Assembly: GCA_000526255.1 (NCBI GenBank)
Contig: JAFS01000002.1
Coordinates: 620,001-684,000, forward strand
Length of the DNA stretch: 64,000 nucleotides
Direction: 5' to 3'
DNA from: Verrucomicrobia bacterium LP2A
Lineage (GTDB): Bacteria; Verrucomicrobiota; Verrucomicrobiia; Methylacidiphilales; Methylacidiphilaceae
Shown: positions 1-64,000 of the stretch, piece after piece
Numbering within the stretch: the stretch's first letter is position 1
Layout of the letters: each line of letters starts with the position of its first letter
Program-made: the position numbers and the translations under genes
The notes under the pieces: generated by a model
Database searches by the model: none
Seen by the model: only the letters and a program-made list of their open reading frames with translations
What the model was told of the DNA's origin: nothing

Positions 1-260
1 GCTTCCTCCCGACGCGAATAGAGCCGGATCGAGATCTGCGAGCGGCTGCTCCAGATGCCGCAACCGATCCGGTCGCCCCGGGCACTCTTGACCTCGACGC
101 AGTCCCCATCGACCGGATCGCCCTCGATCTGGGCCAGTTCGCTCCGATAGATCCAGGGGTGCCCCTGAAGAGATCGGTGCGTCCCCTGCTGCTGGAGCAG
201 GACTCGGCCGGAAATCCCCGGGGGAAGAGGAGGCCGGATCGGCGGTAAATCAGCGGGCAC
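1..260 (-). CDS. RlmI-like class I SAM-dependent rRNA methyltransferase, N-terminal PUA part (truncated by window edge)
   Basis: Reading the minus strand from a GTG at 258-260 gives an open frame that runs off the left edge. After a proline-rich leader of about 20 residues comes GHPWIYRSEL, then a segment with GDPVDGDCVEVKSARGDRIG and SRSQISIRLYSR. This is the N-terminal PUA layout of the COG1092/RlmI family of 23S rRNA cytosine-5 methyltransferases, where a conserved HPW(I/V) motif begins the RNA-binding domain. The catalytic Rossmann domain lies outside the window. The stop of the next minus-strand gene (kamA-like, 301) is 40 bp upstream, so the two may be co-transcribed. The GTG start is chosen because it follows an AAGAAGG purine stretch; a downstream start is possible. 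The frame is too short at the edge to prove the subfamily. Confidence 0.6.
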   Translation of the reverse strand, partial: MPADLPPIRPPLPPGISGRVLLQQQGTHRSLQGHPWIYRSELAQIEGDPVDGDCVEVKSARGDRIGCGIWSSRSQISIRLYSRREE

Positions 261-300
261 GAGCCTTCTTGCTTCCTATTCCCATCCGGAGATGCGCGCT

Positions 301-1479
301 TCAGGAAGCGGGATCGGGCTGTTTCTCCCCGGACTTCTCCCGAAAGAGACGGGGAGAGGGATACCGATACTCTCTCCCCAGGAAATTTCGGAGGAGGATC
401 TGCCCTCCCTCTTCCCCGACGATATATTCGGGGTTGAGCGGGATCTTGCCCCCGCCGCCCGGTCCGTCCACGACGTACTGCGGGACGGCGAAGCCGGTCG
501 TATAGCCCCGAAGCTGCCGAACGATCTGGATGCCCTCCTCGATCGGCACGCGCAGGTGGTCGGTCCCCTCGATCAAGTCGCACTGGTAAAGGTAGTAGGG
601 GCGGACCCGTGCCCGAACCAATTTGTGAACCAGATCGCGGACGGCGTCGACCGAGTCATTGACGCCGCGCAGGAGAACCGACTGGTTGCCGAGGGGAATA
701 CCCGCATCCGCCAGACGCCCGAGCGCATCGCGAACCTCCGCGGTCAGCTCGGCGGCATGGTTGGCATGGATGTTGATCCAGAGCGGATGGAAGCCCCGCA
801 GAAGATCGCAAAGGCTTTCCGTCACGCGGTGCGGGAGGAAGATCGGGACCCGGGTGCCGATTCGCACGATCTCGATGTGGGGGATCTCCCGCAGGCGGCC
901 GAGCAGATCCCGCAGCCGAGCGTCGGAGAGGAGTAGCGGATCCCCTCCGGAGAGCAGGACGTCCCTGACTTCCCGGTGCTCCCACAGGTAGGCCAGCGCC
1001 CGGTCGACGTCGACCGCCAGATGCTGCTCGCCCACCCCGCTCACGATCCGCGAACGGGTGCAGTAGCGGCAGTAGCTCGCGCAGCGATCGGTAACCAAGA
1101 AGAGAACCCGATCGGGATAGCGGTGAACGAGCCCTGGAGCCACCATGTTCCCATCCTCGCCGCAGGGATCGCTCATCTCGTAAGGAGCGCGGAGAAGCTC
1201 TTCGGCTCGTGGAATGACCTGGCGCCGGATGGGGCAGTCGGGATCGTCCGGGGAGAGGAGCGTGAAGAAATACGGAGTGATGGCCAGAGCCAGCTTTCTC
1301 GACGAAGCGAGCAGGATGCCCTTCTTTTCGGAGTCGGTCAGCCGCAGGCGCCCTTCGATCTCCTCGAGCGACGTGAGCCGGTGACGAAGCTGCCACCGCC
1401 AATCGTTCCACTGCTCGTCCGGAGTGTCGGCCCAGAAACCTTTACCCGCCGATCGAAAATCGCAATCGCGGCAGCTCAA
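301..1479 (-). CDS. kamA: KamA-family radical SAM lysine 2,3-aminomutase
   Basis: PLP- and 4Fe-4S-dependent radical SAM enzyme that would move the alpha-amino group of an amino acid to the beta carbon, classically L-lysine to beta-lysine. Visible features are the N-terminal WNDWRWQLRHR block typical of the family, the radical SAM cluster motif CASYCRYC at about residues 132-139, the GGDPLLL SAM-binding turn, and the late PGGGGKIPL motif near the C terminus. The open frame runs up to 1800, but that extension crosses the tRNA-Tyr gene at 1749-1831, so it cannot be the true start. I place the start at a TTG (1477-1479) preceded by AAGGACC, giving 392 residues. EF-P lysine aminomutase (EpmB) or glutamate 2,3-aminomutase are alternatives; no beta-lysine acetyltransferase (AblB) gene is adjacent. 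Confidence 0.8.
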   Translation of the reverse strand: MSCRDCDFRSAGKGFWADTPDEQWNDWRWQLRHRLTSLEEIEGRLRLTDSEKKGILLASSRKLALAITPYFFTLLSPDDPDCPIRRQVIPRAEELLRAPYEMSDPCGEDGNMVAPGLVHRYPDRVLFLVTDRCASYCRYCTRSRIVSGVGEQHLAVDVDRALAYLWEHREVRDVLLSGGDPLLLSDARLRDLLGRLREIPHIEIVRIGTRVPIFLPHRVTESLCDLLRGFHPLWINIHANHAAELTAEVRDALGRLADAGIPLGNQSVLLRGVNDSVDAVRDLVHKLVRARVRPYYLYQCDLIEGTDHLRVPIEEGIQIVRQLRGYTTGFAVPQYVVDGPGGGGKIPLNPEYIVGEEGGQILLRNFLGREYRYPSPRLFREKSGEKQPDPAS

Positions 1480-1748
1480 GAGAAGGTCCTTCCGTACACA
1501 GAAGCCAAAGCTAAGTCTTTTAGCATCCTTGTCAACCGCCCGTTGCCTCAAAAAGGGGAAGCTGGTTGCTTCGTGCCAAGGGGTCTCCGTCGATGCGGAC
1601 CCGAGGAACCCGCACCCGGAGGGCGAGGGGAGCCGAACGGTGCCGACGCCTTCTTCCTCCTTGCCAAGCCGATGCCAAGGTGCTTTGCTAACCCTCCATC
1701 GCTCGAGAGAGAGGGGATCCACCGCCTTCTTTTCTCCCTCGGCAAGAC

Positions 1749-1831
1749 GGGCAGATACCGAAGCGGCCAAACGGGGCAGACTGTAAATCTGCTGGCTCAC
1801 GCCTTCGCTGGTTCGAATCCAGCTCTGCCCA
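1749..1831 (+). tRNA. tRNA-Tyr (anticodon GTA)
   Basis: The cloverleaf is clear. A 7-bp acceptor stem is formed by GGGCAGA (1749-1755) and TCTGCCC (1824-1830), the anticodon loop is CTGTAAA with anticodon GTA, there is a long variable arm of the type II tyrosine kind, and the T arm contains GGTTCGAATCC. The discriminator base is A at 1831 and CCA is not encoded. The gene lies opposite the minus-strand kamA and pssA genes and fixes the upper limit of kamA. Confidence 0.96.
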
Positions 1832-1846
1832 AGAAAGCGGCTCTGC

Positions 1847-2668
1847 TTACTCCGAAGAAGCTTCCCGTTCCTCGGTCTCTTCCTCTAAAGCTCGCCGCCA
1901 GTGCGGGGAAAGGAGCGGCCGGACGATCCCGAAGAGGAAGTAGGCAAGGAAGTCCACGGCGAGCATCCATTTATAATAGACGACCGTCAGGGCGACGGTC
2001 GCCAAGACCAGCAGGAATTTCGGCAGCGAATGCTGGGTCCGCAGCCCCACACCCTTGAAGCTCGGATAGCGGAGCTTGCTGAACATCATGAAGGAGAGGA
2101 GCAGGAGCAGGACTGCCAGGACATAACGCCCCCACCCTTGCTTGAGATCCCGATCGGTTTCGTAGAGGGAGAGCAGAAAGAGGGTGAGGGAGGAGACCAG
2201 CCCCGCTGCGGCGGGGATCGGAAAGCCCGTGAACACCTCCTTGCTCTCCTCGGCCCGCGCGGCATAGACGTTGAAACGGGCCAGGCGAAGCGCACCGCAG
2301 ACAAGGTAGATGGCCGCGACGATCCATCCGAGCCGATGCGGAAACTGGTAGAGGACAATCTCAAAGACCAGCAGGGCGGGGGCCACTCCGAAGGAAATCA
2401 GGTCGGCCAGGGAATCGAACTCGCGCCCGAATGCGCTCTCCTTGCCGCCGAGGCGAGCTACCCGTCCGTCGAGCAGGTCGAAGACGAAGGCGGCCAGGAT
2501 GAAGTCGAGGCTCGTCTTGAAGGTGTGAATCCAGCCGGAAAGCTCGCTGTCGCGCAGGATGCTTCCTTCCAAGATCTTGAGGATGGCGAGAAACCCGCAA
2601 AGCAGGTTCCCTGCGGTCATGAGGCTCGGCAGCAGATAGAGCTTGCCCTCGTTTTCGTGCTCTTTCAC
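1847..2668 (-). CDS. pssA: CDP-diacylglycerol--serine O-phosphatidyltransferase
   Basis: Makes phosphatidylserine from CDP-diacylglycerol and serine in the inner membrane. The CDP-alcohol phosphatidyltransferase signature is intact: DGRVAR, then a G eight residues on, then D-x3-D (EFDSLAD), near residues 75-97. Several hydrophobic segments follow, consistent with the multi-spanning PssA family; about 273 residues. The start is a GTG at 2666-2668 whose GTGA overlaps the psd stop, followed by KEHENEGKLYLLPSLMTAGN, the usual PssA beginning. It is the last gene of the ugd-purA-uppS-cdsA-psd-pssA run, directly after its partner psd, so both steps to phosphatidylethanolamine are encoded together. 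Confidence 0.93.
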   Translation of the reverse strand: MKEHENEGKLYLLPSLMTAGNLLCGFLAILKILEGSILRDSELSGWIHTFKTSLDFILAAFVFDLLDGRVARLGGKESAFGREFDSLADLISFGVAPALLVFEIVLYQFPHRLGWIVAAIYLVCGALRLARFNVYAARAEESKEVFTGFPIPAAAGLVSSLTLFLLSLYETDRDLKQGWGRYVLAVLLLLLSFMMFSKLRYPSFKGVGLRTQHSLPKFLLVLATVALTVVYYKWMLAVDFLAYFLFGIVRPLLSPHWRRALEEETEEREASSE

Positions 2669-3306
2669 GGCCACCGGCCTACCACGGTCTCGCCTGCGTG
2701 AACGACGTCTCCCGGCGCGACAAGAATGTGGCACTCCTCGGGCAAGTAGAGCTCCGTGCGGGAGCCGAACCGGATCATTCCGATCCTCTCCCCCGCCTGC
2801 ACCGAATCTCCCTCGCCGACCCAGCGGACGATCCGGCGAGCGACCAAGCCCGCGATCTGCCGCACCCCGATCGTTCCGCGTGGGGTTGCGATCCACCAAT
2901 CCTGTCGCTCATTGCGCTCCGCCGCCTCTTTCCGGCGCGCGTCCAGGAAGCTTCCGCGGGCATACTCGATCTTCGTCACCCTTCCCGCCGTCGGAGCTCG
3001 ATTCACATGCACATCAAAGACCGAGAGAAAGATCGCGACTCGGCGCATAGGCCGGGAGGAAAAAGGGCTCTCCGGGACGACGTCCACCGCGACCACCTTC
3101 CCGTCGGCAGGGGCAAGGATAGCGTCCGGATCCCGGATCGGCCGCCGATCGGGATCCCGGAAGAAGAAGATGACAAAGCCGAGCAGGAGAAGAAGCAAGC
3201 TTCCACAAAGCCGGCTCCACCGAAAAGGGAGGACGAGAAAGAAAGCCGTCGCGGCGGCCACGATCCCCAGGAGCGGCAATGCGTCTCTCAGCGCAGGGGG
3301 AAGCAT
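2665..3306 (-). CDS. psd: Phosphatidylserine decarboxylase proenzyme
   Basis: Converts phosphatidylserine to phosphatidylethanolamine. The 213-residue protein has two N-terminal hydrophobic stretches (about residues 8-45), the conserved FFRDPDR and ILAPADGKV blocks, HVNRAPT-type residues in the middle, and MIRFGSRTELYLP near the C terminus. The GS bond inside FGSRTE corresponds to the self-cleavage site at which the serine becomes the pyruvoyl cofactor. Length and architecture match the short PSD-A type rather than the longer E. coli enzyme. Its stop overlaps the pssA GTG start by four bases, and it lies 40 bp downstream of cdsA. Confidence 0.93.
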   Translation of the reverse strand: MLPPALRDALPLLGIVAAATAFFLVLPFRWSRLCGSLLLLLLGFVIFFFRDPDRRPIRDPDAILAPADGKVVAVDVVPESPFSSRPMRRVAIFLSVFDVHVNRAPTAGRVTKIEYARGSFLDARRKEAAERNERQDWWIATPRGTIGVRQIAGLVARRIVRWVGEGDSVQAGERIGMIRFGSRTELYLPEECHILVAPGDVVHAGETVVGRWP

Positions 3307-3346
3307 GTTGTTCGTCTCTTCTTCTCTCCGCTCGTCTTCTGCATGC

Positions 3347-4237
3347 CTATCGGGGAATCCACGACGACGCCGCTCCGCCGAATCGCGCCAAGCCGTAAAA
3401 GTAGAACGCCGGTGCCGCGAAGAGCAAGCTGTCGACGAGGTCGAGCGCTCCCCCGATCCCCGGGATCCAGCGGCCCGAATCCTTTACATGCGCATCGCGC
3501 TTGGCCGCGCTCTTTGCCAGATCGCCCAAGACGCCGAGGAAACCGAGACCCACCCCCAAGAAGACCGCGTCGAGCAGACGAAAGCGGACGAGACCGCCGC
3601 AGAGGGAGACGATGGCCAGGCTGGCTAGAAGTGCTGCCATGAGGCCGCCCGCCAGGCCCTCCCACGTCTTCTGAGGGCTGATCCGAGGCAGAAGTCGATG
3701 CCTCCCCAAGAGTGAGCCGGCCACGAAAGCCCCGGTATCCCCGAGCTTGGTGACCAGCATCACGAAGAGCACAGCCGCTCGCGGATCGGCGTAGTTGTTC
3801 GGCTCCAAGGCAATCCTGCACAAGAAGCTAAACAAGAAAGGGATATAGACTACTCCCAAGAGGGTGAGGCCTCCGGCCTCCAAGGGCAAGAGACTTCCCT
3901 CGGAACCCAAGACGACTCGGAAGAGAAGTGCCACGACCGTCAGCACGAAGAGCGCCTCCTCCCAGGCCAGGAACGTCTTCGCCGCCTCGGGGTGGGCGAC
4001 CCAGCAAAACCAGAGGATCGCGTAAAACAAGAGCCCGGCGATGATCCCCAGCCGTTTGAAGACGATGGTCCCCTTCTGCTCCTGCATGCGGTAGAATTCC
4101 CACTGAGCGACCATCGAGAAGACGGCGACGATGAGGATCTCCCCCGTGCGCCATCCGAGCAGGACGATGCCGAGCGCAACGCTCCAGAGGACGGCAGACG
4201 AGCCGATTCGGGCGAGCCAGCCGGGTCGCCGGTTCAT
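3347..4237 (-). CDS. cdsA: Phosphatidate cytidylyltransferase
   Basis: Synthesises CDP-diacylglycerol, the substrate of the downstream pssA. The 296-residue product is strongly hydrophobic with several membrane segments. The C-terminal family block is present: QKTWEGLAGG, LGDLAKSAAKRDAHVKDSG, then IPGIGGALDLVDSLL. In this last motif the usual H-G-G-x-x-D-R reads I-G-G-A-L-D-L, a variation I recall from several non-proteobacterial CdsA proteins. The ATG at 4235-4237 overlaps the uppS stop in an ATGA, so translation is probably coupled. The open frame extends further upstream but that part overlaps uppS. Confidence 0.93.
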   Translation of the reverse strand: MNRRPGWLARIGSSAVLWSVALGIVLLGWRTGEILIVAVFSMVAQWEFYRMQEQKGTIVFKRLGIIAGLLFYAILWFCWVAHPEAAKTFLAWEEALFVLTVVALLFRVVLGSEGSLLPLEAGGLTLLGVVYIPFLFSFLCRIALEPNNYADPRAAVLFVMLVTKLGDTGAFVAGSLLGRHRLLPRISPQKTWEGLAGGLMAALLASLAIVSLCGGLVRFRLLDAVFLGVGLGFLGVLGDLAKSAAKRDAHVKDSGRWIPGIGGALDLVDSLLFAAPAFYFYGLARFGGAASSWIPR

Positions 4238-4986
4238 TCGAGCGGCTCCCTCTCCTCCAGGCGACCGAAGCGCCGCTGTCTTCGCCCATATTCTTCCAGG
4301 GCCTGTAAGAATGCGTCCCGACGAAAGTCGGGCCAGAGAATGGCGGTGAAGTAGATCTCGGAGTAGGAGATCTGCCACAAGAGAAAGTTACTGATCCTCA
4401 TCTCCCCGCTCGTTCGGATCAGCAGGTCGGGATCGGGGTCCTCGCCCGTGTAAAGGTAGTGGCGAAACGAGACCTCGTCGATCTCCTCCGGTTGCAGGCT
4501 CCCCCGCAAGACCTCCCGGGCCATCCGCCGGACTGCCGTCACGATCTCAATTCGACCGCTGTAGCTGAGGGCGAGCGAAAGGGTAAGCTTTCGGTTTTGG
4601 GCGGTCCGGAGGCTCACCGCTTCGATCTTCTCCCGCAAGCCCGCCGGCAGATCGGCGAGCCGTCCGATCACCTTCAGGCGGACATCGTTCTTGATCAGAT
4701 CGGCTTCCGCCTCTTCGATAAAGCTGTTCAGCAGCTCCATCAGGGCGTTTACCTCCTCGGGAGGACGTTTCCAATTCTCCACCGAAAACGCATAGAGCGT
4801 GAGGAACGCGACGCCGACCTCGGCCGCCGTACGCACGACCTCCCGAGCCGCCTCGAAGCCCGCTCGATGCCCTTCGACGCGGGGCAGGCTCCGTGCACAC
4901 GCCCACCGGCCGTTTCCGTCCATGATGATGGCCACGTGGGTCGGCGGTTTTAAAAGCTCGCCCGACCTCGTCTTTCTATTCGACAA
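4234..4986 (-). CDS. uppS: Isoprenyl transferase (undecaprenyl diphosphate synthase)
   Basis: Condenses isopentenyl diphosphate units onto farnesyl diphosphate to give the C55 carrier lipid for peptidoglycan and polysaccharide export. The 250-residue product has the catalytic MDGNGRWA motif (Asp about residue 23), LTLYAFSVENWKRP, and the C-terminal DLLIRTSGEMRISNFLLWQ and YSEIYFTAILWPDF blocks of cis-prenyltransferases. The ATG lies 11 bp inside the 3 prime end of purA, and the stop overlaps the cdsA start. The usual neighbour cdsA is retained; dxr and rseP are not present here. Confidence 0.96.
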   Translation of the reverse strand: MSNRKTRSGELLKPPTHVAIIMDGNGRWACARSLPRVEGHRAGFEAAREVVRTAAEVGVAFLTLYAFSVENWKRPPEEVNALMELLNSFIEEAEADLIKNDVRLKVIGRLADLPAGLREKIEAVSLRTAQNRKLTLSLALSYSGRIEIVTAVRRMAREVLRGSLQPEEIDEVSFRHYLYTGEDPDPDLLIRTSGEMRISNFLLWQISYSEIYFTAILWPDFRRDAFLQALEEYGRRQRRFGRLEEREPLE

Positions 4987-6265
4987 GGAACGTCTGCTCC
5001 CTTCCTGCTCCCACGGAGACCAGGCGGACCGGAGACCCGGTCAACTCGGAGAGAGCATCCAGATATTCTTTGGCCAGATCCGGCAAGTCGGCGAAGCGCC
5101 GGACGCCAGATGTCGGCTGCCGCCATCCTGGAAATTCCTTATAGACGGGCGCGCATTCCTGCCAGTGCGCCGCGCAGGTCGGCGGATGGGAAAGGCGTCG
5201 ACCCCGCCACTCGTAGGCAATGCAGACGGGAATCGTCGCGAGGGTGTCGAGGCCGTCCAGATTCGTTACCGCGAGCTCATCGAAGCCGTTGATCAAGCAA
5301 GCATAGCGGCTCATCACCCCGTCGAACCAGCCGCATCTCCGGGCCCGGCCCGTAGTGGCCCCGTATTCCCGCCCGATCTGATGGAGCAGGTCCGCCAGCT
5401 CGGCTGACTCCACCGGCATCGGTCCTGCGCCGACGCGCGTCGTATAGGCCTTGAGGCAGCCGACGACCCGATCGATCCGATGTGGAGGCACACCGGTTCC
5501 GGTCACCGCTCCTCCCGCCGTCGTGTTGGAGGAGGTGACATAGGGATAGGTTCCGAAATCGATGTCCAAGAAAGTGCCTTGGGCGCTTTCGAAGAGCATG
5601 TCTTTGCCTTCGCGCATCGCATCGGCCAGCCAGATCGCCGTGTTCACGATCATCTCCCGTAGGAACTCCGCCGCCTCGCAGCAACGATGAACCACCTCTT
5701 CGGAGTCGATCGGCTGTCCGCCGAGGAAAGAAAGCAGCCGATTCTTCTCTTTGATTCTCTCCTCGAGCTTGTTGCGAAGCTCCTTCGGTTCCAGGAGATC
5801 GTGAATGCGGAGCCCGGTGCGGTTGACCTTGTCGACGTAGGCCGGGCCGACGCCACGACCGGTCGTTCCCAGTTTCCCCTTGCCGCGCAGGCTTTCCAGC
5901 TGCTCGTCCATGCGCCGGTGATACGGGAGCACCAAGTGGGCCGAGTCCGAAACGAAGAGCCTCCCCTTGGGCGCGATCCCCCGAGCGGCCAAACCCTCGA
6001 TCTCGCTTACGAGCGAAGTCGGGTCGATGACCATTCCGTTCCCCAAGACGCACTCCTTCTCCGGCCGAAGGATGCCGGAAGGAATCAGGTGGACGACGAA
6101 CTTTTCGCCTTCCACCTTCACCGTATGGCCGGCATTGTCCCCCCCTTGGCAACGGACGACTACGTTGGCATCCCCGGTGAGGAAATCGATGATCTTTCCT
6201 TTTCCCTCATCCCCCCATTGCGCTCCGACAATTACCGTGTTCACTCCACTCACCGCCCCCGTCAT
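4976..6265 (-). CDS. purA: Adenylosuccinate synthetase
   Basis: First committed step from IMP to AMP, using GTP and aspartate. The 429-residue product starts MTGAVSGVNTVIVGAQWGDEGKGKI; the GDEGKGK phosphate loop, NAGHTV, the GTTGRGVGPAY block, the TTAGGAVTGTGVPP region and the R(A)RRCGWFD motif are all visible. The ATG at 6263-6265 overlaps the ugd stop in an ATGA; an in-frame GTG five codons later is a second option. The longer open frame to 6544 only reads through ugd on another frame. It lies between ugd and uppS with overlaps on both sides. Confidence 0.96.
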   Translation of the reverse strand: MTGAVSGVNTVIVGAQWGDEGKGKIIDFLTGDANVVVRCQGGDNAGHTVKVEGEKFVVHLIPSGILRPEKECVLGNGMVIDPTSLVSEIEGLAARGIAPKGRLFVSDSAHLVLPYHRRMDEQLESLRGKGKLGTTGRGVGPAYVDKVNRTGLRIHDLLEPKELRNKLEERIKEKNRLLSFLGGQPIDSEEVVHRCCEAAEFLREMIVNTAIWLADAMREGKDMLFESAQGTFLDIDFGTYPYVTSSNTTAGGAVTGTGVPPHRIDRVVGCLKAYTTRVGAGPMPVESAELADLLHQIGREYGATTGRARRCGWFDGVMSRYACLINGFDELAVTNLDGLDTLATIPVCIAYEWRGRRLSHPPTCAAHWQECAPVYKEFPGWRQPTSGVRRFADLPDLAKEYLDALSELTGSPVRLVSVGAGREQTFLVE

Positions 6266-7551
6266 CGACCGATTCCGCGATAAGCAAACCCCCAGGCGGC
6301 CATCTTTTCCCGGTCCAAAAGGTTGCGTCCATCGAAAACCAGCGGGCTCACCATCCGCTTTTTCATGGAGAGCCAGTCGAGCTCGCGGAACTCTTCCCAT
6401 TCCGTCGCCACGACGACGCAATCGGCTCCCTGAGCCACCTCCTCTCCATTGGAGCAGAGATGGAGCTTCGGAAGAAGCTCCTTTGCCTTCGCCATCGCCT
6501 TGGGATCGAAGGCGCGGACCAGGGCACCTTCCTGGAGGAAGCACTCCGCAAGCGCCATGGCGACACTTTGGCGCGTGTCGTCCGTGTTGTTCTTGAACGC
6601 CAGCCCGAGCAGGCCGATCGTTTTGTCCCGGAGAAGCCAGATCTCTTCTCGAATCTTCTTCAAGAAGTGTTCCCTCTGCTGCCGGTTGATCGAAGCGGCC
6701 TCCTTCAGCAGACGGAAGTCGCAGCCGAGCTCCTCGGCGATCCGAATGAAGGCGGAGACATCCTTAGGGAAGCAGGAACCGCCCCATCCCACTCCCGCCT
6801 GCAGAAAGGAGCGGCCGATCCGCCGGTCGAGACCCATCCCCTCCGCGACGAGAAGCACGTCGGCCTTCGAAGCCTCGCAAATCTGCGCGATCATGTTGAT
6901 GTAGGAGATCTTCACCGCCAGGAAGCTGTTGGACGCATGCTTGATGAGCTCGGCGGAGTTCAAATCGGTGATCAGCATCGGCGTCCGAAAAGGCTCGTAA
7001 ATCTCCTTCATGATCGCGGTTGCTCGTTCGGAAGAAGCCCCGATCACGATCCGATCGGGCTTCATCAGATCGCCGATCGCCGAACCTTCCCGGAGAAACT
7101 CGGGGTTGCTCACCACGTCGAATTGCGCCTTCCGCTTGCTGTAGCGTTCGATCGTCTGCGCCACCTTCTCTCCGGTCCTCACGGGAACCGTGCTCTTGTC
7201 GACGATGACCCGATACTCCTGCAGGGGCCCGGCGATCTCCCGAGCCACTCTCTCCACGTAATGCAGATCGACGCTCCCGTCCTCATGAGGCGGGGTCGGC
7301 ACGGCGATGAAAAGGGCAAGACAGCTCTCCACCGCTTCCGTAATCGACTCCCCGAACCGGAGTCGGCCTGCGGCCACGTTCCGCGAAATCATGGCTTCCA
7401 AGCCCGGCTCGTAAAAGGGGACGCTGCCCTCGCGCAGGCGCTTCACCTTCGCCTGATCGCTATCCACACAAAGCACCTCGTGGCCGACTTCGGCAAAACA
7501 CGCCCCCGTCGTGAGACCAACATATCCGGAACCAATGATCGCAATTTTCAT
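6262..7551 (-). CDS. ugd: UDP-glucose 6-dehydrogenase
   Basis: Oxidises UDP-glucose to UDP-glucuronate with two NAD+, feeding exopolysaccharide or lipopolysaccharide synthesis. The Rossmann motif IIGSGYVGLTTGACFAE is at the N terminus, STVPVRTG and the SNPEFLREG block follow, and the catalytic cysteine sits in GVGWGGSCFPKDV at about residue 257. Length 429 residues is typical. The start MKIAIIGS (ATG 7549-7551) is preferred to an ATG seven codons upstream because the Rossmann strand begins there. It appears to be the first gene of the lipid and carrier-lipid operon; nadA ends 221 bp upstream on the same strand. Confidence 0.95.
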   Translation of the reverse strand: MKIAIIGSGYVGLTTGACFAEVGHEVLCVDSDQAKVKRLREGSVPFYEPGLEAMISRNVAAGRLRFGESITEAVESCLALFIAVPTPPHEDGSVDLHYVERVAREIAGPLQEYRVIVDKSTVPVRTGEKVAQTIERYSKRKAQFDVVSNPEFLREGSAIGDLMKPDRIVIGASSERATAIMKEIYEPFRTPMLITDLNSAELIKHASNSFLAVKISYINMIAQICEASKADVLLVAEGMGLDRRIGRSFLQAGVGWGGSCFPKDVSAFIRIAEELGCDFRLLKEAASINRQQREHFLKKIREEIWLLRDKTIGLLGLAFKNNTDDTRQSVAMALAECFLQEGALVRAFDPKAMAKAKELLPKLHLCSNGEEVAQGADCVVVATEWEEFRELDWLSMKKRMVSPLVFDGRNLLDREKMAAWGFAYRGIGR

Positions 7552-7772
7552 AGTGGGAAGCGAAAGTCCCAACCGGCTGGCCGGGACGCGACGTCCAGCC
7601 CATCCCTGGGACAGACTATCTCCTCTCGTTTTACCTCATCCTCTCCTTCCGGCTCGGTGGACTTCAGCCGCCGCGCTCCCGGCCCCGCCGCCTCCTGCCG
7701 CTGGCTTCGTGCCGAAAGACTTTGTCCTGCCTAAAAGAGCCAACAGTCTGGAAGCAGTGGAGTCGATCTCCC

Positions 7773-8702
7773 TTACTTGGCGCTCCAATCGAGCATCCGC
7801 TGGATCGGGAGGCGGGCCCGCTCCGCGATCTCCCGAGGCACGACAATTTCCGGCTCGCCAGATTGCAGGCTTCGACAGACCTTTTCCAGCGTAATCTTTT
7901 TCATGAAAAGGCAGTTGGCGCAGGCGCACCGCTCCGTGGGAGCGGGGAGGAACACTTTGTCGGGAATCTCGCGGCCCAGGCGGTGGAGCATCCCCGACTC
8001 GGTGGCGATAATGAAGCTCTTGGCGGGACTCTTCCGGCAGAACTCCACCATCTTCTCGGTCGAGCAGATCTCGTCGGCCAGCATCCGGACGGCCACATCG
8101 CATTCGGGATGGGCGACGACCGGCGCTCCCGGATGAAGCTGCCGCATCCGGACGAGGCTCGCATGGGTAAATTCCAGATGGACGTAGCAATGCCCCTGCC
8201 AGAGACGCATCTTCCGTCCTGTCTGCTGCTTCACCCACTCCCCGAGGTTTTGATCCGGGACGAAAAGGATCTCGTACTCTGGGGGGATCTGGTTGACGAT
8301 CGTCACCGCGTTCCCGGAGGTGCAGACCACATCGCTCAGCGCTTTCACCGAGGCGGTCGAATTCACATAGGTGACGACGAAGAGGCGATCGGAAGCCTGG
8401 CGCACTTCGGCAAGCTCCTCGGCGCTGCAGGAATCGGCAAGAGAGCAACCGGCTTCTAGATCGGGAAGAAGAACCTTCTTTTCCGGGTTAAGAATCTTGG
8501 CGGTCTCCGCCATGAAGTGGACGCCGCAAAAGACGATCCAGTCGGCTCCGGTCCGGTGAGCCTGGTAGGCAAGGCCGAGCGAATCGCCCACGAAGTCGGC
8601 GACCTCCTGTACCTCGCGGACCTGGTAGTTGTGGGCCAGGATAACCGCATTCCGCTCCCTCTTGAGGCGTCGAACCTCTTCCTGTAGCTCTTTTGCGTCC
8701 AT
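7773..8702 (-). CDS. nadA: Quinolinate synthase A
   Basis: Condenses iminoaspartate with dihydroxyacetone phosphate to quinolinate in de novo NAD synthesis; the next enzyme, nadC, is at 57.5 kb. The 309-residue protein begins MDAKELQEEV and contains NAVILAHNYQ, DWIVFCGVHFMAETAKIL, DVVCTSGNA and the C-terminal PTERCACANCLFMK. The cysteines in these three blocks are the expected ligands of the 4Fe-4S cluster. It is transcribed divergently from the glnT-like gene, with about 200 bp between the starts. nadB is not in the window. Confidence 0.95.
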   Translation of the reverse strand: MDAKELQEEVRRLKRERNAVILAHNYQVREVQEVADFVGDSLGLAYQAHRTGADWIVFCGVHFMAETAKILNPEKKVLLPDLEAGCSLADSCSAEELAEVRQASDRLFVVTYVNSTASVKALSDVVCTSGNAVTIVNQIPPEYEILFVPDQNLGEWVKQQTGRKMRLWQGHCYVHLEFTHASLVRMRQLHPGAPVVAHPECDVAVRMLADEICSTEKMVEFCRKSPAKSFIIATESGMLHRLGREIPDKVFLPAPTERCACANCLFMKKITLEKVCRSLQSGEPEIVVPREIAERARLPIQRMLDWSAK

Positions 8703-8904
8703 CGTGGATGATCAGGCTCTCGTCCCCTCTACTCTGTCCGCTCCAGGAAGGCTTGTCTAGCCGGCATCTTTCTGGGGCGCGCCGGCAGCGTCTTTCGCAT
8801 CGGATCTTCCCTTCGACCCGGATGCCGCTCTTTCCGCTTTGCGGACGGAAGGATGAATACAAATTCACCCCGATTTCGTCTTCTCTTCATGTTTGCGGGA
8901 GAGG

Positions 8905-10332
8905 ATGAGGCAAGCTCGCGACCACCTCGCAGAACGGGGCTCGCCGACGGTCTTTCGCCTCGCAGCCATGCATCTCCCTTCGAAAACCCAAGAAATCCGA
9001 GAGGCATTCCAACGCAGGAGCATCCGGTACTTCCTGCCCGCCTTCGTCGATGTCCACGGCGTCCCCAAGGGGAAGCTCCTCCCCCTTTCCGCCATCGAGC
9101 GATCCCTCCGTGGGCGGGAGCTTTTTTCCGGCCACGCGCTCGATGGCCTTGGTTCCCACCCGGAAGACGGAGAAGTGGCCGTGGCTCCCGACTGGGAGCG
9201 CGGCTTTCCTGTACCCTGGAGGCCAGAGCTGGCCTGGGTCCCTTCCCATCTCACCTTTGCGGACGCTCCGTTTCCGGCCTGTACGCGGGCGGCCCTGAAG
9301 CGAGCTCTGGAGAAGGCGCAGGACCGAGGGTTCCAGCTGCGGCTCGGGATTGAGTGCGAGTTCTATTTTCTTCGAAGAGGCGACTCCGGCCGCCTCCGCG
9401 TTCCTCATGCGCGGGAAATGCTGACAAAGGGAAGTTACGACGCCGGAAGGCTCTTCGACGGCTCGAGCCTCATCGACCCGATCTTGGAGGCACTCGAGAA
9501 GCTCGGCTGGGAGGTCTTCTCGGCGCAACACGAAGACGGACGGTCTCAATTCGAATTTGTCTTCAACCATTGTGAGGCGCTCGAGATGGCCGACCGCTTC
9601 GTCTTTTTCCGCTGCCTGGCCGGACGGATTGCTGCGCAGCAGGGCCTGACAGCCGTCTTCATGCCGAAACCGTTCGCCGACCAGCCGGGGAACGCTGCCC
9701 ACTTCCACCTCTCGCTCGCCGACTCCCGCACCGGAGCAAACCTCTTCTCGGTGGAGCCGGGCGGCGACCCGCACGGGCTGGGTCTTTCCTCCCTGGGATA
9801 CTCCTTTCTTGGCGGCCTGCTCCGGCACGGCCGGTCGCTCTGCGCAGCATTTGCCCCCACGGTCAACAGCTATAAGCGCCTGATCAAGAAGGGAGCGATG
9901 AAGTTCTATTCCTGGGCTCCCGTCTTCAACTCGCTCGGTCAAAACAATCGCACCCACGCCTTCCGGATTCCGCTGGGCGGCGGCCAATGCGAAATCCGGA
10001 TTCCGGACGCTGCGTGCAACCCCTATCTCGCGGCGGCCCTTGCCCTGGAAGCCGGCCTCGAAGGCGTTCGACAAAAGCTTGATCCGGGCATCCCGGAACG
10101 GGAGAGCATCTATTCCTGGCAGGAACGCCGGGAGAACTGGCTGCCACACGAAGCCCTGCTTCCCCGGTCGCTGGGAGAGGCGCTGCTCGCGTTCGCCTCC
10201 GACCCGCTCATCGAAAGCGCATTGGGCCCGGCTCTGCGGGAAGAGTTCCTTCGGTGCAAATTCGCCGAATGGGACGAATTCAACGCCGAGATCACCCAGT
10301 GGGAACTCAATCGCTATGCCTCCCTCTTCTAG
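8905..10332 (+). CDS. glnT: Type III glutamine-synthetase-like ligase (GlnT / gamma-glutamylmethylamide synthetase family)
   Basis: A glutamine synthetase fold protein of about 475 residues. Visible are FVDVHGVPKGKLLPL in the beta-grasp domain, LRLGIECEFYFL (metal-binding glutamates), the HEDGRSQFEF and GNAAHFHLSL blocks, NSYKRL, and NRTHAFRIP with the catalytic arginine and EIRIPDAACNPYLAAALAL. The layout is that of the GlnT group, which includes both atypical glutamine synthetases and glutamate-methylamine ligases (GMAS), so ammonia or methylamine could be the second substrate. Possible starts are TTG 8893, ATG 8905 and ATG 8968; the last gives the shortest conserved N terminus, but none has a well-spaced Shine-Dalgarno. 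The 3 prime end overlaps hisC by 17 bp, implying co-expression. Confidence 0.8.
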   Translation: MRQARDHLAERGSPTVFRLAAMHLPSKTQEIREAFQRRSIRYFLPAFVDVHGVPKGKLLPLSAIERSLRGRELFSGHALDGLGSHPEDGEVAVAPDWERGFPVPWRPELAWVPSHLTFADAPFPACTRAALKRALEKAQDRGFQLRLGIECEFYFLRRGDSGRLRVPHAREMLTKGSYDAGRLFDGSSLIDPILEALEKLGWEVFSAQHEDGRSQFEFVFNHCEALEMADRFVFFRCLAGRIAAQQGLTAVFMPKPFADQPGNAAHFHLSLADSRTGANLFSVEPGGDPHGLGLSSLGYSFLGGLLRHGRSLCAAFAPTVNSYKRLIKKGAMKFYSWAPVFNSLGQNNRTHAFRIPLGGGQCEIRIPDAACNPYLAAALALEAGLEGVRQKLDPGIPERESIYSWQERRENWLPHEALLPRSLGEALLAFASDPLIESALGPALREEFLRCKFAEWDEFNAEITQWELNRYASLF

Positions 10333-11500
10333 CTCGCGGCGGATAGAGCTGCGGTCCGAAACGCCGCCCGGCCTCCCCTCGCCCAACCCTTGGATTCTCA
10401 AGCTCCACTTTTCTTCCTACCGCGAGCTTTGTCCGATCCGAGATCTCTTGCCTCGCCATGTCCCTCTCATCCGCCTCGACGCCAACGAGAACCCTTTGGG
10501 ACCCTCCCCGCTCGCCCGGGAAGCGATTCAGCGGGCGGCCGAAGAGTCTCACCGCTATCCCGAGATCGCCGGCGAAGGACTCCGAGAGCTCGTGGCGGCA
10601 GAGCTTGGGGCTGGCCCGGAGCAGATTGTCTTCGGCAGCGGCTCGACGGAGCTTCTCGAGCTGCTCTTTCATGTTTTTCTCCGGAGCCGACGAGACGAGG
10701 TCGTGGTACCGCGACACTCGTTCCCTTTGTATGAAATGCTCGCGCACCGATTTGGCTGCCGCGCGCGTGTGGCGCCCGACCGAAACTTCGCCGTAGACCT
10801 CGAGTGTCTGCGTTCCGCCATCACGCCCCGCACTCGACTCGTCTTTCTCGCCAACCCGAACAACCCGACGGGCACTTATGTGGATAACAGAGCACTGCTC
10901 GACTTTGCAAGGAGTCTTCCCGCCCACGTCCTCTTGGCGCTCGACGAGGCCTACGCCGACTATCTGGAGAATCCGCCGGATCTGGTCTCGGCCATTCGGG
11001 ACGGAGCTCCCATCGTGGCTCTGCGGACCTTTTCCAAGCTGCATGGCTTGGCGAGCCTCCGGATCGGCTACGCTCTGGCGTCACCTGCAATCGCCCATGC
11101 CATCCAAAAAGCGGCTCTCCCCACCAATACGAGTGGGATTGCTCAGGGGGCCGCTGCCGCTGCGCTGAAGGACGGGCGACACCAGCAAGAGTCGAAGAGG
11201 ATAGTTCGGGAGGGGCGGCTTCGCCTCCAACGGTGCTTCCAGGAATCTGGCCTCGCCTGTGTGCCCTCGGGCGCCAACTTTGTGATGGTCCGCCTTCCCC
11301 ACGCCGAAGAGGTCTGGAAGGCGCTGGTCCGCAGAGGCGTTCTCGTTCGCAGCCTGGATAGCTGGGGCCTGCCCGGCTGGTTGCGCGTGACCGTAGGATG
11401 TCCGGAGGAGCTCCTACAGTTTATCGGCGGTCTTCACGCTTCGCTCCGTGAGCTTCATGGGAAACCGCCTTCGCTAGCGCGAGAGGTGGGAGTCGCCTAG
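10316..11500 (+). CDS. hisC: Histidinol-phosphate aminotransferase
   Basis: PLP-dependent class II aminotransferase of histidine synthesis, transferring the amino group from glutamate to imidazole-acetol phosphate. The 394-residue product has LIRLDANENPLGPSP at the start of the core, GSGSTELLELL, FLANPNNPTGTY, LLALDEAYADYL, and FSKLHGLASLRIGYA with the PLP lysine. The ATG at 10316 is inside the last codons of the glnT-like gene; this start adds about 35 residues before the core compared with short HisC proteins. hisB is 22 kb away, so the his genes are dispersed. HisC-like enzymes can also act on aromatic amino acids. Confidence 0.88.
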   Translation: MPPSSSSRRIELRSETPPGLPSPNPWILKLHFSSYRELCPIRDLLPRHVPLIRLDANENPLGPSPLAREAIQRAAEESHRYPEIAGEGLRELVAAELGAGPEQIVFGSGSTELLELLFHVFLRSRRDEVVVPRHSFPLYEMLAHRFGCRARVAPDRNFAVDLECLRSAITPRTRLVFLANPNNPTGTYVDNRALLDFARSLPAHVLLALDEAYADYLENPPDLVSAIRDGAPIVALRTFSKLHGLASLRIGYALASPAIAHAIQKAALPTNTSGIAQGAAAAALKDGRHQQESKRIVREGRLRLQRCFQESGLACVPSGANFVMVRLPHAEEVWKALVRRGVLVRSLDSWGLPGWLRVTVGCPEELLQFIGGLHASLRELHGKPPSLAREVGVA

Positions 11501-11527
11501 CCGGCCGGAAAGACTCTCCCACGGATC

Positions 11528-13276
11528 ATGCGGGACAGACATGCGGTCGCTGCCAACCTGGAGATCCTTCGGCTTTGCCTCTGCCTCGGATTCGGGCTTT
11601 GCGTGTTGGCCGTTCCTCTCCTGGCAGCGGAAGAGACGGAAGAACAGCGTCTCTTTCTTCCGGAGAAGGGAGCCGACTCCCACGGCCGAAAGCGCTGGTA
11701 TGATTATGTGATGGACCCCGATCCGGGCTCATGCACTGTCCGGATCAGCCCGGATTTTGCCGAGCGGGCTCCCAGCCGGATCGCCGTGCTTCCGTTCATC
11801 GATGAGGGAGCGGGCAATTATGTCCTCGACGAGATCCGGTGGCCGGGCCGGAAAGGAGAGGCGCTGGACGAGTGGCGGTGGACTCACTCTCAACGCCTCC
11901 GCCGCATGGTCCACGGCTATCTCGCCGCGCGGGAGTTCGATCTGATTCCGGTCGCCTTGGTCGATTCCACTCTCGCCGCGCGCAAGATCTCGTCGGATCG
12001 TCTTCTCGAGAGTACCGAACCTCAGACCCTGGGTCGTTTCCTGGATGCGGATGCCCTAGTTTACGGCTCGGTCTACGTCTATCGCAGCTATTACCTGTTC
12101 CTGGCGGCGGGATGGAGGGTGAAGCTGGCCATCCGGATGGTCTCGGCAATCACCGGCCGCGAGATGCTTACCGGCACCGCCACCCGCAACATCATCGGCC
12201 TCCGCATCGCGACCAACCCGGTCGATCTCGCCATCGCCTCGATCGGCAATCTGGTCCATTTGCGTGATGTGACGCTGCGGCGCGGGGAAGACGAAGCCTG
12301 TCGCGAGCTCGTCCTCCGCGTGCCGCATCCACCGCGAGCGGCACGCGCTGTGCCTCGTGCGATTCAGAGGGCGCTGCCAGTGGCGACAGCTGCCGCCCTC
12401 TCCCCGGAAGAGGGGGCGCTTCCGCCCGCCGCCTTCACCCTTCCCTTCCAACCAAGGACGCCGGCTCCCCATCAGAATCTTCCCCCAGAGCGCTTCTTCC
12501 TCCCCGAGCAGGAGGAATCAACCCATGGGAAAAAGAATGCCCTGGATTATCTCATCGATCTCGATCCGTCCCGATTCGAGACGGTCGCTTCTCCCAGTCT
12601 GGCGACTGAACGCCCATTCCAACTCTCCGTCCTCCCTTTTGTAGACAAGGCGACCCGAGGGCACTTTCTCCTCGATGGAGTCCCGGCAAGACCGCGTTCC
12701 CGCGAGGAGCGGGAGCAATGGCGGTGGACGACCGCCAACCGCCTCCGACGGGGAATGGCGACCTATTTGGCGCAGCGTGACTTCTGGCTACAGAGCCCTG
12801 CCCTCACGGACAAGATTTTGCAGGAAATGGGCTGGCGAACCTCGGCGGACCTCTTCCGCGAGAAAGCGGAACAGGTGGCCGACTGGCTCGGCGTCGACGC
12901 ACTCGTCTATGGAGAGGTTCATGACTCGGTGGCGATCTACGCCTTTCTCTATGCCGCTTGGCGGGTCGGGCTGAAGCTGAGGATCGTATCCGGACGGACT
13001 GGACGCTCCCTCATCGAGGTGAGCGGTCAGCGGCAGGACGCGACGCTTCTTCCCGCCTTCTTCCCGATCGATATTGCGATCTCATCGGTCATGGCTGCCG
13101 GATTCCTTCGCGACATCACGCTCAAGAGAGCGGAAGACGAGCTCTGCCGAGAGATTGCGCTCCGCATCCCCATCCCGACGCCTCCCCCACTTGCCTCCAC
13201 GACCGAAAGCGTCCGGACGGCCTCTCCTCCCCTTCTACCCGCCGCGGAGCAGAAGGACCCTCCCAAGACCGACTAA
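11528..13276 (+). CDS. Secreted protein with two tandem GNA1162/LpoB-like (DUF799) domains
   Basis: 582 residues. The N terminus has a hydrophobic stretch at about residues 13-33 ending LLAAEE, so it is probably exported; there is no lipobox cysteine after it. Residues about 42-265 and 322-545 are two copies of the same unit. Each begins LPE...HGxK...DYxxDxDP, continues with a (I/L)(A/S)VLPFxD strand, then EWRWT or QWRWT with xxRLRR, then ADALVYG or VDALVYGxV, (A/G)WRV and R(D)(V/I)TL(R/K)R(G/A)EDE. The order resembles the GNA1162/LpoB-like lipoprotein fold. A proline-rich linker (about 265-320) separates the copies and the C terminus is also proline rich. Function is unknown; an envelope role is inferred from export. 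Confidence 0.6.
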   Translation: MRDRHAVAANLEILRLCLCLGFGLCVLAVPLLAAEETEEQRLFLPEKGADSHGRKRWYDYVMDPDPGSCTVRISPDFAERAPSRIAVLPFIDEGAGNYVLDEIRWPGRKGEALDEWRWTHSQRLRRMVHGYLAAREFDLIPVALVDSTLAARKISSDRLLESTEPQTLGRFLDADALVYGSVYVYRSYYLFLAAGWRVKLAIRMVSAITGREMLTGTATRNIIGLRIATNPVDLAIASIGNLVHLRDVTLRRGEDEACRELVLRVPHPPRAARAVPRAIQRALPVATAAALSPEEGALPPAAFTLPFQPRTPAPHQNLPPERFFLPEQEESTHGKKNALDYLIDLDPSRFETVASPSLATERPFQLSVLPFVDKATRGHFLLDGVPARPRSREEREQWRWTTANRLRRGMATYLAQRDFWLQSPALTDKILQEMGWRTSADLFREKAEQVADWLGVDALVYGEVHDSVAIYAFLYAAWRVGLKLRIVSGRTGRSLIEVSGQRQDATLLPAFFPIDIAISSVMAAGFLRDITLKRAEDELCREIALRIPIPTPPPLASTTESVRTASPPLLPAAEQKDPPKTD

Positions 13277-13328
13277 CCGGATCCACTCGCACGGGAAGCT
13301 TGCGCCGGCTTCGACTCCTTGCGCGACG

Positions 13329-14741
13329 CTACGCCCGTGCCGAAGCGGAAGAAGGCGGCACGTCGGCGACTTTCTCGGCAGGCGGAGGAGCGGACTTTTC
13401 GGCTTTACCCTTCGGGAGCCAGACCGTGAAGCGATTCCAGCCTTCGCTCGGATTGTCATACCGAATTTCCCCTCCGTGGGCGGCAACGATCTCCCGACAG
13501 AGGCTCAAGCCGAGTCCGCTGCCCTTTGCATGACTCCCCCTCGCGCTTTGCGTCCGGTAGAACCGTCGAAAAATGTCCTTCTGGTCTTCCGTCTCGATGA
13601 TCGGCCCCGTGTTGGCGACGCTCAAGACGTTCCAAGGACCATCTTCCAGGAGCGTAATCCAGATGAAGCCACCGGGGGTATTATATTTGACCGCGTTATC
13701 CACCAGATTCCAAAGCAAGCGCATCAGCAGATCGCCGTCCCCATGGACCGATTGATCCGGAAGGATTGAGGTAGCGACCGAAAGCCCTCCGGGAATCGCG
13801 AGAAGCCGGGCGTCCTCCACCACTTCCGCTACCATTCCGCTCCAGGCGATGGGTGCTATGCGGAGACGAAGCTGCCCGCTTTCGGCATGGGACAGAAAGA
13901 GAAGATTTTCGGTAATCGTGGTCAGCCGCTTGACTTGCTCCAAAAGGGAGAGAAAGACTTCTTCCCCGGAGGATTGCCGGCCTTGGGATTCGGCCAAGGC
14001 TGCCTCCAGCTGGTTTCGGAGGATCGTGAGCGGCGTTCGAAGCTCGTGGGACGCATCGGCGGTCAATCGCTCCTCTTGGAGAAACGCCTGCTCGATTCTC
14101 TCCCACATCGCATTAAGGATTTGCGCCAGACGCGCAAGGTCCGGATCCTCCGAGGGAACCTCGACTCGACCCTGAAGCGCATGCGGGCCAATCTTCTCGG
14201 CCGCCGCAGCGATTGCCCGCACCGGTCGCAAGGCGTAGCCCGAAACGAGCCACCCCCCCCACACGGCGATCACCAGTGCGAGAGGAAACGAAAGCAGGTA
14301 GGCGATTTCCGCCTTCCGCAGGATCTCCTTCCGATGCCGGGTGTCTCGAGCAAGCACCAGGCGATGTCCGTCTTGGCGCTTCACCAGGACGCGAAAGGTC
14401 CGTTTCCCCAGGGCAAAATCGAGAAAGCCGTCTTTGGACAGCCAATCGCTCGTTCGAAGGAATGGCGCCCGATAGAGGATCGCCCCTCCCGCACGATCGA
14501 CCTCCCAGACGCTGCTCTCCTCGCCCTCCAAACTCTCGGGAAGGCTTCCCGCCGAGAACGATCGCTGCTTCTTTAAGGCCAAAAACATTTCCCGTGCGTC
14601 CGAGATCATCTCGAGATCGGCCTCTTGGACGAGCTTCCGATCGAGGGTCCAGTCGGCTACCGCTCCAGCCAGCGCGAGTGCGAGCCCTACGGTAGCCCCG
14701 GCGAGAAAGGCGAGCTTCCAGCGGAGAGGAATGCGTTTCAT
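13329..14741 (-). CDS. Sensor histidine kinase, HAMP-HisKA-HATPase_c
   Basis: 470 residues with two membrane segments (about 10-32 and 148-170) bracketing a periplasmic domain of about 115 residues. A HAMP linker (YALRPVRAIAAAAEKI) follows, then the H-box LTADASHELRTPLTILR with the phospho-accepting histidine at about residue 231, the N-box LLWNLVDNAVKYN, and the G-box region GSGLGLSLCREI. The architecture is that of the CusS/QseC group, but the sensed signal cannot be told. The C terminus has a lysine/proline/alanine-rich tail. Its ATG lies within the response regulator stop (4-bp overlap), so the pair is translated together, regulator first. Confidence 0.92.
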   Translation of the reverse strand: MKRIPLRWKLAFLAGATVGLALALAGAVADWTLDRKLVQEADLEMISDAREMFLALKKQRSFSAGSLPESLEGEESSVWEVDRAGGAILYRAPFLRTSDWLSKDGFLDFALGKRTFRVLVKRQDGHRLVLARDTRHRKEILRKAEIAYLLSFPLALVIAVWGGWLVSGYALRPVRAIAAAAEKIGPHALQGRVEVPSEDPDLARLAQILNAMWERIEQAFLQEERLTADASHELRTPLTILRNQLEAALAESQGRQSSGEEVFLSLLEQVKRLTTITENLLFLSHAESGQLRLRIAPIAWSGMVAEVVEDARLLAIPGGLSVATSILPDQSVHGDGDLLMRLLWNLVDNAVKYNTPGGFIWITLLEDGPWNVLSVANTGPIIETEDQKDIFRRFYRTQSARGSHAKGSGLGLSLCREIVAAHGGEIRYDNPSEGWNRFTVWLPKGKAEKSAPPPAEKVADVPPSSASARA

Positions 14742-15412
14742 GCGGAAACCTCGATCTTATACCCAATTCCTCGGACCGTTTGAATGAGCCTCGGGCTCTC
14801 TCCCTCGTCGACCTTCTTCCTCAATTTCTGAATGTAGACATCGACGAGATTGGTTCCCGGGTCGAAATGGAAGTTCCAGACATGCTCGCAGATCTCGGTT
14901 CTTGTAAAAACCTTTCCGGGAGAACGCATCAAGAGCTCCAGGAGCGAAAACTCCCGGCCCGTCAGCTCGATTTTCCTCTCTCGCCTCACCGCAACCCGGC
15001 TCACCAAGTTGAGCGTCAGGTCGCCCACCTGGTAGAGAGAAAGCCCGACTCCGGCAGTTCTTCGCAGGAGCGCACGCACCCGCGCAACAAGCTCTTCCAT
15101 GGCGAACGGCTTGGGAAGATAATCATCGGCACCGCTCTCGAGCCCTTCGACCCGTTCGTAGAGTTCCCCTCTTGCGGTCAACAAGAGCACTGGGAGATGG
15201 ATCCCGCGTCGCCGAACGGCTCGAAGCACGCTGAGACCATCGCGGCCTGGCAGGAAAATATCGAGGATCGCCGCGTCATAAGGCTGGTTAACCAGGGCAA
15301 GGAGCGCCTCGTCCCCGCGCGCCAGCGTGTCCACGGCAAAGCCTTGCTCTTGCAAGCCCTTTCGGACAAAGGACGCGATCTTCTCTTCGTCTTCGACAAC
15401 CAATAGGCGCAT
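14738..15412 (-). CDS. OmpR/PhoB-family response regulator
   Basis: 224 residues: receiver domain MRLLVVEDEEKIASFV with acidic pocket residues E8-D9-E10, the phospho-accepting aspartate in AAILDIFLPGRDG (about residue 51), the switch threonine in LLLTARGE, and the conserved lysine in YLPKPFA. The C-terminal winged helix spans about residues 125-224 with ELTGREFSLLELLM and VDVYIQKLRKKVD. It directly precedes its cognate kinase. The target genes are not evident; lspA lies upstream on the same strand, with 72 bp between. Confidence 0.94.
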   Translation of the reverse strand: MRLLVVEDEEKIASFVRKGLQEQGFAVDTLARGDEALLALVNQPYDAAILDIFLPGRDGLSVLRAVRRRGIHLPVLLLTARGELYERVEGLESGADDYLPKPFAMEELVARVRALLRRTAGVGLSLYQVGDLTLNLVSRVAVRRERKIELTGREFSLLELLMRSPGKVFTRTEICEHVWNFHFDPGTNLVDVYIQKLRKKVDEGESPRLIQTVRGIGYKIEVSA

Positions 15413-15484
15413 GGGAGGATCGGCTTCCCGGCAAGGTCGAGGGAGAGGAATCGACTTCTTCTCCTTCGGCCCATCTGGTCGGGA

Positions 15485-16051
15485 TCAGGGTCTCCTTCTC
15501 GGAAGGAGAGCCCATCGAAAGATCATCCAGAGAGAAGCGAGACAAAGGCAGCTGTCGGCGACATTGAAGCTCGGCCAGTGCCACAGCCCGACGTAGGCGT
15601 CGATGAAATCGACGACGAATCCATGAACGATCCGATCGCTGATGTTTCCCGCCGCACCCGCCGCAAGAAGGGCGCCGATCACGTTGATCTCCCGCCGATT
15701 CCAATCGAGGCTTTGCCCGACCAGGAAGCCGGTGAGCAGAAAGGAGGCACCCACCCCGATCCATAGCCAGTTATGACCCGAGAAGAGACCAAAGACGATT
15801 CCGGTATTGCGGACGGAAACGACATTCACCATCCCGGGAACCAGAGAGAGCGGGAGATCCTTTCCGTGCCCGAGAATCCACCCCTTCGACCCCTGATCAA
15901 AAAGAAGCAAGGCGAGGAAGAGCGACCAGAATAATATTCCCGGCGCCCTCCGTTGCGAGAGGCTAGGATTCTTCCGCAGCGCCTCGGGCTCTCCTCCTCC
16001 CGGCGAAAGGGAGCCAGGAGAGGCGCCGCTCAGGCGGAGAAGCGACCTCAT
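15485..16051 (-). CDS. lspA: Lipoprotein signal peptidase (signal peptidase II)
   Basis: Cleaves signal peptides of diacylglyceryl-modified prolipoproteins in the inner membrane. The 188-residue product has four hydrophobic segments and the three family blocks: SVRNTGIVFG, AAGAAGNISDRIVHGFVVDFI and SFNVADSC, the last two carrying the catalytic aspartates. The first about 38 residues are polar and proline-rich and look like an extension relative to usual LspA, so a downstream start is possible, but the ATG at 16049-16051 overlaps the stop of the preceding gene in an ATGA, which favours it. Confidence 0.92.
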   Translation of the reverse strand: MRSLLRLSGASPGSLSPGGGEPEALRKNPSLSQRRAPGILFWSLFLALLLFDQGSKGWILGHGKDLPLSLVPGMVNVVSVRNTGIVFGLFSGHNWLWIGVGASFLLTGFLVGQSLDWNRREINVIGALLAAGAAGNISDRIVHGFVVDFIDAYVGLWHWPSFNVADSCLCLASLWMIFRWALLPRRRP

Positions 16052-16437
16052 AAGATGCCTTCGCGCTCCAACTGCGCTAAGCGCGCTTCATTCTTCTCAT
16101 CGATGATTTCGTAAATCCGCGGGAGCTCGAGAAGAACCTCCAGGCAAAGAGGAATTCCGGACGTCGAAAAACCCGTGGTCTCGATGCTCTTCCGGCGCAG
16201 GGAGAGATAGACCCAGGCAAAGGCCTCTCCTTCGGCGATTCGAAACTGGGGATATTCCTCCCAGAAAATATCCGAAGCACCATGGATTTCCATGGTCGCC
16301 GTCCCTCCTCTTACGCCTCCGGGAAGAGCCTGCTCGACCCTTTCGAATCGGGCAATCCAGTGAGCAACCATCTCCTCGACCCCTTCCCGGTCGAGCAGTT
16401 CCTCGAACAGAGCGACGAATCCGGATCTCTCAGGCAT
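16048..16437 (-). CDS. Conserved-looking hypothetical protein, 129 aa
   Basis: I do not recognise the family. The protein is acidic and soluble, starts MPERSGFVALFEELLD, has a glycine-rich turn GGVRGGTATMEIHG that suggests a beta strand pair, and ends in a charged helix (DEKNEARLAQLEREG). Its ATG overlaps the dnaN stop by 8 bp and its stop overlaps the lspA start, so it is embedded in a dnaA-dnaN-X-lspA transcription unit. That tight linkage supports it being a real gene; no function can be assigned. Confidence 0.72.
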   Translation of the reverse strand: MPERSGFVALFEELLDREGVEEMVAHWIARFERVEQALPGGVRGGTATMEIHGASDIFWEEYPQFRIAEGEAFAWVYLSLRRKSIETTGFSTSGIPLCLEVLLELPRIYEIIDEKNEARLAQLEREGIL

Positions 16438-17530
16438 TGCGCATCGGCATGACTACGTAAAGGAACGCTTCCTCATCCTGGAAGATACACGGTCCGGAGG
16501 CTTCACCAACCTGAAGAGCGACTTCGTCGGCCATGCTCTCCCGCAGCGGATCCATGAGATAGGCGACATTGAAGGCCGCTCGGATTTCCTCGCCGCCGTA
16601 GCGGATCGGAATCGCCTCCTTCGCCTCCCCCACCTCAGCGGAGCTGCAGGACAGTTCGAGCTCGTTCTCTTGAAAGTGGAGGCGTACAGGAACGACCTTT
16701 TCGCCTGCGACAATAGAGACCCGCCTCAGTCCGGACCAAAGCGCCTCTCGAGACACAGGTATCTTTTCCCGGACGCCTTCCGGAATTGCCGCACGATAGT
16801 TGGGATATTTTCCATCGACGAGCTTCGAGGAAAAGACGAGGTCTCCGGATTGGAGAAGGAGCCGGTTCGGCTCGAGCCATATCGTTACTTTCCGCTCATC
16901 GCTTGCGAGAATGCGCAGAAGCTCGGTAATCGCCCGTGCCGGGACGATCCCCTGAATCTCCTCCGCCGCCTTCTCCGAAACCGTACCGCCCATGAGAGCC
17001 AGCCGCTTTCCGTCCGTCGCCACCACGGTGAGGCTGTCACCCTTCCAACAGAAAAGCACTCCGTTGAGGACGTAGCGGCTCTCGTCGTTCGACATGGCAT
17101 AGGCCGTTCGGCGAAGCAACCGGACGAACGAATCTTGCGAAAGACTAAACGAGGGGGAATCGCTCAAAGCCGGGGGAGCCGGGTAATCGACAGCCGGCAA
17201 TCCGAAGAGGCGGAAAGAGGAGCGGCCGCCCATGACGGTGCTTTCCTCTTTCTCGTTGCAGGTCAAAGCCAGCGCCTTGGCGGACACCTCCTTGGCGATG
17301 GCAAAGAGCCGGCGAGCCGGTAGGGTCGTCCGCCCCGCTTCCTTCACATCCGCGTCGATACGAAGCTGGAGGGTCGTCTGAAGATCGCTGGCGAAGAGGG
17401 AGAGCTTGCCCGCCGGATCGGCTTCGAGGAGGACATTGTTCAAGATCGGCAACGTGGTGCGGCTGCCGACGACGCTTTGTGCAAGGCCAAGAGCGTCCAG
17501 AAAGGAGGTTCGAACGATTTCGCACTGCAT
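16430..17530 (-). CDS. dnaN: DNA polymerase III subunit beta (sliding clamp)
   Basis: Ring-shaped processivity clamp of the replicative polymerase. The 366-residue product has the three-fold repeated clamp fold; recognisable parts are TTLPILNNVLLEA near the N terminus, RTTLPARRLFAIAKEV, SRYVLNGVLF, ATDGKRLAL, and the C-terminal YVVMPMRN. The start MQCEIVRTSF (ATG 17528-17530) is chosen over an ATG 12 codons upstream because it matches the usual clamp start. It follows dnaA on the same strand after a 214-bp gap that holds DnaA-box matches. Confidence 0.96.
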   Translation of the reverse strand: MQCEIVRTSFLDALGLAQSVVGSRTTLPILNNVLLEADPAGKLSLFASDLQTTLQLRIDADVKEAGRTTLPARRLFAIAKEVSAKALALTCNEKEESTVMGGRSSFRLFGLPAVDYPAPPALSDSPSFSLSQDSFVRLLRRTAYAMSNDESRYVLNGVLFCWKGDSLTVVATDGKRLALMGGTVSEKAAEEIQGIVPARAITELLRILASDERKVTIWLEPNRLLLQSGDLVFSSKLVDGKYPNYRAAIPEGVREKIPVSREALWSGLRRVSIVAGEKVVPVRLHFQENELELSCSSAEVGEAKEAIPIRYGGEEIRAAFNVAYLMDPLRESMADEVALQVGEASGPCIFQDEEAFLYVVMPMRNA

Positions 17531-17650
17531 GGCTGTGGTTAATTTAGGAGAAGAAGGGATAGACAATCGTAATCGTCATCTTATGCTTCGGAAAAGTGTT
17601 AAAAACTACACAACCAGTTTCTGTCCAGCGATTTACAGTGTGAAACAATT

Positions 17651-17659
17651 TGTGGATAA
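17651..17659 (-). promoter_or_regulatory. DnaA box (exact TTATCCACA)
   Basis: The plus strand reads TGTGGATAA, the exact complement of the consensus DnaA box, in the dnaA-dnaN gap. It is followed by an A/T-rich run and is the best single box in the region. Confidence 0.7.
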
Positions 17660-17719
17660 CTTATTGCGCGCCGTCGGAAAGACTAACAAGAAGAACCGGC
17701 CCCAAGAAAATCGATCGAG

Positions 17720-17728
17720 TTATTCACC
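17720..17728 (+). promoter_or_regulatory. DnaA box-like site (TTATTCACC)
   Basis: Differs from the TTATNCACA consensus at the last base; lies 16 bp from the dnaA stop codon. Weaker than the neighbouring exact box. Confidence 0.45.
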
Positions 17729-17744
17729 TTTCCCCTTCGCTTGT

Positions 17745-19139
17745 TTAACTGGGACTCTCCAGCTTTTCAATCAACTCGCGGACGATCGTTTCAAAACGGG
17801 CTTCCGATTGCAGCTTTTCCGCGATCACTCGTTGGGCATGGAGGACAGTGCCATGATCTCGACCACCAAAGTTTTCCCCGATTTGCGCGAGAGAACAGGT
17901 GGTGAGTTTGCGGCTCAAATACATGGCTACCATACGCGGCAGGGTAATATGCGCCAAGCGTCGTTTGCTCGTCATGTCGGCGAGACGAATGTCGAAGGCC
18001 TCGGCGACCTGCTTCTGGATTGATTCGATCGTGACGCCCTGCACCGAATTGCTGCGGAAGAGATCCTTGAGAAGAAGCTGCACCTGTCCCGCAGTCAGCT
18101 TCTCCGGATGGAGGGCGGCGAAAGCCGCGACGCGATTGAGGGCGCCCTCGAGCTGGCGGACGTTGTTCTGAATCCGTTCCGCAATCGTGGAAAGGATTTC
18201 ATCGGGTATGACGATCGATAGGCGCTGCATCTTATGGCGCAGAATCGCTAGCCGGGTTTCCAACTGAGGAGGAAGAACTTCCGCGGCCAGGCCCCATTCG
18301 AATCGCGAGGTGAGGCGTTTTTCCAGCGTCTGCATGGCGCTCGGGACCGCGTCGCTGGTCAAGACGATCTGCTTGCTCCCGTCGAACAGGCAGTTGAAGG
18401 TATGGAAAAATTCTTCCTGCGAGCGTTCCTTCCCCGCCAGGAACTGGACGTCGTCGAGGAGGAGAACGTCGACTTCCCTGTACTTCTTGCGAAAGCGGAG
18501 CAGAGAGCTCTTTTGGATGGCGTCGATGAACTCGTTGGTGAACTGCTCGCAAGTCACATACTGCACGTGAAGGGAGCGCTGGAGCCGATGGATTTCATTG
18601 CCGATGGCCTGCATGAGATGCGTCTTTCCGAGCCCGACCTTCCCATAAAAGAAGACGGGGTTGTACGCTCGGGAGGGTGCGCCAGCGACCGCATGGGCCG
18701 CAGCGTAGGCAAATTCGCTGTTGGCTCCGACGATGAAAGTCTCGAACGTGTACCGGGGATTTAAGCCGTTCGAGGGGGGAGCATCGCCGGCGCCGTTCGC
18801 GCGGCGCTCCGACTTTACTTCCTTTGCGGGGTGCTCCGGAGCGGCCGCCTTGCTACTAGACTGGGCCGCAGGGAAGCCGACCCGGACCTGCCGCCCGAGG
18901 ACCTTCGCGAGCGCCCTCGTAAGTTGGGGGAGATAGTTCTCCTCGATCCAATAGCGATAGATCGAGTCGGGCGCTTCCAAAACGACCTCCTCGCCGGAAA
19001 GAGCGAGGATTCGGAGGGGAGAAAACCAGCGTTCGACCGCCTCCCGAGAGGCGATGGTTTGCATCTCCGCGCAGACTTTTTCCCAGAGCCAGGCAAGATC
19101 AACCGACGAGTTATTCACAAGTTGTACACACGAAAGCAT
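17745..19139 (-). CDS. dnaA: Chromosomal replication initiator protein DnaA
   Basis: AAA+ initiator that binds DnaA boxes and opens oriC. The 464-residue product has the N-terminal interaction domain (about 12-90), a variable lysine/alanine-rich linker (about 90-130), then the ATPase core with NPRYTFETFIVGANSEFAYAA, Walker A FFYGKVGLGKTHLMQAIG, Walker B DVLLLDDVQFLAGK and the arginine-finger region. The C-terminal domain ends with the DnaA signature FGGRDHGTVLHA. The ATG at 19137-19139 has a GGGAAAG ribosome binding site close upstream. Two DnaA box matches lie within its first codons. Confidence 0.97.
   Translation of the reverse strand: MLSCVQLVNNSSVDLAWLWEKVCAEMQTIASREAVERWFSPLRILALSGEEVVLEAPDSIYRYWIEENYLPQLTRALAKVLGRQVRVGFPAAQSSSKAAAPEHPAKEVKSERRANGAGDAPPSNGLNPRYTFETFIVGANSEFAYAAAHAVAGAPSRAYNPVFFYGKVGLGKTHLMQAIGNEIHRLQRSLHVQYVTCEQFTNEFIDAIQKSSLLRFRKKYREVDVLLLDDVQFLAGKERSQEEFFHTFNCLFDGSKQIVLTSDAVPSAMQTLEKRLTSRFEWGLAAEVLPPQLETRLAILRHKMQRLSIVIPDEILSTIAERIQNNVRQLEGALNRVAAFAALHPEKLTAGQVQLLLKDLFRSNSVQGVTIESIQKQVAEAFDIRLADMTSKRRLAHITLPRMVAMYLSRKLTTCSLAQIGENFGGRDHGTVLHAQRVIAEKLQSEARFETIVRELIEKLESPS
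19111..19130 (+). promoter_or_regulatory. Paired DnaA box-like sites at the dnaA start
   Basis: TTATTCACA at 19111-19119 matches the TTATNCACA consensus and TTGTACACA at 19122-19130 is a second, weaker match two bases further on. They lie inside codons 4-10 of dnaA, downstream of its promoter, where DnaA binding could repress its own transcription. Confidence 0.5.
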
Positions 19140-19481
19140 TCTTTCCCGCGCTTCCTCTGGGCGAGAATTATAATTAATTGATGCCGAACGGACTAGAAAT
19201 ACAAAAGCAACGAAGTGAATCCGGATCCAAGGGAAAAGCAGGCGCGGATTTTGCTCGGTTATTCACGGCGATAAGAAAGCCGGGTTGAAAGCCGGTTTGT
19301 CTGGTCTGGTATGAGAAAATGCATCGTAAAAGCGGAAAGCGCATCGGACAAGGGAAACCCCCGTTGGGGAAACTTTTTTTCCTTTCCATTGACGATCCAA
19401 TTTTTCGTGCTCCTGCTCAGTCGGAAATGAAGAAAAGATCCCTCAACTAGGAGTCGAGCGCGAAGGCGGCTCTGCTCTCTC
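19140..19481. other. Intergenic region between dnaA and aroE
   Basis: 342 bp without a credible gene; both flanking genes are on the minus strand. It holds the dnaA promoter near 19167, another DnaA box-like site TTATTCACG at 19259-19267, and a run CCCCCGTTGGGGAAACTTTTTTT at about 19358-19380 with only a 4-bp stem. The region is relatively A+T rich. It is a second candidate part of oriC. A single 71-codon frame (19174-19389, minus) has no recognisable family features. Confidence 0.5.
19167..19172 (-). promoter_or_regulatory. Minus 10 element of the dnaA promoter
   Basis: The minus strand reads a perfect TATAAT within AATTAATTATAATTCTCG, in an A+T-rich patch. No good minus 35 hexamer sits 16-18 bp upstream. 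Initiation about 7 bases downstream would leave a leader of about 20 bases before the dnaA ATG, with the GGGAAAG site inside it. Confidence 0.5.
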
Positions 19482-20399
19482 TTACCGGGCGTGCTTTTCT
19501 CCCCTCCGAGCGGAGAGGGCGGTGGCGAGCGCCTCGCGCATGACGGAGAGCGGGGCGGGAGCGCAGGTCCAGAGTTCGAAGGCTAGAGAGGCCTGGTGGA
19601 GAAGCATCCCGAGCCCGTTTGCGGTGCGGGCTCCCCTTTGCCGGGCGGCTTCGAGCAGCGGCGGCTCGGGGGGCCAATAACGCAGGTCCAGAACGAAAAG
19701 ACCCGGACGAAGAAGACGATCGAGAAAGCCTGAATTTCTCAAGAGGGGGGGATCCTCAGCGAGAGAGGAGACGAGAAGGTCAGCGTTCGAGGCCGCTTGA
19801 AGAAGGGCAGCTTCCTCCCAGGGGATGAGCTTAACTCGCGAGCGCGACTCGATCTCTCTGGCAAGGGAGAGCGCTTTGGAAGCCGTGCGGTTCGCAAGAT
19901 GAAGGAGAGGGCAACCTTCCCAGGAAGCTTGACGCGCAAGTGCCGCGCCTGCGCCGCCGAGCCCCAGAAAGAGAATGCGCAAGTCGGAGAGGGAAACCGA
20001 AAAGTCTTCCTCCACGGCGAGCACCCATCCTCGCCCGTCGGTGTTGTGGCCCTCGAGAACTCCGTTCTCGTGCCGCACAGTGTTGACGGAGCCGAGCCGG
20101 AGCGCGGTTGTCGCCCGCCGATCACAGAGCCGAAGCATCTCCTGCTTGAGAGGAGCCGTACAGTTCCATCCAGAAAAGCCGATCGTCTTCAGACGATCGA
20201 TGACCGAGCCGAGCCCGCCGATGTCCACTTCGATGCGGCCATATCCCCCGGGCCAGCCGATCGCGGCGAACGCGGCTCGATGGATGGCCGGAGAGAACGA
20301 ATGGGCGATCGGAAAGCCGAGAACCGCATAGGATTTCGGCCAGGGGAGCACCCGAGGGAGGCTGGGAAGACGCCAAATTGCGCTTGCGAGGTCGGCCAT
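19482..20399 (-). CDS. aroE: Shikimate dehydrogenase (NADP+)
   Basis: Reduces 3-dehydroshikimate in chorismate synthesis. The 305-residue product has YAVLGFPIAHSFSPAIHRAAF (substrate-binding serines), NCTAPLKQEML with the catalytic lysine, NTDGRGWVLA and the nucleotide-binding ILFLGLGGAGAALA, and ends with NGLGMLLHQASLAFELW. The start ATG at 20397-20399 (MADLASAIWRLP) gives about 20 residues before the core. The open frame continues upstream for another 480 codons over cysE; that extension is an antisense shadow. It is divergent from cysE with about 155 bp between the starts. Confidence 0.94.
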   Translation of the reverse strand: MADLASAIWRLPSLPRVLPWPKSYAVLGFPIAHSFSPAIHRAAFAAIGWPGGYGRIEVDIGGLGSVIDRLKTIGFSGWNCTAPLKQEMLRLCDRRATTALRLGSVNTVRHENGVLEGHNTDGRGWVLAVEEDFSVSLSDLRILFLGLGGAGAALARQASWEGCPLLHLANRTASKALSLAREIESRSRVKLIPWEEAALLQAASNADLLVSSLAEDPPLLRNSGFLDRLLRPGLFVLDLRYWPPEPPLLEAARQRGARTANGLGMLLHQASLAFELWTCAPAPLSVMREALATALSARRGEKHAR

Positions 20400-20555
20400 A
20401 TGAGGGAATCCTCTGACTGTAGAGGAGAAGAGAGGGATCAACAACGATCTCTCACGGGAAATGTCCGAGCATTCGCAGAATCGAGTCCCGCGGGCAGGGA
20501 GCGAGAAAAGAAGGAAATCCGTTGGAGGGATGAGGCAAGGCTCGTCCGATCGGTG

Positions 20556-21443
20556 ATGCCACTTCCGGGAATTTCCGAAGCGCTGCTCCGCTCCTATGAC
20601 AAGGATGGCGGAATCAATCGGGCCGATCGCGCCAATTTTCCTTCCAAGCCTGCGGTCGCGCGGATGATGGAGGATCTGTTGGCTCTGCTCTTCCCCGGAT
20701 TCTATTCCCCTCCTCCCCGCTCCTCCCGCGAGCTCTCCGACTTCGTCGAGGAGCGTCTGGCACGCCTCCATCGCAGCTTGACCGAGGAGCTTCGCAAGAG
20801 CCTGGGCCCAAAGGCCGAACACGGTGGGGAAGATGAAGCGGTGGCCACCTGGTTTTTGGCTCGGCTTCCCGAAACACGGGAGCGGCTCGCGACTGATGTG
20901 GAAGCCACATTTGCGGGCGACCCGGCTGCGGCAAGCACCGAGGAAGTCTTGCTCGCCTATCCCGGAGTGGAAGCGATCGCCACCTACCGGCTGGCGCATC
21001 TTCTTTACCTGCGCGGGGTGCCGCTGCTTCCGCGCATGATGACCGAGTGGGCCCACGGCCGGACCGGAATCGATATCCATCCCGGGGCGGAGATCGGCCC
21101 CTACTTTTTTATCGACCACGGCACAGGCATCGTGATCGGAGAGACCTGCCGGATCGGAAAAGCCGTAAAGGTCTATCATGGCGTTACCCTTGGGGCCCGG
21201 TCGACGGCCGGGGGGAGAAGGCTTCAGGGGAGCAAGAGGCATCCGACCATCGAGGATCACGTGACGATCTATCCCGGCGCCACGATCCTCGGAGGCGAGA
21301 CGGTCATCGGAGCGCACAGCGTGATCGGAGGAAACGTCTGGCTTACCGAAGCCGTACCGCCCTATTCCGTGGTGACGTTGGTCCAGCAGGAGGCCCAAGT
21401 ACGGAAGCGGGGATCGGATCCCGGAGCCTCCGCCAGTGCATGA
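20556..21443 (+). CDS. cysE: Serine O-acetyltransferase
   Basis: Makes O-acetylserine, the direct precursor of cysteine. The 295-residue product has an N-terminal helical domain and a C-terminal left-handed beta helix with GRTGIDIHPGAEIG, FFIDHGTGIVIGETC, VYHGVTLGA and IGAHSVIGGNVWLTEAVPP. The catalytic histidines lie in FIDHGTG and VYHGVTLG. The ATG at 20556 is preferred; GTG at 20553 is adjacent. The open frame upstream overlaps aroE and has no family similarity. The stop overlaps the start of the cysteine desulfurase gene, linking cysteine synthesis with sulfur mobilisation. Confidence 0.94.
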   Translation: MPLPGISEALLRSYDKDGGINRADRANFPSKPAVARMMEDLLALLFPGFYSPPPRSSRELSDFVEERLARLHRSLTEELRKSLGPKAEHGGEDEAVATWFLARLPETRERLATDVEATFAGDPAAASTEEVLLAYPGVEAIATYRLAHLLYLRGVPLLPRMMTEWAHGRTGIDIHPGAEIGPYFFIDHGTGIVIGETCRIGKAVKVYHGVTLGARSTAGGRRLQGSKRHPTIEDHVTIYPGATILGGETVIGAHSVIGGNVWLTEAVPPYSVVTLVQQEAQVRKRGSDPGASASA

Positions 21444-22576
21444 AGCGGATCTACCTCGACTATAATGCGACCGCTCCGCTCGATTCCCGGGCCCGAGCGG
21501 CAATGGAGCCCTACCTCGACCTGCGGGGCAATCCCTCGAGCCTGCATGCGGAGGGAAGACGGGCGCGCGCTGCGATCGATCTGGCTCGGGAACGAATTGC
21601 CGCCTTGTTACGGGTGAAACCGAGGGAGATCGTTTTCGTGTCGAGCGGCAGCCAGAGCGACTCTCTGGGCATCGTCGGCCTGGCACGCGGGCTGCGCAAC
21701 AAGGGCAGTCACCTGATCTGCTCGGCGATCGAGCATCCCGCGGTGGCAAAAGCAATGGCCTTTCTGGAAAGGGAGGGATTTTTTGTGTCGAGAGCGCCCG
21801 TCGATCCATTTGGGACGGTTGATCTGGACTGGTTGAAAGCAAGCTTTCGGCCCGAGACGACTCTGGTCTCCATTCTTTCGGCCAGCAACGAGATCGGTAC
21901 GCGCCAGCCGATGTCGGCGATCGGGCGGCTCTGCACGGAAAGAGGGGTCGTATTCCACAGCGATGTCGTCCAGAGCGCCGGAAAGGAAAAGCTCCGCTTT
22001 GCAGAGTGGGGCGTTTCGTCCGCTAGCATGGCGGCTCATAAGTTCGGAGGTCCGCTGGGAGCGGCCTTGCTCTACGTGCGCGCCGGACTCCCTCTCGACC
22101 GGGTCGTCTTCGGGGGAGAGCAGGAAGAAGGCCGATGGGCAGGAACGGAAAACGTGGGGGCGATCGTCGGCATGGCGGAAGCATTGGGCCGGGCCGAGGA
22201 AGAGCGGGAGAGTGAATCGGTGCGTCAGTGGGAGCTCACGGAGCGGCTTTGGCAGGGGATCGCGGACCTTCCTGGCATCCGAAGATGGGGCCATCCGATT
22301 GACAGATTGCCCAACACTCTTGCGGTCGGCTTTTCCGAGTTGGACGGAGAAAGCCTATTGATCGGCCTGGATCTGGAGGGAATTGCCGCTTCGGGAGGGT
22401 CCGCATGCTCCTCCGGCGCCTTGCGACCCTCGCCCGCTCTCTTGGCGATGGGGGCAAGCAAGGCGCAAGCCCGATCGATGGTCCGGTTTTCCCTGGGAAA
22501 GGGAGTCGGCCGGGAGGAGATCGAGGAGGCGATCCCTCGATTCCGCAGAGTCGTCCTGAATCAGTCGTCCGGCTAG
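21440..22576 (+). CDS. Cysteine desulfurase (NifS/IscS type)
   Basis: PLP enzyme that releases sulfur from cysteine for Fe-S cluster or thio-cofactor synthesis. The 378-residue product begins MKRIYLDYNATAPLD; it has GNPSSLHAEGR, VFVSSGSQSDSLG, the PLP lysine in MAAHKFGGPLGAAL and the persulfide cysteine in SGGSACSSGAL, a class I arrangement. It starts within the cysE stop (ATGA at 21440-21443). No scaffold iscU or sufU follows; the sufCBD genes are 6-9 kb away without their own sufS, so this enzyme may supply them. Its 3 prime end overlaps the convergent epimerase by 4 bp. Confidence 0.9.
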   Translation: MKRIYLDYNATAPLDSRARAAMEPYLDLRGNPSSLHAEGRRARAAIDLARERIAALLRVKPREIVFVSSGSQSDSLGIVGLARGLRNKGSHLICSAIEHPAVAKAMAFLEREGFFVSRAPVDPFGTVDLDWLKASFRPETTLVSILSASNEIGTRQPMSAIGRLCTERGVVFHSDVVQSAGKEKLRFAEWGVSSASMAAHKFGGPLGAALLYVRAGLPLDRVVFGGEQEEGRWAGTENVGAIVGMAEALGRAEEERESESVRQWELTERLWQGIADLPGIRRWGHPIDRLPNTLAVGFSELDGESLLIGLDLEGIAASGGSACSSGALRPSPALLAMGASKAQARSMVRFSLGKGVGREEIEEAIPRFRRVVLNQSSG

Positions 22577-23676
22577 AACTTTTCTTCCCCGCTCCGGAGG
22601 GCGCTCGAGAGGCCTTCGCGAAACGGCAGGAACTCGATGCCGAGGTCCCTGGCGGCGAGGGAGGGATCGCCGATGTTTCCTTCCTCGAGCATGAGAAGCG
22701 CCTCGCGGCCGATGGGCAGCTTCGAGGGGAGCCCTTCGGCGAAATGCGCCAGGGTGCGCGCAAGCGGCCAGGGTACGGGAAGGAAAAGGATGGGGCGCGG
22801 TCGAAGGCTCAGCAAGCCCATGCTACCCCAAGCCGTGAGCAGGATGCTCCACCCCTCCGGAGGAAAGCCGCCGGCCAGCCCGAGGAGGGCAGAGAGGGGA
22901 AAAAGGAAGAAGATCGCCGCGAAGAGGAGGAGGCGCGAGGCGAGCCGAGCCGGGGAAGGGATAGAGCAGACCGGCTGGCGCCCGCTTTTCAGGAGAAGGG
23001 AGCAGATCTCCGAAAGGCTCACGCGATCCGGTCCGCAGATCACATATTCCCTTCGAATCGTTTGCGGGAGAATCAACGCCCGGGTGAACGCCGTGACGAC
23101 ATCCCCTACAGCGACCGGTTGGAGCGGAGTCGCTCCGCCTCCCGGAAGGGGAAGGATTCCGAAGTACCGGAAGAGAGGCCGGGAAAAGAGATCGCGGAAG
23201 ACGCTCAAAAAATGATCGTCCGGTCCGTAGATGACCGAAGGCCGAAAGATTGTCCAGTGAAGATCGCTCGATCGCACCAGCTCTTCGGCGGTCCACTTGG
23301 TCTGGTGATAACGGGAGGGTGCGTAAGGACGCGAGCCCAAGGCGCTCATGTGGAGCCAGCGGCGCACGCCGTTTTCCTTGGCCGCGGCCAGGAGGAGCCG
23401 CGTGGTCTGGACGTGCGCTTCGCGGTAAGAGCCGCCCCGGCTCTCTCTCAAGATCCCGATGAGGTGAATGACCGCATCGATTCCCTGGGTCGCCCGCCGG
23501 CAGACATCCGGGTCGAGCGGGTTGCCTGCAACGATCGTGCAGCCATCCAAGGGAAGGCCCCTTTGGCGACCGGTCCCACGAGTGAGGACCCGGACTTGGT
23601 ATCCGAGCTCGACGAGGCGACCGACCAGACGACTCCCGATGAAGCCGGTGCCTCCGGTAACGAGAATGGTGGCCAT
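22573..23676 (-). CDS. NAD(P)-binding epimerase of the NDUFA9-like (complex I associated) family
   Basis: Atypical short-chain dehydrogenase fold, 367 residues. MATILVTGGTGFIGSRLV is the dinucleotide-binding start; HLIGILRE, the SRYHQTKWTAEELVR segment with the usual YxxxK catalytic pair, and FRPSVIYGPDDHFL follow, typical of the COG0702/NDUFA9-like proteins. A strongly hydrophobic region at about residues 245-310 is an addition and suggests membrane attachment. The ATG at 23674-23676 has a GAGGGAAGAAG ribosome binding site. The substrate is unknown. Confidence 0.82.
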   Translation of the reverse strand: MATILVTGGTGFIGSRLVGRLVELGYQVRVLTRGTGRQRGLPLDGCTIVAGNPLDPDVCRRATQGIDAVIHLIGILRESRGGSYREAHVQTTRLLLAAAKENGVRRWLHMSALGSRPYAPSRYHQTKWTAEELVRSSDLHWTIFRPSVIYGPDDHFLSVFRDLFSRPLFRYFGILPLPGGGATPLQPVAVGDVVTAFTRALILPQTIRREYVICGPDRVSLSEICSLLLKSGRQPVCSIPSPARLASRLLLFAAIFFLFPLSALLGLAGGFPPEGWSILLTAWGSMGLLSLRPRPILFLPVPWPLARTLAHFAEGLPSKLPIGREALLMLEEGNIGDPSLAARDLGIEFLPFREGLSSALRSGEEKF

Positions 23677-23935
23677 CTTCTTCCCTCCTCGAACTGCCCG
23701 GATGAACCCCACCGCCCTTTCCCAGCGAGCGGATTCGGCGGCTAGGAGCTTCGGTACCCCCGGACCTGCCCCTCTGGCAAGCGATAAACTCGCCTTCTCG
23801 CGGAGACGGAGCCCCCCTCCCTCATCGATTTCACTGTGGAGCCTCCGACGCCACGGGCAGGAGAAGGCCAGCAGGAGAGGGAAATCGGAAAGGAGGTTTG
23901 CGAAGGGGCTCGATTTTCGCTATTGGGCAGATTCT

Positions 23936-24556
23936 ATGAAACGACGGTTTGTCCTGATCGCTCTCTGCTTTCTGCTTGCCTATGTGGATTCCTTTGCCAA
24001 AGCCCCGCAGGCTCCCACGCGGGGCAGGAGCGGCACGCCGACGGCCTTTTCGGCGATGCTGGTTGCACAACAGTACGCCCCCGAGGGGTCGCAAGCAAAA
24101 ATGCTGGCCATCATCGGCCCGCGCAGTCGGACCGCCCTCACCCCGACGACTTGGGAGTTCCTCTATTGGAACCAGGGCGGATGGAAGAACCTCAAGCGGA
24201 TCACGGTCATCGGTGGCCAAGTGCGTGACGTGCGGGAGGGGGTTGTCGAGATCGGACGGCGGGGCGTGTTTCGCTACAAGGAGTCACAAGCCTTCGATCC
24301 GAACCGGTTAAAGGTTGACTCGGACCGCGCCCTCCAGGTTATCCTCAAGACGGGTGCGGTCGGAAAGGCCAGCTTGAGCACCGTGCTCTTCGAGCTCGCT
24401 CGAAGCGGAGAGGAAGGCGAACCGAGTTGGCAGATGCATTTCTACGCGGATCGGCGGGGAATCGAGGCGGACATCGGGGTGGCACGCGTGGGAGCTGTTT
24501 CTGGAAAGATTCTCGAATTGCGCCTGAATCCAAGCCGAGCGACGGAAGGGTCGTAG
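23936..24556 (+). CDS. Secreted hypothetical protein, 206 aa
   Basis: No family recognised. The N terminus MKRRFVLIALCFLLAYVDSFAKA is a clear signal peptide with a likely cleavage after FAKA. The mature part is basic, with an NxxxWKNLKRITV-like stretch and a C-terminal IGVARVGAVSGKILELRLNP that suggests beta strands. It lies 79 bp upstream of the cell-wall amidase gene on the same strand, so an envelope role is possible, but this rests on location only. Starts upstream in the same frame (to 23468) would overlap the divergent epimerase and lack a signal sequence. Confidence 0.75.
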   Translation: MKRRFVLIALCFLLAYVDSFAKAPQAPTRGRSGTPTAFSAMLVAQQYAPEGSQAKMLAIIGPRSRTALTPTTWEFLYWNQGGWKNLKRITVIGGQVRDVREGVVEIGRRGVFRYKESQAFDPNRLKVDSDRALQVILKTGAVGKASLSTVLFELARSGEEGEPSWQMHFYADRRGIEADIGVARVGAVSGKILELRLNPSRATEGS

Positions 24557-24635
24557 TCGCGTGACGAAGGGCGAGCGGCGGCAGAACGCTCGGTTGCGCG
24601 GGAGCTAGCGAACTCTGGGGACGAAGAAGGCAAGA

Positions 24636-25928
24636 ATGGACTTGATCGTACGAAGGCTTGCATTCACGGGAATCGCCCTGATCCTGTGCGTCTCCCCTCT
24701 TGCTTCGCGGGCGGAATTGAGCCCGCTGGCCCCCGAACCCGATTGGAGCGCCTTGGATGCGTTCCAGGAAACGATGACGCGGGAAGAATTCGTTCACTGG
24801 ATCAACACGCTCTTCTGTCCGGACGGCTCCTTCTGGAAATTCACCGTCATCAACGGCAACGAAGTTACTCTCTTTGGAGACACGGAGCACACCCGCCTCC
24901 TCTATCGGCTTCGGTTGGCTCCAGATCTGGATTCGCAGCTTCCCCTGCGAGCAACGACGGTGAGCGGCTGGAAGCTTTCCAAAGCGGGGACGTCGACCAC
25001 GAAGCCGCTGCGCGGCCTGGTGATCTGCCTCGATCCGGGACACATCGGGGGCCGTTGGGCGAAGATGGAGCAGAGATTCTTCCAGATCGGCTCGGATCCG
25101 CCGGTCATCGAGGCGAATCTCAACATGCTCGCGGCCCAGCATGCGGCCAAGCTTTTGGAGACCGCAGGCGCCACAGTGGTCTGGACCAAGCGATTCTTCG
25201 AACCGGTCACGGCGATTCGCCCGGCTGGGCTACGAGAGGAAGCACTGGCCTCCCTCTATCCCTCGGGCGGGCCGGCCGCCGTGCCCGCGAGCTTTTCCCC
25301 CGAGTTGGAGCGACGGGTGGGTCGGGAAGAAGAGCTTCTCTTCTATCGAAACGCTGAAATTCGGGCGCGTGCGGAGGTGGTGGCAAAGCTCAATCCCGAT
25401 CTGACCCTCTGCATTCATTTCAATGCGGACAAGTGGTCGAGCCATCCGACTCGCGCCGAGCTCATCCCGCAGAGCCGCCTCGTCGCGTTCGTCCACGGCA
25501 ATTACTCCGAGGAGGAGTTGCGGTGCGACGATGAGAAGTGGGATCTCCTCTACAAGCTCCTCTCACGCACGAGCATTCCGGAAGCCGAGGCGGCGGAATC
25601 GATTGCCAAGCAGATGGAAGCGACGTGGAACTTCCCGCCGGAGAGCTACTCCAATTGGGCTGCGGCTCGGCGGGTGGGAGCAAGCCCCTACGTGTTTGCA
25701 CGGAATCTCCTGGCAAACCGTATTTATCACGGGCCAGTCGTTTTTGTCGAAGGCCCCTACATGAACGCCCAGGACTCCTATGACCGGATCATCGCGGGCG
25801 ATTATGAGGGAACACGGATCATCGGTGGGCGTACCTATCGGAGCCTCTTCGCCGAGTTCGGGGAGATCCTGGCGCGGGGCGTAACTGCCTGGGCGGGCGG
25901 GTCGACCTCAACCGTAGTGAAACACTGA
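24636..25928 (+). CDS. N-acetylmuramoyl-L-alanine amidase (Amidase_3)
   Basis: Zinc amidase that cuts the bond between N-acetylmuramic acid and the stem peptide. 430 residues with a signal peptide (about 1-27, ending SRA). The Amidase_3 core begins at about residue 125: VICLDPGHIGG with the first zinc histidine, PPVIEANLN with the zinc glutamate, and LCIHFNADKW with the second histidine at about residue 258. A stretch of about 90 residues before the core and insertions around 180-240 make it longer than AmiC-type catalytic domains. Periplasmic location is expected. Confidence 0.85.
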   Translation: MDLIVRRLAFTGIALILCVSPLASRAELSPLAPEPDWSALDAFQETMTREEFVHWINTLFCPDGSFWKFTVINGNEVTLFGDTEHTRLLYRLRLAPDLDSQLPLRATTVSGWKLSKAGTSTTKPLRGLVICLDPGHIGGRWAKMEQRFFQIGSDPPVIEANLNMLAAQHAAKLLETAGATVVWTKRFFEPVTAIRPAGLREEALASLYPSGGPAAVPASFSPELERRVGREEELLFYRNAEIRARAEVVAKLNPDLTLCIHFNADKWSSHPTRAELIPQSRLVAFVHGNYSEEELRCDDEKWDLLYKLLSRTSIPEAEAAESIAKQMEATWNFPPESYSNWAAARRVGASPYVFARNLLANRIYHGPVVFVEGPYMNAQDSYDRIIAGDYEGTRIIGGRTYRSLFAEFGEILARGVTAWAGGSTSTVVKH

Positions 25929-26003
25929 GGAGCCCGCACTCCGGCGCCCGCAGAGCTTTCGGAGGCTTCCCGTCCGCGGGAAAAAAGTATCAGGAATACC
26001 AGG

Positions 26004-26552
26004 CTAGACCAGCCCGAGCTGCATCTTGCCCTGCTCGCTGATCATGCCGGGATTCCAGGGTGGGTCCCAAACGAGATCGACACGAGCTTCTGTCACGCTG
26101 GGAATCTGTTGGATCCGGGCTTGGGCATCCTGTGCGATGACGACTCCCATGCCGCAGCCGGGAGCGGTGAGAGTCATCTTGACCACGACCTCGAAGGTTC
26201 CCGCCTCGCGAGGCAAAACCTGGCAGTCGTAGATCAATCCCAAATCGACGATGTTGACCGGAATTTCCGGGTCGAAAACCTGTCGGAGCCGGTTGTAAAC
26301 CATCTCCTCGTCGAGGTGTGCGCCGGGGGTCGGCTGGTCGGGCGAGCCCACGACAGGAGAGGCTTGCCCGATCGCGTCGGCATCCTTGGCATCCAAGCGG
26401 ACCAAGCAGCGAGAGTCGTACAAAAGGGTGTACGCTCCTCCGAGCGATTGGGTGATGACGACGGGTCTGTCTTTTGCTAGTTGGATCGGAGCACCGCTCG
26501 GGATCTGCACCGCATCGACGGATCGGGTTAGGAAGACGGACTCTTGTGCCAT
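26004..26552 (-). CDS. sufT: Fe-S cluster assembly protein SufT (DUF59/MIP18 domain)
   Basis: 182 residues: an N-terminal SufT-specific region of about 80 residues with VQIPSGAPIQL and a C-terminal DUF59 domain starting near DEEMVYNRLRQVFDPEIPVNIVDLGLIY. The conserved TAPGCGMG cysteine motif is present at about residue 130. SufT proteins help maturation of Fe-S proteins. It is on the same strand as sufCBD, 150 bp after sufD, and is the last gene of that group. The 150-bp gap shows no gene. Confidence 0.88.
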   Translation of the reverse strand: MAQESVFLTRSVDAVQIPSGAPIQLAKDRPVVITQSLGGAYTLLYDSRCLVRLDAKDADAIGQASPVVGSPDQPTPGAHLDEEMVYNRLRQVFDPEIPVNIVDLGLIYDCQVLPREAGTFEVVVKMTLTAPGCGMGVVIAQDAQARIQQIPSVTEARVDLVWDPPWNPGMISEQGKMQLGLV

Positions 26553-26702
26553 AGTTTCCCTTGCTTCTCCAATCGTGTCTCAATCGCGGGTCATCGCACC
26601 CTTCTCCATCGCCTTCTGCAGGCTAGCTTCTCCACCGACGGGATGCAAGGCTCAAGGGAGAGAACATTATTGGCATCCCGGAACGCTTGGCGAAGGAGGC
26701 GC

Positions 26703-27998
26703 TTACCGCAGCGAAGCCTCTAGCTCCTCGGTAAGCGCGCTCTTGATCTTTCCATCTTCGAGACGAGCGAAGACATCGGTTAAAAAGCCGAGCACGAAAA
26801 GCCGCTGAGCCGCTGCGAGCGGGATGCCGCGTTGCAGACAGTAGAAGAGCTCTTCCGGATCGACCTGCCCGACCGTCGAGCCGTGGGTACAGCGCACGTC
26901 GTTGGCCAGAATCTCAAGGCCGGGCAGCGAGTTGGCTTCAGCGTCGTGGCTCAAGATGAGATTACGGTTGCTCTGGTAAGCGTCTGTCCGTTGCGCCGCG
27001 GGATCGACATCGATCATGCCGGCGAAGATCGTACGGGACGCGTCGTACAAAGCGCTTTTGTAGAGAAGGTCGCTCTTCGTGTCGGGTGCGACATGTTCTT
27101 GGAACGAGCGCTGGTCGAATTCCTGCCGACCGCGCGCCAGGGTGGCGGAGAGCATCACGCTCCGGGCGCCGGGTCCGAGGAGGCGGCTTCGACTTTCGGT
27201 TCGCGTGTAGCTTCCTCCTTGATTGAGCTGGAAGGTCGTGGCGCTGGCGTCGCGAGAGAGGCGGATGGAGGCGAGGTCGAAGGAGCAGACTCCCTCGGCC
27301 CAGTTCCGGTGGGTCAGCAGGTCGAGACTGGCTCCGGGTCCGACGAAGAGCTCTTGCACCGAGCAGGCAAAGCCGCCTCGGGGGTTGGTGGAGCTGAAGC
27401 GGAGGTGAACCCGAGCGCGCGCATTCTCTTGGAGGATGACGAGGATGTGGGGGAATGTCGCGGCATGTGCCTCAGTCATCCAGAAGGAGAGATCGACCGG
27501 CTCTGCCAGCTCCACTCCGGCAGGCACGTACAAGGCAGCTCCGGCGGTGGCGCAGGCGCGATGGAGGGATTCGAGCTTTTCCGCCCCGAGGCCGACCCGC
27601 TCCTGGAAGAGGTGACTCTGGAGCAGATCCGCCTCCTTGGTCGCTGCTTCGAGGAGGGGAGCAAAGACGACCCCCTTTTCTCTCGCCTCTGGGGAGAGGC
27701 CCCGGGAGAAGAGAAGGGCATCATTGGCAAAGAGCAGGGAGGGCGCCTCTCCGGAGGAAAAATACCCTTGGAGGTCGGCAAGCGCTGGCGCGGCGACAGG
27801 GACTCCCGCCGTGCAGCCGTTCAGCGCTACCTTGCTCAAATCGCTGAAGCGCCACCGCTCGTCCTTTCGGCTCGGCATGGGCAGGCGTTCATAGTCGATC
27901 CACGCCGCATCCTGTATCTCTTTCCACCAGGCGGGAAGAACCGCCGGCTTCGCGCTCCCATTCGGAGCCTCAGTGATCACTCGTTTTGGCAGATCCAC
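26703..27998 (-). CDS. sufD: Fe-S cluster assembly protein SufD
   Basis: Partner of SufB in the SufBC2D scaffold. 431 residues. The C-terminal SufBD core contains RQEFDQRSFQEHVAPDTKSDLLYKSAL-like sequence, SRTIFAGMIDVDP, and NSLPGLEILANDVRCTHGSTVG with the histidine typical of SufD, followed by ELFYCLQRGI. It is 20 bp downstream of sufB and follows the order sufC-sufB-sufD. Confidence 0.93.
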   Translation of the reverse strand: MDLPKRVITEAPNGSAKPAVLPAWWKEIQDAAWIDYERLPMPSRKDERWRFSDLSKVALNGCTAGVPVAAPALADLQGYFSSGEAPSLLFANDALLFSRGLSPEAREKGVVFAPLLEAATKEADLLQSHLFQERVGLGAEKLESLHRACATAGAALYVPAGVELAEPVDLSFWMTEAHAATFPHILVILQENARARVHLRFSSTNPRGGFACSVQELFVGPGASLDLLTHRNWAEGVCSFDLASIRLSRDASATTFQLNQGGSYTRTESRSRLLGPGARSVMLSATLARGRQEFDQRSFQEHVAPDTKSDLLYKSALYDASRTIFAGMIDVDPAAQRTDAYQSNRNLILSHDAEANSLPGLEILANDVRCTHGSTVGQVDPEELFYCLQRGIPLAAAQRLFVLGFLTDVFARLEDGKIKSALTEELEASLR

Positions 27999-28018
27999 GT
28001 CTCCTCCATGGGCACCGG

Positions 28019-29443
28019 TCAGCCGACGGAGCCTTCCATTTCCAAGTCGATCAGCCGCTTAAGCTCCACGCTGTATTCCATCGGGAACTCGCGGACGAGG
28101 TCGTTGATGAAGCCATTGACGCTCAAACTCATGGCTTCGGACTCCGGCAGCCCCCGCTGCTGCATGTAGAAGACCTGTTCGGCGCTGATCTTGCTCACGC
28201 TGGCTTCATGTTGGACCGCGCTCTGGTTCCCGCGGAGCGTGATGGCCGGATAGGTGTCGGTCCGAGAAGTCGTGTTGATGAGGAGCGCATCGCACTCGGT
28301 GTTGTTCTTGCACCCCTTGAGGTGCCTGGGAATCGTTACCTGGCCGCGGTAGCTGGAGCGCCCCGCGCCGATGCTGATGCTCTTGGCAACGATGTTGCTG
28401 GTGGTCTCGTCGGCGAGATGGATCATCTTTGCCCCGGTATCCTGGTGCTGGCCGTTGTTGGCCAGCGCAATGCTGAGCACCTCTCCGCGCGCCTTGCGGC
28501 CGCGGAGAATCACGGCGGGATACTTCATGGTCAGGCGCGAGCCGATATTGCAGTCGATCCAGCGGATCTCCGCATTCTCCATGGCCATCCCCCTCTTGGT
28601 GACGAGGTTGAAGACGTTTGGACTCCAGTTTTGGACCGTGATGTACTGGATTTTCGCTCCGGGGAGCGCAACCAGCTCCACGACTGCGCTGTGAAGCGTT
28701 GCCGAGTCGAAGCGCGGAGCGGTGCAGCCCTCCATATAGGTCACCTCCGATCCCTCGTCGGCGATGATGAGGGTGCGCTCGAATTGGCCGAAACTTTCCG
28801 CATTGATCCGGAAGTAGGCCTGCAGCGGGTGGCTTACCTTGAGGCCGGGAGGGACGTAGATGAAGCTTCCGCCGCTGAACACCGCGCTGTTCAGAGCAGC
28901 AAATTTGTTATCTCCCGGCGGGATGACCTTACCGAACCATTTGCGAAAGATTTCCGGGTGCTTGTGAAGCCCTTCGGTGCTCCCGACGAAGATGACCCCC
29001 TGGTCGCGAAGAGCGTCCTTCATGTTGGAATAGGCCGCTTCGCTGTCGAACTGGGCCTCCACCCCCGCAAGAAACTTGCGCTCTTGCTCCGGCACGCCAA
29101 GGCGCTCGAAGGTGCGTTTCACCTCGTCCGGAACCTCTTCCCAAGTCCTGCCGGCCCGCTGCCCATGGGCCAAGTAGTATCGGATTTGCGAGAAGTCGAT
29201 TTCTTCCAATTGTTTGCTTGCCCAATGGGTGGGTAAAGGCTCGCGAAGAAAGATCGCTAGTGCGCGCTTGCGGAACTCGCGGAGCCATTCCGGATCGCCT
29301 TTGGCGTCGCAGATGTAGTCGACTGTCTGCTCGGAAAGTCCCGTTCCGGCGTCATAGGCGTACTTTACATCATAGTGAAAGTCGCCCAGGTTTCGGTCGA
29401 GTTGGAGCAGGTTGGTTCCGGCGGCGTCTGGCTGTTCTGTCAT
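28019..29443 (-). CDS. sufB: Fe-S cluster assembly protein SufB
   Basis: Scaffold subunit on which Fe-S clusters are built. 474 residues, the standard length. Signatures are [74 protein letters not shown], and near the C terminus [20 protein letters not shown]. It starts 30 bp after the sufC stop. No sufS or sufE/U gene is in the cluster. Confidence 0.96.
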
Positions 29444-29473
29444 GATTGCGTCTCCTTCTTCGAAAGACTATGC

Positions 29474-30256
29474 CTAAACTCCCGTCTCCGCTAGGGGAGA
29501 AAGATTCGGGGAGCCGTAGCGCTCCTCGAGGGAGCCGTACCCGCGCCGCTCGAGCTCCAAGGCGAGTTCCGGCCCCCCGCTCTGGACGATTCGCCCCGCT
29601 ACCATGACATGGACGAAGTCCGGGGTGATGTAATCAAGGAGCCTCTGATAGTGGGTGATGATCAGAAAGCCCACTTCGGGGCCCCGCAGGCGGTTGACTC
29701 CATTGGCAACGACCTTGAGAGCGTCGATATCGAGACCGCTGTCGGTCTCGTCCAGAATGCCGTAGCGGGGGCGGAGCATCGCCAGTTGCAGCACTTCCGC
29801 ACGTTTCTTCTCTCCTCCCGAAAAGCCGGCGTTCAAGGAGCGCGAGCTGAATTGGCGCTGCATCCCGAGAGCGTCCATTTCGTGATAGAGCTTCTGATAA
29901 AACTCGGTCACGGAGAGGGATTCTCCTTCGGGAAGCCGTGCCTGTGCCGCGGCCCTCAGGAAGTTAGCGATGCTCACCCCGGGGATTTCGCAGGGATATT
30001 GAAAAGCGAGGAAAAGGCCCATCCGAGCGCGCTCATCGGGCTCGCGATCGAGCAGCGGGACACCGTCCAGCGAGACGGAACCCTGAGTCACTTCGTAATC
30101 GGGATGGCCGGAAAGCACCTTGGCCAGCGTACTCTTTCCCGACCCGTTGGGCCCCATGATGGCATGGGTCTCTCCCGCCCGAATCTCCAGGGAAATGCCT
30201 CGCAGAATTGGCCGTTCGACTATCCTTGCATGCAGGTCGCAGATTTGGAGGCTCAT
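29474..30256 (-). CDS. sufC: Fe-S cluster assembly ATPase SufC
   Basis: ABC-type ATPase of the SufBC2D complex, cytoplasmic. 260 residues starting [12 protein letters not shown] at ATG 30254-30256; Walker [15 protein letters not shown], the signature [18 protein letters not shown] and Walker [18 protein letters not shown] are complete. The open frame continues upstream to 30400 without SufC similarity. It is the first gene of the suf cluster; a region of about 230 bp separates it from the divergent tRNA-Pro. Confidence 0.96.
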
Positions 30257-30401
30257 GGCTCGAGTTGTTTTTCCTGTTCTTCGTTCGCGTGGAGCAAAAA
30301 CCGTGCCGGCTTCGCGTCTCCGGGAATTCCCTATCTCTGTCGGAGAAAATGCTACACTTTGTCGGAAGAGTAACATGGCAAAAAGAAGCAGGTGCAGCAA
30401 T

Positions 30402-30432
30402 TTGTCTTTTTTTATGCCACGGGCAGGATACT
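30402..30432 (+). promoter_or_regulatory. Possible promoter of tRNA-Pro
   Basis: TTGTCT (30402-30407) and GATACT (30427-30432) are separated by 19 bp, one or two more than ideal. Initiation near 30439 would place the tRNA 5 prime end about 45 bases downstream. The spacer includes a T7 run. Confidence 0.3.
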
Positions 30433-30484
30433 GTTTGAGGCGGATCCGCCGCCGGGATCCGCAAGGCGGCTTTGTCCGGCAACA

Positions 30485-30559
30485 CGGAGTGTAGCTCAGC
30501 CTGGTCAGAGCGCTTGCTTTGGGAGCAAGAAGTCGCAGGTTCGAATCCTGTCACTCCGA
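30485..30559 (+). tRNA. tRNA-Pro (anticodon TGG)
   Basis: Acceptor stem CGGAGTG (30485-30491) pairs with CACTCCG (30552-30558). The D arm has TAGCTCAGCCTGGTCAGAG, the anticodon loop TTTGGGA carries TGG, and the T arm has AGGTTCGAATCCT. The discriminator is A and CCA is not encoded. It stands alone between sufC and the ATPase pair. Confidence 0.96.
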
Positions 30560-30582
30560 GTGCGAGCGAACTGGTTCGTATC

Positions 30583-31668
30583 CTATTCTTTCGATGCCGA
30601 GCCGCCCAGCATCCCTGTGTCGAGACGGGTTAAGAAGCGCTCCTTGTCCCGAGCATGCCGGAAGGACTCCTCGGCGCCGACGATCCCGGAGTGACAGAGA
30701 TCCCACAAGGCATCGTCAACGTGCTTGCCTCCCTCCGCTCCCACTTGGACGAACTCTTTGAGGGTGCCGGGCGCTCCGTCCCGAATCGCAGCCGCCACTG
30801 CGGGATGGACAGGAAGGGTTTCGTAGAGGACGGCGACTCCCTTCCCGTCCAGACGCGGAAGGAAGGTTGGGGATAGGACCAGGCGTAGCGTCGCCGCCAA
30901 GCGCTCAGCACCTGTATTCTTTTCGCTTTGCCGGAGGGTGTGAAGCAAGCTTGCCACCCCAGCCGGCCCTCCCTCGGCCTCATGGGTCGCGAGCACGAGC
31001 TTTCCCGATTCGGCCAAATCGAGAGCCGCCTCGATCGCCGCCGCCCCGCGCAGGGGATCGATGGCCACCATGTCCGCGTCGCGAGCGAGAGGCGAGCCGA
31101 GTGCCGTCGCCATGTCGGGAAAATCCCGTGGAGCCTCCCAATGGCTGATCCAGCTTCGTCCGGGAGGATAGGAAAAGCGGGCCGACTCTTCTTCCAGTGC
31201 GAGGATGCGCCAGCACTCGACGTTGCCCAGCCAGGCAACCAGGCTTGCAAGGAGGGTCGTCTTTCCTGCGGCGATTCCGCCCGCGAGCAGGACCAGTCCC
31301 CGGAGGTCGCCCAAATGGCGAAGGGGGGGAGGAGCGATACGCGGGTCGAATGGGGGTGGGGAAAGGAGAGGGAAGAGAATCATGCCGGCCGCTGGCTTTG
31401 CCGCGGCGAAGCGACCGCGAAAGCGGACGCCGCCGGGGCCCGGATAGAGGAGGATCCGGCCACTCCCTACGCGCTCCGCCTCGCTCCAACCGTCGGTCCC
31501 AGCCAGGGATTGTAGCCAATGCGTCGCTTGCTCGGGAGAAACCGGAGGAAAGGGCAAGGGGCCGAGCTTCCCGTTCACTCGCGCCGCAGGCGCTTCGCCC
31601 TCGAAGAGGTGAACGGCGGTCGCGCCGTTCGCAAGGGCCGACGCGAGAATCTCGTCGAGATCGTTCAC
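30583..31668 (-). CDS. PilT/GspE-like secretion ATPase paralogue, degenerate (downstream copy)
   Basis: 361 residues resembling a PilT-type hexameric ATPase with N-terminal domain (about 1-120) and RecA-like core. The P-loop is AGGIAAGKTTLLASL, and CWRILALEEESARF resembles the Asp box of PilT. The Walker B region reads ARDADMVAIDPLRG where PilT has the VGEMRD/DEIRD type, and the HVxTT histidine box reads LVLATHEAEG. These changes suggest altered or lost ATPase function, or a regulatory subunit. The GTG start at 31666-31668 overlaps the stop of the upstream paralogue (GTGA), so they are translated together. No pilin genes are nearby. Confidence 0.7.
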   Translation of the reverse strand: MNDLDEILASALANGATAVHLFEGEAPAARVNGKLGPLPFPPVSPEQATHWLQSLAGTDGWSEAERVGSGRILLYPGPGGVRFRGRFAAAKPAAGMILFPLLSPPPFDPRIAPPPLRHLGDLRGLVLLAGGIAAGKTTLLASLVAWLGNVECWRILALEEESARFSYPPGRSWISHWEAPRDFPDMATALGSPLARDADMVAIDPLRGAAAIEAALDLAESGKLVLATHEAEGGPAGVASLLHTLRQSEKNTGAERLAATLRLVLSPTFLPRLDGKGVAVLYETLPVHPAVAAAIRDGAPGTLKEFVQVGAEGGKHVDDALWDLCHSGIVGAEESFRHARDKERFLTRLDTGMLGGSASKE

Positions 31669-32957
31669 AGGGCACCGGGAAAGTCGGGTGCGTGCATCCT
31701 CGCTACCCATCGCGGTCGATATCGACAGCGCGCATAGGCCGCCTCCATCGTGATGCGGCTCTCTTGGAACAACCGCCACAGAGAGTCGTCGATCGGCTGA
31801 AAATGCTTTCCTTCGCCGACATCGAGAACGCTCTCGATCCGTTCCGGCTTCGCCTTCGTCAAGGCGGCCGAGGCCGCCGGAACGTTCCGGAAGAGCTCGG
31901 TCGCGGACACGCGCTCCTTGCCTGTTGCTCCGGGGATCAACTCCAGGGCGATGATGGCCCGTAGCGTTCGAACGAGCAAGGAGCGGCTCGCCTCTTGGGG
32001 CATCTCGGCGCAGAGACTCCGCAGTACCTCCGCCACCCCGCAAAGACCGAGGGTCGCCATCACCAGCGCGCCGCTGCGAGCCGTCTCCTCCACCAATAGC
32101 GGGAGAGTGCTCGGGCCTATGGAGATATCCAGAAGCAAGACGTCCGGATCCATGGTAAAGGCTGCGCGAAGCACTTCATCCCTCTCTCCGTGGAGCTCGG
32201 CGAAGGCGATGCGGATGGGTCGAGGTGGGGCGTCCTCCCAGGCGTGCTCCGGCAGATCCTCCAGAATGACGACCCGCCCGGGGCGCGACCGGCGGACTTG
32301 CCGACCGAGCGCGGTGAGGAGTGTCGATTTTCCCTGGCCGGGGCCGCCGGCCACGATGATCAGCCCTGAGGGAATCGTCGCCAGGGCCATCGTTGCTTCC
32401 ATTCCGAGCTCGCTGAGCTCAGGAGAATGAGGAAAGGGCAGGCGAAAGCTGAGAAAATAGCCGGTTGCATCCCGGCCCACGGTCAGCCGGGCCCGCATCC
32501 GGCCTCCGGCGTACGGGAGAGAAGCCCACCCCAGTCGGGCCAGCGATTCTCTCCCGTGGGCCGAGAGGGTCCGTTCGACGATCTCTGCGACGTGCTGGGC
32601 GGAGAGAGCGCTCCACCCTCTGCCCAGGCTTCGGAGACGTCCATGGCGACGGCAGAGAGGAGGACGATCCGGGGCCAAATGGAGGTCCGAGCATCCCTGC
32701 AGGGCGGCTTCCCTCAGGCATTGATCCACAAAGGGCTCTCCATGGGCCCTCTGCGGCTCGCTTGCCTCTTGCTGCCGCAGCCAAGCCCTCTGGGCGGAAT
32801 CGATCATTCCCTGCTCATGCAGGAGATCCGCCGCGTTCGCCTCGGGGAGGGTAGCCAAAGCTGCGCGTATCGCGGGAAGCCGAGCCTCCTCGAACCAGCG
32901 GTGGCCGATGGCGATCGCAAGAATGCGTTCGTTGCCTGAATCTTGCGCGGGGGGCAT
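31665..32957 (-). CDS. PilT/GspE-like secretion ATPase paralogue (upstream copy)
   Basis: 430 residues. The first about 80 residues are helical, with ADLLHEQGMIDSAQRAWL reminiscent of the GspE N-terminal domain. The N-terminal PAS-like subdomain begins near QGCSDLHLAPDRPPL, which matches the ASDLH motif of PilT-type ATPases, and the P-loop is VAGGPGQGKSTLLTAL. The Walker B stretch is DVLLLDISIGPSTL, without the usual glutamate-arginine pair, and the later box is ALVMATLGLCG. The start at ATG 32955-32957 is 147 bp from the divergent hisB; upstream continuations overlap hisB antisense. Confidence 0.72.
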   Translation of the reverse strand: MPPAQDSGNERILAIAIGHRWFEEARLPAIRAALATLPEANAADLLHEQGMIDSAQRAWLRQQEASEPQRAHGEPFVDQCLREAALQGCSDLHLAPDRPPLCRRHGRLRSLGRGWSALSAQHVAEIVERTLSAHGRESLARLGWASLPYAGGRMRARLTVGRDATGYFLSFRLPFPHSPELSELGMEATMALATIPSGLIIVAGGPGQGKSTLLTALGRQVRRSRPGRVVILEDLPEHAWEDAPPRPIRIAFAELHGERDEVLRAAFTMDPDVLLLDISIGPSTLPLLVEETARSGALVMATLGLCGVAEVLRSLCAEMPQEASRSLLVRTLRAIIALELIPGATGKERVSATELFRNVPAASAALTKAKPERIESVLDVGEGKHFQPIDDSLWRLFQESRITMEAAYARCRYRPRWVARMHAPDFPGAL

Positions 32958-33104
32958 CCGACTCCACACCTTAGCGGAACGGGCGACCGATTCCAAGGCC
33001 GTGTCCGGGGGAGCCGAGCGGATGCGGCGACGACAGGGACTCGGGCCGATGCACTTCGCCCCAAGGCCATTGTTCTTTGCGGAGGAAGCAGCTTCTGCTA
33101 CGGA

Positions 33105-33716
33105 ATGTGTGTGGCCCCCCATCGAACAGCGAGGGTCGAGCGATCGACGAAGGAAACGGAAATCTCCCTCTTGCTCGGCCTGGACGGCACCGGAAGAGGC
33201 GAGATCGGGACGGGCATTCCCTTCTTCGACCATATGCTCGAGCTTTTTGCCCGCCATGGGCTCTTTGATCTCCAGGTGCATGCCCGTGGCGATCGAGAGG
33301 TCGACTTCCACCACTCCGTAGAGGACGTCGGCATCTGCCTCGGCCAGGCGGTGCAAGAGGCCCTCGGCGATAAAAAAGGCATTCGCCGCTACGGATTTGC
33401 CCTGGTGCCGATGGACGAGGCATTGGCGCAGGCGGCGATCGACGTGAGCGGCAGGCCGTTCTTGGCCCTGCGAACACCCGATCTCCCCCCCCTCGCGCTT
33501 CTCCATGCGGGCGCATTTCCCGCGCAGCTGCTCGAAGAATTTCTCCGCGCGTTGACCGTGCATGGGATGCTGACGCTCCATCTCGAGATCCGAGCCGCCC
33601 GGGATCCGCATCACCTATTGGAAGCATCGTTCAAGGCCGTGGCGCGCGCGCTTGCCATGAGCGTGGAAAGAGACGGACGAATCGTCGACGTGCCAAGCAC
33701 AAAGGGAGTCTTGTAG
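33105..33716 (+). CDS. hisB: Imidazoleglycerol-phosphate dehydratase
   Basis: Manganese enzyme of histidine synthesis converting imidazole glycerol phosphate to imidazole acetol phosphate. The 203-residue product has GIPFFDHMLELFARHG, DFHHSVEDVGICLG, RPFLALRTP, VHGMLTLHLE and a C-terminal HHLLEASFKAVARAL, all family blocks with the metal-binding His/Glu residues. Monofunctional form without the phosphatase domain. The start may be ATG 33105 or GTG 33111. It is followed 17 bp later by the DHPS-like gene, so both are probably in one transcript. Confidence 0.94.
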   Translation: MCVAPHRTARVERSTKETEISLLLGLDGTGRGEIGTGIPFFDHMLELFARHGLFDLQVHARGDREVDFHHSVEDVGICLGQAVQEALGDKKGIRRYGFALVPMDEALAQAAIDVSGRPFLALRTPDLPPLALLHAGAFPAQLLEEFLRALTVHGMLTLHLEIRAARDPHHLLEASFKAVARALAMSVERDGRIVDVPSTKGVL

Positions 33717-33733
33717 CGGAAAAGCGGAAAGGG

Positions 33734-34684
33734 TTGGCTGTGCTCTCGCTGCGTGATTTGGGTGCTCTCGCCAGTCGCTACGCTTCGCTGCTCGACCGGC
33801 CATCCCACGAGTTCGAGCTCCGGGGCCGCACCTTCGGAGGCCGAGAGGCGGCCGCTACCCCCCAGCTCATGGGGGTGATCAATCTCTCTCCCGACTCTTG
33901 GTATCGCGAGAGCGTCGCCCTCTCGTCCGAAGCCGCGATTCGGCGCGGGCAGCTCTTGGCCGATGCGGGAGCGGTCCTTCTCGATGTCGGGACGGAGTCT
34001 TCCCTCGATTACGCGGCGCGGGTTGCGCCGGAAGACCAGATACGCAAATTGATGCCGGTCATCGAAGGTCTGGTCGCTCGGCAGCTCTTGGTTTCGATCG
34101 AAACCTACCACCCGCTGGTGGCGCAAGCGGCACTGCGCGCGGGGGCGGCGGTCATCAACTTCACCGGAAGAGAAGGTTGGGAAGAGCTCCTTCCGCTCCT
34201 TGCGAAGGAAGACGCGGGGTTGATTGTCAACTTTGTGGAAGGCGCCCATGTGCGGGACCCGCGCGCGGTGCGCTTATCGCACGATGCGATCGGCGACTTG
34301 CTGCCCTATTTCGAAGAGCGCTGCCGCCTCGCCGAAAGGGCTGGGATACGCAGGCTCTGGATCGATCCCGGCCTGGGGTTTTACTATCCGAACCTTCAAG
34401 ACGGGGCGGTGCGGATCGAGCGACAGATCGAGATTTTCCTGGGAAGCTTTCGCCTGCACGAGCTGGGATGGCCGGTCTGCCATGCCCTGCCGCATGCCTT
34501 CGAATGTTTCGAGGAGGAGGTCCGTTGTGCGGAACCGTTTTTCGCAGTGCTCGCCATTCTGGGGCAGACCGATCTACTCCGCACTCATGAAGTCGCTCGA
34601 GTCCTTGGGGTCGTCCGCGCTATGAGGCTCTTCGGCGCTGGACGGAGGTCGGATCCTTTTCGTCGGGAAGGCTTCCCAGGATGA
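33734..34684 (+). CDS. Divergent dihydropteroate synthase-like pterin-binding protein
   Basis: 316 residues with a TIM-barrel pterin-binding fold. MGVINLSPDSWY corresponds to the MG(I/V)xNxTPDSF motif, ADAGAVLLDVGTES to the GAxxxDxGGESTRP motif, LLVSIETYHPLVAQAALRAGAAVINFTG to the SIDTxxxxVAxxAxxxGAxxIND motif, and LWIDPGLGFYY to the DPGxGFGK motif. Several catalytic positions differ: the second motif lacks STRP, the third has ETY and NFTG, and no lysine is seen in the fourth. The start is a TTG with GTG 33740 as alternative. It may be a true FolP variant or a diverged paralogue with another substrate. Confidence 0.65.
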   Translation: MAVLSLRDLGALASRYASLLDRPSHEFELRGRTFGGREAAATPQLMGVINLSPDSWYRESVALSSEAAIRRGQLLADAGAVLLDVGTESSLDYAARVAPEDQIRKLMPVIEGLVARQLLVSIETYHPLVAQAALRAGAAVINFTGREGWEELLPLLAKEDAGLIVNFVEGAHVRDPRAVRLSHDAIGDLLPYFEERCRLAERAGIRRLWIDPGLGFYYPNLQDGAVRIERQIEIFLGSFRLHELGWPVCHALPHAFECFEEEVRCAEPFFAVLAILGQTDLLRTHEVARVLGVVRAMRLFGAGRRSDPFRREGFPG

Positions 34685-36449
34685 CGTCATGAACGGTCAT
34701 GCCCGCCGGGATCATCGGCAAGACATGTTCGGTGTAGGGCACGCGGACGTCGACGACGTAGGGAGTTTCGGCCGCCAAGAGGCGCTCAAGAGCGGGACGA
34801 AGCTCTTCGGGCCGGTGAACTTCTTCTGCGGGAACGCCGAAGCCCTCGCAGATCCGATGGTAGCTCGGGTAATGCCGCTCCACGTTCCGGGGATCGCCGA
34901 GAAAGGTGTGGCCGCGATTCCCGGCGAAGAAACGATCCTCCCATTGGACGACCATACCCAGGTGCTGATTGTTCAGGATGACCGCCTTTGCCGGGATATC
35001 CTCCGTAACTGCCGTGGCAAGCTCTTGGATGTTCATCAAGAAGCTTCCATCGCCGTCGATATCGATCACCTGACGGTTGGGAAAGGCCACCTTTGCTCCT
35101 AAGGCTGCGGGAAATCCGAAGCCCATCGTGCCCAGGCCCGAAGAGGAAAGAAAGCTCCGAGGCTCGGTAAATTGGTAGAATTGAGCCGCCCACATCTGGT
35201 GTTGCCCCACACCCGTGGTGATGATCGCCTCGCCCTTCGTCAGGCGGAAGAGTTCTTCGACGACCTGCTGCGGCAGGATGGCGCTGGGGACGGCGCGATA
35301 GGAAAAGGGATAGCGCGCCTTCCATTGGGCGATTTGCGCATGCCAGGGTTTACGATCCTTTCGCGGGCGCCGCTCGGCCTCGAGCATCGTGTTGAGACGC
35401 TCCAGAGCGTCCCGGACGTCGCCGAGAATCGGTAGATCCGCTCTCTTATTCTTGTTGAGCTCGGAGCTGTCGACATCCAGGTGGACGATCTTTGCACGTT
35501 TGGCGAACTCCTCCACGTTGCCGGTAACCCGGTCATCGAATCGGACGCCCATGGCCAAGAGAAGGTCGCAGGCGTCGGCAGCGTAGTTCGCATAGACCGT
35601 TCCGTGCATACCCAACCAACGGAGTGACAATTCGTGCGTTTCGGGAAAGCAGCCGATTCCCATGAGGGTCGTTGCCACCGGTACGCCGGTCCGTTCCGCG
35701 AAGCGCCGGAGCGCTTCCCAAGCCTCGCCGGAGAGAATGCCGCCCCCGACGTAGAGCAACGGGCGCTCGGCCCTTTCGAGCGCAACCAAGATCGCTTCCA
35801 GCTCCTCGTCGGAAGCCCTCGGCACCGGCTTGCATCCGCCGAAAGTTCCTTCGCGCACCCTTGGTTGGACGGGGGCTTGCTGCACATCTTTCGGGATGTC
35901 GAGCAGAACCGGACCGGGTCTCCCGGTCCGCGCAAGCAGAACCGCCTCTTGGACGAGCGAAGGGATATCATCCGCGGAGATGACCAGGTAGCTGTGCTTG
36001 ACGATCGGAAGCGTGAGGCCGAAGACATCGGTCTCTTGGAACGCACCCCGGCCGATCATCTCCCGCTTCACCTGACCCGTGATCGCGACGAGCGGCACGG
36101 AGTCCATGTAGGCATCCGCAATGCCGGTCACAAGGTTGGTGGCACCCGGCCCACTCGTCGCCATGCAGACACCCACTTTCCCGCTGGCGCGCGCGTAGCC
36201 CTCGGCCATGAAGGCTCCGCCTTGCTCATGGCGCGGCAAAATCGTGCGAATCTTTCGGGAACGGGTCAGCGACTGATGGAGCACCATGCTCGCTCCCCCT
36301 GGATAGGCGAACACGGTATCGACGCCCGCCTTTTCCAGGGCGGCGACAACGGCGTCGGCGCCGTTCTTGTAGCTTCCCCCAGTGAGCTCGGCTGGATGGG
36401 AAAAGAGGTTGCTGTGAGGGGTGGTCTTCTCCAAGTCCTTGCGGCTCAT
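34620..36449 (-). CDS. ilvB: Acetolactate synthase large (catalytic) subunit
   Basis: Thiamine-diphosphate- and FAD-dependent enzyme, first common step of branched-chain amino acid synthesis. 609 residues: FAYPGGASMVLHQSL, RHEQGGAFMAEGYARASG with the catalytic glutamate, TSGPGATNLVTGIADAYMDS, GAFQETD, the FAD-binding centre, and the diphosphate motif DIDGDGSFLMNIQELATA. The regulatory subunit ilvN and ilvC are not adjacent. The stop lies 65 bp inside the 3 prime end of the convergent DHPS-like gene. A TGGACG-17 bp-TATTAT promoter is 60-90 bp upstream. Confidence 0.94.
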   Translation of the reverse strand: MSRKDLEKTTPHSNLFSHPAELTGGSYKNGADAVVAALEKAGVDTVFAYPGGASMVLHQSLTRSRKIRTILPRHEQGGAFMAEGYARASGKVGVCMATSGPGATNLVTGIADAYMDSVPLVAITGQVKREMIGRGAFQETDVFGLTLPIVKHSYLVISADDIPSLVQEAVLLARTGRPGPVLLDIPKDVQQAPVQPRVREGTFGGCKPVPRASDEELEAILVALERAERPLLYVGGGILSGEAWEALRRFAERTGVPVATTLMGIGCFPETHELSLRWLGMHGTVYANYAADACDLLLAMGVRFDDRVTGNVEEFAKRAKIVHLDVDSSELNKNKRADLPILGDVRDALERLNTMLEAERRPRKDRKPWHAQIAQWKARYPFSYRAVPSAILPQQVVEELFRLTKGEAIITTGVGQHQMWAAQFYQFTEPRSFLSSSGLGTMGFGFPAALGAKVAFPNRQVIDIDGDGSFLMNIQELATAVTEDIPAKAVILNNQHLGMVVQWEDRFFAGNRGHTFLGDPRNVERHYPSYHRICEGFGVPAEEVHRPEELRPALERLLAAETPYVVDVRVPYTEHVLPMIPAGMTVHDVILGSLPDEKDPTSVQRRRAS

Positions 36450-36515
36450 GATCGGTTCCGTCCCGAAGGATCTGATTCTCCTGACTTCATTTCTTTCCTG
36501 GAAAAAGGGATTCCC

Positions 36516-36544
36516 ATAATAAGTTCAAAACCGTTCCCCGTCCA
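36516..36544 (-). promoter_or_regulatory. Candidate promoter of ilvB
   Basis: On the minus strand TGGACG (36544-36539) and TATTAT (36521-36516) are separated by 17 bp, a good sigma-70-like spacing. Initiation near 36509 would give a leader of about 60 bases. I saw no leader peptide rich in branched-chain codons. Confidence 0.45.
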
Positions 36545-36606
36545 GGCGGGACTTTGCCGAAGGCCGTTTCCCCGGAAGGGGAGGTGGAAAAGGCGGTGCA
36601 TCGGCC

Positions 36607-36635
36607 TTGACAAATATTTCGATGTTCCTTACGGT
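36607..36635 (+). promoter_or_regulatory. Promoter of rplM-rpsI
   Basis: A perfect TTGACA (36607-36612) is followed after 17 bp by TACGGT (36630-36635). The predicted start of transcription near 36642 lies only a few bases before the GTG I assign to rplM (36646). Confidence 0.5.
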
Positions 36636-36645
36636 CTTCTTTCCC

Positions 36646-37077
36646 GTGAAAACGTTCAGTGCGAAACCCGCCGAAGTCCGGCGTTCTTGGTATGTAATCG
36701 ATGCAGCGGATCAGCCGGTAGGCCGAGTCGCCGAGCGCGCGGCAGTCTTGCTTCGCGGCAAGCATAAGGCCGAATATACGGCCCATATTGACACCGGTGA
36801 TCATGTCGTGGTGATCAACGCCGCGCGGGCGGTTTTCACCGGGAAGAAGGATGTGACGAAAACCTACATGCGGTATTCGGGCTTCATCGGTGGCCATCAT
36901 TCCGACACCGTTCGGGAAGTCCGGGAAAAGAAACCCGCGTTCTTGATCGAGCACGCCGTCAAAGGGATGATCCCCCACAATCGTCTCGGGAGGAGGGCCT
37001 TTCAGAAGCTTCACGTCTATTCGGGAGTGGAACACCCGCATGCGGCCCAGCAGCCTGTCGCCGCGCCCAATTTGTAA
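36646..37077 (+). CDS. rplM: Large ribosomal subunit protein uL13
   Basis: Early-assembling 50S protein. The 143-residue product starts VKTFSAKPAEVRRSWYVIDA at GTG 36646, matching the near-universal MKTFSAKP start; the frame is open 13 codons further upstream (ATG 36622 is another candidate). QPVGRVAERAAVLLRGKHKAEY, GDHVVVINAARAVFTGKK and the C-terminal GRRAFQKLHVYSGVEHPHAAQQP are typical. There is no Shine-Dalgarno before the GTG and the promoter is immediately upstream, so the message may be almost leaderless. rpsI follows after 7 bp, the usual pairing. Confidence 0.95.
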   Translation: MKTFSAKPAEVRRSWYVIDAADQPVGRVAERAAVLLRGKHKAEYTAHIDTGDHVVVINAARAVFTGKKDVTKTYMRYSGFIGGHHSDTVREVREKKPAFLIEHAVKGMIPHNRLGRRAFQKLHVYSGVEHPHAAQQPVAAPNL

Positions 37078-37084
37078 GAATGCT

Positions 37085-37480
37085 ATGACGACGCAAAGTG
37101 AATGGAAGGCGACGGGTCGACGGAAAACGGCGGTTGCCACGGTAAGGCTGCTTGCGGGGACGGGGGCATTTCAGGTGAATCGACGGGCGCTGGAGGACTA
37201 TTTTCCGGAGGCCGCGCAGCGCTTGGCGGTCTACAAGCCTCTGGAGATCAGCGAAACGCTCAAGAAGTTCGATCTTGAAGCGCATGTGCGCGGCGGCGGC
37301 CTGACTGGCCAGGCCCATGCCTTGAGCTTGGCGCTGAGCCGGGCGCTCGTTCGCTGGCAGCCCGAGGTCCGTCCGAAGCTGAAGGAGGCCTCTCTCCTCA
37401 CCCGAGATCCTCGGATGAAGGAGAGAAAGAAGTCCGGCCAGCCGGGCGCCCGGAAGCGGTTTCAGTTTTCCAAACGGTAG
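37085..37480 (+). CDS. rpsI: Small ribosomal subunit protein uS9
   Basis: 131 residues starting MTTQSEWKATGRRKTAVATVRL; VNRRALEDYF, VRGGGLTGQAHALSLALSRAL and the basic C terminus ending RKRFQFSKR are diagnostic of S9, whose C-terminal tail reaches the P-site tRNA. The open frame begins at 37040, inside rplM, but the family start is the ATG at 37085. A 14-bp perfect palindrome (CCGGGCATGCCCGG, 37496-37509) follows the stop. Confidence 0.96.
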   Translation: MTTQSEWKATGRRKTAVATVRLLAGTGAFQVNRRALEDYFPEAAQRLAVYKPLEISETLKKFDLEAHVRGGGLTGQAHALSLALSRALVRWQPEVRPKLKEASLLTRDPRMKERKKSGQPGARKRFQFSKR

Positions 37481-37495
37481 GGCGAGCCGGCTTTG

Positions 37496-37509
37496 CCGGG
37501 CATGCCCGG
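37496..37509. repeat. 14-bp perfect palindrome between rpsI and argC
   Basis: CCGGGCATGCCCGG lies 16 bp after the rpsI stop and about 40 bp before argC. It has no U-tract, so it is not a classical terminator; it could be a protein-binding site or an RNA hairpin end of the ribosomal protein message. Confidence 0.4.
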
Positions 37510-37548
37510 GCGGAATGCTCCTCCCGCGTTTGCGAAACGGATGGCATC

Positions 37549-38580
37549 ATGGGTTCGTGTCGAGTCGCCGTGGTCGGTGCGGCGGGCTATGCGGGGGAGG
37601 AGCTCGTCCGGATATTGTCCCGCCATCCGGGGATTTCTCTCGCCCTCTTGACGTCCCGAATGCACCAGGGGGAACGGGCGGGCGAGGTGATTTCCGGGCT
37701 TCCCGACGCGGTCGGCGGGCTCGTGTTCGAGGAGCCGGAGCTTCCTCGCCTGTGCGAGGCCGACGTGATCTTTTTGGCCCTGCCGCATGGGGCCGCTTCG
37801 GACTATGTCATTCCGCTTCGGGAAAAGGGCAAGATCGTGGTCGATCTGAGCGCGGATTTTCGCTTGCGAAATCCACGCCACTACGAGGCGGACTACGGTT
37901 GGTCTCACCCTGCGCCGGCACTCCTTTCCGGGGCGGTTTACGCCCTGCCGGAACTTCATCGGGATGAGATTCGGCGGGCGGATCTGCTGGCAGTGCCGGG
38001 CTGTTATCCGACCAGCATTCTCTTGGCTCTCTACCCCGCGTTGGCCGCCGATTGGCTTCGCGAGGAGGATATCGTGGCGAGCTCGCTCAGCGGCACATCG
38101 GGGGCGGGTAGGCGGCCGGAAGTGGCGCTGCTCTTCAGCGAAATGAGCGAAAATGCCCGCCCTTACGGGGTTCCGCGCCACCGCCATGTGGCGGAAATGG
38201 AACAGGAGCTCGATCGATTGGCGCGCAGGAAGGTCGGGCTTGCCTTCATCCCGCACCTGATTCCCCTCGCCCGCGGCATGCTTTCGACCATCGTCTGTCC
38301 GTTGCGAGCCGGGATTGGAGCAGAGGAGGCCCATGCGCATTATGTTTCCCTCTATCAGGGCGATGCGTTCGTTCGCGTGTTGCCTTTGGGGACGCTTCCC
38401 GCCGTCCGGGATGTCATTCGGACGAATCGTGCGGATATCGCCGTACAATGCGACGAGGCTCGGGCCCGGATGCTGTTGTTTTGCGCCATCGATAATCTCG
38501 GGAAAGGGGCTGCCGGACAAGCGGTGCAAGGCATGAACCTTCGGCTCGGGCTTCCCGAGGAAGAGGGGCTCCTGCGGTGA
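37549..38580 (+). CDS. argC: N-acetyl-gamma-glutamyl-phosphate reductase
   Basis: Third step of the arginine pathway, reducing N-acetylglutamyl phosphate to the semialdehyde. 343 residues with the dinucleotide fold AVVGAAGYAGEELVRIL, FLALPHGAASDYV, DLSADFRLR and the active-site cysteine in LLAVPGCYPTSILLAL (about residue 150). HLIPLARGMLST and the C-terminal DNLGKGAAGQAVQGMNL are conserved. First gene of argC-J-B-D-F; its TGA overlaps the argJ GTG. Confidence 0.96.
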   Translation: MGSCRVAVVGAAGYAGEELVRILSRHPGISLALLTSRMHQGERAGEVISGLPDAVGGLVFEEPELPRLCEADVIFLALPHGAASDYVIPLREKGKIVVDLSADFRLRNPRHYEADYGWSHPAPALLSGAVYALPELHRDEIRRADLLAVPGCYPTSILLALYPALAADWLREEDIVASSLSGTSGAGRRPEVALLFSEMSENARPYGVPRHRHVAEMEQELDRLARRKVGLAFIPHLIPLARGMLSTIVCPLRAGIGAEEAHAHYVSLYQGDAFVRVLPLGTLPAVRDVIRTNRADIAVQCDEARARMLLFCAIDNLGKGAAGQAVQGMNLRLGLPEEEGLLR

Positions 38581-39788
38581 AGGAAGACATTGCACCGGTG
38601 GAAGAGGGGGGCGTAACCACGCCGAGAGGGTTTCTCGCCTCCGGGGTGGCCTGTGGGATCAAGGCGGGCGGGGAGAAGGACCTGTCGCTGATCTGCTCCG
38701 AGCGGGCCGGGCGCGTGGTCGGGCTCTTTACCCAGAACCGGGTGCCGGCGGCGCCTGTGGTGCTCTCGCGGCGTCATGCGGCGCTGGGGAGTGGGCGCGC
38801 AGTCGTCATCAACTCCGGGAATGCGAACGCCTGTACCGGTGCCGCCGGAATGGCCAACGCGACCGAGATGGTCAACCGGGTGGCTTCCGGAATCGGCTGC
38901 CCCCCCGAGGAGGTCTTCGTCTGCTCGACGGGGCGCATCGGAACCCCGTTACCGATGGCGAAGGTGCGCAAGGGCATCGATCTGGCGCTCGAGCGGTTGA
39001 GTCCGCAAGGCGGGAAGGATGCGGCCCTGGGAATTCTCACGACGGACACCTATCCCAAGACGATGGCGCTGCGAGTCAGCTTGGGAGAGCAGGACCTCTT
39101 TCTCGGCGGGATCGCCAAGGGTGCGGGAATGATCGATCCTCGCCTAGCGACGATGCTCTGCGTCGTTACGACCGATGCGGACGTCTCGGACGAGTCCTTC
39201 ACCCTTGCGGCGCGTCGAGCGGCGGCCGAGAGTTTCAATCGGATCAGCATCGACGGAGATTGTTCGACGAACGACACAGTGCTGGTGTTTGCCAACGGCT
39301 TGGCGCGCAATCGCACCTTGACGCCGGAGAGCGGAGAGTTTCGCCTCTTCCAATCAGCCCTTTCCCTGCTCATGGGGCGATTGGCCCGCATGATCGTGGA
39401 GGACGGCGAGGGAATATCCAAGGTGGTCGAGATTCTGATTCAGGGAGCTTCCGATGAAGAGGACGCGGAACGAGCGGCCCGGGCGGTGGCTCATTCGCTT
39501 CTGGTCAAATGCTCGTGGCACGGAGAAGATCCCAATTGGGGCCGAATCCTCGCCGCCATTGGCTATTCGGGGGCTTCCGTGGACGGGAATCGCGTGGATA
39601 TCTTCTACAACGGAGTGCAGGCGGTGGCGGCCGGCGTGCGCGCGCGCACGCCATCACGCCTTGTGCGGGAGGCGGTGCGTTTGCCGCAATTTACGATTCT
39701 CATCGATCTGGGGATCGGTCCCGGCCATTGCCGGCTCCTAACCTCCGATCTGACCGAACGGTACGTTCGTCTCAACAAGGGGGAATAG
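38577..39788 (+). CDS. argJ: Bifunctional glutamate N-acetyltransferase / amino-acid acetyltransferase
   Basis: Recycles the acetyl group from N-acetylornithine to glutamate. 403 residues; the proenzyme cleaves itself before the threonine in ILTTDTYPK (about residue 155), giving alpha and beta chains. VINSGNANACTGAAGM, GIAKGAGMIDP, SIDGDCSTNDTV and the terminal YVRLNKGE are family features. GTG start overlaps the argC stop in GTGA. Its presence makes the pathway cyclic, so no separate argE is needed. Whether it also has the NAGS (acetyl-CoA) activity is not visible. Confidence 0.95.
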   Translation: MKEDIAPVEEGGVTTPRGFLASGVACGIKAGGEKDLSLICSERAGRVVGLFTQNRVPAAPVVLSRRHAALGSGRAVVINSGNANACTGAAGMANATEMVNRVASGIGCPPEEVFVCSTGRIGTPLPMAKVRKGIDLALERLSPQGGKDAALGILTTDTYPKTMALRVSLGEQDLFLGGIAKGAGMIDPRLATMLCVVTTDADVSDESFTLAARRAAAESFNRISIDGDCSTNDTVLVFANGLARNRTLTPESGEFRLFQSALSLLMGRLARMIVEDGEGISKVVEILIQGASDEEDAERAARAVAHSLLVKCSWHGEDPNWGRILAAIGYSGASVDGNRVDIFYNGVQAVAAGVRARTPSRLVREAVRLPQFTILIDLGIGPGHCRLLTSDLTERYVRLNKGE

Positions 39789-39858
39789 CTGCCGCTTTTT
39801 CTTGTGAGGAGCGGACTGCGTTACTACGGTAAGTGCGGACCGCTCTTCGAACGAGCCC

Positions 39859-40725
39859 ATGACACCCGCAGACAAGGCTAAGATTTTTCTGGAAGCGCTC
39901 CCCTACGTACAGCGCTTTCGTGACGCCTGCTTCGTCGTCAAATATGGCGGTGCGGCCATGGACGATGCGGAGCTCGTGCGCCATACCCTTCGCGATGTGG
40001 TTCTGCTGGAGGCCGTGGGAATTCATGTGGTGTTGATTCACGGCGGGGGCCCTGCGATTGGCCGGGCGTTGAAGGAGGCGGGCATTTCCTCGTCGTTCGT
40101 CGACGGCCTGCGAGTCACGGACGCGGCGACCCTGCGGGTCATCGAACAGGTGCTTTCGGGAGAGGTCGGCCCCGCACTCGTAGAGATTCTCGAAGGCCTG
40201 GGCGGGCGGGCGCGGCAAGTCCTGGGTCAAGGGGTGTTTGCGGCAAAGCCGCTTGTCGCCCCCCTCTCCTTGGCGGGAAAGCAGTCCTTGGGATTCGTGG
40301 GAGAGCCGACTTCCATGGATGCGCAAGCAATTCAATCGCTTCTGAGGGAGCGCGTCATTCCGGTCGTCTCTCCCATCGGACGAGGAGAGGATGGGCAGCT
40401 GTACAACATCAACGCCGACGTCGCGGCCGGCTGCCTGGCCGGAGCCTTGCGGGCCGAAAAGCTGGTCTACTTGACGGATGTCAACGGCGTGCTTCGGGAT
40501 CCGCAAGATCCGAAATCGACGATCTCGGTGCTGACTCCCAAGGACGTGGCCGTCCTCCAGGACCGCGGAGTGCTGCAAGGAGGGATGTTGCCCAAGGTCG
40601 AGTCGGCCTTGTCGGCGCTTCGGGCCGGGGTCGGCAAAGTCCACCTCTTGGATGGACGAATCCCCCATGCCCTTCTCCTGGAAGTATTCACCGATTCCGG
40701 GGTCGGAACGGAACTGGTCCTGTGA
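39859..40725 (+). CDS. argB: Acetylglutamate kinase
   Basis: Phosphorylates N-acetylglutamate, commonly the feedback-controlled step. 288 residues: VVKYGGAAMDD, HVVLIHGGGPAIGRAL, YNINADVAAGCLAGALRAEKLVYLTDVNGV and a C-terminal GGMLPKVESALSALRAGVGKVHLLDGR. The N-terminal helix of about 15 residues (KAKIFLEALPYVQRF) is that seen in arginine-sensitive hexameric enzymes, so arginine inhibition is likely. It lies 70 bp after argJ. Confidence 0.96.
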   Translation: MTPADKAKIFLEALPYVQRFRDACFVVKYGGAAMDDAELVRHTLRDVVLLEAVGIHVVLIHGGGPAIGRALKEAGISSSFVDGLRVTDAATLRVIEQVLSGEVGPALVEILEGLGGRARQVLGQGVFAAKPLVAPLSLAGKQSLGFVGEPTSMDAQAIQSLLRERVIPVVSPIGRGEDGQLYNINADVAAGCLAGALRAEKLVYLTDVNGVLRDPQDPKSTISVLTPKDVAVLQDRGVLQGGMLPKVESALSALRAGVGKVHLLDGRIPHALLLEVFTDSGVGTELVL

Positions 40726-40771
40726 GGGAGATCTCCGCCGCACCGGTGCCTCCTCGGCCGGATTTCCTCTG

Positions 40772-42013
40772 ATGACCAACCGCAGATCCAATCCGGGCAC
40801 CGCGCAGATCCTGGAGGGCTATCGTCAGTATGTCGTCCCTTCTTACGCCCGTTTCCCCGTAGCCTTTGTGCGGGGGAAGGGCTCCTACGTCTGGGATGTC
40901 GAAGATCGTCGCTACCTCGACTTTTGCTGCGGGATCGCCGTGAATGCATTGGGCCATGCGAGCCCGATTATCGCTCAGGCGCTGGAAGAGGCGGCCGGAC
41001 GGTTGATTCACTGCTCCAACCTCTACTATCACCCGATGGGAGCGGCGCTCGCGGAAACCCTCGTGCGCTGGATCGGAGCCGGAAAGGTGTTTTTCTCGAA
41101 CAGCGGCGCGGAAGCAAATGAGTGCCTATTCAAGCTCGCCAGGCGCTTCGGCGAAGCCCGCGGCGCCTTTGAAATTTTGACGGCGCAGGGCTCTTTCCAC
41201 GGGCGAACCTTGGCGGCCATGGCCGCGACCGGACAGGACAAGGTGAGGCGCGGATTCGGCCCACCGATTCCGGGCTTTCGGTATGTTCCCTTCCTCGACT
41301 TGGCGGAGACGGAGCGGGCGGTCGGGCCCGCGACGGCGGCGATTCTCGTAGAGCCGATCCAGGGCGAAGGTGGGGTTCGTGCCGCGACCCGGTCGTATCT
41401 GCAGGGTTTGCGCGAGATCTGCGATCGGCATGGTCTTCTCCTGTTTTTCGACGAGGTGCAAACGGGTGCCTTCCGTTCCGGGCGCTTCTTAGCCTTTCAG
41501 CGGCTCATGGAAGGCTGCGAGAAGGACGAGGACGGCTTCCTGCCGGACGGGATTGCGATGGCAAAGGGGCTGGCGGGAGGGTTTCCCATCGGGGCGACCT
41601 GGATTCGCGATCCGTATGCGGATCTGCTTGGCCCGGGCTCCCACGCGTCGACCTTCGGCGGATCGCCCCTCGCGTGCGCGGTTGCCTGCGCCGTTCTTCA
41701 TCATTTGGAAAAAGAGGCACTCGGCAGGCAGATCCGGGAAAAGGGCGAACGGCTCAGTCTCGAGCTGCAGGCGGCAGCTTCTCCGGATCGGGGATGGATC
41801 GAATCGATTTCCGGAGTCGGGGGGCTTCTGGGCATACACGTTCGGCGGGACGCCCGTGCCATCGCCCATGCACTATTGGCTCGGGGGCTCTTGGTCGCAC
41901 CCGCGGGGGAACGCGTGGTCCGGCTGCTTCCCCCGCTCAATGTATCTTCGGAAGAAATCTCGGAGGCAATTGCGATCCTCCGCGCAGCGAATGAGATGGA
42001 GGCCACCCCTTGA
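40772..42013 (+). CDS. argD: Acetylornithine aminotransferase
   Basis: PLP class III aminotransferase making N-acetylornithine. 413 residues: VWDVEDRRYLDFCCGIAVNALGH, FFSNSGAEANE, LTAQGSFHGRTLAAMAATGQ, AAILVEPIQGEGG, LLFFDEVQTG, and the PLP lysine in GIAMAKGLAGGFPIGA. The start MTNRRSNPGTAQILEGY (ATG 40772) avoids the overlap with argB that a longer frame would give. An extra acidic stretch (MEGCEKDEDGFLPDG) precedes the lysine block. Confidence 0.94.
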   Translation: MTNRRSNPGTAQILEGYRQYVVPSYARFPVAFVRGKGSYVWDVEDRRYLDFCCGIAVNALGHASPIIAQALEEAAGRLIHCSNLYYHPMGAALAETLVRWIGAGKVFFSNSGAEANECLFKLARRFGEARGAFEILTAQGSFHGRTLAAMAATGQDKVRRGFGPPIPGFRYVPFLDLAETERAVGPATAAILVEPIQGEGGVRAATRSYLQGLREICDRHGLLLFFDEVQTGAFRSGRFLAFQRLMEGCEKDEDGFLPDGIAMAKGLAGGFPIGATWIRDPYADLLGPGSHASTFGGSPLACAVACAVLHHLEKEALGRQIREKGERLSLELQAAASPDRGWIESISGVGGLLGIHVRRDARAIAHALLARGLLVAPAGERVVRLLPPLNVSSEEISEAIAILRAANEMEATP

Positions 42014-42153
42014 TCCGATCGTGGTGGAGTTGGCACCCACCCGGGGCCTCCCAGCTCGATCCGATCGGAGCAAGACGCGACGGGCTGCGGAAAGACGGCC
42101 GCCAGCGGATGGCGGGCGCGAGTCGCAAGCAACCCGCATAGTGTGAGCCGATC

Positions 42154-43062
42154 ATGGCATCATCCCTTCCTCTTCGTCATCTCCTTTCCGTTACCGATAT
42201 CAGCGAGGCTGCGGCCCATGCCGTTTTCGAACAAGTGACGCTCCAGAAGAGGAGCTTGGGGAAGAGCGGCACAGGCGACCTGGCATTGCGGGGCCAAGTG
42301 TGGGCGCTTCTCTTCCGCAAGCCGTCCACTCGGACCCGCGTCTCCTTCGAGCTGGCGGTCCGTCAGCTCGGCGGCTCCGCCCTTTTCCTGAGCGCGGCCG
42401 AGCTGCAACTGAGCCGCGGGGAACCCATGGAGGACACGGCGCGCGTATTGGGTCGGATGGTCCAGGGTGCAGTGATCCGCACGTTTGCTCAAGAGGAGAT
42501 CGCGACATTCGCCCGTTCCAGCGGCATCCCCACAGTGAACGCGCTGACCGATCAGGAGCATCCCTGCCAGGTATTAGCGGATATCTTCACCTTTGAGGAA
42601 AAGCGCGGTCCCCTCGCGGGTAAAACAGTTGCCTTCCTGGGCGATGCTTCCTGCAATGTGGCAAGGTCCTGGGCGCTGGCTGCACCGCTTTTCCGGTTTC
42701 ATCTCCGATTCGGAGCCCCCCGTGCCTTCTTCTGCGATGTGGAGAATCCCTGGATCGTGCAAACCGAATCGTCCGAAGAAGCGGTCCGCGGGGCGGATCT
42801 CCTCTACACCGATGTTTGGATCTCCATGGGAAGGGAAGAAGAAGGCGTTCTTCGAGAAAGAGCCTTTTCCCCTTATCAGCTCAATCGCCGGCTCGTGGAG
42901 CGGGCAAATCCCGAGGCATTGGTGCTCCACTGCTTACCCGCTTACCGGGGCAAGGAGATCGATGGAGAGCTGTTCGAGGAAAGGAGCCAGGACATTTTCG
43001 ACCAAGCGGAAAATCGGCTCCACGTCCAAAAGGGTCTTCTCCGCTGGCTGGTGAATCGGTAG
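42154..43062 (+). CDS. argF: Ornithine carbamoyltransferase
   Basis: Makes citrulline from ornithine and carbamoyl phosphate. 302 residues with the carbamoyl-phosphate loop FRKPSTRTRVSFELAV, NALTDQEHPCQVLADIFT, and ALVLHCLPAYRGKEI, the ornithine loop (histidine replaced by tyrosine compared with the common HCLPAHRG). The 140-bp gap after argD shows no gene. Last gene of the arginine cluster; argG/argH are not present. It converges on ribE with 21 bp between stops. Confidence 0.94.
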   Translation: MASSLPLRHLLSVTDISEAAAHAVFEQVTLQKRSLGKSGTGDLALRGQVWALLFRKPSTRTRVSFELAVRQLGGSALFLSAAELQLSRGEPMEDTARVLGRMVQGAVIRTFAQEEIATFARSSGIPTVNALTDQEHPCQVLADIFTFEEKRGPLAGKTVAFLGDASCNVARSWALAAPLFRFHLRFGAPRAFFCDVENPWIVQTESSEEAVRGADLLYTDVWISMGREEEGVLRERAFSPYQLNRRLVERANPEALVLHCLPAYRGKEIDGELFEERSQDIFDQAENRLHVQKGLLRWLVNR

Positions 43063-43083
43063 CGAGGACCACCCTGAACGGAT

Positions 43084-43686
43084 TCAAGCGCCTTCGGCGA
43101 GAGGTTTGCCCATCTGGGCGGCGACGTAGCGGGCGAGGATATCCACCTCAACGTTGAGAAGATCACCCTGCCGCTTGGCCTGAAGATTGGTCGCCTGCCA
43201 GGTGAAGGGGGTGATCCAGACCGAGAATCGGTCTTCCCGGACAAAACCAACCGTGAGGCTGATGCCGTCGAGAGCGACACTCCCCTTCGGAACGATCACG
43301 GCCTTCCAATGGTTGGGACGTTCGAACCAGAGTTCATGCTCGGTCCCCTGGCTTCGAACCTCCAGAAGCCGCGACAACCCATCGACGTGTCCGGTGACGA
43401 AGTGGCCGTCGATGCGGGATCCGACGGCGACGGAGCGCTCCAGATTCACGAGAGCCCCCTGCTCCAGGCGGCCGATGTTGGTTCGTCTCCGGGTTTCTTC
43501 GAGAGTGTCGAACCGGAGTGAGGTCGCTGCGCTTTCCGTTACCGTGAGGCAACAGCCATTGACCGCCAAGCTGTCTCCCGGCCCAAGGGTCTCCGCGAGC
43601 GCCCCTCCGTCAATCCAGAGGGCAGGACGATTCGGCACGGGCTGCTCTTGCACTCTCCCCAGCGCTTCCACGATGCCCGTGAACAT
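43084..43686 (-). CDS. ribE: Riboflavin synthase, alpha subunit
   Basis: Dismutates two 6,7-dimethyl-8-ribityllumazine molecules to riboflavin. 200 residues with two lumazine-binding repeats: MFTGIVEALG and SLAVNGCCLTVTE in the first, FVTGHVDG and SVALDGISLTVGF in the second. Start MFTGIVE (ATG 43684-43686) is chosen over an ATG 10 codons upstream because it is the invariant beginning. It lies 10 bp after the SDR gene. Confidence 0.95.
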   Translation of the reverse strand: MFTGIVEALGRVQEQPVPNRPALWIDGGALAETLGPGDSLAVNGCCLTVTESAATSLRFDTLEETRRRTNIGRLEQGALVNLERSVAVGSRIDGHFVTGHVDGLSRLLEVRSQGTEHELWFERPNHWKAVIVPKGSVALDGISLTVGFVREDRFSVWITPFTWQATNLQAKRQGDLLNVEVDILARYVAAQMGKPLAEGA

Positions 43687-43696
43687 GGGTCGGCTT

Positions 43697-44431
43697 CTAT
43701 CGGAGGTTCCATCCACCGCTGACGACGATGTGAGAGCCGGTGATGTAGCCGCTTCCTTCGTCGATCAAGAACTGAATGGCTCGCCATAGATCCTCGTAGG
43801 TGCCGAAACGGCCCGCCGGGATCTTGGCGGGAGGCGGAAGGTTGAGGCTCTCCTCAAGATAGCCGGGAGAGACGACATTCACGGTAAGGCCATGGCGGGC
43901 CTCTTCGCGGGCAAAGGAGCGGGAGAGGAGGTAGACACCGACCTTTCCAATGTGATAGCCCAGCGCCATCTCCCGTGCGCCGAGCCGGTCGCAGGCCGAG
44001 TCGCCGATGTTCACGATTCTTCCCGCGCCGGAAGAGCGGAGCAAGGGCAGGGCCGCCAGAGTCGTGAAAAGCATCGCCGTCGCCGTCGTCTGCCACCCGA
44101 GCTGCCAGTCCTCCTCACGGGTTTCGAGGAGGCCGACCGGCGGATAGATGCCCGAGTTGTTTATCAGGAGCCTCAAACCGCCGAAACGCTTCTCCACCTG
44201 CTGGAGCAGGCGTTCCGCTTCGGCGTGACGGCCCAGATCCGCCCGGAACGCTTCGGCGTCTCCGCCCTCTGCGATCAGGTGCCGGACGAGTTCCTGAGCA
44301 CCCTCCTCGCTTGCGTGGTAGTGCACGGCGACCGACCAGCCCTCGAGACCGAGCCTGCGAGCCAGAGCCGCCCCGAGGCCGCGTCCAGCTCCGGTCACGA
44401 GCGCCACCTTTTTGCGTTGCGATTGTCCCAT
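43697..44431 (-). CDS. SDR-family NAD(P)-dependent oxidoreductase
   Basis: Classical short-chain dehydrogenase of 244 residues. VALVTGAGRGLGAALARRL is the cofactor loop, LLINNSGIYPP the NNxG motif (here NNSG), IVNIGDSACD holds the catalytic serine position, YHIGKVGVY gives the YxxxK pair, and VVSPGYLEE follows. YITGSHIVVSGGWNL closes the fold. The arrangement resembles FabG and FolM/pteridine-reductase-like enzymes; the pairing with ribE hints at a pterin or flavin substrate, but this is only inference. The start is just 38 bp from the divergent methyltransferase start. Confidence 0.85.
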   Translation of the reverse strand: MGQSQRKKVALVTGAGRGLGAALARRLGLEGWSVAVHYHASEEGAQELVRHLIAEGGDAEAFRADLGRHAEAERLLQQVEKRFGGLRLLINNSGIYPPVGLLETREEDWQLGWQTTATAMLFTTLAALPLLRSSGAGRIVNIGDSACDRLGAREMALGYHIGKVGVYLLSRSFAREEARHGLTVNVVSPGYLEESLNLPPPAKIPAGRFGTYEDLWRAIQFLIDEGSGYITGSHIVVSGGWNLR

Positions 44432-44469
44432 CCTCCTGCGCAGCTTCTTACAGAAAGAGGGAAAGCACC

Positions 44470-45474
44470 ATGAAAAAGGGGTTCACCGCTATCGAAGTCG
44501 CCGATTCGCATCTGCCCTCGGCTTGGCTCTCTGCTAAGCGTGCTTCCCTGGAAAATGGGGAGATTGCCCCACCCTTCCACTATGCGACGGCCCGGCAGGC
44601 CAACCTCTGGATGGCCCTCTTCCGGCGCTACTCCCCCTTTTCCGCGAAGGAGGGAAGGGCGCTCTACCTTCGCATGGCTCGCGAAGTGTCGGGGCTCCTC
44701 TCGGAAAGGCCCGCCCAACTGGTCTCCCTGGGTTGCGGGACCGCGGAAAAGGATCTGCTCGTCTACGGCGCGCTTCGCGCTCGGTCCTGGAGTCCGGATT
44801 GGGTCTGCCTCGATGGCAGTCTCTCCTTGCTGCTCGAGGCGGGGCGCGTGAGCCGGTCCGGCGGAGAAGGAGCCCGACTCGTCTTGGCTGACGTCCTCCT
44901 GCCGGATCTTTTGGATCGGCTGGGGCGGCCGGAGGGAATGCCGCGTCTGGTGACCGCCTTCGGCTTGATTCCGAATGTGGCTCCCGACCGCTTCTTACAA
45001 GGGTTGCGGGCCCAGCTTCTCTCCCACGATCGACTTCTCTTGGGCGCCAATCTCGCTCCCGTTGTAGTGGAGAGTGCGCAAGCCTTTCGCGAGTCGATCG
45101 GGCGAATCCTCCCGCAATATGCGAACCGCCCGACCCGCCTCTGGTTGACGGAGCTGCTCCGGGATTGGGGTCTGCGCGAGCGGGTCGAGGGGTATGCGAT
45201 GAGCGCGGTCGAAGGCGGCGGGTGGTTCCGGTATGAGGCGACGGTCCGATGGAAGAGAAACCAAAAGGTTCTGCTCGAAGACGGTTCTTCCGTGGCCGTT
45301 CGCTCTGGGTCGGCCCTTCGGCTCTTTTCGAGCTATCGCTTTACCCGGGAAGGTCTCGGCCAGCTTTTACGGGCGAATGGATTTGAGCCTCTCTCCTATT
45401 GGACGGTTCCCTCTGGCGAGGAGGGGATCTGCTTTGCGGCCCCTTCCTCCTCTGGAACGGGGCCGACGGGATAG
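44470..45474 (+). CDS. EgtD-like (Methyltransf_33 type) SAM-dependent methyltransferase
   Basis: 334 residues. The N-terminal segment with PPFHYATARQANLWMALFRRYSPF is followed by the SAM motif LVSLGCGTAEKDLLVYGAL, an acidic VCLDGSLSLLLEAGR, and VTAFGLIPNVAPDRF, the order seen in the histidine-N-alpha-methyltransferase family. The substrate loop of authentic EgtD is not clear and no egtB is adjacent, so ergothioneine synthesis is not supported. ATG 44470 is preceded by AGAGGGAAAG. The 3 prime 79 bp overlap the convergent comEC-like gene. Confidence 0.6.
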   Translation: MKKGFTAIEVADSHLPSAWLSAKRASLENGEIAPPFHYATARQANLWMALFRRYSPFSAKEGRALYLRMAREVSGLLSERPAQLVSLGCGTAEKDLLVYGALRARSWSPDWVCLDGSLSLLLEAGRVSRSGGEGARLVLADVLLPDLLDRLGRPEGMPRLVTAFGLIPNVAPDRFLQGLRAQLLSHDRLLLGANLAPVVVESAQAFRESIGRILPQYANRPTRLWLTELLRDWGLRERVEGYAMSAVEGGGWFRYEATVRWKRNQKVLLEDGSSVAVRSGSALRLFSSYRFTREGLGQLLRANGFEPLSYWTVPSGEEGICFAAPSSSGTGPTG

Positions 45475-47687
45475 GAGACGCCTTGTCCTCGATAGGGCCG
45501 AAAGTCGATTCGGTCAGAACCGAGCTGGACCTCGACGGCCGAGTTTCCCAGGCTGCGCACGCTTCCCGGGTGGTTCCGCAAGCCAAGCTCCCCGAGCCAT
45601 GCCCCATCTGGCCTCAAGGCGAGCCGAAGGCGGCCTGTCGGGCTCTCCTTCCTCGGCGTGACGAAAAGATCCATTGTTGCTTGTGGAGTCGCTCCGCCGG
45701 AGGACGGGGTGAGGGCGAGAGCAAGAAGAGGCAGGCGCTCTCCCGCGATGAGCAGCACCGAGGATGCATCGCTCCACTCCTCTCTTCTTGCAGCATCGAA
45801 TAGGGGCTGCAGACAAAGAGACGCCGTCGGACAGAGTTGCTCGAAGGGTGCAAAGGGCCGGTCAATCCCCCACGGGCTGCGCGGTGCGGCCACCCATCTC
45901 TTCCCCTCTGCTCGCATCTCTCCATCAAGCCAGTTCCACCCGTAGAAACGGCGGATCGGTTCGATTTTGGCGAGGCAGCCTCGGCTCTCGCCCCCATGAA
46001 GCAGGAAGGCCCTTCCTTCGGAGCGGATCAGGCAGGCTGAGCCCAGAGGGATTGCCGGAAAGAGGAGGCGGAGGCCCGAAGATCGGGAGAGGAGGGTGCT
46101 GGGGTCCGCGGTGGCGATGCCCGCTGCGGGCAGTTGCGAGGCGAAGGCGACGGTAGCCAGGAGGCTGCGAGCGAAGAGCCAGTTGGCATTGTTGAGGAGT
46201 GCGCCGAGGGTGGACCAGAGGCTGCCGAAGCAGAGAGAGAGCGTTCCCGCGGTTACGACGAGTTCCGCCAGGGGCACAACAAGCAAGTTGGCCAGGGGGC
46301 CTACGAGGCTGACGAAATGGAAATGGATGACCTCGAACGGAAGCGCGCCCAAGGACGCGGCAAGGGACGGCGCCAGGAGGAAGGCCGAGCTCGCTCCGAA
46401 CGTTTCGATGAGCCGCGCCGCGCGCGGAAGAAGGACGCGGGGGATGAACGGATCCGGGCGAAATGGGGCCGCCATCCATCGCGAGAGCGGAGCGCTCAGC
46501 AAGAGCAGCGCCAAGACGACGCCGAAGGAGAGTTGGAGGCTCACGTCTCTGACGGAAAGCGGATCGAGGGCGAGGAAGAGGAGCAGAGAGACCCCCCAAA
46601 GGTTCAGGAGATGGATCGGGCGGCGTAGCAGCCAGGCAACCAAGACGAGAGAGGAGAGAAGGGCCGCCCTCCCCACGCTGGCGGAGCCGCCGGAAAGAAG
46701 CGCGTAGGAAATGACGACGGGCAAGAGCGCCCAACCCCATCTCCATCGGGAGACTCTTCCTGCCTCGAATAGAGCGAGGCCTACGGCGAGGACGGCGCCG
46801 ACGTTTTGTCCGCTTACGGCGAAGATGTGATAGGCCCCGGCCAGCCGAAATTCTTCCTCGGTTTTCGCGGGCAATCCGCCCGTTTGGCCGTAAATCATGC
46901 CTGTAAGCAGGGCAACGGCTTCCCGATCGCTTTCGATGCCGGTCCGCAAGACGCGCGAGGCCCATCGCCTCGCGGCGCCGATTTCCTGACCCAGCCAGCT
47001 ACCGCCATCGATCGGCCGGAGGTCGCTCCAAGAAGTTTTCAAGCGGTAAGCAATGCGACGAGCCGCTAAGATCTGCCGCCAATCGGGGTCCCCTGGATTG
47101 CGCGGTTCGCCCGGTCGTCTCAGGCCTCCCCGAACGCAAAGGCTCTGCGAGAGCACGACCCCGCCAGCGGGAGCGGAGAGGACCTCGAGAAGCACTCGGC
47201 CGGAGGCGGGCCACCAGCCTCCGGAAATCCATACGCGGCGAATGGCGAGGATCGCCGTCGTGGCCGTCGCGCCTTCCCGCTCTTTCTCGACGGGCACGCT
47301 CCGGATCGTCCCTTCCCAGCGGCAATCGGCTCCGAATTTTGCCTGGGGAAGGCGACGAAGATCGTCCGCCGGTCGCCATCCCTTATGGAACGAGGCACTG
47401 CCGATGCCCAGGAAGAGAACGGTGCCGAGGAAGGGGAGGAGGGAACTTCTTCTCCAACGAGAGCGAACCCAAAGAGCGCCCAGGAAGGCGGCCATCGCAA
47501 GGCCGGGCAAGAAAGGAGCCGTTGAGCTGGAGCCACAGGCGCAACCTGCCGCGAAGACGAGGGCGGGAACGAGGAGGGGAGCTCGGGCGGAGCTGCTGCG
47601 GTGACTTGCGGAGGGCGAGAGCGGCGAGTCGGCGAGCTGGTTTTCTCGCATCGTTTCCCTGCTTCGCGTGGGAAGGCTTGTCGGCAT
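45396..47687 (-). CDS. comEC: ComEC/Rec2-type membrane channel protein
   Basis: 763 residues. Three N-terminal hydrophobic segments, then a DUF4131/OB-like part with CRWEGTIRSVPVE and GDPDWRQILAARRIAY, then the Competence domain GAYHIFAVSGQNVGAVLAVG with about 8 membrane segments (about residues 290-560). ComEC carries transforming DNA across the inner membrane. The C-terminal 200 residues lack the HxHxDH metallo-beta-lactamase motif found in many homologues. Either ATG 47687 or ATG 47651 could be the start. Confidence 0.8.
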   Translation of the reverse strand: MPTSLPTRSRETMRENQLADSPLSPSASHRSSSARAPLLVPALVFAAGCACGSSSTAPFLPGLAMAAFLGALWVRSRWRRSSLLPFLGTVLFLGIGSASFHKGWRPADDLRRLPQAKFGADCRWEGTIRSVPVEKEREGATATTAILAIRRVWISGGWWPASGRVLLEVLSAPAGGVVLSQSLCVRGGLRRPGEPRNPGDPDWRQILAARRIAYRLKTSWSDLRPIDGGSWLGQEIGAARRWASRVLRTGIESDREAVALLTGMIYGQTGGLPAKTEEEFRLAGAYHIFAVSGQNVGAVLAVGLALFEAGRVSRWRWGWALLPVVISYALLSGGSASVGRAALLSSLVLVAWLLRRPIHLLNLWGVSLLLFLALDPLSVRDVSLQLSFGVVLALLLLSAPLSRWMAAPFRPDPFIPRVLLPRAARLIETFGASSAFLLAPSLAASLGALPFEVIHFHFVSLVGPLANLLVVPLAELVVTAGTLSLCFGSLWSTLGALLNNANWLFARSLLATVAFASQLPAAGIATADPSTLLSRSSGLRLLFPAIPLGSACLIRSEGRAFLLHGGESRGCLAKIEPIRRFYGWNWLDGEMRAEGKRWVAAPRSPWGIDRPFAPFEQLCPTASLCLQPLFDAARREEWSDASSVLLIAGERLPLLALALTPSSGGATPQATMDLFVTPRKESPTGRLRLALRPDGAWLGELGLRNHPGSVRSLGNSAVEVQLGSDRIDFRPYRGQGVSYPVGPVPEEEGAAKQIPSSPEGTVQ

Positions 47688-47717
47688 CCGCGTCGGGAGT
47701 GAGGTCCCGAGGGGATC

Positions 47718-48413
47718 TTAGGGATCGTCCGTTGGCTCTGGAGGCTTGCGGCGTTGAAGGGCCCGAAGGTTAAACTCGCGGATCGCGTGATCGCTCGGCC
47801 ACGAGGGGCCGAGGGCTCTCCGCAGCTGGATCACGACGTCCGCGTCCGAGTCGGCGGAAAGGACGATCTGTTCCATGGTCTGGGGGTCGACGCAGAGAAA
47901 CTCCATGAGCGCGCGATCCTCTTTGCGCACGAAGGGAGCGATGGAGGGCGCGAATCCCGTGGAGAACTGTCGGATGGAGTCGATGAGATGGGGAAGTTGC
48001 GCGAGCCCTGCCAAACGCTCGTCAGGGCGGCGGCAGACGGGAAAGACCCCGGGCTCGACCGGAAGTCCCGCTTTGTGCCATGCCTCCCAGCCGCCGGCAA
48101 GGGAATGAGCGGTGGCGAAGCCCATTTGCACGAGCAAATCTGCGGCGAGGAGCGATCGATCGCCGACGCGGCTGTAGCAGAGGACCGGAGTCTCGCCCTT
48201 CGAGATCTTCGACTCGACTTCTCCGGGAAACTGGCCGAACTCGAGGTGGATCGCCTTTGGCAGGTGTCCGGCGATCCATTGGCGTGGGTGGCGCAGGTCG
48301 ATGCAGATGCCCCTCCCCTCTCGTATCCAGTGGAAGGCTTGAGCCGGGGAGATCTCCGGGATCCGTTGCCGCAGAGAAGCGAGGAAGAGTCGATAGCGGG
48401 GAGCCATGGTCAT
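47718..48413 (-). CDS. Rhodanese domain fused to a DUF5069-like domain
   Basis: 231 residues. Residues about 18-118 are a rhodanese domain: [20 protein letters not shown], the catalytic cysteine C79 in [11 protein letters not shown], and SLAGGWEAW. Residues about 135-225 contain [32 protein letters not shown] and [11 protein letters not shown], which resembles DUF5069 (helical, of unknown function). The protein likely transfers sulfane sulfur. Its start overlaps the mnmG stop by 4 bp, which suggests a link to tRNA U34 modification or sulfur relay; this is inference. Confidence 0.78.
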
Positions 48414-50308
48414 CGTCCGCCCCTGGGAAAACTTTCCGTCGGTGCGGAAGTTCCCTCGCGAGTCCCTTTCTTTAGGGCGACCATCAGCACCGCGAGATCG
48501 GCCGGGTTGACTCCGGGAATCCGTGCGGCTTGCCCCAAAGTCGCTGGACGGATCTGTTGGAGCTTTTCACGTGCTTCCTCTTTCAGGCCTGAGATCGTCT
48601 GAAAATCGATCCAAGGAGGAAAAAGCACTTCTTCCATCGACCGGGTTCGTTCGATCTGTTGTCGTTCTCGATCGATATAGCCCGCATATTTGACTTCGCA
48701 TTCGATGTGCGCGGCGATCTCCGGTTCCACGCTCCGGAAAGGCTCCGGCAGGTCCTTCCAACCAAAATCGGGACGTCGAAGCCATCCAAAGAGCGTGCAT
48801 CCTTCTTTTCTGGCTTCGATCAAAGCTCTTCTGAGATCTTCGATTCGCCGCATTTTCGCAAGCCACTTCTTCTGCCGTGGGGGCGAAAGAGATCCGACGG
48901 CGGAGCCGATTTCGCAAAGGCGGACATCGGCGTTGTCCTGACGCAAGACGAGGCGATGCTCCGCTCGCGCGGTGAACATGCGATAGGGCTCCCGAATGGA
49001 ACGAGTGACCAAGTCGTCGATCAAGACCCCGACATACGCTTGGTCCCGGCGCAGAAGGAGCGGCGGCTCGCCGCGCACCGCTCGGGCGGCGTTGATGCCG
49101 GCGATGATCCCTTGCGCCGCCGCCTCCTCGTAACCAGAAGTCCCATTGATCTGTCCAGCCAGAAAGAGACGGCCGATTCGCTTGGTTTCCAGGGAGGGAG
49201 AAAGTTGCGTGGCGGGGCAATAGTCATATTCTACCGCATAGCCGGGTCGCAGGATGTGAGCCTTTTCGAGGCCGGGAATCGTCCGAAGGAAAGCGCATTG
49301 GACCGAAAAGGGGAGGCTCGTCGAAGCGCCATTGACATAAAATTCTTGGGTCTGCCTTCCCTCGGGCTCGAGAAAAATCTGGTGGCGTTCGCGTTCGGCG
49401 AAGCGGACGACCTTGTCCTCGATCGACGGGCAGTAGCGCGGACCTACGCCTTGGATCTGTCCCGAATACATGGCGGAGAGATGAAGGTTGTCTCGGATCA
49501 CCCGATGGGTATCCGTTGTCGTATAGGTGATCCAGCAAGGCAATTGTTCCACGTGGAACAATCGGCCATCCCACCGGTTGAGGGTGAAGATCTCTCCCTC
49601 TCTTTCCGACAGCTCGTCGGGAAAAAGAGAGAATGTGGGCGGAGGAAACTCCCCAGGCTGTCGCTCGCAAGCTCCGAAGTCGATCGTCCGTCCGTTCACG
49701 CGCGGCGGGGTGCCGGTCTTCAGGCGACCGATCTCAAACCCCAGCCTCTTCAGCTCGAGGGACAAGCCGCTGCTGCCCTCTCCCGCCCTCCCGCCTGGAC
49801 GCTGCTCCGATCCCACGTGGATCAGCCCACGGAGGAACGTCCCTGTGGTAATGACAAGCGCCTTTCCCAGAAACTCGACCCCGAGGTCGGTGATTAGGCC
49901 TTCGACGACGGCGTCCTTTACGCAGAGTTTTGCGACCGAGCCCTGCTGGATGTCCAAGTTCGGCGTCGACTCGCAGATCGCCTTCAGCCGAAACTGGTAG
50001 GCTTTCTTGTCGCACTGGGCTCGGGGAGCCTGGACGCTCGGGCCTTTTCGGCGATTGAGCATTCGGAATTGAATGCCGGTCGCATCGGCGTTTTGCGCCA
50101 TAACGCCGCCCAGGGCATCAATCTCCCGAACCAATATCCCTTTTGCCACCCCTCCGATCGAGGGATTGCAGGACATTTGACCGATCGCATCGAGCTGGAG
50201 GGTCAGGAGCAGCACCTCGCACCCGATCCGAGACGCCGCCAAAGCCGCCTCCACGCCCGCGTGCCCGCCCCCGACCACGATCACATCGTATTCCTTGGGC
50301 CAACGCAT
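48410..50308 (-). CDS. mnmG: tRNA uridine-5-carboxymethylaminomethyl(34) synthesis enzyme MnmG (GidA)
   Basis: FAD enzyme that, with MnmE, modifies U34 of certain tRNAs. 632 residues: the FAD motif [41 protein letters not shown], the [13 protein letters not shown] block, [31 protein letters not shown] and a C-terminal helical part with [14 protein letters not shown]. It is divergent from dnaB. mnmE is not in this window. Confidence 0.96.
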
Positions 50309-50375
50309 CCTTTTCCCTGGGCTGAAAGAGAGTTTCGCTCTCGGTGCCGTTATCTTTCTCTGTTATCCTGACTGA

Positions 50376-51782
50376 GTGTCCCGAGCCAAGACCGTCGTCA
50401 AAGAGTTTTCCTCCGGTGCCTCCCTCCCTGCCATTCTCTATAGCGCAGAGGCGGAGCGAGCCGTTCTCGGCTCTCTGCTCCTCCACCCAGATCTCGTTCT
50501 CAATCAAGCTATCGAGACCATCTCGTCTGACGACTTCTTCGTCCCCGCACACCGCATGCTCTTCGACCTCTTCCGATCGATGGACGCGCGCCACCAGGCG
50601 ATCGATGTGCTCACGGTTCACCAGAGCCTAGTCGATAGCAATCTTGCCGCCGAGGTCGGAAGCCCCGCCCTCCTTGCCGAATTGACGGCTTCCTTTTCGA
50701 GCCATCTCAACATTGGCACCTACCTTCAGCTGGTCAAAGATAAAAGCCTTCTGCGCCACCTCCACCGGGCCTGCAGCAACATCGTGCAGCGCATTGTAGA
50801 CGAGCCCCAATCGACCAGCGCCGTGCTCGACCATGCGGAGCGAGAGATCTTTCGTGTGACGAACCTTTCCCTGACCCGATCGAGCGTGCCGGTCTCGGTC
50901 GAGCTCCGGCGCGCTCTTGAGCTGATCGACTGCTTTCATCAGCGGAAGGGCAAGCTCTTCGGCATTCCGACCGGCTTCTACGAGCTCGATGCGCTGACTG
51001 CGGGTTGGCAAAAAGGCGACATGGTCGTCCTGGCTGCTCGGCCTGGAGTCGGGAAGACCGCGCTCGGGCTCACCCTTGCGCGCCAAGCGATTCGTCAGCG
51101 GTATGATGCCGAAAAGGACGCCTGGGTCCAGCCGGGACACGCGGCCGGCTTCTTTTCCCTAGAAATGACGAATCCCCAGATCATGCTTCGCTTGCTCGCT
51201 TCCGTAGCCAGCGAAAGCCTGCAAAAGATCCGACGCGGCGAGCTCGACGATTCGGCGCTCGAAAAGCTGCGTCGCATCTCGGCCGACGCGCAGGAATGGC
51301 CGCTCTATCTCGATGACTCCAGCAGCCTGACCATTCATCAGCTTCGCGCCAAGGCACGCCGGATGAAGGACCAATATAAGATCGAGTTACTCATTGTCGA
51401 CTATCTCCAGCTTCTTCGATCCGACTCCCCGCAAGCCCGGGAAAACCGCCAGGTCGAGATTGCGGAGATTTCGCGTGGCCTGAAGGGGCTCGCCAAGGAG
51501 CTCGAGATCCCGGTGATTGTATTGGCTCAGCTCAACCGGCGGGTGGAAGAGGGGAAAGCGGAGCCCGCCCTCCATCACCTCCGCGAATCGGGTGCGATCG
51601 AGCAGGATGCGGACGTGGTCTTGCTGCTCCACCGCCTCGACGCTGAAGGGGCGCCCTCTCCGACGGAAATCCCCTATTCTCTCCATGTGGCGAAACAGAG
51701 GAACGGGCCGACCGACAAGATTGCGATTCGCTTCAATGCCCTGTACACCCGTTTCGAGGATCCCGTGCGGCACAACGGCTAA
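50376..51782 (+). CDS. dnaB: Replicative DNA helicase
   Basis: Hexameric 5 prime to 3 prime helicase of the replisome. 468 residues, GTG start (VSRAKTVVKEF). N-terminal DnaB domain with AERAVLGSLLLHPDL, helical linker, then the RecA-like core: Walker A LAARPGVGKTALGLTLA, GFFSLEMTNPQIMLRLLA, Walker B LLIVDYLQLLRS, and the LNRRVEEGKAEPALHHLRESGAIEQDADVV-type C-terminal block. The intein-prone P-loop site is unbroken. Confidence 0.95.
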   Translation: MSRAKTVVKEFSSGASLPAILYSAEAERAVLGSLLLHPDLVLNQAIETISSDDFFVPAHRMLFDLFRSMDARHQAIDVLTVHQSLVDSNLAAEVGSPALLAELTASFSSHLNIGTYLQLVKDKSLLRHLHRACSNIVQRIVDEPQSTSAVLDHAEREIFRVTNLSLTRSSVPVSVELRRALELIDCFHQRKGKLFGIPTGFYELDALTAGWQKGDMVVLAARPGVGKTALGLTLARQAIRQRYDAEKDAWVQPGHAAGFFSLEMTNPQIMLRLLASVASESLQKIRRGELDDSALEKLRRISADAQEWPLYLDDSSSLTIHQLRAKARRMKDQYKIELLIVDYLQLLRSDSPQARENRQVEIAEISRGLKGLAKELEIPVIVLAQLNRRVEEGKAEPALHHLRESGAIEQDADVVLLLHRLDAEGAPSPTEIPYSLHVAKQRNGPTDKIAIRFNALYTRFEDPVRHNG

Positions 51783-51859
51783 GTCGCCTGGACGGGCATC
51801 CCGCGTCCCGGATATGACCGAGGAACGGGGGTGGCCTGCCTCTTGCGTCCGTTTGGAGG

Positions 51860-51888
51860 TTGGAAGGATTTCGCGGATTGCCTATAAG
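51860..51888 (+). promoter_or_regulatory. Candidate promoter of the brkB-like gene
   Basis: TTGGAA (51860-51865) and TATAAG (51883-51888) are separated by exactly 17 bp, 72 bp after the dnaB stop. Transcription near 51895 would give a leader of about 180 bases that includes a 25-codon open frame with a ribosome binding site. Confidence 0.45.
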
Positions 51889-52011
51889 TTGGCACCCAGC
51901 AGCCAGCCGGCGCGTCTCGCCGATCGGCTCTCCAAGGCATAAACCTGAGAGGCGTGGGTACGACGTGAGCTGCCGGGCTAACGCGGGAAATGTTCGAGGG
52001 GAGAGAGCAGC

Positions 52012-52089
52012 ATGGAAGACCGAGTGGAGCGCACCAGCCGGGCCCATCGCACCCTCCTCGGACGAAAGCTTGGGAGACATGCCGGCTAA
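52012..52089 (+). CDS. Possible 25-codon leader ORF upstream of brkB
   Basis: ATG at 52012 has a good GAGGGGAGAGAG ribosome binding site 4-14 bases upstream and encodes MEDRVERTSRAH followed by a basic tail, ending at TAA 52087-52089. The stop overlaps the proposed brkB ATG (52079) by 11 bp, an arrangement suitable for translational coupling. No similarity is recognised; it may simply be chance in purine-rich leader DNA. Confidence 0.35.
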   Translation: MEDRVERTSRAHRTLLGRKLGRHAG

Positions 52090-53044
52090 ATACGGGAACG
52101 CCTTGCACTCCTTCCTCTTTCCGCACTCCGACACCCGCTCGCCCTTTCCGACAAAGCTGCGGCGGCGGATGCGCCGCTTTTTCCTGCGCGCCCAGTTCCT
52201 TTTCGGGGATGCCTTGAGGGGCTGGCTTCGCCATAAGTCTCCCAAGATGGGAGCGGCTCTCGCCTGCTATACGATCTTTTCGATCGCCCCGATGATCCTC
52301 TTCCTCCTTTCGTTCACGAGCATCCTTTTCAGCATCAAAGAGGCGCAGTCTTATCTCGCCCAGGCCCTCCACGATCTCGGCGGAGCACCCATGGCGTCGG
52401 CCGTTCAAATGCTTCTCACGACCGCATGGCCCCCCCATCCCGGTACACCGGCCGCGCTCACCGCAACCGTCTCTCTGCTTTTTGGCGCCTCTGGCGTTTT
52501 CGTCGAGTTGCGGGATTCCCTCAACACGATCTGGGGGGTGACGGAAAAGCCGCAAGGCCCCCTGCTCGCGCTGATCTGGGATCGAGCGGTTTCCTTTGCG
52601 ATGGTCGCCGTGGTGGGCATGCTTCTGCTCGTTGCTCCGCTCGCGGTTACGACTATGGATGCTCTCTCCCAGCCGCTGGCGAGCGCCTTCCCTTGGTATC
52701 CCGCTTTCTACGATGTCGCTCGGGTGCTCACCTCCTTCCTGGTGGTGGTGCTCCTTTTTGCGGTCCTCTTTCGCGTCCTGCCCCAAGGGCCCGTGACGTG
52801 GAAGGAGGCGTTCTTTGGAGGGGTCGGCACCGCCCTCATGTTCGAAGTCGGTCGCTCGGGCTTGGGCTTCTTGTTGAGCCACAGTTCGATCGCTTCTCTC
52901 TACGGTGCGGTGGGATCGCTTCTCGTCCTGCTCCTCTGGATCTACTATTCCGCCCAGATCTTCTTCCTGGGCGCGGAGTTGACGCGGGCCTACGCGTACC
53001 GCTTCGGCTCCGGTCGTGCCACGCACCGGCACCACCCGACCTGA
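52079..53044 (+). CDS. YihY/BrkB-family inner membrane protein
   Basis: 321 residues with about six membrane segments. The hallmark first part DALRGWLRHKSPKMGAALACYTIFSIAPMILFL is present, then SLLFGASGVFVELRDSLNTIWGV, and a C-terminal SLYGAVGSLLVLLLWIYYSAQIFFLGAEL. Function in the family is unsettled despite the old RNase BN annotation. The ATG at 52079 (MPAKYGNALH) is preferred because longer starts add polar sequence without similarity; ATG 52169 is a shorter option. The 10-bp hairpin after the stop is probably its terminator. Confidence 0.85.
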   Translation: MPAKYGNALHSFLFPHSDTRSPFPTKLRRRMRRFFLRAQFLFGDALRGWLRHKSPKMGAALACYTIFSIAPMILFLLSFTSILFSIKEAQSYLAQALHDLGGAPMASAVQMLLTTAWPPHPGTPAALTATVSLLFGASGVFVELRDSLNTIWGVTEKPQGPLLALIWDRAVSFAMVAVVGMLLLVAPLAVTTMDALSQPLASAFPWYPAFYDVARVLTSFLVVVLLFAVLFRVLPQGPVTWKEAFFGGVGTALMFEVGRSGLGFLLSHSSIASLYGAVGSLLVLLLWIYYSAQIFFLGAELTRAYAYRFGSGRATHRHHPT

Positions 53045-53053
53045 GGGAAAGCG

Positions 53054-53079
53054 GCTCTCCTCGAGGCCGCGAGGAGAGC
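53054..53079. terminator. Strong hairpin between convergent brkB and thiG
   Basis: GCTCTCCTCG (53054-53063) and CGAGGAGAGC (53070-53079) form a perfect 10-bp stem with a 6-base loop AGGCCG. It occupies the 38-bp gap between two convergent stop codons, so it could serve both strands. A U-tract is missing on both strands, so this is a candidate only. Confidence 0.5.
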
Positions 53080-53082
53080 AAA

Positions 53083-53871
53083 TCAGAGGAACGCGGTGAG
53101 AGGGCTCGTCGGGACTGCCTGGGGCTGCCGTTGCGGCCGCCCGGAACGGTAGGCGATCCGCCCCGCTTCGACGGCCATCCGGAAGGCCCGTGCCAGGGCG
53201 CATGGATCGTCGGAGACAGCGATCGCCGTGTTCACCAGGACTCCGTCGGCGCCGATCTCCATGGCTGCGGCTGCATGGGAAGGGGCGCCGAGCCCCGCAT
53301 CGACGATCACGGGAATCCCCGCCTGCTCTACGATGATCTCTAATTGGGCCCGGGTCTCCAAGCCGCGCATCGAACCGATCGGGGAGCCCAGCGGCATGAC
53401 CGCTCCGGCCCCCACCTCTTCCAGCCGCTTCGCCAGAACCGGATCCGCATTGATGTAGGCGAGCACAACAAAACCCTCTCGGACCAGCAGCTCGGCCGCC
53501 AGAAGGGTTTCCACCGGATCCGGCAGCAGATAGCGGCTCTCCGGGTGAATCTCGAGTTTCACCCAGCGGGGCATTCCGGCGGCGGCACCGAGGCGAGCCA
53601 ATCGCACCGCCTCTTCCGCATTGGCCGCCCCGCTCGTGTTCGGCACGATGAGGTATCGTTCCGGATCGAGGTAAGAGAGGATGTTCTCTTCCGGGCGAGC
53701 TTCCCCAAGTTCAGCCCGGCGCAATGCGACGGTCAGGATCTCGGCTCCGCTTGCCGCGAGGGCTTCCGCCATCAGCGCATGCGAACCAAATTTTCCAGTG
53801 CCGATCAGCAGGCGCGAGGTAAAGTCCCGACCCGCAATATGGAGTAGTTCCTGTTGGTCTTTCATCCGCAT
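53083..53871 (-). CDS. thiG: Thiazole synthase
   Basis: Forms the thiazole phosphate of thiamine from deoxyxylulose phosphate, dehydroglycine and ThiS thiocarboxylate. 262 residues, TIM barrel: [50 protein letters not shown], the Schiff-base lysine in [26 protein letters not shown] and [20 protein letters not shown]. thiS and thiH/O are not adjacent and no TPP riboswitch was recognised in the 148-bp gap upstream. Start may be ATG 53871 or two codons later. Confidence 0.94.
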
Positions 53872-54039
53872 TGGTTCGTCCTGTCAGCCGGGCATCCGCT
53901 TGTGCCAAATCCTCGAAGCCTCGAAGAATGGCTTTGTCTCATTTATACCACATCTCGCAGACAAACGGCAGCTGGACTGCATCCGATCGGGAGTAGGACG
54001 GTCTCTTTCGGAGAACGGCAAATGCCTTCTTCCTGGGGC

Positions 54040-54891
54040 CTATGCCGGCACCCAGTCGACGCCGGCGCTGGCGGGCAATATCCCTAGCGCCCGGCCCCGC
54101 TGCAAGAACTCTTCGATGGCCTGTCGGCCATCGGCGCCATAGTCAAAGGTGCGTTCATTCGCGTACATCTCTACGAACTCATCGACTCTCTTCGGGCTCA
54201 ATCCTCGGGAGAAGCCAGCTGCATACTCCAAGGCCTCACTCCGGTGTTCCAGACCCCACCGGATACTCTCCTGGAGCAGCCTTGTGCATTCCTTGGCGAT
54301 GCCGATTCCGAGCTCTTTTCGGATGGCGTTGCCGCCCAGGGGGAGCGGGAGGCCCGTCTCTTGCCTCCACCATTGGCCGAGATCGACGCAAAGGGAGAGG
54401 CCCTCGTCCGCATAGGTAAGCTGTCCTTCGTGAATCACCAGGCCGGCCTCCGCCTCTCCCGACCGGACGGTTTCCAAGATGCGATCAAAGGGATGGACTT
54501 CCAGGTGAAGCTCCTCGGGATGGACCCCGAGATAGAGGCTGAGGGCCATTACCGCGCTCGTCTTGAGTCCGGGAATCGCCATGCGAGCGCGTGCCAGTTC
54601 CTCTCGGGTCTTTTTTTGCGCCGAGACAACCCGGGGCCCATAGCCCTCCCCCATGCTTCCGCCGCACGGCAGGAGCCAGTAGTCTTCCCGCAGAAAACCG
54701 TAGGCGTGAATGGAAACGGCGGTCAGATCGATGGCCGTCTTCCTCGCCAGCTCGTTGAGGCTCTCGATATCCGTCACTTCCTGACGAAACCGAAGGGTTT
54801 CGCTGGAGAGCTTCCCGGCCACCAAGGCGTAAAACATGAACGCATCGTCCGAATCCGGAGAATGCCCCAGACTGATTTCCCTATGTGTCAT
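54040..54891 (-). CDS. mqnD: MqnD-like 1,4-dihydroxy-6-naphthoate synthase (MqnA/MqnD family)
   Basis: 283 residues starting MTHREISLGHSPDSDDAFMFYALVAG; this (S)P(D/C)xxDxxxFYAL start, the DLTAVSIHAYGFL and LLPCGGSMGEGYGP blocks, and the LVIHEGQLTYADEGL block are those of the MqnA/MqnD solute-binding-like fold. MqnD performs the last cleavage in the futalosine route to menaquinone. MqnA is a close paralogue, so the exact step is uncertain. The ATG at 54889-54891 follows GGGAAGAG. Other mqn genes are not in the window. Confidence 0.85.
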   Translation of the reverse strand: MTHREISLGHSPDSDDAFMFYALVAGKLSSETLRFRQEVTDIESLNELARKTAIDLTAVSIHAYGFLREDYWLLPCGGSMGEGYGPRVVSAQKKTREELARARMAIPGLKTSAVMALSLYLGVHPEELHLEVHPFDRILETVRSGEAEAGLVIHEGQLTYADEGLSLCVDLGQWWRQETGLPLPLGGNAIRKELGIGIAKECTRLLQESIRWGLEHRSEALEYAAGFSRGLSPKRVDEFVEMYANERTFDYGADGRQAIEEFLQRGRALGILPASAGVDWVPA

Positions 54892-55070
54892 CTCTTCCCT
54901 ATCCCAACGGACCCCGCGTAAAGTCAATCATCCGGTGGATCCGGCTTTCCTTTGCCTCAATCCGGCGGCTGCACAATTCTCTTGGCTCTCTCTTTCCCCT
55001 GCGGCACAAAAAGAGCAACGCAAGCCCACCGTCGATTCCCTGGAGAAGTCGGCGCGAGCCCGGTAGACTT

Positions 55071-56015
55071 ATGCCGTCTCCCACCATTCTTGTCACGCAT
55101 CCCGACTTTGCCCTGCATCCCACCCCGCGTGGCCATCCGGAGAGTCCGGAGCGGATCACCGCAACCCTCCCGCTCCTCCGCTCCTCCCTTCCGAAGACCA
55201 TCTGCTGGGTCGAGCCTGGCCCGGGGACAAGGGATCTTCTGCGGAGCGTCCATACGGAAGGCCATATTCGGCGGGTCGAAGAGGCTTCGCGCGACAGGTT
55301 GGTCCTCCTCGATCAAGGGGATACCTATGCCGGACCGCACTCTTTTGACACGGCGCTCTTGGCGGTCGGTGCGGTGACGACGGCGATCGACCGGGTCGCT
55401 TCCGGTGAGGCAACCAACGCCTTTGCGCTCCTCCGTCCGCCGGGCCATCACGCCCGAGCCAATGCTCCCATGGGATTCTGCCTCTTCAACACCGTAGCGG
55501 TTGCCGCCCGCTATCTACAGAGGAAGCATGGGTGCCGACGCATCCTGATTCTCGACTGGGATCTTCACCACGGGAACGGCACACAGGAGATCTTCGAGGA
55601 GGACGCGTCCGTCCTTTACATTAGTCTCCACGAGCACCCGCTCTATCCGGGCACTGGGAGCACCCTGGAGCAGGGAAGAGGGGAGGGAGAGGGCTTTACC
55701 TTGAATCTGCCGATGGAACCCGGATCGGGCGACGCCGAATACAGAGCCGCCTTCGAGGAGAAGGTTCTTCCCGCCGCCGATGCGTTCGAGCCCGACTTCG
55801 TTCTCGTTTCGGCGGGATTCGATGCACACCGGGACGATCCCTTGGGGAATCTTCAGCTCAGCGAAGATGGGTTTGCGGAAATGACGAGAGCGATCCGAGG
55901 GGTCGCCGAGCGGCACTGCCAAGGCAAGCTCGTTTCCGTGCTGGAAGGGGGCTATCAGATCGCCGCTCTCGGCCGCTCCATCCATGCGCATCTCTGCGCA
56001 TTGGAGAACCGGTAA
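55071..56015 (+). CDS. Histone deacetylase family (class II-like) zinc deacetylase
   Basis: 314 residues of the HDAC/AcuC/acetylpolyamine amidohydrolase fold. LLRPPGHHARANAPMGFCLFN carries the charge-relay histidines, ILDWDLHHGNGTQ the first zinc ligands (Asp, His), SAGFDAHRDDPLG the third (Asp), and LEGGYQ the transition-state tyrosine. The natural substrate (acetylated polyamine, protein lysine or other) cannot be read. Start ATG 55071 is well upstream of the VTHPDFALHPTPRGHPE block. Divergent to mqnD and convergent with the cytochrome gene. Confidence 0.88.
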   Translation: MPSPTILVTHPDFALHPTPRGHPESPERITATLPLLRSSLPKTICWVEPGPGTRDLLRSVHTEGHIRRVEEASRDRLVLLDQGDTYAGPHSFDTALLAVGAVTTAIDRVASGEATNAFALLRPPGHHARANAPMGFCLFNTVAVAARYLQRKHGCRRILILDWDLHHGNGTQEIFEEDASVLYISLHEHPLYPGTGSTLEQGRGEGEGFTLNLPMEPGSGDAEYRAAFEEKVLPAADAFEPDFVLVSAGFDAHRDDPLGNLQLSEDGFAEMTRAIRGVAERHCQGKLVSVLEGGYQIAALGRSIHAHLCALENR

Positions 56016-56034
56016 CGGCCGCTCGCCTTGCGCC

Positions 56035-56592
56035 TTACGGCTGTCCGGGCTGCGCTCCGGACGGCGGAGCCGCCGGGTTGCTCTTCAGCCCTTCCAAGTA
56101 GAGCGTGATGGCCAAGGCATCCGCGTGGCTCATTCGGTAGGGAGGCATCGGCAGTTGCGGGTATTTGCCGGCAGGAGTCATCCCCGTCTCCAAAAATTGG
56201 ACCATGTCCGCCTGGCTCCATCCTTCCGGCAGGCCCGCGACCGGGGGAGCCGTTCGCGCGAGCGACCCGGCGTTCTCCGCGCTGAGCCCGGGAACGAAAC
56301 CTCCTTGCAACCATTTGTCGCGAAGCAGCTCTCCCCGTTCGTTGCGGGGAGTGTGGCACTCACCGCAGAGGGCGACGGCCTCTACGAGATATTTTCCATG
56401 TTGAATTTTCTCCCCGGCGCGATCTCCCGGGCTCTTTTCGGCCGGCCGCTCCTTGTCCGCATTGGCCGTTTCCGTCGGTTCGTCCGGCAGCGGTCGGAAG
56501 AACTCCTCATCCTGCCCGAAGCAGACTTCCCAAGAGAGAATCCCGACCGCCCCAAGAATGAGTCCGACAGGACGCGACCACCTAAGAAACAT
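56035..56592 (-). CDS. Small c-type cytochrome (single haem)
   Basis: 185 residues with an N-terminal hydrophobic signal or anchor (about 7-27), a charged linker (about 28-65), and one class I c-type haem site CGECH at residues 76-80. A methionine in the segment PMPPYRMSHADALAIT probably provides the sixth ligand. Periplasmic electron carrier, partner unknown. The ATG lies 11 bp inside the 3 prime end of thrB, so it is translated from the thrB-nadC transcript. Confidence 0.85.
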   Translation of the reverse strand: MFLRWSRPVGLILGAVGILSWEVCFGQDEEFFRPLPDEPTETANADKERPAEKSPGDRAGEKIQHGKYLVEAVALCGECHTPRNERGELLRDKWLQGGFVPGLSAENAGSLARTAPPVAGLPEGWSQADMVQFLETGMTPAGKYPQLPMPPYRMSHADALAITLYLEGLKSNPAAPPSGAQPGQP

Positions 56593-57526
56593 GCTTCTGC
56601 CCTCCTTGCGCGAGGCGGCGGGATAGCCGCCGCAACCAAGCCTTCGCCCCTTGATTCTCCGCCTGAATCCGGCGGCAACTCCCTTTTAGGCCTCTCTGGG
56701 CGGCAACGCGCGTCAGCGCCGTCGCCACCTCCGCTCCCCGCCCCACCGCAAGCGCCATCAGGGTCGAGCCGGCTCCGCTGAGATAGAATCCGATGGCGCC
56801 GGCTCCGTAGGCGCTCTGGCGCATCTCCTCCCATGCCTCAATGCGTTTGACCCGAGCGGGTTCATGCCAGCGGTCCTCAAAGAGCCCGCTCATCTCCTCG
56901 TATCGGCGCAAGCAGATGGCGGCGGCGATCCGGGAGGCCCTCTGAAGATTCCAAACTGCGTCTGGCAGGGACACGGTTTGCGGGAGGACCGAGCGAGCCC
57001 ATTCGGTTTCCATTTCCATATCCGGGACGAAAGCCACGAACTCCAGGCGGCTCCCGAGAGCGACTCGTGTCTGGCCGTTATCGGTCGAAATGGTGAATCC
57101 TCCCCGGACGGCCGCCGCAACATTATCCGGGTGGCCTTCGAGTGCGCTGCCAACCGTCACCAGCTGCTCGCGCGAGAGGGGTCTTCCGCGCAACTCGTTC
57201 AATCCGACGAGAACCCCTACGCGTACGGTTGCGCTGCTCCCCAGACCCCTCGCGCAGGGAACATCTCCGGAGATCGCGCACTCGAAGAACGGGAGCGGCT
57301 CGCCCACCGCCTTGCCAAACGCTTCCGCGGCTTCCCGCACCATGGGGGGGAGGCTTTCAGCAGAGCCGCTGTTGCCGACCCGGAGCGTTGTCCAGTTGTA
57401 CAAGCGCAGGGCCGCTCCAAACGCATCGAAGCCCGGTCCAAAATTCGTGGTCGTCGCCGGCACCCGGACACGGCATTCGATAGGGACTCTTTGCTCTTCC
57501 ACAGGTTGCCGAAAAGGGGGATGCAT
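56582..57526 (-). CDS. thrB: Homoserine kinase
   Basis: GHMP kinase making O-phosphohomoserine for threonine. 314 residues: VRVPATTTNFGPGFDAFG, the phosphate loop PCARGLGSSATVRVG, EGHPDNVAAAVRGGF and AIGFYLSGAGSTLMAL. It lies 28 bp after nadC and overlaps the downstream cytochrome gene, an unusual combination of three unrelated pathways. thrA and thrC are not adjacent. Confidence 0.93.
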   Translation of the reverse strand: MHPPFRQPVEEQRVPIECRVRVPATTTNFGPGFDAFGAALRLYNWTTLRVGNSGSAESLPPMVREAAEAFGKAVGEPLPFFECAISGDVPCARGLGSSATVRVGVLVGLNELRGRPLSREQLVTVGSALEGHPDNVAAAVRGGFTISTDNGQTRVALGSRLEFVAFVPDMEMETEWARSVLPQTVSLPDAVWNLQRASRIAAAICLRRYEEMSGLFEDRWHEPARVKRIEAWEEMRQSAYGAGAIGFYLSGAGSTLMALAVGRGAEVATALTRVAAQRGLKGSCRRIQAENQGAKAWLRRLSRRLAQGGQKHVS

Positions 57527-57554
57527 GAGCGCCGCGAGGATGCGTGAAGGTCTA

Positions 57555-58421
57555 TTATGCTGTGATCCTCAAGGAAAAATCCATCGCCTTCGCGCTGTGG
57601 GTCAGGGCGCCGACCGATATGAAATCGACGCCCGTTTCGGCAATAGCGCGGATGCGTTCGAGCGTGACACCGCCCGAAGCCTCGAGCCGCATGCGCCCGC
57701 CTATGAGGGCGACCGCCCTGCGCAGTTCTTCCAGGCTCATGTTATCCAGCAACAAGAGATCGAGCGGGAGGGTGCGCAACTCCGCCACCTCCCCCAGGCT
57801 CTGCGCCTCCACTTCGATTCGGGCGAGCGGCCGCAGGCGGCGGACCCTTTCCGCTCGCAAGCCCACCTCTTTTGCCCATGAGCCGGGAAAGGCCGTCTTG
57901 AGCAAGGCGAGGTGATTGTCTTTCAGGAGAACATGATCCCCGAGCGAAAAACGGTGGTTGGACCCCCCGCCACAACGCACCGCGTACTTTTCGAGAGAGC
58001 GCAAGCCTGGGAGGGTTTTCCGAGTGTCCAGGAGCCGAACGCCCGTTCCGTCGATCGCTTCCACAAAGGCTCGCGTGAGGCTGGCAACGCCCGAAAGATG
58101 CTGGAGGAAGTTCAGCGCGGTTCGCTCGCCGGCGAGGACCTCGGCCGCCGGGCCCGATAGCGACAGGACGGTCGTTCCGGCTTCAATGGCATCGCCTTCT
58201 TCGCAACTCAATTCCAGGCGGAGATCCCCGCAGGAGACCTCTCCAAAGACGGCTTGCGCCACCGGCAGCCCGCAGACGACTCCTTCTTCCTTGGCGGAAA
58301 TCTCCGCCCGGCAAACGCTTCCTTCCGGAATAAAGCCGCTCGAGGTCACATCCCCTTGACTCAAGTCCTCCCGCAGCGCCCTGCGCACGGCCTCCCGAGC
58401 CTCTTCTCCTAGAAGATCCAT
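57555..58421 (-). CDS. nadC: Nicotinate-nucleotide pyrophosphorylase (carboxylating)
   Basis: Converts quinolinate and PRPP to nicotinate mononucleotide, the step after NadA. 288 residues: LREDLSQGDVTSSGFIPEG, RTALNFLQHLSGVASLT, LDTRKTLPGLRSLEKYAVRCGGG, HVLLKDNHLAL and LLLDNMSLEELRRAV, with a C-terminal VDFISVGALTHSAKAMDFSLRI. It is divergent from the DUF4388 gene and is the first gene of nadC-thrB-cytochrome. Confidence 0.96.
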   Translation of the reverse strand: MDLLGEEAREAVRRALREDLSQGDVTSSGFIPEGSVCRAEISAKEEGVVCGLPVAQAVFGEVSCGDLRLELSCEEGDAIEAGTTVLSLSGPAAEVLAGERTALNFLQHLSGVASLTRAFVEAIDGTGVRLLDTRKTLPGLRSLEKYAVRCGGGSNHRFSLGDHVLLKDNHLALLKTAFPGSWAKEVGLRAERVRRLRPLARIEVEAQSLGEVAELRTLPLDLLLLDNMSLEELRRAVALIGGRMRLEASGGVTLERIRAIAETGVDFISVGALTHSAKAMDFSLRITA

Positions 58422-58654
58422 TGCCTTAGGCTAATGAAGAGGTCGGAAAGAGGGAAGTCCATCGTGACGCAAATGCCGTCTTTCCACTTGCGGGAGAGGG
58501 GACATCATGCCAAAAGATTGACCCATCCGGGCACTCTTGAAGCGTTGTGAATCTCAAGCCAGCTGAGCGCCACGCGTTGGCTCCAGGCTTGGGAGGCGGT
58601 AGCCAACCAGTGGCTTTTGTCGCAATGCTCCTGTCGTAATAGGATCGATTCGCC

Positions 58655-59497
58655 ATGCCTCTCTCCGGCAACCTCAAGGAAGTGCCTTTTCCCGAAGTCT
58701 TGCGCCTGCTGCGCGATCGAACCGGAACTCTGGAAATCGTGGAGAAGATCACCGGGGATCGCTTTTCGTTCGTCCTTTCGGCGGGGAACCTCGTCTCCGC
58801 TTCCGCGACCGGCCGGCCGATCCCGGACACGCTCGCGCTGCACTCGGTGCTTCAACGGCTTTCGGACGATCCATCGGCTTCCTTCGACTTCGAGGAGAGT
58901 CACATGGGCGAGCGGGTCGGTCCGTTGAGCATCTCCCTCGACCGCATCCTTTTGTCCGCTCTGGCCGCAATCCGGTCTCCGGAACGCTATACGCCCTATC
59001 TTCCGCATCCCGGGACGCGGTTCCGCGCCGAGGCGGAGGCCACCGCGTGGCTGACAGGAGACCTGCTCGCCTTCTGGGACGGCACGGAGCGACTCTTTCG
59101 TTCCGGGATCTCGGCGCAGGAGATCGTCGCTGCCCTCGGGCTCCCGCTGCCGCAAGTCCTGCTCGAGCTTTACAAGCTGCGTCTCTTGGGGATGATTGTC
59201 CCTGTCCAAGCCCAGCCGCCGCCATCCGCGTCGGCTCCCTCCTTGAGTCCCGCGCTTCGCATTCCGGAGCTTCCGCCCGCTCCGGCACCGGTTGGTCCCT
59301 TGCCACCGCAGGCATTGCCCGCCGCCACCCCTGATCCGATTTCACCACCCCCTCGTCCTGCTCCCGTGGCAACGGTTCCGAGCTCCCAGCTGGCAACGGT
59401 TCCTGAGAGCCCAACCAAACCGATCGCGCGCCGACAGGGCGTCTTGGCGCGGATCGCCTCCGGGCTTAGGCGAATTCTCGAAAAAATGTATGAATGA
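58655..59497 (+). CDS. DUF4388 (PATAN-like) protein, first gene of the GTPase-roadblock-globin module
   Basis: 280 residues. Residues about 1-110 contain MPLSGNLKEVPFPEVLRLL, TGTLEIV and a FSFVLSAGNLVSASATG strand, which is the DUF4388/PATAN pattern. Residues 110-185 are a helical region ending QVLLELYKLRLLGMIV. About 185-270 is a proline/alanine/serine-rich disordered linker and the tail ends RRQGVLARIASGLRRILEK, a basic amphipathic helix that could bind membrane. DUF4388 proteins commonly lie near small GTPases and roadblock proteins. The stop overlaps the GTPase start by 8 bp, so the two are coupled. Confidence 0.75.
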   Translation: MPLSGNLKEVPFPEVLRLLRDRTGTLEIVEKITGDRFSFVLSAGNLVSASATGRPIPDTLALHSVLQRLSDDPSASFDFEESHMGERVGPLSISLDRILLSALAAIRSPERYTPYLPHPGTRFRAEAEATAWLTGDLLAFWDGTERLFRSGISAQEIVAALGLPLPQVLLELYKLRLLGMIVPVQAQPPPSASAPSLSPALRIPELPPAPAPVGPLPPQALPAATPDPISPPPRPAPVATVPSSQLATVPESPTKPIARRQGVLARIASGLRRILEKMYE

Positions 59498-59999
59498 AAC
59501 CACGATTAAGATCCTCGTAGCCGGCCCTTGCGGAGCCGGTAAAACGACTTTCATCCGGACCTTGAGTCAATCTCCGGTTGTCAACACCGACGTTCCGTGT
59601 TCCACCGCGAATCGGGCGACGACCGTGGCCATGGACTTCGGCCAGCTTTCCCTCGACCGATACACCATTCATCTCTTTGGCGCCCCCGGCCAGGATCGTT
59701 TTGAGTTTACGTGGGAAGTTCTCCTGGAGGGCGCCTTGGGGGTGCTCCTGCTCGTTTCCGGGAACGACGCCACCCACTTTCCGCAAGTTCGCCGCATCTC
59801 GGACTATCTCCTCTCCCGGAATCCGGTGCCTCTTGTTGTCGGCGTCACGCACCAGGATCATCCCAACTGCTGGGACTGCAAGGAAGTGGCCTCCTACCTC
59901 GATTTGGATCCGACCGAGGTCATCCCCATCGATGCCACCAATCTCGAAAGCGCCAGCGAACTGCTCGTGCGCCTCTTTGACTTGGTGGAACGGGCCTGA
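59490..59999 (+). CDS. Small GTPase of the COG2229/CvnD-like family
   Basis: 169 residues. IKILVAGPCGAGKTTFIRTLS is the P-loop (residues about 12-20), ATTVAMDFGQL is the switch I region, LFGAPGQDRFEFTWEVLL holds the G3 motif with the conserved GQ(D)RF, and VGVTHQDHP replaces the canonical NKxD. The TTVAMDFG pattern and size match CvnD proteins of actinobacterial conservons and the MglA/SRPR-beta-like group. It is followed after 140 bp by a roadblock gene, the usual regulator partner. The G4 variation may lower guanine specificity. Confidence 0.8.
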   Translation: MNETTIKILVAGPCGAGKTTFIRTLSQSPVVNTDVPCSTANRATTVAMDFGQLSLDRYTIHLFGAPGQDRFEFTWEVLLEGALGVLLLVSGNDATHFPQVRRISDYLLSRNPVPLVVGVTHQDHPNCWDCKEVASYLDLDPTEVIPIDATNLESASELLVRLFDLVERA

Positions 60000-60139
60000 G
60001 TCGGCCTCCGAGAGGCTGCAGTTCGCTTACATTTCGCTTGCCAAAACAATCTCGTTCCGATTCAGTGATTGGCTCACGAGGCGTCGGGCTTTGCGCGATC
60101 CGCCCTTGGAACGAAGAAAGCTGAGAAGGGGAGAAGGAT

Positions 60140-60511
60140 ATGGCTATTGCCGAGGAACTGAATACTATTTTAGGCCGGATGCGCACCTCCGTTCCGGAGT
60201 TGAGCGCCGCGCTCGTCGCCACGACCGACGGGCTTCCCATCGCTCATTCGCTCAACTCCGGGGACGCGAATCGCCTAGCGGCAATGGCGGCGACCGCCTT
60301 GGGGCTCGGGCGGCGCATTTGCGAAAGCTTCGGGGGCGGCGGATTTCGGGAGACGAGCGTCTCCGGGGACGAGGGCCAGATGTATATTTATTCGGCTGGA
60401 CCTAAGGCCGTGCTCGGGGTTGTCGCCCGGGCGGGGGCCAACGTGGGGTTGATTCACCTGGAGGCTCGGGATGCGGCCTCTCAGGTCGCACAGATGCTTG
60501 AGCGGCGATAG
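60140..60511 (+). CDS. Roadblock/LC7 domain protein
   Basis: 123 residues, a single roadblock/LC7 domain: an N-terminal helix MAIAEELNTILGRM, the AALVATTDGLPIAHSL hairpin, and GQMYIYSAGPKAVLGVVARAGANVGLI. These dimerise and often act as GTPase-activating or binding partners of MglA-like GTPases. A good GGGGAGAAGG ribosome binding site precedes the ATG. It lies between the GTPase and the globin and its start is clear of both. Confidence 0.88.
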   Translation: MAIAEELNTILGRMRTSVPELSAALVATTDGLPIAHSLNSGDANRLAAMAATALGLGRRICESFGGGGFRETSVSGDEGQMYIYSAGPKAVLGVVARAGANVGLIHLEARDAASQVAQMLERR

Positions 60512-60529
60512 CCGGAGAGGCAGGCGGGG

Positions 60530-61117
60530 ATGGCGTCACATATCGCCGAGGTGACAGAGGACGTTTTTTCGCAGTTGCCTCCGGCCGCTCGCTTCACCGG
60601 GGAGGACGAGGCGCTCTTGCTTCGCCTCGGACCTGGCTTGGCCTCCCTGGAAGATCATCTGGTGCAGGGTTTCTACGATATCCTTTTCGCGCATCCAGAA
60701 ACGGCACGCATCTTGAGCTCGGGCGCCCGGTCGGAACGAGAGAATGCGCTGCGCCGCTGGTGGCGACGCACGCTCGAGGGTCCGTTCGACGCTCACTACT
60801 GGCAGTGGCAGGCGGCCGTCGGCCTCATCCACGTTCGCCAGAACGTGACTAACCCGATGATGATCGGCATGTGGGGATGGATCCTCAATGCCCTTCAGCA
60901 AGCGCTTCTGGAGACTCTGAGGCTTTTGCCTCACGAGGCGGCGCGTGCCATGGAAGCGCTCCATCGCCTGGCTGCCACGGCACAGGCTCTGACCGTGGAA
61001 AGCTATATGCGCCATTATCTCGTTGCCCTTTCTCAATCCACCGGGGTCTCCACGGACCTCATCCAGCGGCTGGTCGCGGTCGAGCTCTCCTCGCTCGATC
61101 CTTCCGCCCAAGCGTAG
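60530..61117 (+). CDS. Protoglobin-like single-domain haem protein
   Basis: 195 residues. The GFYDILFAHPETARILSSG block and VGLIHVRQNVTNPMMIGMW resemble the E and F helices of the globin-coupled-sensor/protoglobin family; H101 in LIHVRQNV is the likely proximal haem ligand. There is no transducer domain and the last 60 residues are helical, so it may be a separate sensor partner. It starts 18 bp after the roadblock gene with a GAGAGGCAGGCGGGG purine stretch. Its ligand (O2, CO or NO) cannot be told. The atp operon follows 93 bp later. Confidence 0.72.
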   Translation: MASHIAEVTEDVFSQLPPAARFTGEDEALLLRLGPGLASLEDHLVQGFYDILFAHPETARILSSGARSERENALRRWWRRTLEGPFDAHYWQWQAAVGLIHVRQNVTNPMMIGMWGWILNALQQALLETLRLLPHEAARAMEALHRLAATAQALTVESYMRHYLVALSQSTGVSTDLIQRLVAVELSSLDPSAQA

Positions 61118-61210
61118 GGACGCCAGGGCTTCTCCGGCCTTTCACCTCTCGATTTTGTCGTGTTTTTTTCTTTGCATTGGCTGCATTCCTCCACTACAGG
61201 AGGATGCTCC

Positions 61211-62050
61211 ATGTTTTTCCTAGCGACAGCCGAGCCCACCAGCCATGCCCCGCTCGTTCATCCAGCGGCGCCCACGCTTTTTCATCTGGGCCCGCTCCCG
61301 ATTACTGCGTCGATGGTCCATAGCTGGGTGATTCTTCTGCTTCTTTTTCTCGTGATCCGCCTGGGAACCGCCCGACTGCAGATGGTGCCCTCGGGCCTCC
61401 AGAACGCGATCGAGGCTGCTGTCGAAGGTTTGGAACGCCTCACGCGAGGTCTCCTCGAGCCCAAGGTCGCCGACTGGTGCTTTCCCCTCGTCGCCACCTA
61501 CTTCATCTTCATCGCGGTCTCCAACCTGACCGGGCTGCTACCCGGTGTCGGCACGATCGGCTTTGGAACCGTGAAGGCTGGCTCGCATTTGCCCTACTCC
61601 GTCGAGCACCCTCACATCTCCCTTTTGCGGCCTCCGACCTCCGACGCGAACATGACGAGCGCGATGGCCGTGATCTACTTCTTCGTGAGTCTCTATTGGG
61701 CTCTCAAGTACCACCACGGCCCCTGGGGCCTCCTCGTGCATATCTTTGGGGTGAAGGGCGGAATGAAGGGATGGATTCTCATCCCGCTCGCGGTCCTCTT
61801 CTTCGCCGTGGGCCTGATGGAAGCCCTTTCGATCGTCATCCGGGCGATCGCGCTGGCGATGCGGCTCTATGGAAACGTTTACGGGGGCGAGTCGGTGCTT
61901 GTGCTTATGACCGGCATGCTCGGCGGGCTCGCGGCTGTTCCGTTTTACTTCTTCGAATTCGCCGTGGCGCTGATCCAGGCCTTGATCTTCGCCCTTCTTG
62001 CGATCGTCTTTACGGGGACTCTTTGCTCCCATGAGGAGTCTCACAAGTGA
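61211..62050 (+). CDS. atpB: F0F1 ATP synthase subunit a
   Basis: Membrane subunit of the proton channel. 279 residues, about six membrane segments. The essential arginine lies in ALAMRLYGNVYGGES and GLMEALSIVIRAI precedes it; the C-terminal VALIQALIFALLAIVFTG is conserved. ATG 61211 has a textbook AGGAGG ribosome binding site 7 bases upstream; the open frame to 61160 is longer but not needed. First gene of the atp cluster here; no atpI precedes it. Confidence 0.95.
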   Translation: MFFLATAEPTSHAPLVHPAAPTLFHLGPLPITASMVHSWVILLLLFLVIRLGTARLQMVPSGLQNAIEAAVEGLERLTRGLLEPKVADWCFPLVATYFIFIAVSNLTGLLPGVGTIGFGTVKAGSHLPYSVEHPHISLLRPPTSDANMTSAMAVIYFFVSLYWALKYHHGPWGLLVHIFGVKGGMKGWILIPLAVLFFAVGLMEALSIVIRAIALAMRLYGNVYGGESVLVLMTGMLGGLAAVPFYFFEFAVALIQALIFALLAIVFTGTLCSHEESHK

Positions 62051-62131
62051 GATGCTTTCAGGCCGCGGCATCGGCCCGAAACAGAAACCAGAGTAAGCCA
62101 GCTACTACAATCATCTAGGAGAGTGACAAGT

Positions 62132-62341
62132 ATGATGTTCCTTGCGGAAATGAGTGGAAATATTGCGGTGGGTCTTGCGGCTACCGGCGGCGCCATCGGC
62201 GTCGGTCTCGCCGCCTTGGGGGCCGCCGGAGCCATCGGCCGGAATCCGGGCTCCTTCGGGCTCGTCTTTACTACGGCGCTTTTGGGCATGGCGCTTTCCG
62301 AAGGCCTCGCCATTCTCGTCTTCTTTGTCGTCGGGAGGTAA
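62132..62341 (+). CDS. atpE: F0F1 ATP synthase subunit c
   Basis: 69-residue two-helix proteolipid. The loop GRNPG (about 36-40) and the ion-binding glutamate E57 in LLGMALSEGLAIL are visible; no glutamine on the first helix or serine after the glutamate, as found in Na+ types, so it is a proton ring. ATG 62132 has a GGAGAG site; the annotated longer start at GTG 62123 is less likely. Confidence 0.93.
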   Translation: MMFLAEMSGNIAVGLAATGGAIGVGLAALGAAGAIGRNPGSFGLVFTTALLGMALSEGLAILVFFVVGR

Positions 62342-62347
62342 TGCCCC

Positions 62348-62893
62348 ATGGGCGACGCACTTGTTCAGCTCGGAATCGACTGGCCCAGGTTCATCGCGCA
62401 GACGATCAACTTTGCCATCGTTCTCTGGGTGTTGAATCGGTTCGCCTATCGGCCGGTCCTGCGGCTCCTCGAGGAGCGCCGAACCCGCATTGCGGAGAGC
62501 CTGCAGAACGCCGAACGCATTCAGAAGGAGCTTGCGGCCGCGGAGGAAGCGCGGCGCGAAATCCTCCACCAGGCGAACGAGCGTGCTTCTCAACTCATCG
62601 CCGAAGCCGAACAAACGGCGAAGCTGCAAGGCGAGAAGCTCCTCAAGGAGGCGGCGGAAGAATCGGAACGGATCCTGGCGAAGACGCGGGCTCGGGCGGA
62701 GCAGGAGCAGCAGGAGAGTCGTGCCGTCGTTCGGCGGGAGGTGGGGGAGCTCGTGCTCGCGCTCACGGCCAAGGTTTCCGGAAAGGTATTGTCCGTGGAC
62801 GATCAAGAGCGCCTGCGAGCGGAGACCATGGCCCAGCTACCCGTCGCGGCACGGACCGATCTCCATTCCGCGTCCGATTCCCAGAGAAATTAA
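62348..62893 (+). CDS. atpF: F0F1 ATP synthase subunit b
   Basis: 181 residues. One N-terminal membrane segment (about 14-31, TINFAIVLWVLNRFAYRPV) is followed by a long charged helix rich in E, A and R (about 35-150) that forms the peripheral stalk. The C terminus DQERLRAETMAQLP is consistent. Start 6 bp after atpE, and stop 13 bp before the delta subunit start. Confidence 0.93.
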   Translation: MGDALVQLGIDWPRFIAQTINFAIVLWVLNRFAYRPVLRLLEERRTRIAESLQNAERIQKELAAAEEARREILHQANERASQLIAEAEQTAKLQGEKLLKEAAEESERILAKTRARAEQEQQESRAVVRREVGELVLALTAKVSGKVLSVDDQERLRAETMAQLPVAARTDLHSASDSQRN

Positions 62894-62906
62894 GGACCTG
62901 TCCAAC

Positions 62907-63299
62907 GTGAAGCTCCCTCGACAAGCCCGGCGCAAGGCAAAAGCCCTCTTCCGACTCTGCCTCGATGGGGAAGTTCTCGATCCGAACAGAGTTCGTCAGG
63001 TCGTGACGGTGCTCTTTGAGCAAAAGCCGCGCGGCTACCTCCCGATCGTACAGCGGCTGCGTCAGCTGGTGGCCTACCGGATCGCCGAAAACACGCTCTC
63101 CATCGAGAGCGCTGCCCCGCTGCCCGATCAGGGCAGCTCCCTGTTCGCGGAGCTCGAAGCCCGATACGGCAGCGCGCTGGAGAAGCGCTACTTGGTGCGA
63201 CCGGAGCTGATCGGAGGCATGCGCATCCAAAAAGGGAGCACGGTCTGGGATGGCTCGATCTCCCAGAGGTTGCAAACGCTGGAAGCTACGCTAGGCTGA
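62907..63299 (+). CDS. atpH: F0F1 ATP synthase subunit delta, short form
   Basis: 130 residues, about 50 shorter than usual. It begins [18 protein letters not shown] (GTG 62907) and ends [29 protein letters not shown], the C-terminal segment of AtpH including the GGxxIxxGxxVxDxSxxxxL signature. Part of the N-terminal helical domain that binds subunit alpha is short or missing. AAGGA precedes the GTG at about 10 bases. It sits in the usual atpH position between atpF and atpA. Confidence 0.85.
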
Positions 63300-63342
63300 T
63301 GGTTGCCGCTTTTTCTTACTCAACCCACTTTACTTCACTACG

Positions 63343-64000
<658 letters not shown>

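Follow-up and report, generated by a model that had tools for sequence, protein, structure and literature searches.

We report that genes for a protoglobin, an MglA-type small GTPase and a roadblock/LC7 protein lie together in the genome of Verrucomicrobia bacterium LP2A, that the same linkage recurs in four phyla, and that the gas-binding protoglobin is probably the input of the roadblock/MglA-type GTPase switch, which would make the set a gas-responsive signalling module.

The four-gene run in the window

The window, by which we mean the whole stretch of 64,000 nucleotides analysed here (contig JAFS01000002.1, positions 620,001 to 684,000), comes from a genome of 2.47 Mb. A first-pass annotation had marked four plus-strand open reading frames in it, with the first two overlapping by 8 bp; all four were present at exactly the coordinates given, and the overlap was confirmed from the stop and start positions, the GTPase start codon (ATG, 59490) preceding the DUF4388 stop codon (59495-59497). 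The run and its flank read as follows.

58655..59497, +, DUF4388/PATAN protein, 280 aa (Pfam DUF4388, conservation in all family members, AlphaFold model)
59490..59999, +, MglA-family small GTPase, 169 aa (Pfam, invariant motifs, structure matches)
60000..60139, +, spacer with a conserved block, 5' of the roadblock gene (six-genome alignment within the genus)
60140..60511, +, roadblock/LC7 (MglB/CvnB-type) protein, 123 aa (PF03259, E = 1.3e-19)
60530..61117, +, single-domain protoglobin, 195 aa, with F8 His101 and B10 Tyr49 (PF11563, E = 1.4e-27)
61211..62050, +, atpB (ATP synthase a subunit), first gene of the ATP synthase operon (PF00119, E = 7.7e-37)

The DUF4388-GTPase-roadblock-globin set was found in 7/7 genomes of the window's genus, which we infer to be Methylacidimicrobium with Methylacidiphilum as its sister genus, in each case upstream of atpB or on contig pieces consistent with that position, and the run is therefore not a chance arrangement. 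Additional globins were present in four of the seven, as a second tandem globin (G001, G002 and G006) or a second roadblock-globin pair (G005); in G005, the first of two tandem globins (L078:7239-7828) is frameshifted, carries Asp in place of the proximal His and appears to be a decaying duplicate. The sister genus keeps the order ThrB-NadC, then DUF4388-GTPase-roadblock-atpB, without a globin, its two globin relatives both lying outside the cassette, and in a third genus DUF4388-GTPase-roadblock stands at the end of a contig. Among 289 Verrucomicrobiota, no protoglobin near a roadblock gene was found outside the window's genus. The globin is thus an optional part of the cassette, an obligate role being ruled out by its absence in Methylacidiphilum, at the Deinococcus plasmid loci examined and at three cyanobacterial GTPase loci.

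Between the GTPase and roadblock genes, a block at approximately 60029-60046 (ACATTTCGCTTGCCAAAA) is conserved in the alignment of six genomes of the genus and is a possible promoter, operator or regulator site; promoter and terminator scans of the run returned matches at chance level only. A hairpin (TCCTCC-ACTACA-GGAGGA, 61187-61204) spans the Shine-Dalgarno sequence of atpB and is mostly kept across the genus, which suggests that atpB is under translational control.

Sequence and structure of the encoded proteins

The GTPase of the window matched ATP_bind_1 (E = 6.6e-14) and Arf (E = 2e-7) in Pfam, both above the cut-off, and its nearest characterised structures were Arf and MglA. Its motifs are a P-loop GPCGAGKT, Thr44-Thr45, a G3 GAPGQ and a G4 THQD. 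In common with Groups 2-5 of the MglA/MglB systems (Wuichet and Sogaard-Andersen 2014, PMC4316618), it has a GxPGQ-type G3 without Asp (GAPGQ is invariant), a Thr rather than an Arg beside the G2 Thr (T44-T45 is invariant), a coupled roadblock/MglB homologue, found nearby in the window and in family members, and a nearby PATAN protein. It differs in its invariant THQD, which is not the [NT]KxD of the Group 5 G4, and a G4 without Lys has been described for Groups 2 and 3 (PMC4316618). The roadblock protein matched Robl_LC7 above the cut-off, contains an invariant Asp-Gly pair (D30-G31) and matched the CvnB5 structure 3leq.

The DUF4388 protein consists of a PATAN-like domain, a helical winged-helix-like region, a disordered Pro-rich linker and a basic amphipathic C-terminal helix. 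Its Pfam DUF4388 score in the window (20.4 bits, E = 5e-4) lies under the cut-off of 25, its Pseudoxanthomonas counterpart scores 25.7 bits, and the cyanobacterial counterparts reach 91-97 bits (E = 1e-25 to 1e-28). The basic C-terminal helix noted in the first-pass annotation is predicted by the AlphaFold model at residues 263-279, past the disordered linker, and its copy in the window is amphipathic (muH 0.77; shuffle p 0.011). A Foldseek search with this model gave no significant match.

The globin matched the Protoglobin family well above threshold (97.1 bits against a cut-off of 25), and its AlphaFold model (pLDDT 82) was closest to the AfGcHK globin (TM 0.85 by target), followed by 8h17 (Tlr1989), GsGCS and HemAT. 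With the residue roles of AfGcHK, which we take to be a proximal F8 His and a distal Tyr, as reference, His101 aligns with the haem-ligating F8 His, as the earlier assignment of a likely proximal His101 had it, and Tyr49 with the distal Tyr; both residues are invariant in the 14-row globin alignment (A5), and F8 His and B10 Tyr are kept together in 38 of the 39 linked globins. Because these residues are conserved and the fold fits, haem binding by the linked protoglobins is a well-supported prediction. The proximal His is missing from the linked globin of the gammaproteobacterial genome G525, so haem would be dispensable in some cases; this protoglobin-family protein beside a GTPase (L137:2058-2606) resembles in its lack of an F8 His the non-haem globin domain of RsbR. 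The window protein shares with globin-coupled sensors such as AfGcHK and HemAT a homologous globin domain, the F8 His and B10 Tyr and the best structural match, but it is single-domain, and an output would have to be reached in trans.

Linkage of globin, GTPase and roadblock genes in four phyla

Conserved co-localisation in distant genomes, proposed earlier as a check, was found in Verrucomicrobiota, Deinococcota, Pseudomonadota and Cyanobacteriota, and this recurring linkage bears out the view that the globin belongs with the GTPase/roadblock pair. Four Thermus plasmids carry DUF4388-GTPase-(roadblock)-protoglobin as annotated, and those of T. thermophilus SNM1-7 and T. oshimai JL-2 have DUF4388-GTPase-roadblock-protoglobin in the exact order of the window. 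The T. oshimai JL-2 cluster continues with a gene for an EAL protein, and a globin relative lies outside the cluster in T. oshimai; T. brockianus has DUF4388-GTPase-protoglobin variants, then EAL and HD-GYP genes. A third globin-like protein of the T. brockianus cluster (L254:7099-7695), annotated as hypothetical, is weakly similar to the AfGcHK globin domain. At the Deinococcus plasmid loci examined, the cassette is present and the globin absent.

Scanning with the GTPase alignment revealed DUF4388-GTPase-roadblock-protoglobin, ordered as in the window, in Pseudoxanthomonas sp. z9 and the like-ordered cluster in a near relative from its order (2/250 genomes overall). The GTPase occurs in 79 and a protoglobin in 36 of these 250 genomes; four contain a GTPase-protoglobin pair no more than 2 kb apart (G321, G356, G330 and G525), and G388 adds a fifth pair split over contig ends, with roadblock-globin opening one contig. 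Two further arrangements are thereby represented in gammaproteobacteria, one by G330 with the contig-split G388 and one by G525. In 299 Pseudomonadota genomes, a search for globins of the window type found only globins within larger open frames. No globin of a large open frame was found to be linked.

Among 263 cyanobacterial genomes, 27 had a protoglobin match and 23 the GTPase (E < 1e-50). A protoglobin was present in 22 of the 23 genomes with the GTPase versus 5 of the 240 without it (Fisher p = 2.9e-26, a value inflated by phylogenetic relatedness), and at 23 of 26 GTPase loci it lay within 2.5 kb, together with a roadblock gene and usually DUF4388. Linked globins made up 23 of the 30 single-domain cyanobacterial globins and none of the three in large frames. 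The gene order is globin-roadblock-GTPase-DUF4388 in unicellular types and roadblock-GTPase-DUF4388-(157 aa)-globin in other cyanobacteria, with a divergent arrangement in Hyella. Tlr1989, whose structure is solved (PDB 8h17), shows 100% identity to the cluster globin of Thermosynechococcus (L177) across the 165 residues that were compared; like the window protein, it is a single-domain protoglobin-family protein encoded beside roadblock, GTPase and DUF4388 genes, but it belongs to another globin clade, is only ~23% identical to the window protein and stands in another gene order. Directly 3' of the DUF4388 gene of that cluster is a hemerythrin gene (PF01814, E = 2e-14; L177:7544-7951), encoding a second O2-binding protein there. 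At a Nostocales-type locus, a kinase and a response regulator adjoin the cassette. Several cyanobacteria, and Deinococcus as well, encode with the GTPase-roadblock cassette an uncharacterised protein of ~157 aa with the conserved Cys motifs VCFKA, TVCSAGE and KCTFTLGAVWG (L196:4949-5419, L257:6032-6508 and L259:5971-6441); it matched no Pfam family significantly and is possibly a further sensor component.

The linked globins fall into three supported single-domain clades: the first unites the window type, Thermus and G330/G388 (20 rows, 13 of them linked, support 99), the second the Pseudoxanthomonas type with one cyanobacterial member, and the third is the Tlr1989 type. The GTPase tree places the window's family with Pseudoxanthomonas, apart from G330 and the cyanobacteria; its rows L096 and L117 repeat the genes L123 and L137 under a mistaken unlinked label, so that the true label changes are fewer than the tree shows. 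Both trees come from quick searches and have long branches, so that their branching details are unsure, but they are incongruent, which indicates that the pairing arose more than once; with one globin clade joined to different GTPase clades and vice versa, mere co-inheritance is hard to accept.

A globin-roadblock fusion within the family

HGbRL of Methylacidiphilum infernorum is a globin fused to a roadblock/LC7 domain (Teh et al. 2015, PMC4476040), for which a ligand-dependent motion reaching the roadblock domain was proposed; the same authors remarked on an MglA-like GTPase with its roadblock partner (ACD84469/ACD84470), to which the pair in the window very likely corresponds. HGbRL resembles the window's set in coupling a haem globin to a roadblock domain within the same bacterial family, and differs in that its globin, of the HGbI type, is part of a fusion protein whose gene is not linked to that of the GTPase, whereas the window has a separate protoglobin in the GTPase operon. 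In the window, globin and roadblock are separate open reading frames; a single protein with an N-terminal globin and a C-terminal roadblock domain occurs in the sister genera only and is absent from the window's genus, which has the operon protoglobin instead, so that the two distributions are complementary. That a single family joins globin and roadblock in two unrelated ways speaks for a functional connection. HGbRL was called unique to Methylacidiphilum in 2015 (PMC4476040), and we observed an HGbRL-like fusion also in the third genus (G008, L083:5057-5896).

Discussion

In the mechanism that we favour, the protoglobin would bind haem and a diatomic gas (O2, NO or CO), and its ligand state would be passed to the roadblock protein, most likely by direct contact. 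The roadblock protein, which is MglB/CvnB-like, would regulate the MglA-type GTPase as a GAP or scaffold, and the GTPase would act with or through the DUF4388 protein, a putative effector, anchor or exchange factor with a helical tail; this basic amphipathic helix at the C-terminus would probably serve for docking, either to the membrane or to a partner. As cited in PMC13343842, the CvnB-type roadblock protein MfpD is a GAP in a mycobacterial/actinobacterial relative, in which MfpC is probably a GEF. Gene linkage in itself does not give the direction of signalling. The adjacent EAL/HD-GYP, response regulator and hemerythrin genes hint at differing outputs and at O2 as a plausible ligand. Against this mechanism speak the Methylacidiphilum cassette, which is kept without a linked globin in a genus that has two unlinked relatives, the broken globin copy of G005 and the lost proximal His of G525. 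That protoglobins, as stand-alone proteins acting in trans, govern the roadblock/MglA-type GTPase cycle across the four phyla, as a general function of many single-domain protoglobins, has in our estimate about an even chance.

There is a small chance that the globin is instead an enzyme or scavenger (NO dioxygenase-like or O2-buffering) that is co-regulated with the GTPase module and sends no signal to the GTPase. An archaeal protoglobin shows nitrite-reductase and peroxynitrite chemistry in vitro (PMC4020757), and the globin relatives outside the cluster in Methylacidiphilum and T. oshimai would suit such a role; yet across phyla the globins are linked specifically to the GTPase/roadblock cassette, with single-domain globins alone showing this linkage, no gene for a reductase partner was seen, and a globin-roadblock fusion exists.

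Direct control of ATP synthase by the module, through which these methanotrophs would match their ATP production to the O2 available, we regard as improbable. In both genera with an available flank, atpB comes immediately after the cassette, and the scan found no terminator-like site between the globin gene and atpB; elsewhere, however, its neighbours are EAL and HD-GYP genes (Thermus), hemerythrin (Thermosynechococcus) or a kinase and response regulator (Nostocales-type). The adjacency to the ATP synthase operon pointed out in the first-pass annotation is thus real here but common only to the window's genus and its sister genus; being confined to Methylacidiphilaceae, it does not define the module, ATP synthase is ruled out as a general defining partner, and atpB is probably a neighbour rather than a part.

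No better are the prospects of a merely co-transferred cassette in which globin and GTPase are functionally unconnected. Such a cassette would fit the plasmid location in Thermus and Deinococcus and the rarity of the Pseudoxanthomonas type within its order, but different globin clades are paired with different GTPase clades, the set is retained despite gene-order changes across cyanobacteria, and co-occurrence is near-obligate.

A true conservon (actinobacterial G-protein system, AGPS; CvnA-D, PMC13343842) with its kinase replaced by a globin, as had been suggested, is very improbable and membership was rejected, because, although the operon likewise joins a roadblock protein and a small Ras-like GTPase homologous in kind, with a G4 lacking the usual Lys as in conservon GTPases, to a sensory input (here putatively a stand-alone globin), the defining parts are missing, with no match to a CvnA-type histidine kinase or to DUF742 (CvnC) in Pfam searches of the four genes and atpB, the GTPase is nearer to plasmid-encoded homologues of Thermus (52-53% identity, tblastn) and Deinococcus (47-51%) than to the Streptomyces type (33-38%), and in the sister genus the cassette lacks kinase and globin alike.

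The GTPase-roadblock-PATAN association (PMC4316618, a survey in which a globin is unmentioned) and the HGbRL fusion were already known, and no description of the linkage of protoglobin, GTPase and roadblock was found in the open papers and small share of preprints searched: no text there joins protoglobin and roadblock, the works pairing protoglobin with GTPase are by title and abstract unrelated to the module, and no named system with this exact set is described there, in agreement with the first-pass annotation.

For most of the single-domain protoglobins sampled from cyanobacteria, as for relatives from Methylacidimicrobium, Thermus and Gammaproteobacteria, the neighbouring genes encode a roadblock protein and an MglA-type GTPase, which gives single-domain protoglobins with solved structures, including Tlr1989, a concrete and testable partner. 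If the proposed mechanism is true, bacterial Ras-like GTPases, whose inputs are poorly known, would have a new type of input in a haem gas sensor; a small-GTPase switch may then be under the control of a dissolved gas, a likely role for these globins.
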